A DNA stretch of 23,941 nt, from IMG/VR virus record IMGVR_UViG_3300021375_000950, positions 1 to 23,941 of that record; one strand, written 5' to 3'. A program made the position numbers and the translations under genes. Each line of letters opens with the position of its first letter. The stretch's first letter is position 1. Shown in pieces: positions 1 to 23,941 of the stretch. This DNA is from a virus. The notes under the pieces are model-generated. The model saw only the letters and a program-made list of their open reading frames with translations, was not told where the DNA came from and made no database searches.

Positions 1-489
1 AATGCCTGTCGCTTTTGCACCTTCTGGTGAACGTGCTACCCAGGCTGGAATATCAAGTATCATACCATAGTCCATGTAAGCGTCCATCCATGCAAGAACT
101 TGTGTACGTTTCTTCATTGCTTTAGGGCAATTAGGATTCTTCCAATCACCTTCCCACACACCTTTACCTATTTGGAAACCACCACTATCGCCAAGCATCC
201 AAGAAGTGTTACGATCTCTATCTCTTACCATATCTTCTTTGGGTGCATCTTTGTTAATGTCTAGTTCGGCATGTCCTGCGGAATATAGTGACCATTTGTA
301 CTCAAACAACGACTTACTAGGATTAAGCCAATTCATGCTTTCAACGCCATTAGTAAAATGTTTAGGTATACGTTTATACTCCACGTACTCCTCACGTCTT
401 TGTTTGCCTACGAATGTTGCGTAGAATCCACTAAGAGCTGGCAAGAAAGTTGCGTAATCTTTTTGTTCAGTTGTTAAGTCTGTATTCAC
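1..489 (-). CDS. tRNA-guanine transglycosylase-like protein (DpdA-type candidate), C-terminus outside window
   Basis: The 163 codons inside the window have the TGT signature GDSGGFQ at residues 100-106. In the TGT/DpdA superfamily the Asp of this motif (D101 here) sits in the base-exchange active site. Family members swap guanine for a 7-deazaguanine, either in tRNA (TGT) or in DNA (DpdA, known from several phages as an anti-restriction modification). The segment after the motif (Trp-rich, then MDAYMDYGMILDIPAW) fits a TIM-barrel continuation. The nucleophile Asp and the zinc site would lie beyond base 1. The start is a GTG at 489-487, directly abutting the TAA (492-490) of the upstream small gene, with an AAGGA-like site in front. 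It is probably co-transcribed with the clamp gene. TGT-like fold is fairly sure; DNA rather than tRNA as substrate is inference. Confidence 0.6.
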   Translation of the reverse strand, partial: MNTDLTTEQKDYATFLPALSGFYATFVGKQRREEYVEYKRIPKHFTNGVESMNWLNPSKSLFEYKWSLYSAGHAELDINKDAPKEDMVRDRDRNTSWMLGDSGGFQIGKGVWEGDWKNPNCPKAMKKRTQVLAWMDAYMDYGMILDIPAWVARSPEGAKATGI

Positions 490-687
490 TTATATGTCCG
501 TCCTTACAATATGTTTCCTAAGGGCTCTAACAAGTTCTTCAATTTTATCTACTACAGATATCATATCTTTGTCTGTAATATACTTTTGTTTTTCTCTCAA
601 CTTGTCATACTCCTTAAGAGGTATGGTTACTGTACTATTTTCATTTTCAAATGTTTTGTCATCATCATGTATATCAACACTTGTCAT
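490..687 (-). CDS. small conserved-looking phage protein, unknown function
   Basis: A 65-residue charged protein, acidic in the first third (DIHDDDKTFENEN) and basic at the end (RALRKHIVR), with no motif I recognise. The ATG at 687 is preferred over an upstream in-frame ATG at 726. A TAAGGA ribosome site at 697-692 lies 5 bases before it and overlaps the stop codon of the clamp gene, which is typical translational coupling. The 726 start would overlap the clamp by 32 bases without such a site. It sits between the clamp and the TGT-like gene in the same early operon. The segment VTIPLKEYDKLREKQ is predicted helical. Function unknown. Confidence 0.6.
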   Translation of the reverse strand: MTSVDIHDDDKTFENENSTVTIPLKEYDKLREKQKYITDKDMISVVDKIEELVRALRKHIVRTDI

Positions 688-694
688 AAAGTCC

Positions 695-1426
695 TTATTT
701 TGTTTGTGCTGGTAGAATATAGTCATACTGACCTAAACCACTATCAACACTTAATGCCATTGCACCTTGATCACTAATCTTCATAGTTACTTTACCATCA
801 AGATTTAAAATAGCTTGTACCTGTGCTACAGGCCAACTCCAAGCATGTTTCAATTCACTACCAACTGCATGTTGGAATACAAATGAACCTGCGTGTTGCG
901 AAGCATCACCAAAACTAAACACTAAGTTATCATTCTCAGTCTTAACTGTAAATGTAGTTTCTTCTGAATGTGCCGCACTTTGCAATTTCATTCTAGTAAT
1001 TGAAGCCATTGAAGGCTCAATAGTTACGTCCCATGATGCACCTTTAAACTTTACAGTTTTAAGTTTCTCATCAATAATTGCTTTATTCATAAAGCGATAA
1101 TCATTTTCAAAGTCACCTGCTTCATTTTCAAAGTGTAAGTGTGTAGGTAAAGTTTCGCCGTTACGTTCCTGTTGTTCTACAGTAATCTTTGACTGCTTCT
1201 GATACTCAGGATTCTTTAAGTGCAATGCTAACTTATCTAAGTTAGGCATACCAAAGGTTCCTTTAAATTCGTTTACTGCCGCCTTTGTTGTAGCAGTTAA
1301 GATAACACTTCTATCTTCTGCCATTGATTCGATTGTCGTTGCGGCATCTTCACCAGTAACTTTTACTAAAGTTAAAAATCCTAGTGAATGTGTATGAGCA
1401 ACAACGTCTTGTAAGATATCTTTCAT
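695..1426 (-). CDS. 45: DNA polymerase sliding clamp, gp45-like
   Basis: A 243-residue soluble protein that I read as the T4-type trimeric clamp, which encircles DNA, tethers gp43 polymerase and in T4 also activates late promoters. The length fits (T4 gp45 is 228). The body is made of alternating beta segments, with a PCNA/gp45-like close (DSGLGQYDYILPAQTK) and a region FKGTFGMPNLDKL resembling the gp45 inter-strand helix. The ATG at 1426 has a GGAGAA site upstream. A sigma70-type promoter lies at 1454-1482 within the end of the preceding gene. Location near gp43 supports the call. No catalytic motif exists in this family to confirm it, so it rests on overall pattern and context. Confidence 0.65.
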   Translation of the reverse strand: MKDILQDVVAHTHSLGFLTLVKVTGEDAATTIESMAEDRSVILTATTKAAVNEFKGTFGMPNLDKLALHLKNPEYQKQSKITVEQQERNGETLPTHLHFENEAGDFENDYRFMNKAIIDEKLKTVKFKGASWDVTIEPSMASITRMKLQSAAHSEETTFTVKTENDNLVFSFGDASQHAGSFVFQHAVGSELKHAWSWPVAQVQAILNLDGKVTMKISDQGAMALSVDSGLGQYDYILPAQTK

Positions 1427-1441
1427 TTTAACATTTCTCCA

Positions 1442-2209
1442 TTAGTTATATACATTATATTTAGGTTTTTCTGAAAAGTCAAGCTCTTTCTTGTCTTTTA
1501 AGAATTGTATTAGCTCAATTGTTGTTTTCCAACCCAAGCCTTGTAGTACTGATATGTCAGCAACATTATCAGGTCTTTCATTGGGAGTGTCCATTTTTAC
1601 TTCTGGATTCATTCCAAATTCTTTTAAAATACTTTTTAGTGATTGGCTTTTGCCAGTTCCGATATCAATAACCCCTTTTACATCTTCGTTTTTGATTAAT
1701 GTAAGTATTGCACTTACAATATCGGCAACATGAATAAAGTCTCTTTTATGATTTGTTACGTGTGGTACGTCATTTCGTATAATTCGAGGTATTAACATGT
1801 TTGGCCTAAGTTCTGAGTTGTTACTATATATAGTTGTAAATCTCATACCTAGACTTGATTGTGGTGCAATGCGTTCAACTGTGTGTTTGGTTAATGCATA
1901 CGGATTTCTATTAGGTTCTTTTGCAGTACTAGAACTAGCATAAAGTATTCTAGTATTTTTAAAATGGTCAAATAATCTTTTAGTTGCTAATACGTTATGC
2001 TGAAAATACAAATCGGATTCAGTTAAACTTCTTAGTATTCCGCTTTCACCTGCAAGATGAATTACTAGATCAACTTCGAAGTCTAACGAACAGTCTAGTA
2101 AGTTATTACCATCTTTTAAATCAATACCAATAACACGATGGTCTTTAGTTAGAGCAGTATACAACTCTGTTCCAACCATTCCCTTATGTCCTGTTAGTAG
2201 TATTTTCAT
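1442..2209 (-). CDS. NAD-dependent sugar-nucleotide epimerase/dehydratase (extended SDR)
   Basis: A 255-residue extended short-chain dehydrogenase. The Rossmann glycine motif TGHKGMVG is at residues 6-13 and binds NAD(P). An acidic residue ends the second strand (GIDLKDG, near D30). The catalytic serine run SSS is at 92-94 and the Y-x-x-x-K pair is Y104/K108 (YALTK). Family members epimerise or dehydrate NDP-sugars. It is shorter than GalE-type enzymes (about 330), so the substrate lobe is reduced. The start overlaps the dexA stop as ATGA (2209-2206) with a GGAG site, so the two are coupled. The clamp promoter lies inside its last codons. The exact sugar substrate cannot be read from the sequence; surface glycan or nucleotide-sugar modification is plausible. 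Confidence 0.85.
   Translation of the reverse strand: MKILLTGHKGMVGTELYTALTKDHRVIGIDLKDGNNLLDCSLDFEVDLVIHLAGESGILRSLTESDLYFQHNVLATKRLFDHFKNTRILYASSSTAKEPNRNPYALTKHTVERIAPQSSLGMRFTTIYSNNSELRPNMLIPRIIRNDVPHVTNHKRDFIHVADIVSAILTLIKNEDVKGVIDIGTGKSQSLKSILKEFGMNPEVKMDTPNERPDNVADISVLQGLGWKTTIELIQFLKDKKELDFSEKPKYNVYN
1454..1482 (-). promoter_or_regulatory. sigma70-type early promoter for the clamp operon
   Basis: On the minus strand TTGACT (1482-1477) and TATAAT (1459-1454) are separated by 17 bases, one mismatch from consensus. It lies inside the last codons of the epimerase gene, so the clamp, the small protein and the TGT-like gene can be expressed apart from the polymerase transcript. The expected start is near 1447, leaving a leader of about 20 bases with the GGAGAA site. 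Confidence 0.85.
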
Positions 2210-2748
2210 TTAGTTACTCCAAATGCTTTAAACGTTTGTTGTACACACTTAGCTTGATAGTAACAGTCAGCTAGGGCGTTGTGTAATTCTTCTTGTATTG
2301 CTTTACGTGGATCTGTAGGCATCATACTAAAGATAGTTCTACTATCTCTAATCTGCCAAAAGTTCCAAGGACAAGGTTTATTAACATTCTTATATAAGTT
2401 TTGTAATATTGCATAGTCAAACAACGGACCTTGGCACCACAGTTGATCAACTCCTACACAGAATTTATTAATTGCTTTTGTAAGTTGATCCATATTAACA
2501 CGGTCTTCATGTTCACCAAATGCTTCGTCTTGAATGTTTTGATCTTGTTTAGTCCACCATGCAAGAGTATTGTCATCAATACTTCTGCCTAATTTTTCGC
2601 TTTGTTCTTCAATGTCGCAACGTAGATACAATCCACTATGTGGATCTTCATTAGTATATGGATCGAATTTAATAGCACCTAGAGTTATGATTACACTATC
2701 TGGCTCAACGCCTAGTGTTTCTAAATCTATCATTCCGTGTATAGCCAT
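2206..2748 (-). CDS. dexA: DnaQ-like 3'-5' exonuclease, DexA family
   Basis: A 180-residue DEDDh exonuclease. The first motif is MIDLETLG (D8 and E10 in the chosen frame), the second is in the segment FDYAILQN, and the final HNALAD gives the His and Asp of motif III near residue 160. T4 DexA shares the same order and the W-rich middle (LAWWTKQD). It degrades single-stranded DNA 3' to 5' and probably assists host DNA breakdown or replication clean-up. An ATG at 2766 would give six more residues, but the ATG at 2748 is better: GGAG lies just upstream, inside the last codons of the polymerase gene, and the polymerase stop ends one base before it. Confidence 0.85.
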   Translation of the reverse strand: MAIHGMIDLETLGVEPDSVIITLGAIKFDPYTNEDPHSGLYLRCDIEEQSEKLGRSIDDNTLAWWTKQDQNIQDEAFGEHEDRVNMDQLTKAINKFCVGVDQLWCQGPLFDYAILQNLYKNVNKPCPWNFWQIRDSRTIFSMMPTDPRKAIQEELHNALADCYYQAKCVQQTFKAFGVTK

Positions 2749-2749
2749 A

Positions 2750-5419
2750 TTATTCTCCGAAGTCAAACAACGAACTAAACGTATTGTTCTGTAGTGTGCT
2801 TGAAATATCGTAGTTCAACACACCAATTAAGTTATCTAGTTTGTTGTCAATAATTGTTGATTCCATTGCGTCATCATCAAACGGAAGTTCTTTAAACCAA
2901 TCTGGAATACGTAGTTCGTCTGTTGGATACGCAACACTTGTATATCCTAATGGATTCTGTTTTAGTTTGCAAACAATAACTTTCATACCATCTACAATTT
3001 CTTGTGAATACTTGTCGCCATTCATACGTTTAAGTGTATTCCAATTAATACTTGCTCTTACGTGTCCAGGCATAGTAGCTTTACCCATCTTTGCTTCTTT
3101 ACGTTGATACTCGCCAATCTTATTTGCACGTTTAGGCGAACCTTTTTCAAAGCCAGGGCGTAGCTTAAATGCAGTACGGAAGTCTGTAATCTTCTCAAGT
3201 ATTTCAGTTTCTGTCTTATCTGTAAGTACCATAAGTAATAGTTCACTTAAAAACTCTTGCATAAACACAGGAGTATCTGAACGTTTAAGATCAAGACCCA
3301 TTGCTTTTACTTTACCTAGTTTACCGTCGACGTCCATGCGTTCGCCTTCGTTATCATAAATCAAAGCCGCATAACGTTTCTTTGTAATAAACAATCCTGA
3401 CTCTGCAACAATCTCTCTACCTGCCGCAATAACGTCCGACCTAGTTTTTGGACAATGAAATGCTTCTTGCATAAACTTTGGAAATGTTTCATTTGCTTCT
3501 TCGCAAATTTGATCATAAAGTTTAAGAACGTTTTCTTTACCCCAAGGAACACTACCCTTGTCAATATCTTCTTTTAGTACAGGGTGGGCACTAAAGTAAA
3601 CAGAATCTGTATCACCATATATAATACTATCGCCTACATGATCATACTTGCCTGTAATAACTTTGTTTACTTCTGCACTCATATGTTTTGCAATAGCTCT
3701 ACCTGTTAGTGTTGTACTTTGTCCAATACGTGGATCAAAGAATCTACAACCTGGATTAAGGATAGCACCATACAAACTGTTTAGGTTAATCTTTTTAACT
3801 AGCTGTCGTTTATCCCAAAACGCTTGTTCAATCTTGTTACCGGCATCCATAGCTTTGCCTTTTTGCTTTTGCAAATCTTTACGTTCACTATACCAACGTT
3901 TAAGTAGTCCTGGAATAACTCCATCAAACTCATTAGTTAAGATAGTTCCGTTAGCAGTTAGCATCCACGGCTTGTGCGAATCAAATATTAATTTGTATAT
4001 CTCAGCACCACTAAGCATTTCACTTTCACCATTTTCAAAGTCAACAGTAATACTAATGTCTTTCTTCTGCTCCATAACTGCTTCGTATTCAATAGTACCA
4101 AAGCGGCCTTCCCAAGCACCTGCAAATGACTTCTTCTGTAGTGTCATTGCATCTTCAACCATTGCGTTAGTTAAGTCTGGACGTAGTTGTCCAACAACTG
4201 TTGCTGGATCCATATTCAATGCACGAATAACACTAGGATACAGACTGTTTAAGTCCATTGAACCAATCCACTTGTGTACACCTTTTTTAGGAAATGCAAC
4301 ATAAGCACCTGCGGCAGGATCACTACCAGGCTCACGTTTTACTCTGTTAGGAACTTGTAGTCCTCTGTGATGTGCTTCGTTAATAATAGCTTGTTCTGTA
4401 ACTGCAACTGCACCCATAGTAGTTTGTAGTAAAACTGTGTTACTGTGTGCTAGTTCGTTACTAAGGTCAATAAACTTTAGTTTCTTATCTAATTTGTCTA
4501 GTAGTGCAACGTCTTGTCTATTGTATTCAATAAACGTTTTAAAGTCGTTGTTATAAAGTTGATCTAATGTACCTTCGTATACAGTTTTGTTTTCACCAAT
4601 CTCAAGTTCACCAATAGCATCAAGTCTGTATGTGTGGCGTTCTTCATAGGTGTACTTACGATATAATTCTAAACTATCTAAATGCACTCTACCTATTAAG
4701 TCATAAGTTTCAGCTTTACGCCCATACTTTTCATACTCACGTTTCTTAGGAAGTTGTTTCCATAAACAAAAACGTCTTGTGTCATCTTTACTTAAAACTC
4801 TTTTTACACGATTGACAGTATACGGAATATCATAACCTTCACTGTTCCAACCTGTAAGTATATCACTATCTTGTATAATGTCAAGGAATGCTTCTAACAT
4901 ATCTCCTTCTTTTTCATACAAGTATGTGTTAGGAAATTCTTTAACTTCTTCTTGAGCCTCTTCCATAGTTAAGCCTTTTGGAGGCATAGCAAATGTAACT
5001 AATGTATCTAACCATTGTAAGTGTACACTAATAGCAGTAATAGGCATAAACGGATCACTAGGATCAGCAAAGCCACGTTCAGGATCAAAGTCAGTCTCAA
5101 TATCAAAAAACGCAACATTCAACTTAGGCGAATCTACATTTAAATAGTTTTCACTTAAACATTGGAAGATTGGATTAATATCACTTTCAAACAATTCTTT
5201 AGTATTGTTAATAGCTAGTTCTTTACGAAACTGTTTTGTGTTTTTAGCAACAATTCTACTTAATGGATCACCGTAAATACTTTTGTACTTACCACGTTGA
5301 TCTTTATAATAAAATGTATATTTGATTGGGTATTCTGTGTAGGAACGTTTACCATCTTTTCGTTCAACTACTCTGATCACATCTTGATCACGATCGAACT
5401 GTGCGTCTACATAACTCAT
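2750..5419 (-). CDS. 43: DNA polymerase, family B, gp43
   Basis: The 889-residue replicative polymerase with proofreading, near the length of T4 gp43 (898). The exonuclease domain shows Exo I FDIET (D106, E108), Exo II NSEGYDIPY (D197) and Exo III YNRQDVALLD (Y299, D303). The polymerase domain shows motif A MDLNSLYPS (D389), motif B with KINLNSLYG around 543-551, and motif C YGDTDS at 601-606. All catalytic carboxylates are present and the gene is not split, unlike some T4 relatives. The ATG at 5419 has a strong AAGGAGA site. It is followed at once by dexA with a one-base gap. Transcription probably comes from the promoter at 6349-6377 through dsbA; I saw no good promoter in the 51 bases directly upstream. 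Confidence 0.97.
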   Translation of the reverse strand: MSYVDAQFDRDQDVIRVVERKDGKRSYTEYPIKYTFYYKDQRGKYKSIYGDPLSRIVAKNTKQFRKELAINNTKELFESDINPIFQCLSENYLNVDSPKLNVAFFDIETDFDPERGFADPSDPFMPITAISVHLQWLDTLVTFAMPPKGLTMEEAQEEVKEFPNTYLYEKEGDMLEAFLDIIQDSDILTGWNSEGYDIPYTVNRVKRVLSKDDTRRFCLWKQLPKKREYEKYGRKAETYDLIGRVHLDSLELYRKYTYEERHTYRLDAIGELEIGENKTVYEGTLDQLYNNDFKTFIEYNRQDVALLDKLDKKLKFIDLSNELAHSNTVLLQTTMGAVAVTEQAIINEAHHRGLQVPNRVKREPGSDPAAGAYVAFPKKGVHKWIGSMDLNSLYPSVIRALNMDPATVVGQLRPDLTNAMVEDAMTLQKKSFAGAWEGRFGTIEYEAVMEQKKDISITVDFENGESEMLSGAEIYKLIFDSHKPWMLTANGTILTNEFDGVIPGLLKRWYSERKDLQKQKGKAMDAGNKIEQAFWDKRQLVKKINLNSLYGAILNPGCRFFDPRIGQSTTLTGRAIAKHMSAEVNKVITGKYDHVGDSIIYGDTDSVYFSAHPVLKEDIDKGSVPWGKENVLKLYDQICEEANETFPKFMQEAFHCPKTRSDVIAAGREIVAESGLFITKKRYAALIYDNEGERMDVDGKLGKVKAMGLDLKRSDTPVFMQEFLSELLLMVLTDKTETEILEKITDFRTAFKLRPGFEKGSPKRANKIGEYQRKEAKMGKATMPGHVRASINWNTLKRMNGDKYSQEIVDGMKVIVCKLKQNPLGYTSVAYPTDELRIPDWFKELPFDDDAMESTIIDNKLDNLIGVLNYDISSTLQNNTFSSLFDFGE

Positions 5420-5470
5420 ATATCTTCTCCTTGCATGTCACTTGGGGCTGACAAAAACCAATACTGTCGC

Positions 5471-5785
5471 TTATGGCCGACGATTACCTTCTTCTTTAAA
5501 ATATTCATTCGCCTCTCTTGCCTTATCATCAATCCAAATGTCATAGTGTGGCTTTCTAAAACTTAATGTTGTGTATAGCACACCCCACTCCGCAAATTGG
5601 TCTTTAGTAAGCTCACTCCAATCTCTGCCTGTAGTACCGCCTCTAGCAGTCCAATAATGTATTTCATTGCCTTCATTATACAACTTATTAAAATGTTGTA
5701 TACGTTGTACGTCTGGTTCACTAAATTCATACTCACTGTTACTATTATAACAGATAGTTCCATCTATGTCAACCATATATTTCAT
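5471..5785 (-). CDS. small HAD-family phosphatase, sugar-phosphate/capsule type
   Basis: A 104-residue minimal HAD hydrolase. The motif DIDGT is at 6-10 (nucleophile D6, acid/base D8), the motif II threonine is in HYWTARGG, and the motif IV pair is in IWIDDKA. The pattern of TARG followed by TGRDWSELTKDQFAEWGV matches small HAD proteins found with capsule or nucleotide-sugar genes. Together with the epimerase further down the operon it could serve sugar-phosphate chemistry; this is inference. The start at 5785 overlaps the stop of the membrane-protein gene as ATGA, so translation is probably coupled; no separate ribosome site is visible. A longer frame to 5839 lacks a convincing site and adds 18 residues in front of the conserved strand. 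Confidence 0.75.
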   Translation of the reverse strand: MKYMVDIDGTICYNSNSEYEFSEPDVQRIQHFNKLYNEGNEIHYWTARGGTTGRDWSELTKDQFAEWGVLYTTLSFRKPHYDIWIDDKAREANEYFKEEGNRRP

Positions 5786-6060
5786 ATTACAAACAACTGT
5801 ATTAATGCCCATAGGTTCATTGCTGAGAACCAAGAACATAGTATAATTACAAATGCCGCTTGTCTAATAACTGCACTAACAATACCCAAAAGACTTCCAA
5901 CCAAATATAATGGTACAAATATTGTTGTTGCGGGATCTAGTATAGTAAAGCTCAGTATTGCACTTGCTGAGATTAAGAACAATGCCTCAACCATTTCGCA
6001 ATAAAATGCAACAGGACTTAGCCTATAACTTGTTTTAAAAAAATCGATTGCTCTATTCAA
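5782..6060 (-). CDS. small multi-pass membrane protein, unknown function
   Basis: A 92-residue hydrophobic protein with about three membrane segments (roughly residues 22-41, 46-65 and 68-90) after a short amphipathic N-terminus (AIDFFKTSYRLSPVAFYCE). Proteins of this layout with a KTSY..PVAFYCE-like start are, as I remember, frequent between dsbA and the polymerase region of marine T4-like phages, with no known role. The start appears to be TTG at 6060, three bases after the dsbA stop; an internal ATG at 5994 would cut off the amphipathic part and has no ribosome site. It overlaps the HAD gene by four bases. It may act at the host inner membrane during early infection, but nothing in the sequence shows this. 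Confidence 0.65.
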   Translation of the reverse strand: MNRAIDFFKTSYRLSPVAFYCEMVEALFLISASAILSFTILDPATTIFVPLYLVGSLLGIVSAVIRQAAFVIILCSWFSAMNLWALIQLFVI

Positions 6061-6063
6061 AAT

Positions 6064-6324
6064 TTATTTGTCCCTGCCAACTGTGGCTACTAGTGTTTCT
6101 AAATCATCAAATTCGTCAGCAACTTTATGCCACTCACCTTTTTGTGCAATCTTAATTGCTTTATTAATCAAACTAGGCTTAATGTCTAGTTCTTCTGCTA
6201 CTGCTTTTACAGTATCTTTTAGACCTGTATTTAGATCTTCTACTTCTTGTAAAACGGTTACACCTTCGTTAACCAATCTTTCTAGTTTGGCTTTTTCTTC
6301 AGCACCATATGTTCTATCGCTCAT
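6064..6324 (-). CDS. dsbA: DsbA-like double-stranded DNA-binding protein
   Basis: An 86-residue, highly charged helical protein matching the T4 DsbA family (89 residues in T4), which binds double-stranded DNA and has been linked to late transcription. The stretch LKDTVKAVAEELDIKPSLINKAIKIAQKGEW aligns with the T4 segment in which a helix leads into a conserved ELG/D...LN-x-A/L block. The ATG at 6324 has a strong AAGGAG site six bases upstream. A perfect sigma70 promoter lies at 6349-6377. It is the first gene of the unit that continues into the membrane protein, the HAD enzyme and probably the polymerase. The family call is good; the function in this phage is inherited from T4. Confidence 0.8.
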   Translation of the reverse strand: MSDRTYGAEEKAKLERLVNEGVTVLQEVEDLNTGLKDTVKAVAEELDIKPSLINKAIKIAQKGEWHKVADEFDDLETLVATVGRDK

Positions 6325-6348
6325 AGTATCTCCTTAATTGTTATATGT

Positions 6349-6377
6349 ATTATACACGAACTATTATTGTTTGTCAA
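6349..6377 (-). promoter_or_regulatory. sigma70-type early promoter for dsbA/polymerase unit
   Basis: On the minus strand TTGACA (6377-6372) and TATAAT (6354-6349) are separated by exactly 17 bases, a perfect consensus. Transcription should start near 6342, giving a leader of about 18 bases that holds the dsbA AAGGAG site. The promoter fills the gap between the 2OG-oxygenase gene and dsbA. Confidence 0.9.
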
Positions 6378-6382
6378 CAACT

Positions 6383-6919
6383 TTATTCCGCTTGTGGACG
6401 ATTAATTGTTAAATTACCTGCTACTACTATCCGTTCTTCATCTCTCTGCTGTTCTGGAACACTATGTGATACCCAACCAGGAAACACAATCATTAACCCT
6501 GGATTTGGATAGATTGCATTACCGCTTGTAGGAAACACTAACGGTGAATCATCTGGAGTAGCTTGTACATAATATACAAAACTCCAAATAGCAGGATGAT
6601 GTGCGTGTGCATTACAACTATCGCCTTTTTGATATATTGCACCCCAACAGTCAGTAACTTCGTATGTACCTAAGTTTTTGTGTTCGAGGCCGTTCTTTAC
6701 AACATCGATAGCAAAATTTACAATCTTTTCAAAATCAGGATCTTTAAACATTGTCCATTCAGTCATGTCTGCTTGAACATTTGTTTTGCGATATTGAGCA
6801 TCGCCTCTAGATCTAATCTTATCCGCTAGTATTGGATTCAGCTTTTCGGCATCCTCGTATACGTAGGTAAAGACTTCTGCTTGTTCTTTGAACTCTAAAG
6901 TTTGCACGTTTGGTAACAT
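6383..6919 (-). CDS. 2-oxoglutarate/Fe(II)-dependent dioxygenase
   Basis: A 178-residue protein with the double-stranded beta-helix signature of Fe(II)/2OG oxygenases. The iron ligands are probably in HAHH (H105 or H107) and H152 (WVSHSVPEQ), and the 2OG-binding arginine is R163 (DEERIVVAGNL). It resembles the phage/bacterial group annotated as putative 2OG-Fe(II) oxygenase, common in marine T4-like phages, where substrates (protein or nucleic acid) are mostly unknown. The gene stands alone behind a late-promoter octamer at 6925-6932 exactly five bases before its ATG, with no Shine-Dalgarno site. It is therefore likely a late gene made from a leaderless or nearly leaderless message. Confidence 0.85.
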   Translation of the reverse strand: MLPNVQTLEFKEQAEVFTYVYEDAEKLNPILADKIRSRGDAQYRKTNVQADMTEWTMFKDPDFEKIVNFAIDVVKNGLEHKNLGTYEVTDCWGAIYQKGDSCNAHAHHPAIWSFVYYVQATPDDSPLVFPTSGNAIYPNPGLMIVFPGWVSHSVPEQQRDEERIVVAGNLTINRPQAE

Positions 6920-6924
6920 GCAAT

Positions 6925-6932
6925 TATTTATG
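6925..6932 (-). promoter_or_regulatory. T4-type late promoter octamer (CATAAATA)
   Basis: CATAAATA on the minus strand, seven of eight positions matching the TATAAATA of T4 gp55-dependent promoters. Only five bases separate it from the ATG of the oxygenase gene. By T4 spacing the transcript would begin at that ATG. Confidence 0.65.
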
Positions 6933-6952
6933 TAGGGGTGTTTAAGGTATTG

Positions 6953-7720
6953 TTATTGCTGGTTCTGTCCAGCTTCAGCTTGTTTCATAAGTGCTTTGAA
7001 CTTACCAAACAGTTGAGGATTTGACATCATAGTTTGAATAGCAGTTGCATATGGAGCAATCGCTTTAATAATGTTTGGCGGTAATGTTTCACCAGCCGCA
7101 ACTTTATCTAATCCTTTTGCAACTTGAGCACCACTTGCTTTACCACCAACAACACCTTTTAATGCTGTTGCTTTTTGTGCAACCTGTTGTGCTTGTTTTG
7201 GATCTGGTTGTTGTGCATCTGGTTCAGCCGCTGGTGTCGCACCTGGTGCTTCTTTTACAAATTTGTTTTTAGCTTTTTTAAATTGTTTAAATCCTGTTGC
7301 AGGATCTAGTTTAACTGCACCGTCACTCCAATCTGTTCCAGTCCATGTCCAAGTTGCTGTGCCATCGTTGTATGCACTACCTGGTTTTAAATCATCAATT
7401 GATTTAGGATCTTTAGTTGGTGCTTTGTCTAATGCTTTTGCACCTGTTGGTGCTGGTGCTTTTGGTTTTGGATCTTTAGTATCTTTAGTATCTTTGCCTG
7501 CAATCCAATCATCTGTTTCTTTATCATCAATGCCGCCTGCTGGATCAATTGGTGCTTTGTTACCATGAGCTCCACCATACTTTTTAGAAATTGCTGTGTT
7601 AGTATTAGCTAGGCCTTTACCTAATCGGTTATTTCTAACCAAGTCATCTGCTTTACCTAGTACTGCTTTGGTATTAAGCCAACCTCCGGGAGGTGCTTCC
7701 ATTAGATCCGTAATCTTCAT
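6953..7720 (-). CDS. candidate head-packaged low-complexity protein with capsid-targeting leader
   Basis: A 255-residue protein starting MKITDLMEAPPGG. The leader fits the T4 capsid-targeting peptide, with a gp21-type cut expected after L-M-E. The middle is rich in Lys, Asp, Pro and Ala (runs such as KDTKDTKDPKPKAPAP). A short ordered part holds the aromatic segment TATWTWTGTDWSDG near residue 130. The last 90 residues are Ala/Gln-rich and probably helical. There is no enzyme motif. The ATG has an AAAGG site overlapping the stop region of the upstream gene (two-base gap). It is the last gene in the run of leader-bearing proteins. It may be a core or scaffold component or an internal protein; this is inference from leader and context. 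Confidence 0.6.
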   Translation of the reverse strand: MKITDLMEAPPGGWLNTKAVLGKADDLVRNNRLGKGLANTNTAISKKYGGAHGNKAPIDPAGGIDDKETDDWIAGKDTKDTKDPKPKAPAPTGAKALDKAPTKDPKSIDDLKPGSAYNDGTATWTWTGTDWSDGAVKLDPATGFKQFKKAKNKFVKEAPGATPAAEPDAQQPDPKQAQQVAQKATALKGVVGGKASGAQVAKGLDKVAAGETLPPNIIKAIAPYATAIQTMMSNPQLFGKFKALMKQAEAGQNQQ

Positions 7721-7721
7721 G

Positions 7722-8402
7722 TTATGCCTTTACGCACTTGTTAACACGTTTGCCTGCATTCTTACCAGTACCTTTTTGTGTTCCAGCTCTCTTATAGCCT
7801 TTCCAACATTTATCAGGACCAGCTACTTCATCTAATTCTTCAGCTGAAAGATTTAATGTAGTGTAACTATCTTTGCCACAATCTGAACAACATGTGCTAA
7901 CTTTTTCACTTAGTCTACTTGCTAGTGATTCTTTGTATGATTCGTTCTTTTTCTTTTCGTTCTTTGAAGCATGTACTGCCTTACGTTGTGCATCGTTCTT
8001 GTACTTACCTTCGTCTACTTTAGGGTCATTACAGTTACAATGTTCGCAACTTGCTGAACATTCACAGTCTTCTCTTTTAACATCTGAACCACAACACTTG
8101 TCTGAACAATGTGTGTCTTTTTTAGATTCGTTTACTGCTTCTGCTACTTCGTCAAATTTAAATTGATAGTCTAAGTGATGATAAACACTACCTAAATAAT
8201 CTGCACTTTTAGTAATTTTACTTTGTACCCAACCTTCTAAGCCTGCTGACTCGTCAACGCCTTTAAGCATTTCATGTAGTTTGATACTGTATTTTGCAAT
8301 CTTGTATAATTCAGCTCTAGCCATTTGTACTTCATGGTCTGACTCAGCTTTGTAAGCCATGTCTGCTAAACCTTCTTTTAATTGTTTCTTATTCATATCC
8401 AT
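7722..8402 (-). CDS. cysteine-rich candidate head-packaged protein
   Basis: A 226-residue protein. It begins MDMNKKQLKEGLAD, where L-K-E followed by G fits a gp21-type cut. Residues ~15-95 form a helical domain (ELYKIAKYSIKLHEML...SADYLGSVYHHLDYQ) that I recall from marine T4-like phage proteins of unknown role. After it come 13 cysteines, eight of them in one cluster (CSDKCCG, DCEC, CEHCNC), three in CCSDC and two in the basic tail, suggesting metal binding. The tail is Lys/Gly-rich (CWKGYKRAGTQKGTGKNAGK). The start at 8402 sits eight bases after GAGAG; a GTG one codon earlier and an ATG at 8396 are alternatives. A late promoter is at 8422-8429. Confidence 0.7.
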   Translation of the reverse strand: MDMNKKQLKEGLADMAYKAESDHEVQMARAELYKIAKYSIKLHEMLKGVDESAGLEGWVQSKITKSADYLGSVYHHLDYQFKFDEVAEAVNESKKDTHCSDKCCGSDVKREDCECSASCEHCNCNDPKVDEGKYKNDAQRKAVHASKNEKKKNESYKESLASRLSEKVSTCCSDCGKDSYTTLNLSAEELDEVAGPDKCWKGYKRAGTQKGTGKNAGKRVNKCVKA

Positions 8403-8421
8403 CACTTTATCTCTCTAATAG

Positions 8422-8429
8422 TATTTATC
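8422..8429 (-). promoter_or_regulatory. T4-type late promoter octamer (GATAAATA)
   Basis: GATAAATA on the minus strand, overlapping the TAA stop of the upstream small gene. By T4 spacing the transcript begins near 8416, leaving a 14-base leader that carries the GAGAG ribosome site of the cysteine-rich protein gene. Confidence 0.7.
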
Positions 8430-8655
8430 GTTTAGCTACTTTGCCACCAAAGAAACTGTCTGACGCATCTAGTGCATTAACCACTGTGCCGTCTGCTTTT
8501 TTCTTAGATTTCTTTTTAGGTACACCGTTCTTATCACGTGGTATTTGCCCATGTGCATGTATTGGATTAGCTACAGTTGCTATAGCACCTGCACTTGTAC
8601 CACCTGCTGTAGCAGTTTCTTCTAGGTCTTTTTGAAATAGTTCACGTATTAACAT
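8425..8655 (-). CDS. small candidate head-packaged protein with capsid-targeting leader
   Basis: A 76-residue protein with the leader MLIRELFQKDLEETATAGG, closely like the leader of the large nucleotidyltransferase (MFLRELFEA). A gp21-type cut could fall after L-E-E. The next segment TAGGTSAGAIATVANP is, as I remember, a recurrent motif in small marine phage proteins of unknown role. The rest is basic (PKKKSKKKADG) and ends in KVAKR. No membrane segment or enzyme motif is seen. The ATG lies five bases after a late-promoter octamer; an AGGA within that octamer region is 11 bases away, so the ribosome site is weak. It may be an internal head or core protein. Confidence 0.65.
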   Translation of the reverse strand: MLIRELFQKDLEETATAGGTSAGAIATVANPIHAHGQIPRDKNGVPKKKSKKKADGTVVNALDASDSFFGGKVAKR

Positions 8656-8660
8656 AACAT

Positions 8661-8668
8661 TATTTATC
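8661..8668 (-). promoter_or_regulatory. T4-type late promoter octamer (GATAAATA)
   Basis: GATAAATA on the minus strand, overlapping the TAA stop (8666-8664) of the nucleotidase gene and five bases before the ATG of the 76-residue protein. The expected start of transcription coincides with that ATG. Confidence 0.65.
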
Positions 8669-9554
8669 CTGATTTAGCCATCTTAGTTGCTGTTGCATAC
8701 ATAACTGCTTCAGCATCTTTGCCGTAACGCTTCTTAAAGTCGCCTTTATTCTTTTTCATGCCCTTTACTATACGTTCTTTTTCTGTTTCTTCACCTTTAT
8801 CTAGTTCACGTTCATCTACAGGCTTATTAAAGTAATCTTTTAATAGTCCAGCAGTACGTTCAAACTTGTGGTCTTTATGTTTAAATCCAACTCCGCCCTT
8901 AGCTTCCCAGTTTCTAATATTAGATCCAAAGTCGTCAATTAGTATGTTAGGTGTACCATCAGGCTGTTTAGCCCACTTATATTTGTCTGCGGATATAATA
9001 ACTTCTTTAGGTGGAAAAAATGCTAGATTCTTTTTGACCCATTCACGTTTGTGTGGTTCTGCTTTAGGATCATTAGCTAACGGAGCACTTAATATTTTGT
9101 ACTCGCCTTTTAAATCTTTAATAATGTTTAATAAGTTCTGAGCATTATTTGTTAATGGTAATGATAACCAAAAATCTTCTTTATCTCTAATTGTTTGTAA
9201 TGCACTTTCAATATCTGTAATCTGTCGCCAATCTTTACCTACTATCTTTTTCCAAGCTGGAAAGAAGTCAGCTAATACACCGTCCATGTCTACATAGATT
9301 TCACTAACTGCTGATAGTTCTTTAGCTTTTATTTCTTTTATTTGCGACTCTGTCATCCCCATATTAAATAAAGTGTTTGGTTTTGTATTTTTATGTGCTT
9401 TCTTATGCATAGTATACAACGGCTTTCCATCTTTGTCAACCGAATTACCAAATTTCTTTGCTTCAATACTAGTTTGATCCACTCCGACATCAGGAGTTGT
9501 GTTAACACCTTTTACAATGCGTCCTACGCCTTCTGATATCTCATACCATCTCAT
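8664..9554 (-). CDS. 5'(3')-deoxyribonucleotidase-like HAD enzyme with capsid-targeting leader
   Basis: A 296-residue protein in three parts. Residues 1-8 are a leader (MRWYEISE, then G) fitting a gp21-type cut. Residues ~20-82 are a linker with KKAHKNTKPNTLFNMGM, seen by memory in several marine phage proteins. The HAD domain of the NT5C type follows, with nucleophile motif YVDMDGVLADFF (D89, D91), FWLSLPLT, the motif II/III region ILSAP and KREWVKKN, and the acidic pair in NILIDDFG. Such enzymes dephosphorylate (deoxy)nucleoside monophosphates. The tail KKRYGKDAEAVMYATATKM is a separate basic module. The start overlaps the stop of the preceding gene (ATGA). The leader suggests the enzyme travels inside the virion; this is inference. 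Confidence 0.8.
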   Translation of the reverse strand: MRWYEISEGVGRIVKGVNTTPDVGVDQTSIEAKKFGNSVDKDGKPLYTMHKKAHKNTKPNTLFNMGMTESQIKEIKAKELSAVSEIYVDMDGVLADFFPAWKKIVGKDWRQITDIESALQTIRDKEDFWLSLPLTNNAQNLLNIIKDLKGEYKILSAPLANDPKAEPHKREWVKKNLAFFPPKEVIISADKYKWAKQPDGTPNILIDDFGSNIRNWEAKGGVGFKHKDHKFERTAGLLKDYFNKPVDERELDKGEETEKERIVKGMKKNKGDFKKRYGKDAEAVMYATATKMAKSG

Positions 9555-9778
9555 TTCTTTTTACGTCCTCTAAAGCCCTGCGGCATATTTTGGTTAGTCA
9601 TATAAGGTCTACTAAACCAAAGTTTAAACCAATCTTGATCACCTGGTTTAACTCCCATAGCTTTTTCTTTCTTCTTTAGAGCAGTTGCAGTAACGCTAGG
9701 ATTTTCATTAATGTTGTATTCAGTATAACCTGAAAACTCGTTAATCCCTGCTAGTCTTTGTAGAGTTTTTATATCCAT
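9551..9778 (-). CDS. small unknown protein with possible capsid-targeting leader
   Basis: A 75-residue protein starting MDIKTLQRLAGINEFSGY. I-N-E followed by F is an imperfect fit to the gp21 consensus. The centre (SVTATALKKKEKAMGVKPGDQDWFKLWFSRPYMT) is basic and aromatic, and the end is PQGFRGRKKK. A longer frame to 9811 exists, but the internal ATG at 9778 is preferred because AGGA lies eight bases upstream and the leader-like residues begin there. It overlaps the next gene (nucleotidase) by four bases. Function unknown. Its position in the run of leader-bearing genes suggests a virion or core role. Confidence 0.55.
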   Translation of the reverse strand: MDIKTLQRLAGINEFSGYTEYNINENPSVTATALKKKEKAMGVKPGDQDWFKLWFSRPYMTNQNMPQGFRGRKKK

Positions 9779-9938
9779 CCCAATATTCCTGACGCTCATT
9801 TGTACTTGCACGACGAGCTTCGTGTTCTTTTAATTTTTTTACGTAATGTTTTATTTCAAACTCACGCCACTTGCGACTATACCCATCTGGATATTCGTCA
9901 CTTATTTCTTCTTGCCACCCTTCATGTTTGCACACCAA
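9741..9938 (-). CDS. small charged protein with non-ATG start, tentative
   Basis: A 65-codon frame that bridges the 123 bases between the large nucleotidyltransferase gene and the 75-residue gene. It overlaps the first by 37 bases and the second by 38. The product is very polar with a helical centre (YSRKWREFEIKHYVKKLKEHEARRAS) and a close (NERQEYWDGY) that looks like real protein. No ATG exists in frame. TTG at 9938 or the adjacent GTG at 9935 would start it, 8 or 11 bases after GAGG. Without it, the gap would be the longest non-coding stretch of the packed region. Function unknown. Confidence 0.45.
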   Translation of the reverse strand: MVCKHEGWQEEISDEYPDGYSRKWREFEIKHYVKKLKEHEARRASTNERQEYWDGYKNSTKTSRD

Positions 9939-11830
9939 TGATACATCCTCGCTTTCTCACCTGACGCATTCTTTGCACGTTTGCGTAACTGTGTTACTGT
10001 ACCGTTACAACTTGCACCTGACTTCTTTACTCTTCCTGGACGACTTTTACCCTTTTTTTTACCGTCGGCAAAGTTTTCATCTACATGTGCATCATCACCG
10101 TCTTTGTCAGCGTCTTGTGTTTTATAACCTACACGCTTAAGGCCTTTTTTAAGATGTTCTTTTTCTTTTTTGCCACCCATTGGTACAATCATAACATCTG
10201 GTTCGTCTCTGTTAGCATCTTTAGGTGCGGCATCTAAATTAGAAATAGTTTTGCCTACACGTAAAAAATCGTATGCTGTATCAGACTTTGTAAGAAATGT
10301 GTCTTTAGGATTAGGAATGTTTTCACCTTCGCTTTTCATAGCGGCAACGTTACTAATCATTTTATAGATATCACCGCCTGCTTTTTTAAATGCTTGTGAA
10401 ACTTCTTTTTCTGTAAACTTTAAATAGTCAACCATGTACATTGCAAGACCAGCCTCGCCGTCTCCTTTGTACATATCAATTAAGTCTTGTTCTAAGTTAC
10501 TATTTTGTGCTTCTTTAGTTAAGTTAGCTTTAAGTCTGTCTAATGGGTCTTGTGTTGAAATATCTTTATTGTTTGGTACTTTAACACCTACTTTGATGTT
10601 TAAGGTATTTGCAAATAAGTTCTTAATACCGTTAACACTCTTTAATGCTTTTTGCATTAGCTCTTGTTCATCTTCAGATCTGCTATCGTAAAACTTAATA
10701 AACTTCTGTGCGTCTTGTGGAGTAATTAATACTTGACCGCCGCTACTTGCACCACCTGTATCTTTGTAACTTAATGGAAAAGGTTTACTATCTTTGCGAT
10801 CAGCAATGTTGTTAATTACATCAAGTTTTGGTCTTTGTTGCTTTACACTATATTCGTCTAAACTTTCAGTAGCAAAATATTTGTCGTTAAATGCTTCTAA
10901 CTCTTTTTCAAATGCATCTGCTTCTGAAGTGTCTGGTTTGAACTCTGTAAGTTCTTTTTCCATTTCTTCTTGGCTTAGACCTTTCTTCTCCATATCTACT
11001 AGTTGCATGTATAATTTTCTACCACCATATAGTGCTACAGCAATACCTACTGCTGGAAGTCCATATGTGCCTAATGCTTTTGTAACAGGATGATCTAAGA
11101 AACGTTTAGCCCAGGCCATAGCATCAGCAACCCAACCGCCAACTTTCCATAACCCTACAAAGAATGTAATTGCCCATTTATTATTGTAAAGCCATTTAGC
11201 AATTTTAACTGCATGTTTTCCGTACTTCAAAGCACTTAATGCAGGTGCTACCCATTCTTTAACATTTTCGTCTTGTGCTACGCCCATGCCTTTTCTAACT
11301 TGGTCGTACATTTGTTGTGCCATCTGTGGATTAGCAACACCTTGTTTGAAACTATCAAAGTCACCTTCTTGTGCCGCGGCTCTCATTTTACTTGCACTCA
11401 TGCCTTCAGCACCTTCTGCATCGGGATCACGTTCGCCTGCACTTACAATATTAATACTGTTAAACTTATAATCTTTACCGTTGTAGTCATTTAATAGTTT
11501 AGTAAATGAATCAACTCTATCTGAACCTGCTACGTATATAATGTCTGTATAGCCTTTAGCTTCTAGACTTTGCATAGCTTGTATGATAGTTTTTACTTTA
11601 GGATCACCTACTTCAACTCCTGGAAAACTTTTAGATGCAAAGTACATCTTTTCTGGGAATGGTAGCGGATCTGTTTTAGGTTTTTGTGTCTGGCTTAAAA
11701 ATAAAAAAGGATCACCCTTTTGTGATTTAACTACGTCAGCTAATTTAGCATGTCCTATTGTAGGAGGGTTCATTCTACCAAATGCAAACACCGCAGTCTT
11801 AGGTGCTTCAAATAACTCACGTAAAAACAT
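9902..11830 (-). CDS. large nucleotidyltransferase-domain protein with capsid-targeting leader
   Basis: A 642-residue modular protein. It starts MFLRELFEAPK, where L-F-E followed by A fits a gp21-type cut. Residues ~11-190 form an adenylyl/cytidylyltransferase domain with GRMNPPTIGH (18-27, the HxGH-type motif as T-I-G-H) and MSASKMR (144-150, the ISSTxxR-type motif). NMN or phosphopantetheine adenylyltransferases are relatives; the substrate is unknown. A hydrophobic part at ~205-275 probably holds two membrane segments. Residues ~300-570 are charged and unknown. The tail is a basic module with SGASCNGTVTQLRKRAKN and MYHWCANMKGGKKK. The start shares one base with the previous stop (TAATG) and has a GGAG site. 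It may be an ejected or packaged enzyme; this is inference. Confidence 0.8.
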   Translation of the reverse strand: MFLRELFEAPKTAVFAFGRMNPPTIGHAKLADVVKSQKGDPFLFLSQTQKPKTDPLPFPEKMYFASKSFPGVEVGDPKVKTIIQAMQSLEAKGYTDIIYVAGSDRVDSFTKLLNDYNGKDYKFNSINIVSAGERDPDAEGAEGMSASKMRAAAQEGDFDSFKQGVANPQMAQQMYDQVRKGMGVAQDENVKEWVAPALSALKYGKHAVKIAKWLYNNKWAITFFVGLWKVGGWVADAMAWAKRFLDHPVTKALGTYGLPAVGIAVALYGGRKLYMQLVDMEKKGLSQEEMEKELTEFKPDTSEADAFEKELEAFNDKYFATESLDEYSVKQQRPKLDVINNIADRKDSKPFPLSYKDTGGASSGGQVLITPQDAQKFIKFYDSRSEDEQELMQKALKSVNGIKNLFANTLNIKVGVKVPNNKDISTQDPLDRLKANLTKEAQNSNLEQDLIDMYKGDGEAGLAMYMVDYLKFTEKEVSQAFKKAGGDIYKMISNVAAMKSEGENIPNPKDTFLTKSDTAYDFLRVGKTISNLDAAPKDANRDEPDVMIVPMGGKKEKEHLKKGLKRVGYKTQDADKDGDDAHVDENFADGKKKGKSRPGRVKKSGASCNGTVTQLRKRAKNASGEKARMYHWCANMKGGKKK

Positions 11831-12168
11831 TAGTACTCTCCGTCTCTAAGGGCTTCCATTTCCTCGCTACAGATTATTTCTGCTAATGAGTTATATTCTT
11901 CTTTAGTTAAAAGTTTCGAAGGATCTTTAGGAATATCAAATTTGTTACAGTAATGTTTACAACCGGTGTCAATCATACCAGATAAATCATCTGGTACAGG
12001 ACTTCTGCCACCCTTTAATTTATCTTGTAGTTTTGCCATTGTTGGATAATACTGTTTGCGATAGAACATTGGGTCATTCTTCATAAACACTTGCATGTCA
12101 CCAATGACATCAAATCCTAAATCATTTTCTTTTGTTGGATCTATATCCGCAAACTCGTTTATCTTCAT
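11830..12168 (-). CDS. unknown protein with leader-like start, candidate virion/core component
   Basis: A 112-residue acidic protein starting MKINEFADIDPTKEND. The first residues resemble the leaders of neighbouring genes, with I-N-E followed by F as an imperfect cut site. The body has a helical segment (MKNDPMFYRKQYYPTMAKLQDKLKGG) and a pair of cysteines in MIDTGCKHYCNKFDI, plus one near the end. The start at 12168 follows AGGAAG and lies one base after the preceding stop; a frame to 12225 runs into the previous gene and lacks a site. As I remember, similar small proteins occur in marine T4-like genomes without a known role. Confidence 0.6.
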   Translation of the reverse strand: MKINEFADIDPTKENDLGFDVIGDMQVFMKNDPMFYRKQYYPTMAKLQDKLKGGRSPVPDDLSGMIDTGCKHYCNKFDIPKDPSKLLTKEEYNSLAEIICSEEMEALRDGEY

Positions 12169-12169
12169 G

Positions 12170-12763
12170 TTACCACTTCCTACATGACCAGTAACGTGCC
12201 TTAGTACGTGGTCCTGGATTATCACAGTTATGTCTTGCTCTAAAGCTCTTACGTCTTTTTGGATTATTCTTTTTAATGCTCATAGCTTTACCTTTAACAC
12301 TACTTCCGCCGTGTCCAAAGTTTACTTTTTTAACATTACCTGTTTTAGGATCTTTTACATATACTTTAAATTTTTTAACATCGCCTTGCATAGGCTTTCC
12401 AAGTTTTACTTTACGTCCTTGGTACTCTGCTTCGTCCATTGGATCATCATCTTCGTTCCAATGCATAACGCCGTACTGCTCGTAAAACTCATCATCGTCA
12501 TCATATGTTTCTTCAATAATATCTTCGCCAAGTCCTGCACTAATTTCAATATCAAAGTCATCGTAACCTTGTTCAAACATATAGTTTGCTAGTCTGTTAG
12601 CGTACTCGGTTGATTCTTCTTCTGAAAGTTGTCTTGGTAAAGCAATCTCCCATGCTGTACCGCCTTGCTCAGTTTCGTAAAGGTTTTGATCAGGAAAAAT
12701 ACTTTCGTCTAATAACTTAGTAGTCTCCTGTTTCTCCATTACTATTCTTACAAAATGTTCCAT
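12170..12763 (-). CDS. acidic/basic two-part phage protein with conserved C-terminal module
   Basis: A 197-residue protein. Residues 1-60 are mixed helix/strand, and ~60-115 are very acidic (EETYDDDDEFYEQYG, NEDDDPMDEAE). The last 80 are basic and end in a compact module: DVKKFKVYVKDPKTGNVKK, then RKSFRARHNCDNPGPRTK, then ARYWSCRKW. I recall this Cys-containing tail from many marine phage proteins of unknown function. The ATG has a strong AGGAGA site. There is no clear capsid leader (MEHFVRIVMEKQ). The sharp charge split suggests binding to DNA or to a basic partner. It heads the series of leader-bearing genes and could be a head-core component; this is inference. Confidence 0.65.
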   Translation of the reverse strand: MEHFVRIVMEKQETTKLLDESIFPDQNLYETEQGGTAWEIALPRQLSEEESTEYANRLANYMFEQGYDDFDIEISAGLGEDIIEETYDDDDEFYEQYGVMHWNEDDDPMDEAEYQGRKVKLGKPMQGDVKKFKVYVKDPKTGNVKKVNFGHGGSSVKGKAMSIKKNNPKRRKSFRARHNCDNPGPRTKARYWSCRKW

Positions 12764-12771
12764 CTTATCTC

Positions 12772-13110
12772 CTAGTGGTTTAACAGTACACTATTTACTG
12801 CGCCTGATGTGTAAACTGCTAACACCCTTACCCAAACAAAGTTGCCAGTAAAATTCTTAAAGAAATTACCGTCGGACCCTGTTACATCTGTATTAGTTAT
12901 ATCAAACCAATCATTGTCTGTAGGTGTTACTGCTAACGTTCCCTGCATCTTAATGGTTCCGTTAAAAGCTAATAGGTTATATTGTACAGTATGAAAACCA
13001 TCTGCACGACCGTAGTAGCCGTCTCCTTTAAACTTTTCACCTGTGATAGTCTCAGTTGTACTATCCCCTGGGTGTGTGTTTGCTGTTAATATTGTTGTGC
13101 TATTGGACAT
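12772..13110 (-). CDS. small beta-rich protein, possible virion component
   Basis: A 112-residue protein, rich in Thr, Asn, Gly and aromatics, with alternating hydrophobic residues typical of beta structure. It ends with NFTGNFVWVRVLAVYTSGAVNSVLLNH, a pattern I associate with small marine phage structural proteins, without a family name. There is no signal peptide or membrane segment. The ATG at 13110 lies five bases after a GATAAATA octamer and has no ribosome site, so a leaderless late message is likely. The preceding gene ends inside the octamer. It is probably a structural or accessory late protein. Confidence 0.6.
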   Translation of the reverse strand: MSNSTTILTANTHPGDSTTETITGEKFKGDGYYGRADGFHTVQYNLLAFNGTIKMQGTLAVTPTDNDWFDITNTDVTGSDGNFFKNFTGNFVWVRVLAVYTSGAVNSVLLNH

Positions 13111-13114
13111 ATAG

Positions 13115-13768
13115 TTATTTATCTAGATCTTTACTACTTACTATTTTGTCGATTCGCATCAAATCCTTCTTTAAGAACAGTCTAATTAGTGTTATAGTGC
13201 CTTGATCTTTAACATACATGTACATACCTTTCAAGTTATAACCACGTTTAATATCACTTAAAACACGATTACCTATCTTAATCTTATCTTTATTCTTAAT
13301 ACAGAAGTCAGCTAAGTTTGGATCACTTGTACCATTGAGTGTAATTTTATATGCAAAGTTGATAGTGTCATTAATTATAACGCCCTTAGGTAAATCTACA
13401 TCGTTGATTGGCATGTGTACTGTAGTTACTGCGTTTAATTTCTTATCTAACTCTTTACACCATTCAAAATTGTTAGTGTAAATGCCTAAGTGATAACTTT
13501 CACAACGAAGTGTGAACTTTTCTTTTTGTTTTGTAAATTCTGAAAGGAGTAGTTGTAAGTCTGCTAAGTCTTCTGAGTTAACAACTATTTGACGTAAGCC
13601 AATACCCCATTTCACATTACCTGTATCTGATTGGAGTATGGCTTCGTCTATAGATTTTCTTGCTAAAGTAAAGTTTTTGTTTCTAAAAACAAAACCTAAA
13701 GCATTGTTTAAATCAACTTTATACTTGTACTTGTCGAAAAATAATTTAGTACTGTCAATTTTGATCAA
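13115..13768 (-). CDS. conserved-looking phage protein, unknown function
   Basis: A 217-residue mixed alpha/beta protein, with no membrane segment and no motif I can assign. The start KLFFDKYKYKVDLNNALGFVFRNKNF and the close VKDQGTITLIRLFLKKDLMRIDKIV resemble hypothetical proteins I remember from marine T4-like phages. No ATG is near the beginning. TTG at 13768 is the likely start, 10 bases after an AAGGAG site that lies inside the end of the clpA-like gene, with which it overlaps by 14 bases. It is probably co-expressed with the ClpA-like ATPase, deformylase and DnaJ. Function unknown. Confidence 0.7.
   Translation of the reverse strand: MIKIDSTKLFFDKYKYKVDLNNALGFVFRNKNFTLARKSIDEAILQSDTGNVKWGIGLRQIVVNSEDLADLQLLLSEFTKQKEKFTLRCESYHLGIYTNNFEWCKELDKKLNAVTTVHMPINDVDLPKGVIINDTINFAYKITLNGTSDPNLADFCIKNKDKIKIGNRVLSDIKRGYNLKGMYMYVKDQGTITLIRLFLKKDLMRIDKIVSSKDLDK
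13116..13123 (-). promoter_or_regulatory. T4-type late promoter octamer (GATAAATA)
   Basis: GATAAATA on the minus strand, coinciding with the last codons and stop of the upstream unknown gene. Five bases separate it from the ATG at 13110, so T4-type initiation would begin at the ATG. It probably drives the late block that runs to the cysteine-rich and low-complexity proteins. Confidence 0.65.
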
Positions 13769-16022
13769 CTGTTTCTGGCTCCTTGGATTTACTCTTTACT
13801 GTTTGTAAATCAAATGCACCATCTTTAACATTAATATGTAATGTACCACCATTTTTAAGATCACCAAACAATAACACTTTAGACAATGGCGTTTTAATAT
13901 CGTTATCAATAACACGTTGTAGTGGTCTTGCACCCATCTTGCTATCAAAGCCTTTATCAATTAAGAAGTCAATAGCTTCGTCTGATATAGTAGTTTCAAC
14001 ACCTTTGTCAGTTAACATAACTTTAAGATCAACTAAGAACTTACCAACAATTTTAATCATTGTGTTCTTATCTAACTTACCAAATGTCATAATACCATCT
14101 AGTCTGTTTCTAAACTCTGGAGCAAAGAACTTTTTAAGCTCACCATCATCGTGATCTTTTTCCATCTCGCCAAAGCCTACTGCATTAGTTTCAGCTTCTG
14201 CAGATCCTAAGTTAGTTGTAAGAATTAGTACAACATTTCTACAGTCAGCAGTCTTACCGTTACTACCTGTAACAAATCCATTGTCCATAATTTGTAATAA
14301 TAATGAACTTACATCTGGGTGTGACTTCTCAATTTCATCAAGTAGTAATACACAGTTTGGATTCTCTTGTACTTTAGTAATTAGTAAGCCACTATTTTCT
14401 TCAAAGCCTACATATCCTGGAGGTGAACCAATTAATTTAGCAACACTATGCTTCTCTTGATACTCTGACATATCAAATCTAATTAGTTTTACACCTAATT
14501 GTTTTGCAAGTTGTTTTGCTGTTTCAGTTTTACCTACACCTGTTGGACCCATAAACACAAACGAACCAATAGGTTTATTATCTGATTTAAGTCCTGCTTG
14601 TGCTACGTGAATCTTATCAACAATACTATCAATTGATTCGTCTTGTCCGTAAATCTCAGCTTTCATATTATGGTTTAAGTTAGCAAGGTTACTAGTTTCA
14701 GTTTCCATAATTTGTTCTTTAGGCATGTTAATCATCTTAGCAAGTTCAAACTGTATTTCTTTCATACCAACTGTTTTGTTTGGCTCTTCTTTAAGTTTAA
14801 ATCTTGAACATGCTACGTCTAATAAGTCAATAGCTTTGTCAGGTAGCTTCTTATCTGTTTGATACTTCACACTAAGTTTAATTGCAGTATCAATAGCTTC
14901 ATCTGTAATAGATACTTTGTGAAATTCTTCGTAATACTTTTTAATACCTTGTAAAATATCTCTAGTAATTTCGTTGCTAGGTTCATCAACACTTACACGA
15001 GCAAATCTACGCATTAATGCACGATCTTTTTCAAAGAACTTTCTATATTCTTCCCATGTAGTACTTGCTACAACTTTAATATTACCTTTTGTAAGAATAG
15101 GCTTTAACATATTAGCTAAGTCGTTTGATTGACCTTGTCCGCCTGCACCTGCACCACTAATCATGTGTGCTTCGTCAATGAACATAATAGTTTTGCCTTT
15201 CTTCTTAAGGCCAGCAATAACTAATTTAAATCTTTCTTCAAAGTCACCTCTGTACTTACTACCTGCTAACATACTACCAATGTCTAAATTGTATACGTTA
15301 TATTCTTTAAGGAATTCAGGACAGTTACCTTGTACAATATTGTATGCAAGTCCTTCTGCAATAGCAGTTTTACCTACGCCTGGTTCACCAACTAGTAGTA
15401 CGTTGTTCTTTTGTCTACGTCCTATTGCTAGTGCAATGTTTTCAAGTTCTTCTGAGCGTCCAATAACAGGATCAATTTTACCTGTCTCAGCATCAATATT
15501 AAGATTAGTTGTAAACGAACGCAATGCACGATTAGCCATGCCTTGCATTTCTTCATCTTCATAATTTGCTTCAAGTTCATTGTTTAGATAGTCTGCAAAC
15601 TTTTCTTTTTCAATACCTACTTCGTTAATAAAGTACAATGCCCAACTTTTCTTTTCGTTAAACATACTTAAGAATACATCAGTAACTTCAATACTGTTAC
15701 GTCCACTGAATAGCACTTGTGTAAACGCTCTGTTTAGTACACGTTCTACTGCTTGTGTTTTCTTAGGCTTCCATTTCTTAGGAAGATTTGCAACGTCAGT
15801 CATTAACAAGTCGTTGCACTTTGTTTTAAGAAAGTTTTCAACATTCTTTTTCATAAAATCGGGATCTACTTGATTGAATCCTGATACAATGTTTGAAAAG
15901 TCTTCTTCACATAACATTGAAAACAACAAATGTTCTAATGTAAGATATTCGTGATTGAGTTTCTTAGTTACATCTAATGCTTTATCAAATATTTTCTGTA
16001 AATTTTCGCTAGGTTCTACCAT
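13755..16022 (-). CDS. clpA-like: ClpA-like AAA+ unfoldase
   Basis: A 755-residue ATPase, the same size as bacterial ClpA (about 758). It has a Clp N-domain (1-145, HEYLTLEHLLFSML). AAA-1 has Walker A GEPGVGKT (212-219) and Walker B IMFIDEAH (279-286). AAA-2 has Walker A GPTGVGKT (492-499) and LLLDEIEKS (559-567). Pore loops show KYRG (256-259) and GYVGF (536-540). The long ClpB middle coiled coil is missing, which favours ClpA/ClpC. At 615-617 the tripeptide VGF stands where ClpA has IGL, fitting the ClpP-docking loop [LIVMP]-G-[FL]. It may feed substrates to host or phage ClpP; no clpP is in the window. The start shares one base with the deformylase stop (TAATG). Confidence 0.93.
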   Translation of the reverse strand: MVEPSENLQKIFDKALDVTKKLNHEYLTLEHLLFSMLCEEDFSNIVSGFNQVDPDFMKKNVENFLKTKCNDLLMTDVANLPKKWKPKKTQAVERVLNRAFTQVLFSGRNSIEVTDVFLSMFNEKKSWALYFINEVGIEKEKFADYLNNELEANYEDEEMQGMANRALRSFTTNLNIDAETGKIDPVIGRSEELENIALAIGRRQKNNVLLVGEPGVGKTAIAEGLAYNIVQGNCPEFLKEYNVYNLDIGSMLAGSKYRGDFEERFKLVIAGLKKKGKTIMFIDEAHMISGAGAGGQGQSNDLANMLKPILTKGNIKVVASTTWEEYRKFFEKDRALMRRFARVSVDEPSNEITRDILQGIKKYYEEFHKVSITDEAIDTAIKLSVKYQTDKKLPDKAIDLLDVACSRFKLKEEPNKTVGMKEIQFELAKMINMPKEQIMETETSNLANLNHNMKAEIYGQDESIDSIVDKIHVAQAGLKSDNKPIGSFVFMGPTGVGKTETAKQLAKQLGVKLIRFDMSEYQEKHSVAKLIGSPPGYVGFEENSGLLITKVQENPNCVLLLDEIEKSHPDVSSLLLQIMDNGFVTGSNGKTADCRNVVLILTTNLGSAEAETNAVGFGEMEKDHDDGELKKFFAPEFRNRLDGIMTFGKLDKNTMIKIVGKFLVDLKVMLTDKGVETTISDEAIDFLIDKGFDSKMGARPLQRVIDNDIKTPLSKVLLFGDLKNGGTLHINVKDGAFDLQTVKSKSKEPETVDQN

Positions 16023-16549
16023 TATTTTATATAGGCTCCAAATCTTTTTAATAATTTTGATTGCTTCTTCTTAGCAATGTCGAGTTTTAATTTACTTACA
16101 CGGTCAACGTAATTAATTCCATATAAGTGATCGTATTCATGTCCTGCAATTCTTGCATTCCAACCTACTAACTCTATTGTACACTCTTTACCGCTAGAGT
16201 CAAGACACTCTATTACCATTCCTGTTGGTCTTTTAACTTTAAAGAACAATAATGGAAAACTTAAACAACCTTCTTCACCTAGTACAGTATCTTGACTTAC
16301 TGCTGTAATTACAGGATTAATTAATGCAAAAGGTTTATTGTCTTCATACCCATCTAACCCTTCTGGCTTTATGATGAATATCTGTGCATCAAGTCCAACT
16401 TGGTTTGCGGCTAAGCCTACCCCATTTTCTTTATTCATTATTGCAATCATATCAGCTTCGATTTGTTTAGCATCGTACTTGTCGAAGTCAAAAGGTGCAA
16501 CCTTTTTGTTTAAAAATGGATCAGGGAATCTAAGTAGTTCTAGTTTCAT
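16022..16549 (-). CDS. def: peptide deformylase
   Basis: A 175-residue metalloenzyme that removes the formyl group from new proteins. All three family motifs are intact: GVGLAANQ (43-50), EEGCLS (92-97, metal ligand C95) and HEYDH (137-141, ligands H137 and H141, catalytic E138). The length is close to bacterial enzymes, and a C-terminal extension of about 34 residues after HEYDH is kept, unlike the shortened deformylases of some cyanophages. The start lies inside the last codons of dnaJ with no strong ribosome site, so translation is probably coupled. In phages the enzyme is thought to support fast synthesis of phage or photosystem proteins; in this phage it sits with folding and unfolding factors. 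Confidence 0.95.
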   Translation of the reverse strand: MKLELLRFPDPFLNKKVAPFDFDKYDAKQIEADMIAIMNKENGVGLAANQVGLDAQIFIIKPEGLDGYEDNKPFALINPVITAVSQDTVLGEEGCLSFPLLFFKVKRPTGMVIECLDSSGKECTIELVGWNARIAGHEYDHLYGINYVDRVSKLKLDIAKKKQSKLLKRFGAYIK

Positions 16550-17375
16550 CTTGTATTTTTCTTAACTGTTCTCTAATTTTTTCATCGTTTATTTTAGGTG
16601 TAATACCTAATACTTTAATATATAAGTTGCCCGTTTGTCCTGAACGCCTATCAGGTAAACCTTGACCTCCAATACTAAAAACTGTGCCTGGGTTGGAACC
16701 TGCCGGTACATTAACACTTAATGTACGATTGTGAATTGTTTTAATAGTTAAGTTTGTGCCTAAAACGAAATCAAATAAATTTAACTTCTTGTCTATATAT
16801 AAATTTATGCCATCTGCGGTGTACTCGGGGTGTCTTCTGACTCTTAACTGAACGTGTAAATCGCCTCTTGGAGCATGAGGGTGTAAGTCGCTACCCATAC
16901 CTGCATAACGTATTCTATCACCAGGTCTACATCCACGAGGAAGTTTAATTTCTACTGTTTCTTCTCTACCGCTTGGTAGTCTATATGTAGCAATAACATC
17001 TTTACCATTTACAATATCTTCAAAATCAATATCTGCGGCAATAGTTATATCTTGGTTGTGCATTTGTCTACGGGTCTGATGTTGTCCAAACATTTGTCCA
17101 AAAATATCTTCAAATTGAGCACCTCCAAACTGTTGTGAAAAATGACTTTGTTGTTGTGCTTGTGCTTGTTGAGGATCAGCAGTACCGTATTGATCATACA
17201 TTTGCCGTTTCTGTGGATCTTTTAGTGCTGAGTATGCCTCATTGATTTCTTTGAACTTAGAATCACTTCCACCATTCCGGTCAGGGTGGTGTTGCATACT
17301 TTGTTTCTTGTATGCTTTCTTAAGATCTGATTCTGTAGCGTTTCTTGGAACGCCTAAAAGTTCGTAATAATCCAT
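16530..17375 (-). CDS. dnaJ-like: DnaJ/CbpA-type co-chaperone
   Basis: A 281-residue J-protein. The J-domain (1-65) has the HPD motif at 30-32, followed by a Gln/Phe-rich linker (QQAQAQQQSHFSQQFGG). Two beta-rich substrate-binding domains follow, with LPRGCRPGDRIRYAGMG and VPAGSNPGTVFSIGGQGLP. The Cys-rich zinc domain of DnaJ is absent, so it is of the CbpA (class B) type. It would stimulate host DnaK ATPase and deliver clients. It heads the unit dnaJ-def-clpA-like. The ATG lies six bases after the TATAAT of a perfect sigma70 promoter and has no Shine-Dalgarno site, so a leaderless early message is expected. Confidence 0.93.
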   Translation of the reverse strand: MDYYELLGVPRNATESDLKKAYKKQSMQHHPDRNGGSDSKFKEINEAYSALKDPQKRQMYDQYGTADPQQAQAQQQSHFSQQFGGAQFEDIFGQMFGQHQTRRQMHNQDITIAADIDFEDIVNGKDVIATYRLPSGREETVEIKLPRGCRPGDRIRYAGMGSDLHPHAPRGDLHVQLRVRRHPEYTADGINLYIDKKLNLFDFVLGTNLTIKTIHNRTLSVNVPAGSNPGTVFSIGGQGLPDRRSGQTGNLYIKVLGITPKINDEKIREQLRKIQDETRTT

Positions 17376-17381
17376 AGTAGT

Positions 17382-17410
17382 ATTATATACTTATCTTAGG
17401 CTTTTGTCAA
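17382..17410 (-). promoter_or_regulatory. sigma70-type early promoter for dnaJ-def-clpA unit
   Basis: On the minus strand TTGACA (17410-17405) and TATAAT (17387-17382) are separated by exactly 17 bases, a perfect consensus. Only six bases lie between the -10 box and the dnaJ ATG, so the usual start point falls on the A of the ATG. This predicts a leaderless transcript. Confidence 0.9.
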
Positions 17411-17413
17411 GCT

Positions 17414-17758
17414 CTATTTGTCTGGATTCTTCTTAGAAGTACCTGCGTATAAACCAAACCATGCCGCACCTGCACCAACAACAATACTAACCAAACCTGA
17501 TTGCTCTAAGTTAGGTTCAGGTAAGTTCATAAACCATGTTGTAACATCATACAGTAAGTAGATATAAACTGATAAAAAGATTCTTGGAAAAATTCTCCAT
17601 GCATCTACAGCCCTTGCTAAAAAGATAAGATGCATATAAGGGTTCTTACCACTATCAACTACATTAGTATCTACTTCTAGTTCGAATTTAACTTTCTTTA
17701 CCGCAGTATCTTCTTTCACTTTGGCATCAGTTTTGATTTCTTTAATCTCTTTTTCCAT
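17414..17758 (-). CDS. small two-segment membrane protein, holin-like candidate
   Basis: A 114-residue protein with a charged cytoplasmic N-terminus of about 40 residues (KEIKEIKTDAKVKEDTAVKK). Two membrane segments lie near 57-78 and 88-106, the second being small-residue-rich (LVSIVVGAGAAWFGLYAG), followed by a short basic end (TSKKNPDK). The layout and the second segment resemble marine phage holins I remember, and the lysis genes lie just upstream. The order (after the MscS-like gene, overlapping it by 17 bases) places it in a late two-gene unit. The ribosome site is weak. A holin role is plausible but not shown; a membrane anchor of another kind is the alternative. Confidence 0.6.
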   Translation of the reverse strand: MEKEIKEIKTDAKVKEDTAVKKVKFELEVDTNVVDSGKNPYMHLIFLARAVDAWRIFPRIFLSVYIYLLYDVTTWFMNLPEPNLEQSGLVSIVVGAGAAWFGLYAGTSKKNPDK

Positions 17759-18182
17759 TTTTAATTTTCTCTATATTATCTTTGTTATTCTTAATCGCAT
17801 CACTCTGTGCTTGATCGATCATCTCTTGTAGGCGTCTACCTTTTTCGGCCGCAGAATCTAAGTGTAGATCTTTATTGATAAGTTTTTCTAACTTGTGAAA
17901 CTTAATGCGGTCGTTTGGAATATATCTCCAAGTGTAACCACGTGTACCATAAACACCAAACACACTTTCACGCAATCCTATTTTAACTATAATAGCATCA
18001 TCGCCATCTAATATAATATGATCGCCCTCATTAAAAGCAGGATTCATTTTGAACTTTAATCCGCTCATTAAATTAGCTGAAAAATCCTTAAACCAAAAGG
18101 CTAACGAGATACTAATTAGTATCGCTATCCATGGAGCCAACACATCTGTTAGATCCATTCCAAATTGATCAAAAGGGTTCAT
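17742..18182 (-). CDS. MscS beta-domain-like mini membrane protein
   Basis: A 146-residue protein with one membrane segment near 13-31 (VLAPWIAILISISLAFWF). A short amphipathic part (DFSANLMSGLKFKMN) follows, then a beta-rich domain at ~47-97. The pattern PAFNEGDHIILDGDDAIIVKIGLRES ... YIPNDRI is that of the MscS middle domain (in MscS: FRAGEYVDL...GTV..I.....IPN..I). The MscS C-terminal alpha/beta cage is replaced by a charged helical tail. At under half the size of MscS (286) it cannot form the usual three-helix channel; a reduced channel or a modifier of host channels is possible. The ATG has a good AGGAG site, 19 bases after a late-promoter octamer. Confidence 0.6.
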   Translation of the reverse strand: MNPFDQFGMDLTDVLAPWIAILISISLAFWFKDFSANLMSGLKFKMNPAFNEGDHIILDGDDAIIVKIGLRESVFGVYGTRGYTWRYIPNDRIKFHKLEKLINKDLHLDSAAEKGRRLQEMIDQAQSDAIKNNKDNIEKIKNGKRD

Positions 18183-18201
18183 TTTATTTCTCCTACTGTA
18201 C

Positions 18202-18209
18202 TATTTATC
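18202..18209 (-). promoter_or_regulatory. T4-type late promoter octamer (GATAAATA)
   Basis: GATAAATA on the minus strand, 10 bases after the terminator hairpin that closes the preceding late block. T4 spacing predicts a start near 18196 and a 14-base leader carrying AGGAG for the MscS-like gene. Confidence 0.75.
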
Positions 18210-18213
18210 AGTC

Positions 18214-18252
18214 AAAAGGAAAGGTTGTCCAAAATAAATCAAACAACCTTTC
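18214..18252 (-). terminator. rho-independent-type terminator
   Basis: Ten-base perfect arms GAAAGGTTGT (18219-18228) and ACAACCTTTC (18243-18252) with a 14-base loop. On the minus-strand transcript the hairpin is followed by CTTTT (18218-18214). It lies 20 bases downstream of the stop of the Ala/Gly-rich gene. The U-run is short, so termination may be partial. Confidence 0.65.
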
Positions 18253-18271
18253 TAATTTTAGTTAACTGTTT

Positions 18272-19867
18272 CTACCACTTGAATGCTTTTTTAACACTCT
18301 TCCAGCCTTTCTTAGCTGTATTTGAAACTGTATTAGCCGCGTCATTGATAGCTTTTGTTGCACTATTAATGGCATTATTTGCTTGATTAATAGTATTGTT
18401 ACATGCGTTAATGGCGCTGTTACATGCGTTAATAGTGCTGTTAGCCGCTTTAACAGCGTTATTAGCATTAAATACACTTGTAGTCCACTTACCTACTTCG
18501 TTACCCCAATGTGCAACTGCATTAGCCGCATCAGTCATTGCTTGACCAGTTTGGTTAATTGCATCTTCAGTAGCATTTACTGCTGAATTACATGCATCTA
18601 CTGTTGTTTTCGCCGCTTTTTCGCCTTGTTTAGCAACTGCTTGTGCTTGGTTTGCAACTTTTATTGCTTCTTCTTGTGCTTTGTCAATGCCATCAGTTAC
18701 ATGGTTCAATGCTTCGTCCATTGTTCCGCCTGCGTTCATAATAGCGTTAGCACCATCTACTAGTGGTCCAATATCAATATCAACATTCATGTCAACATCT
18801 AGTCCAACTAGCAAAGCCGCTTGTCCGTCAATACCAAACGAGATTGTATCATCTTCGTATGTAGCATGTGCTGAACCTTGAGCACCAATTTGTCCACCAA
18901 TACTTGCACCAGCACCACCGGAAACTGTTGCTCCACCTACGTGTGCTGAACCTTCAGCATCAACTCCAACGTTAGCACCTGCAATAGCACCACCGCCTAC
19001 GTCAACACCATGTTCACCAACACTTGCATGTCCGCCTGCTTCTGCATATGCTTCAGCATGAGCACCTGCTGTACCTTCTGCACCTGCATCAACACTAAGA
19101 TCACCTACAGGTGTGTCGATACCAACACTACCATCTACTGATCCTGTTGCTGTTACATCTGCACTTGCACTTGCACCTACTGTTGCCGCCGCTGTTGCAT
19201 CACTGCCGTCCCAACCGCCACTTGCTTTTGCGTGTGCTTCTGCATCTGCACTTGCTTTAGCTTCTGCTTCAGCACTTGCGTCAGCGTGAGCATCTACACC
19301 TGGAACAATTTCTTGTTCAGCATGAGCTTCAGCGCCTGCATTTGCACTTGCTTCTGCGTGTACACTTGCTTCAGCACCAACTGCAACGCTGTGGTCAGTT
19401 ACTTCATAACCTGCACTTGCACTTGCGTCATAACTTGCACTTGCACCAGCTTCATAACTAGCACCTGCATGTTCGTCACCTACTGTTTCACCAACTGATG
19501 TTTCAGCGTGGTCAGCAACTTGAATTGAGTACTGTGGTCTTGACACATCTTGTACCATTGCTTCAGCTTGTGCAACTTGTGCCTGGGCCGCCGCATAATC
19601 GTCATCTGCTTTTTGCTGTTTTGCAAGAGCATCATCATGATCTTTAATTGCTTGATTGTGTGCCGCTTCAGCCGCCTGTTGTTGCTGTTGTGCAGTCTTT
19701 TGTTCGTCTTGTGCGTGTGTTTTGTTTGTGTTAGCTGTGTTAGCTTCTTGTTGTGCAGATTTCTTTTGATTTTCTGCGTTAGCTTTTTCTGAGTTATGTT
19801 GGTTTATTTGATTTTGAGCATCACGTTTCTGGGCTTCTGCTCTGTTTTTATCATCTTGTGCTGACAT
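18272..19867 (-). CDS. Ala/Gly-rich repeat protein with coiled-coil ends and basic amphipathic tail, unknown function
   Basis: A 531-residue low-complexity protein in four parts. Residues 1-105 are a very polar helical stalk rich in Gln, Ala, Asn and Lys, TolA-like in composition. Residues ~110-360 are alternating small residues (ASASAGYE, SVHAEASANAGAEAHAE, GGAIAGANVGVDAEG) that suggest beta strands with Ala/Gly on one face, ending in QAALLVGLDVDMNVDIDIG. Residues ~375-515 return to helix and finish in clean seven-residue repeats (STINACN, SAINACN, NTINQAN, NAINSAT, KAINDAA). The last 13 residues KKGWKSVKKAFKW form a basic amphipathic helix. No signal peptide. The ATG has AAGGA and overlaps the previous stop (TAATG); a terminator follows. 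It is late and beside the lysis genes. I cannot assign a function. Confidence 0.85.
   Translation of the reverse strand: MSAQDDKNRAEAQKRDAQNQINQHNSEKANAENQKKSAQQEANTANTNKTHAQDEQKTAQQQQQAAEAAHNQAIKDHDDALAKQQKADDDYAAAQAQVAQAEAMVQDVSRPQYSIQVADHAETSVGETVGDEHAGASYEAGASASYDASASAGYEVTDHSVAVGAEASVHAEASANAGAEAHAEQEIVPGVDAHADASAEAEAKASADAEAHAKASGGWDGSDATAAATVGASASADVTATGSVDGSVGIDTPVGDLSVDAGAEGTAGAHAEAYAEAGGHASVGEHGVDVGGGAIAGANVGVDAEGSAHVGGATVSGGAGASIGGQIGAQGSAHATYEDDTISFGIDGQAALLVGLDVDMNVDIDIGPLVDGANAIMNAGGTMDEALNHVTDGIDKAQEEAIKVANQAQAVAKQGEKAAKTTVDACNSAVNATEDAINQTGQAMTDAANAVAHWGNEVGKWTTSVFNANNAVKAANSTINACNSAINACNNTINQANNAINSATKAINDAANTVSNTAKKGWKSVKKAFKW
18397..18433 (-). repeat. 16-base direct repeat in a 21-base period
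   Basis: The plus-strand word TGTTACATGCGTTAAT occurs at 18397-18412 and again at 18418-18433. The 21-base period equals one seven-residue repeat of the encoded coiled coil (NACNSAI/NACNNTI), so the repeat grew in frame. Confidence 0.8.
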
Positions 19868-20154
19868 TATTTTTTCCTTTTATTTTCTAAGTTCTGTATA
19901 CGATTTTCAAGCTCGTCAATCTTACGAGCAATGTTTGGGTTTACCTTTTTCCAAGCATCAGGATCTTGATTGAACCATGTCCAACCATATCTATCTCTAA
20001 TTGTGTCTAAAAGTGTGTCCCATTTGCCAAATACCCATAGTGCAATACGAGTATCTCTCATATATGCAATGAATAATGCCCCAAATATACTGCCGGCAAT
20101 AGCGGTATATATCCATAGTCTATCACTAGCCATGCGTTCTATCATTTCGATCAT
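19867..20154 (-). CDS. small single-span membrane protein with coiled-coil tail
   Basis: A 95-residue protein with one membrane segment near 12-31 (RLWIYTAIAGSIFGALFIAY) and a soluble C-terminus. That end holds an aromatic part (DRYGWTWFNQDPDAWKKVNP) and a terminal coiled coil (IDELENRIQNLENKRKK). There is no lipobox. It lies between the lysis lipoproteins and the Ala/Gly-rich gene, whose start it overlaps by one base. It could be a lysis accessory or pinholin-like protein, or an anchor for the Ala/Gly-rich protein, but the sequence alone does not decide. The ATG is 25 bases after a late-promoter octamer and has an AGGGA site. Confidence 0.65.
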   Translation of the reverse strand: MIEMIERMASDRLWIYTAIAGSIFGALFIAYMRDTRIALWVFGKWDTLLDTIRDRYGWTWFNQDPDAWKKVNPNIARKIDELENRIQNLENKRKK

Positions 20155-20179
20155 AGTGTATCCCTGTGTATTATGTTAG

Positions 20180-20187
20180 TATTTATC
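20180..20187 (-). promoter_or_regulatory. T4-type late promoter octamer (GATAAATA)
   Basis: GATAAATA on the minus strand, overlapping the TGA stop of the 51-residue lipoprotein gene. The predicted start is near 20174, leaving a 20-base leader with AGGGA before the single-span membrane protein gene. It gives this gene and the Ala/Gly-rich gene their own late transcript. Confidence 0.7.
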
Positions 20188-20341
20188 AGAAGGAGCAAGT
20201 CATCTCGCCTTTGGGCGATACTACAATACCTTCTTTTGTAAGGGAATCAATATCAACGTCTGCACCAGGACGGACAGAACATTTATTCTTAGCACATGAG
20301 GCTAATAGGGCAATCAAAACCAAGACCGCCCATATACGCAT
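20186..20341 (-). CDS. very small lipoprotein, second lysis-region lipoprotein
   Basis: A 51-residue protein, MRIWAVLVLIALLASC at the start: a short hydrophobic signal peptide with lipobox LLAS-C and lipidated C16. The mature part is about 36 residues with two more cysteines (KNKCSVRPG and EMTCSF at the end), which could pair in the periplasm. The start shares one base with the stop of the o-spanin-like gene (TAATG), and an AAGAAG run precedes it. It is easily missed because of its length. The location right after the spanin pair suggests a role in outer-membrane disruption or superinfection exclusion; both are inference. Confidence 0.75.
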   Translation of the reverse strand: MRIWAVLVLIALLASCAKNKCSVRPGADVDIDSLTKEGIVVSPKGEMTCSF

Positions 20342-20730
20342 TACTTCTTAGTTTTGCTTTTATCTGTAGACTCGTAATATTCTTTGTAAGATTTAATAAT
20401 TTCGTCTTGTTGTAGCATGTATGCACGTATCTGTGCAAAGTTTTTACTTAGAGCTTCGTAGCCGTCATCTGTTAATCCAAATAATACAGGATCAACACCA
20501 CCTGCTTTAAGTTTTTCAAACACTTCTTCAGCGTTTTCACTAGTAATGATAGTCCATTTGATTTCTTCTAGCTTTGGAGTTAACGGTTGAGGTAACGCAA
20601 GAGGTTCTCTAGGAACTTCTGTTTTAAAGATCTCTAGTTGCTTAACAGAACTACATCCACTAATAAGGAATGTACTTAGGATTAGCAATACTAGGACACT
20701 CTGAGTTGATTTCAGACTTTTTAGTAGCAT
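20341..20730 (-). CDS. outer-membrane spanin-like lipoprotein (o-spanin, Rz1-like)
   Basis: A 129-residue lipoprotein. The signal peptide holds lipobox LISG-C with lipidated C26, preceded by a hydrophobic run. A Pro-rich part follows (PREPLALPQPLTPK), as is usual in Rz1-type proteins, then a compact domain WTIITSENAEEVFEKLKAGGVDPVLFGLTDDGYEALS and a terminal helix (LQQDEIIKSYKEYYE). I recall this domain from many phage lysis cassettes. It begins out of frame inside the end of the i-spanin gene (71-base overlap), the partial Rz/Rz1 nesting. The ATG has a GGAGA site. It would complex with the i-spanin to fuse inner and outer membranes at lysis. It is longer than classical Rz1. Confidence 0.8.
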   Translation of the reverse strand: MLLKSLKSTQSVLVLLILSTFLISGCSSVKQLEIFKTEVPREPLALPQPLTPKLEEIKWTIITSENAEEVFEKLKAGGVDPVLFGLTDDGYEALSKNFAQIRAYMLQQDEIIKSYKEYYESTDKSKTKK

Positions 20731-21145
20731 TTTTCTCTTTCTCCGTTAATGGCGACCCCATAGCAATTTCTACACATCTCATTGCTTTTGTAGTCGCACC
20801 GTTAATAACACGTTCAACTGATTTAGGACGCTCATCTGCAAGTTTGCCTATGTCACGTACTTCACCTTGACCGTTGATTTTATTAAAGCGTTTATCTAAC
20901 GCTGTAAATTCAGCTTGTAATGCTTTGTTCTGTGCATCTAAAGTAGCTGTAATTTTTCTTTGTGATTCAAAGTCAGCTTTTGCTTGTGCAATTACTTCTT
21001 TTTGACTTTCAACACTTTGTTCTAATTTTAAATTGTTTGCTTCTGATGTCGCAAGATCAGCTTTTAAGTTTTTTACGTAGACAACACCGCCACCGGCACC
21101 GGCCATCATAATAATTACTAATGCAATTTTAATCGATCCTATCAT
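20660..21145 (-). CDS. inner-membrane spanin-like protein (i-spanin, Rz-like)
   Basis: A 161-residue protein with an N-terminal membrane anchor (3-23, IGSIKIALVIIMMAGAGGGVVYV). A long periplasmic coiled coil (~25-90, LATSEANNLKLEQSVESQK and onward) follows, then a C-terminal part with two cysteines (MRCVEIAMG and SECPS) that may form a disulphide. This is the layout of Rz-type i-spanins. The start at 21145 has a GAGG site and overlaps the zinc-ribbon microgene by 17 bases. The o-spanin-like gene is nested in its 3' end. It acts in the last step of host lysis after endolysin action. Confidence 0.8.
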   Translation of the reverse strand: MIGSIKIALVIIMMAGAGGGVVYVKNLKADLATSEANNLKLEQSVESQKEVIAQAKADFESQRKITATLDAQNKALQAEFTALDKRFNKINGQGEVRDIGKLADERPKSVERVINGATTKAMRCVEIAMGSPLTEKEKNATKKSEINSECPSIANPKYIPY

Positions 21146-21269
21146 CTTTCACCTCGTATCTGTGTTGCTCACAGACGATAATTTCAATTGGCTTTCCATC
21201 ACCGTCTGTAAACGTTTCAATTAGTCTACCTTCGTGCTGTCTTCCGCAGTTTTGGCAGTACTGACTCAT
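21129..21269 (-). CDS. zinc-ribbon microprotein
   Basis: A 46-residue protein, MSQYCQNCGRQHEGRLIE at the start. Cysteines 5 and 8 (CQNC) and C33/H36 (CEQH) can bind one zinc ion in a ribbon. The start ATG overlaps the endolysin stop as ATGA (21269-21266), so translation is coupled. A longer frame to 21317 runs inside the endolysin gene and is not preferred. Similar tiny zinc proteins are sprinkled through T4-like genomes, and the role is unknown. It lies between endolysin and i-spanin, which otherwise would be adjacent. Confidence 0.6.
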   Translation of the reverse strand: MSQYCQNCGRQHEGRLIETFTDGDGKPIEIIVCEQHRYEVKDDRID

Positions 21270-21775
21270 ACCATTGACAAAGCAAGTTCCGTTGTTTCTT
21301 CTACTCGTCTTGTCCACCCTCTACCAAACGTTTTAAACGTAGATAGTTTTTCGTAGTAGTCTTGACGGTCTTCTTGGAACTCTTTAATAGTTTCTTCAAG
21401 TCCGTGTGTATCAATATAGTCAGCTAGTTTTTTAAGTGTGTTCGGTCCAATACCGCCATCAGCAGTAGTACCAATCATACGTTGTAAAAATTTAGCACTT
21501 CGACCTGTACCTGCATTAACACCAAAGTCAAATAAACATAGGTCTAACCCTACTGGTACATTATCACACTTTAATCTATCCCAGTAGTTTTTTCTGTAGA
21601 TAGGTGCAACATCGTTGAACTCTAAGTCTTTCATATCCTTAGTTCCGCCAAACGCTACATAAACTTTTTTGGTAACACCCATGTTTGTTTCCCCACCTGG
21701 GTCGCTAGGGTGATTTACATATCCACCTTCGTGGTGTAAAATTGTCTCTAAACACTTATCGTAATTTTCTTGCAT
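21266..21775 (-). CDS. endolysin, glycoside hydrolase family 108
   Basis: A 169-residue peptidoglycan hydrolase. The N-terminal block HHEGGYVNHPSDPGGETNMGVTK is the GH108 signature, with E16 in EGGY as the catalytic acid. The C-terminal half holds the putative peptidoglycan-binding region with the conserved GVNAGTGRSAKFLQ and DGGIGPNTLK. There is no signal peptide, so it needs a holin to cross the membrane. The ATG has an AGGA site. It is the first recognisable lysis gene of the late block, followed by a zinc microprotein and the spanin pair. In T4 the lysozyme (gene e) is a different family. Confidence 0.93.
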   Translation of the reverse strand: MQENYDKCLETILHHEGGYVNHPSDPGGETNMGVTKKVYVAFGGTKDMKDLEFNDVAPIYRKNYWDRLKCDNVPVGLDLCLFDFGVNAGTGRSAKFLQRMIGTTADGGIGPNTLKKLADYIDTHGLEETIKEFQEDRQDYYEKLSTFKTFGRGWTRRVEETTELALSMV

Positions 21776-21786
21776 TTTATGGTTTC

Positions 21787-22497
21787 CTATTTTTTTAGGA
21801 CTACAGTATAACCATTATTTTCGATTAGTAAATTATCTCCATACTTAGATATATTATAGTCTCCAATATATTTAGTAAGGAAAATTATTTCTGCGAAAGA
21901 ATTGACATCATATTTTTCAGTAATTGTAGTTTCTATGTCACTACTTTTACCAAAATCTACAACATTGTAAGTAAGTGTATCAGCCCATATCTTACTAAAC
22001 TTAATTTTATTTTCTTTTAAGTCTATACTATCAAGATAACTCTTATTAAAGAAGTTCTTGTAGTTGTCCATGTTGTTTTCGTTTACTTTAATTTCATATG
22101 CACTTTTATCTAATGGAACTGTTGCTGAAATGTTTTCCATTTGTGCGTCTTGACTTTTAAAACTTTTGTAATAACGAAATTTAAATTTATCTATATTAGC
22201 TAACTTGCCAACACCGTCTAGCATTTCTAATACTTGCGTTGGAACATCTTTATGACGTTCAATTTCTACAAATACTTTGTAAGTACCATCAGTTTGTTCT
22301 CCTGATGTAACATCTGCATCAAGTACATATGGATATCCTTTTTCAAAGAAGTTCATTAAGTCTTTTGCAGGTGCTTCAGACATACAACTAAAGCTACATA
22401 CTACGATGTCTTTGTCATCACCCATCTTTGATTTGAAACTATCAATCTCAAATACAGGTAATACTAAATCGTTAAGGTCTCCAGCTATTAATCCCAT
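21787..22497 (-). CDS. conserved-looking marine phage protein, possibly structural
   Basis: A 236-residue soluble protein. The N-terminal part (DLVLPVFEIDSFKSKMGDDKDIVVCSFSCMSEAPAKDLMNFFEKGY) is followed by a second alpha/beta part (FVEIERHKDVPTQVLEMLDGVGKL) and ends with SFAEIIFLTKYIGDYNISKYGDN. I remember hypothetical proteins with the same blocks in T4-like phages of SAR11 and cyanobacteria, but no function. The start overlaps the preceding stop by one base (TAATG). It lies in the late block between an unknown protein and the endolysin. A virion role is possible; nothing in the sequence proves it. Confidence 0.7.
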   Translation of the reverse strand: MGLIAGDLNDLVLPVFEIDSFKSKMGDDKDIVVCSFSCMSEAPAKDLMNFFEKGYPYVLDADVTSGEQTDGTYKVFVEIERHKDVPTQVLEMLDGVGKLANIDKFKFRYYKSFKSQDAQMENISATVPLDKSAYEIKVNENNMDNYKNFFNKSYLDSIDLKENKIKFSKIWADTLTYNVVDFGKSSDIETTITEKYDVNSFAEIIFLTKYIGDYNISKYGDNLLIENNGYTVVLKK

Positions 22498-23018
22498 TAC
22501 ATTGCACCGCCTTCAACAGCGGCTGTTTCGCCTTCTTGTGCAACATCGTCAACTGCTGGTTGTGTTGTTGCAACTGCTGGTTCACTAGTAAAGTCTAATT
22601 GCTCTTTGTATCCACTATAGATATTTAAGATAAGTTCTTTCGGCATTTTAATAGTTACTACCCAAACTGGTTCTCTATCTAGTTTGCCCTTTTTAGTACC
22701 TGGACGAATATCGTCTGGTTCTTTAATTTTTCGTGGTTTTAAAATAGCTGTTTTTTCATACGAAACATAACAGTCATAATCTAGCAGTCTTTTACCACCT
22801 GCTGGATCAGGCATTTTGTCCTTAGGCCACATAAAAGAAGCCTTAACCCAATGTCTTTCTATTTTAGGACCTTCAACTAACTCGCCATCTTCCCAGTTAG
22901 CATACACATATAGATCTAATTCGTCTAATACACGTTCAAAGTCTTTTAAAACACTTAAAGCAGTATCACTTTCGTATATACTTTCAATGTTTGTAATAAT
23001 ATCTAATACATCACGCAT
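22497..23018 (-). CDS. conserved-looking marine phage protein, unknown function
   Basis: A 173-residue protein. The recognisable blocks are LDELDLYVYANWEDGELVEGPK, WVKASFMWPKDKMPDPAGGKRLLDYDC and KPRKIKEPDDIRPGTKKGKL, which I recall from hypothetical proteins of marine T4-like phages. An acidic, Ala/Val-rich end (PAVDDVAQEGETAAVEGGAM) follows. It is the first gene of the late block, with a GATAAATA octamer 26 bases upstream and an AGGTGA site. It is co-expressed with the next gene (one-base overlap). No enzyme motif is visible. It diverges from phoH across a 156-base control region. Confidence 0.7.
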   Translation of the reverse strand: MRDVLDIITNIESIYESDTALSVLKDFERVLDELDLYVYANWEDGELVEGPKIERHWVKASFMWPKDKMPDPAGGKRLLDYDCYVSYEKTAILKPRKIKEPDDIRPGTKKGKLDREPVWVVTIKMPKELILNIYSGYKEQLDFTSEPAVATTQPAVDDVAQEGETAAVEGGAM

Positions 23019-23044
23019 GTTGTTTTCACCTATTCTTATACACT

Positions 23045-23052
23045 TATTTATC
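23045..23052 (-). promoter_or_regulatory. T4-type late promoter octamer (GATAAATA)
   Basis: GATAAATA on the minus strand at the head of the virion/lysis block. The predicted start is near 23039, giving a 21-base leader with AGGTGA before the first gene. It lies in the divergent region shared with phoH. Confidence 0.75.
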
Positions 23053-23115
23053 CGGATACGATCTATAACTACGCAGATTTGTCTTGTCGTTAAGATGGTA
23101 AATATTTTTGTAGGG

Positions 23116-23143
23116 CAGTCGTACTGTGAATCTACAGTGACTG
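23116..23143 (+). other. inverted repeat upstream of phoH
   Basis: CAGTC-GT-ACTGT and ACAGT-GACTG form a stem of ten pairs with a two-base bulge and a six-base loop. It is followed on the plus strand by TCTTTATATT and lies 31 bases before the phoH ATG. It may be an operator, an attenuator or a leader hairpin. No strong sigma70 promoter could be read for phoH; TATATT at 23148-23153 is the best -10 candidate but has no good -35. Confidence 0.45.
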
Positions 23144-23174
23144 TCTTTATATTAACTCATGAAGGAGGAACTTA

Positions 23175-23894
23175 ATGGGTGCTAAAAGACGAGCAAGAGC
23201 TCATAAAACCCCGGCTGATAACAACGTTATTAGCTTTTTAAAACAACAACCAAAACAAATCAACATACTTCCAAGAAATATTAACCAAGAAACATATATG
23301 CTAAAACTGTTGGACCCGAAGAAAGACATAGTCTTCGGTGTTGGTCCTGCGGGAACCGGTAAGACCCTACTAGCGGTCCAGGTGGCTATTAAGTTATTCA
23401 AGGAAAAGAAGATTGACAAAATTGTTGTTACTAGACCTGCTGTTTCAGCTGACGAAGATCTTGGTTTTTTACCAGGAACAATGGAAGAGAAAATGGCGCC
23501 ATGGACAAGACCTATCTTTGATGTTTTTAAAGAGTACTTTAGTGCTAAAGAACTTGAAGGTATGATGTACGATGGTGTTATTGAAATTTCACCGTTAGCT
23601 TATATGAGGGGTCGAACGTTTAAAAGATCAATAATTGTTGCAGATGAGATGCAAAATGCAACACCAAACCAAATGAAAATGTTACTAACACGTATCGGTG
23701 AGAGATCACAGATGGTAGTAACAGGTGATTTAGCTCAAGCTGATAAGTTGAGTAATAATGGTTTGATTGATTTTATTAAATCGTTAGAAAAACATAGAGA
23801 AACGACACACATTGACATAGTCAGATTCCAAACCCATGATATTGAAAGGCATGATGCTGTAAAAGAAGTTTTACAAGTATACGGCGATGAGTAA
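23175..23894 (+). CDS. phoH: PhoH-like ATPase
   Basis: A 239-residue P-loop protein of the PhoH family. Walker A GPAGTGKT is at 57-64, VVTRPAV(S) at 84-91, Walker B IIVADEMQN at 153-161, and the motif VVTGDLAQ with its sensor-type residues follows. PhoH proteins relate to superfamily 1 helicases and act on RNA; in marine phages the gene is widespread and its role is unsettled (phosphate stress or RNA handling). It has a strong AAGGAGG site five bases before the ATG. It is the only plus-strand gene seen, diverging from the late virion/lysis block, so it is likely controlled separately. Confidence 0.95.
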   Translation: MGAKRRARAHKTPADNNVISFLKQQPKQINILPRNINQETYMLKLLDPKKDIVFGVGPAGTGKTLLAVQVAIKLFKEKKIDKIVVTRPAVSADEDLGFLPGTMEEKMAPWTRPIFDVFKEYFSAKELEGMMYDGVIEISPLAYMRGRTFKRSIIVADEMQNATPNQMKMLLTRIGERSQMVVTGDLAQADKLSNNGLIDFIKSLEKHRETTHIDIVRFQTHDIERHDAVKEVLQVYGDE

Positions 23895-23941
23895 TTAATT
23901 ATCACCAGGAAGATCTGTATCGTTTTGATCGACGATATAGG
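23895..23941 (-). CDS. 3' end of a convergent gene, tentative
   Basis: On the minus strand an open frame enters from the window edge and ends YIVDQNDTDLPGDN followed by TAA at 23897-23895, directly against the phoH stop at 23894. The polar, acidic close looks like a real C-terminus. Only 15 codons are visible, so no product can be named. Confidence 0.35.
   Translation of the reverse strand, partial: YIVDQNDTDLPGDN

Follow-up and report, generated by a model that had tools for sequence, protein, structure and literature searches.

A fibre-like protein encoded in a phage lysis block, its Peptidase_S74-bearing relatives, and a possible role at the host envelope

Introduction

Genes for phage fibres commonly adjoin lysis genes, as they do in T7 and T4. 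Some domains are known to cut themselves off phage fibres. In MyRF and endoNF there is a Ser–Lys dyad, and cleavage takes place just before the Ser, as set out in the available excerpt of PMC8326128. The Peptidase_S74 (S74) domain, which is of the self-cleaving kind, may be present in some members of a family and missing from others: the MAT fibres of Bdellovibrio, in the accessible part of PMC10769870, make up one fibre family in which S74 and S74-less members stand together.

Here we describe a family of late phage proteins that includes P0001, a 531-residue protein encoded in a stretch of viral DNA of 23,941 nucleotides (referred to below, as a whole, as the window). A literature search retrieved no description of this family. 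We are confident of its relationship to S74 proteins and of the architecture described below; the role proposed for it in the Discussion is more tentative.

Results

Architecture of P0001

A reading of the letters alone (hereafter the sequence-only reading) had proposed a 531-residue open reading frame, which does exist, on the minus strand:

18272..19867, minus strand: P0001 open reading frame, encoding a fibre-like protein of 531 residues, with an ATG start and a TAG stop
18752..19498, minus strand: strand domain of alternating small and polar residues (residues ~124–372), with the most conserved stretch of the family near its end
18275..18316, minus strand: codons of the last 14 residues, a basic, amphipathic, aromatic tail

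The stalk (residues 1–107) is rich in Gln and Asn (together 30%) and also in Ala. It had been called TolA-like, which is apt for its composition only; searches of PHROGs, Pfam and NCBIfam showed no such homology. Residues 108–372 consist of Ala, Gly and Ser to 49%, have a net charge of −40, and alternate small with polar residues more strongly than shuffled sequences (lag-1 z −5.0, lag-2 z +5.2). Over residues 124–346 the parity difference was 3.27 versus 1.34 after shuffling, a value that none of 500 shuffles attained; the alternating Ala/Gly/Ser strands of the sequence-only reading are thus real beyond shuffles, and take up about 230 residues. The same holds for its heptad-repeat coiled coil, at about residues 373–525, where the lag-7 autocorrelation reached z +6.5 and Ile and Ala/Cys occupy a/d-like places, and for its basic Trp-containing amphipathic tail. 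Indeed, residues 506–531 (ending ...GWKSVKKAFKW) have a net charge of +5 and two Trp, and the last 14 residues have a net charge of +6 and an amphipathic moment at the 99th percentile of shuffles (obtained on relative L002, which has the same tail). The N-terminus is polar (mean hydropathy −2.1) and without a signal peptide, and no transmembrane segment was found, the maximum 19-residue hydropathy being 1.21.

AlphaFold modelled residues 2–109 of P0001 as one helix, confident to about residue 90, and a second confident helix at ~420–510; the strand domain was of low confidence. For a short relative the model shows eight long strands and one helix (mean pLDDT 51). The two models are weak (mean pLDDT 51 and 61) and unlike each other in strand length. 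In fold searches, the 50 PDB matches listed had E values of 6e-3 or worse and TM scores of at most 0.25, and the viral search gave four matches with E below 0.001, with TM scores of at most 0.28 among the 50 listed. The best match in a sequence search of solved structures had an E value of 0.17. None of these searches gave a match good enough to build on.

Profile matches of P0001 in PHROGs, Pfam and NCBIfam were confined to its coil, no model tested in these collections describes the strand domain of the family, and ten relatives searched in the same way gave only weak matches or matches to the coil or S74. The sequence-only reading had named beforehand, as evidence against itself, a clear match to a tail-fibre or tape-measure family; none was obtained, since the PHROG matches, to one tail protein and two tape measures, extend over residues 384–529 only. 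A tape measure was rejected on this ground (phrog_1535 and phrog_1272, E 4.6e-5 and 0.0016) and on that of the position of P0001 in a lysis block.

The sequence-only reading had also pointed to a likeness with polymorphic toxins and to a bacteriocin-like role, which the searches did not bear out. A toxin-like agent of this kind is highly improbable: a likeness of the Ala/Gly stretches is the only thing that speaks for it, whereas Pfam, NCBIfam and PADLOC revealed no toxin, secretion or immunity domain, a plasmid search with the short relative P0002 gave no match, and the S74 domain of the relatives (see below) fits a fibre better. Polymorphic toxin, bacteriocin and defence protein were therefore all rejected, for want of a supporting domain. 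Note that the matches of P0001 in PADLOC and NCBIfam look like generic matches to coiled coils; those in NCBIfam lie far below the cut-offs.

The lysis block of the window

The genes and signals around P0001 are the following:

21266..21775, minus strand: GH108 endolysin (PHROGs and Pfam matches)
20660..21145, minus strand: Rz-like i-spanin (phrog_739)
20341..20730, minus strand: Rz1-like o-spanin, overlapping Rz (phrog_812; lipobox-like LISGC, by eye)
20180..20189, minus strand: late-promoter-like CTGATAAATA, 26 nt before the gene of a 95-residue protein (putative promoter)
19867..20154, minus strand: 95-residue protein with one hydrophobic segment (hydrophobic window 1.72) and a coil-like C-terminus
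18219..18252, minus strand: terminator-like hairpin behind P0001, with a 14-bp stem
18202..18211, minus strand: second late-promoter-like CTGATAAATA, 20 nt before the gene of a 146-residue protein (putative promoter)

The endolysin, Rz-like and Rz1-like genes lie upstream of P0001 on the same strand, and P0001 therefore belongs to a lysis block, as the sequence-only reading had it. They are preceded by two genes whose PHROGs are labelled virion structural. Downstream of P0001 come proteins of 146 and 114 residues with hydrophobic segments (that of 114 residues judged by eye), DnaJ, a gene that by eye resembles peptide deformylase, and a Clp-type protease ATPase. P0001 itself was rejected as a holin, because it has no transmembrane segment (maximum hydropathy as above), and as a spanin, because it has neither hydrophobic segment nor lipobox, its N-terminus is polar, and Rz and Rz1 genes are present separately.

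The small membrane protein that had been read beside P0001 is the 95-residue one; its gene lies immediately upstream, and its end has one base in common with the start of P0001. Relatives of it occur in L002, L004, L009, L010, L017 and L074, and it had no match in the phage collection at E 0.01. It is a candidate holin or anchor. Between this gene and Rz1 there is also an open reading frame of 51 codons (20186–20341, minus strand) with a lipobox-like LLASC, possibly a further small lipoprotein of the lysis block.

Of the terminator and the own late promoter ascribed to P0001, each stood in part. The hairpin at 18252–18219 has a folding energy of −16.8 kcal/mol (z −4.4), which none of 200 shuffles equalled, but the terminator scan as a whole was at chance level (one found versus 2.0 expected). 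As to the promoter, TGATAAATA was found twice versus 0.71 expected, which is not significant, as 15 of 100 shuffles equal that; both copies occur as CTGATAAATA, 20–26 nt before a gene start, and CGGATAAATA stands 27 nt ahead of a gene that starts at 23018. The T4 late-promoter consensus, TATAAATA, was searched for and is absent, and a sigma-70 promoter scan was at chance level (five found versus 6.0 expected). The position of CTGATAAATA is thus suggestive of a late promoter, but the counts are not significant.

The endolysin is closest to that of Methylophilales phage Melnitz (77%), followed by those of Pelagibacter phages (73% and 64%; Mosig 73%), while the T4-type DNA polymerase (2750–5419) is closest to those of Sinorhizobium and Agrobacterium phages (50% and 46%); these different nearest phages indicate a mosaic ancestry. 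They also make it likely that the phage comes from the sea.

Members of the family

Relatives retrieved in scans of viral contigs were between 37% and 98% identical to the respective query, and 17 columns are invariant among 35 aligned members. P0001 has both the basic C-terminus and the conserved strand-domain columns that characterize the family. The 22 viral records searched hold one locus each, which in some records consists of two adjacent pieces and in L071 is broken. Short members (~280 residues) start almost directly in the strand domain; the stalk is a feature of the long ones.

In the phage collection, searched with the low-complexity filter on, P0001 matched only Flavobacterium phage immuto (four records), whose relative is 279 residues long (hhalign probability 99.6). 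In phages with similar endolysins (Melnitz-2, Mosig, HTVC008M and CRP-810), the annotation shows no counterpart beside the endolysin.

A first scan of cellular genomes gave no match and a second gave one metagenome-assembled genome (MAG), in which a contig labelled actinobacterium encodes a 563-residue relative (L095, 5905–7596) that ends in RRFFRW, surrounded by what look like ordinary cellular genes and no obvious phage genes. Two of the 298 genomes around this MAG matched, the MAG included; the other holds L097 (367–2373), whose end is not aromatic. Mis-binning may lie behind these occurrences.

Peptidase_S74 in close relatives

The S74 domain escaped notice from P0001 alone because the relatives are needed to see it. 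Seventeen of them (near-copies included), down to ~56% identity, continue into Peptidase_S74 at the point where P0001 stops. The domain follows the coil, above the Pfam cut-off, in five of the six relatives scanned (not in L017), and a search of whole records found it in 9 of 12, with one match each, the window, L017 and L002 being without. In Pfam, P0001 has no C-terminal Peptidase_S74 domain. Nor was an S74 found elsewhere in the window in hidden or split form, the corresponding DNA pattern occurring at chance level.

All 17 S74-type sequences, several of which are near-copies, contain the motif SDxRLKxN, with the Ser/Lys spacing of the MyRF/endoNF dyad given in the excerpt of PMC8326128. 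From the dyad and the cut position in that excerpt, the cut in the S74-type relatives is placed just before the Ser of SDxRLK. It is at this very point that P0001 ends: L012 reads KKAFKW-SDSRLK, and the window protein, L002 and L017 read KKAFKW-stop. The 95%-identical L004 reads KKFF-SDSRLK, the window protein being two residues longer at that point, and comparison of the two shows the S74 codons to be missing in the window between closely similar flanks.

In a quick tree of 37 rows, 14 with S74 (near-copies, contig-cut rows, L013 and L055/L078 left out; L079, L075, L076 and L097 entered untrimmed), the trait needs four changes, at least three of them on well-supported branches; the history is thus one gain with two losses, or something close to it.

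The S74 chaperone of close relatives points to a trimeric protein of virion or fibre type. P0001 could accordingly be a virion appendage: a fibre or whisker mounted on the particle as a homotrimer, which S74 would mature in many relatives and which the window phage would make in pre-trimmed form, the tail being the distal tip that touches the host surface. In favour of this reading, coil and S74 of the S74-type member L024 together match phrog_6121 (E 1.9e-11), a 'virion structural protein'; other S74 phage proteins matched are annotated as tail fibre, tail spike, structural, injection-type or hypothetical; and the MAT fibres, as portrayed in the accessible part of PMC10769870, also include S74 and S74-less members. 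On the other hand, no known attachment domain was found, the ~280-residue members begin nearly in the strand domain, the core is conserved whereas tips are usually variable, and relatives occur in cellular genomes. Our search for virion proteomics yielded none, the main text of PMC7077304, in the part available, being without 'immuto', 'mass spectrometry' and 'LC-MS'. We regard a virion appendage as a serious possibility, second in rank among the readings considered.

The basic tail

The stretch preceding the cut in S74-type members resembles the end of the S74-less ones. Excluding contig-cut rows (L006, L016, L019 and L020) and L097, all 8 distinct S74-type tails have a net charge of +3 to +5 and an aromatic residue at the end, and all 22 distinct S74-less tails listed, that of the cellular L095 among them, have a net charge of +3 or more, with an aromatic residue among the last four in 19 of the 22. 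The tails of L058, L060 and L062 are not aromatic, and these three together with those of L063 and L068 are weakly or not amphipathic.

For comparison, we fetched 12 of the 20 other S74 phage proteins matched, of which 11 were readable (L109 was not) and some are kin of one another. In these 11, the 14 residues before the cut have a net charge of −1 to +1, and the charge therefore belongs to the P0001 family. Six of the 11 have Phe at the last place before the cut, and the final aromatic residue may partly be a property of S74. The same comparison bears on the possibility that P0001 is an internal scaffold, or else a protein ejected from inside the virion. Some S74 matches stand just before genes annotated as injection proteins and Ala-rich helices would suit such a role, but those S74 proteins, compared over the ~60 residues that precede the cut, have no basic stretch there; moreover, the window gene is part of a lysis block, in a phage with a T4-type polymerase. 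We hold this reading to be improbable.

Among 714 distinct open reading frames called in the loci, the same contigs not being taken twice, 28 have a similar basic ending: 19 family members, three small Lys/Ala helical proteins, which sit near S74-type members, five proteins of one other recurrent kind, and one other. Lys/Ala helical proteins of 99 and 129 residues lie near family members in L021, L022 and L024 (7350–7649) and in L017 (6668–7057); the endings seen are KSLKFW, KALKFW and KKLKFW, which gives the tail the look of an address tag common to several proteins. Proteins ending in SFRARHNC...TKARYWSC plus a basic Trp end also recur, in the window (12170–12763, minus strand; a match to phrog_7595, function unknown) and in L021–L024.

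Gene context across relatives

At least one of five peptidoglycan-hydrolase families (PF00182, PF07486, PF01471, PF05838 and PF00959; the amidase family PF01510 was left out of this cross-record search) is present in 14 of 22 records, and in the other eight none of the five was found. In 12 of these 14, the family gene and the nearest hydrolase domain are no more than 1.7 kb apart, measured from rounded positions of the family gene, versus 1.6 expected within 3 kb; the distance is 172 kb in L048 and 7 kb in L080. Across nine hand-picked lineages, with about one record each, seven are near a hydrolase versus 0.84 expected. L012 sits among what look, by eye, like sugar-modifying and oxygenase genes. 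Five endolysin families occur beside members (GH108, GH19-like, Hydrolase_2, amidase and phage lysozyme), some of which we assume may share the lysozyme superfamily.

Small hydrophobic proteins make up 18 of 33 same-strand neighbours within 80 nt versus 52 of 311 other open reading frames (near-copies included; the context table comprises 27 chosen loci, and L071 fell out of the neighbour count). By lineage group, only 12 of 20 have such a neighbour. Taken across relatives, the proximity to hydrolase genes strengthens the link of the family with lysis.

Proteins that look by eye like outer-membrane barrels, with signal-peptide-like starts, are also encoded near family members (L014 2932–3729, L079 4033–4833, L083 3938–4729, L075 2360–3070 and L076 1497–2207).

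A position in the lysis block would also suit a non-virion protein that is freed by lysis and attaches to or coats nearby cells, vesicles or debris, as a matrix, decoy or public good. The polar N-terminus without signal peptide and the contrast between the basic tail and the strongly acidic strand domain agree with this reading, against which stands S74, which would be unusual in such a protein; we consider this reading unlikely.

Discussion

Of the roles put forward by the sequence-only reading, a membrane-acting lysis factor and a released fibre are both still candidates. Our first choice, held tentatively, at less than even confidence and only narrowly ahead of a virion fibre, is that P0001 is a lysis-time accessory acting at the host envelope. 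The protein would form a homotrimer. In S74 members the chaperone would guide folding and then remove itself by cleavage, so that the basic tail becomes the free C-terminus; the window member is encoded in trimmed form from the outset, ending at that point. The tail would then bind the membrane, another anionic partner or the adjoining small membrane protein. Since P0001 has no signal peptide, it should meet the envelope either from the inside at lysis or from the outside once released. Several considerations call for caution. First, as fibre genes are often found beside lysis genes, which also favours a virion appendage, position alone is no proof of a role in lysis. Second, the endolysin, Rz and Rz1 set of the window looks complete without P0001, which would argue against an accessory. 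Also counting against this reading are the records in which no hydrolase of the five families was found or the nearest one is distant, the different gene neighbourhood of L012, the lineage groups that have no small hydrophobic neighbour, the tails that are not aromatic or at best weakly amphipathic, the virion structural PHROG matched by an S74-type relative, the two relatives in cellular genomes, and the poor models of the strand domain.

A more specific version of the lysis-accessory reading assigns a new use to S74, as a removable cap: the domain would mask the three clustered cationic tails of the trimer until folding is complete, after which the freed tails would, at lysis, attack the envelope or anchor themselves to it, and lineages like that of the window would have lost the cap. 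We think this rather unlikely; if true, it would represent a new kind of lysis accessory as well as a new use of S74.

The family offers a testable handle on proteins often encoded together with lysis genes in diverse phages. Should the tail prove membrane-active, a further step would be added to the holin–endolysin–spanin picture, in which a self-cleaving fibre chaperone controls a cationic tail. If P0001 is a virion fibre, its strand domain would be unusual for a fibre of S74 type, and alleles that are already trimmed would occur in nature.

Comparison with known systems

The tape measures of phrog_1535 and phrog_1272 resemble P0001 weakly and in the coil only; P0001 is placed in a lysis block and has no match outside residues 384–529. 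A relative is the product of gene 82 of Flavobacterium phage immuto (QQO92000.1, 'hypothetical protein'), which shares 34% identity over 334 alignment columns, the same strand domain and a KKAKFW end. Gene 82 lies directly behind genes annotated as chitinase, holin and YneF protein; unlike P0001, its product is about half as long and has neither stalk nor S74.

The MAT fibres of Bdellovibrio, as far as the accessible part of PMC10769870 describes them, resemble the P0001 family in mixing S74 and S74-less members. They have signal peptides, beta-helical shafts and varied tips, whereas the P0001 family is without signal peptide and has an Ala/Gly strand domain. Finally, the family resembles the endosialidase-type fibres and spikes with Peptidase_S74 (PF13884) in that many relatives carry this C-terminal domain after the coil, with its Ser–Lys dyad. 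It differs from them in that P0001 is without the domain and in the stretch before the cut, whose net charge is +3 to +5 in the family versus −1 to +1 in 11 other S74 phage proteins.
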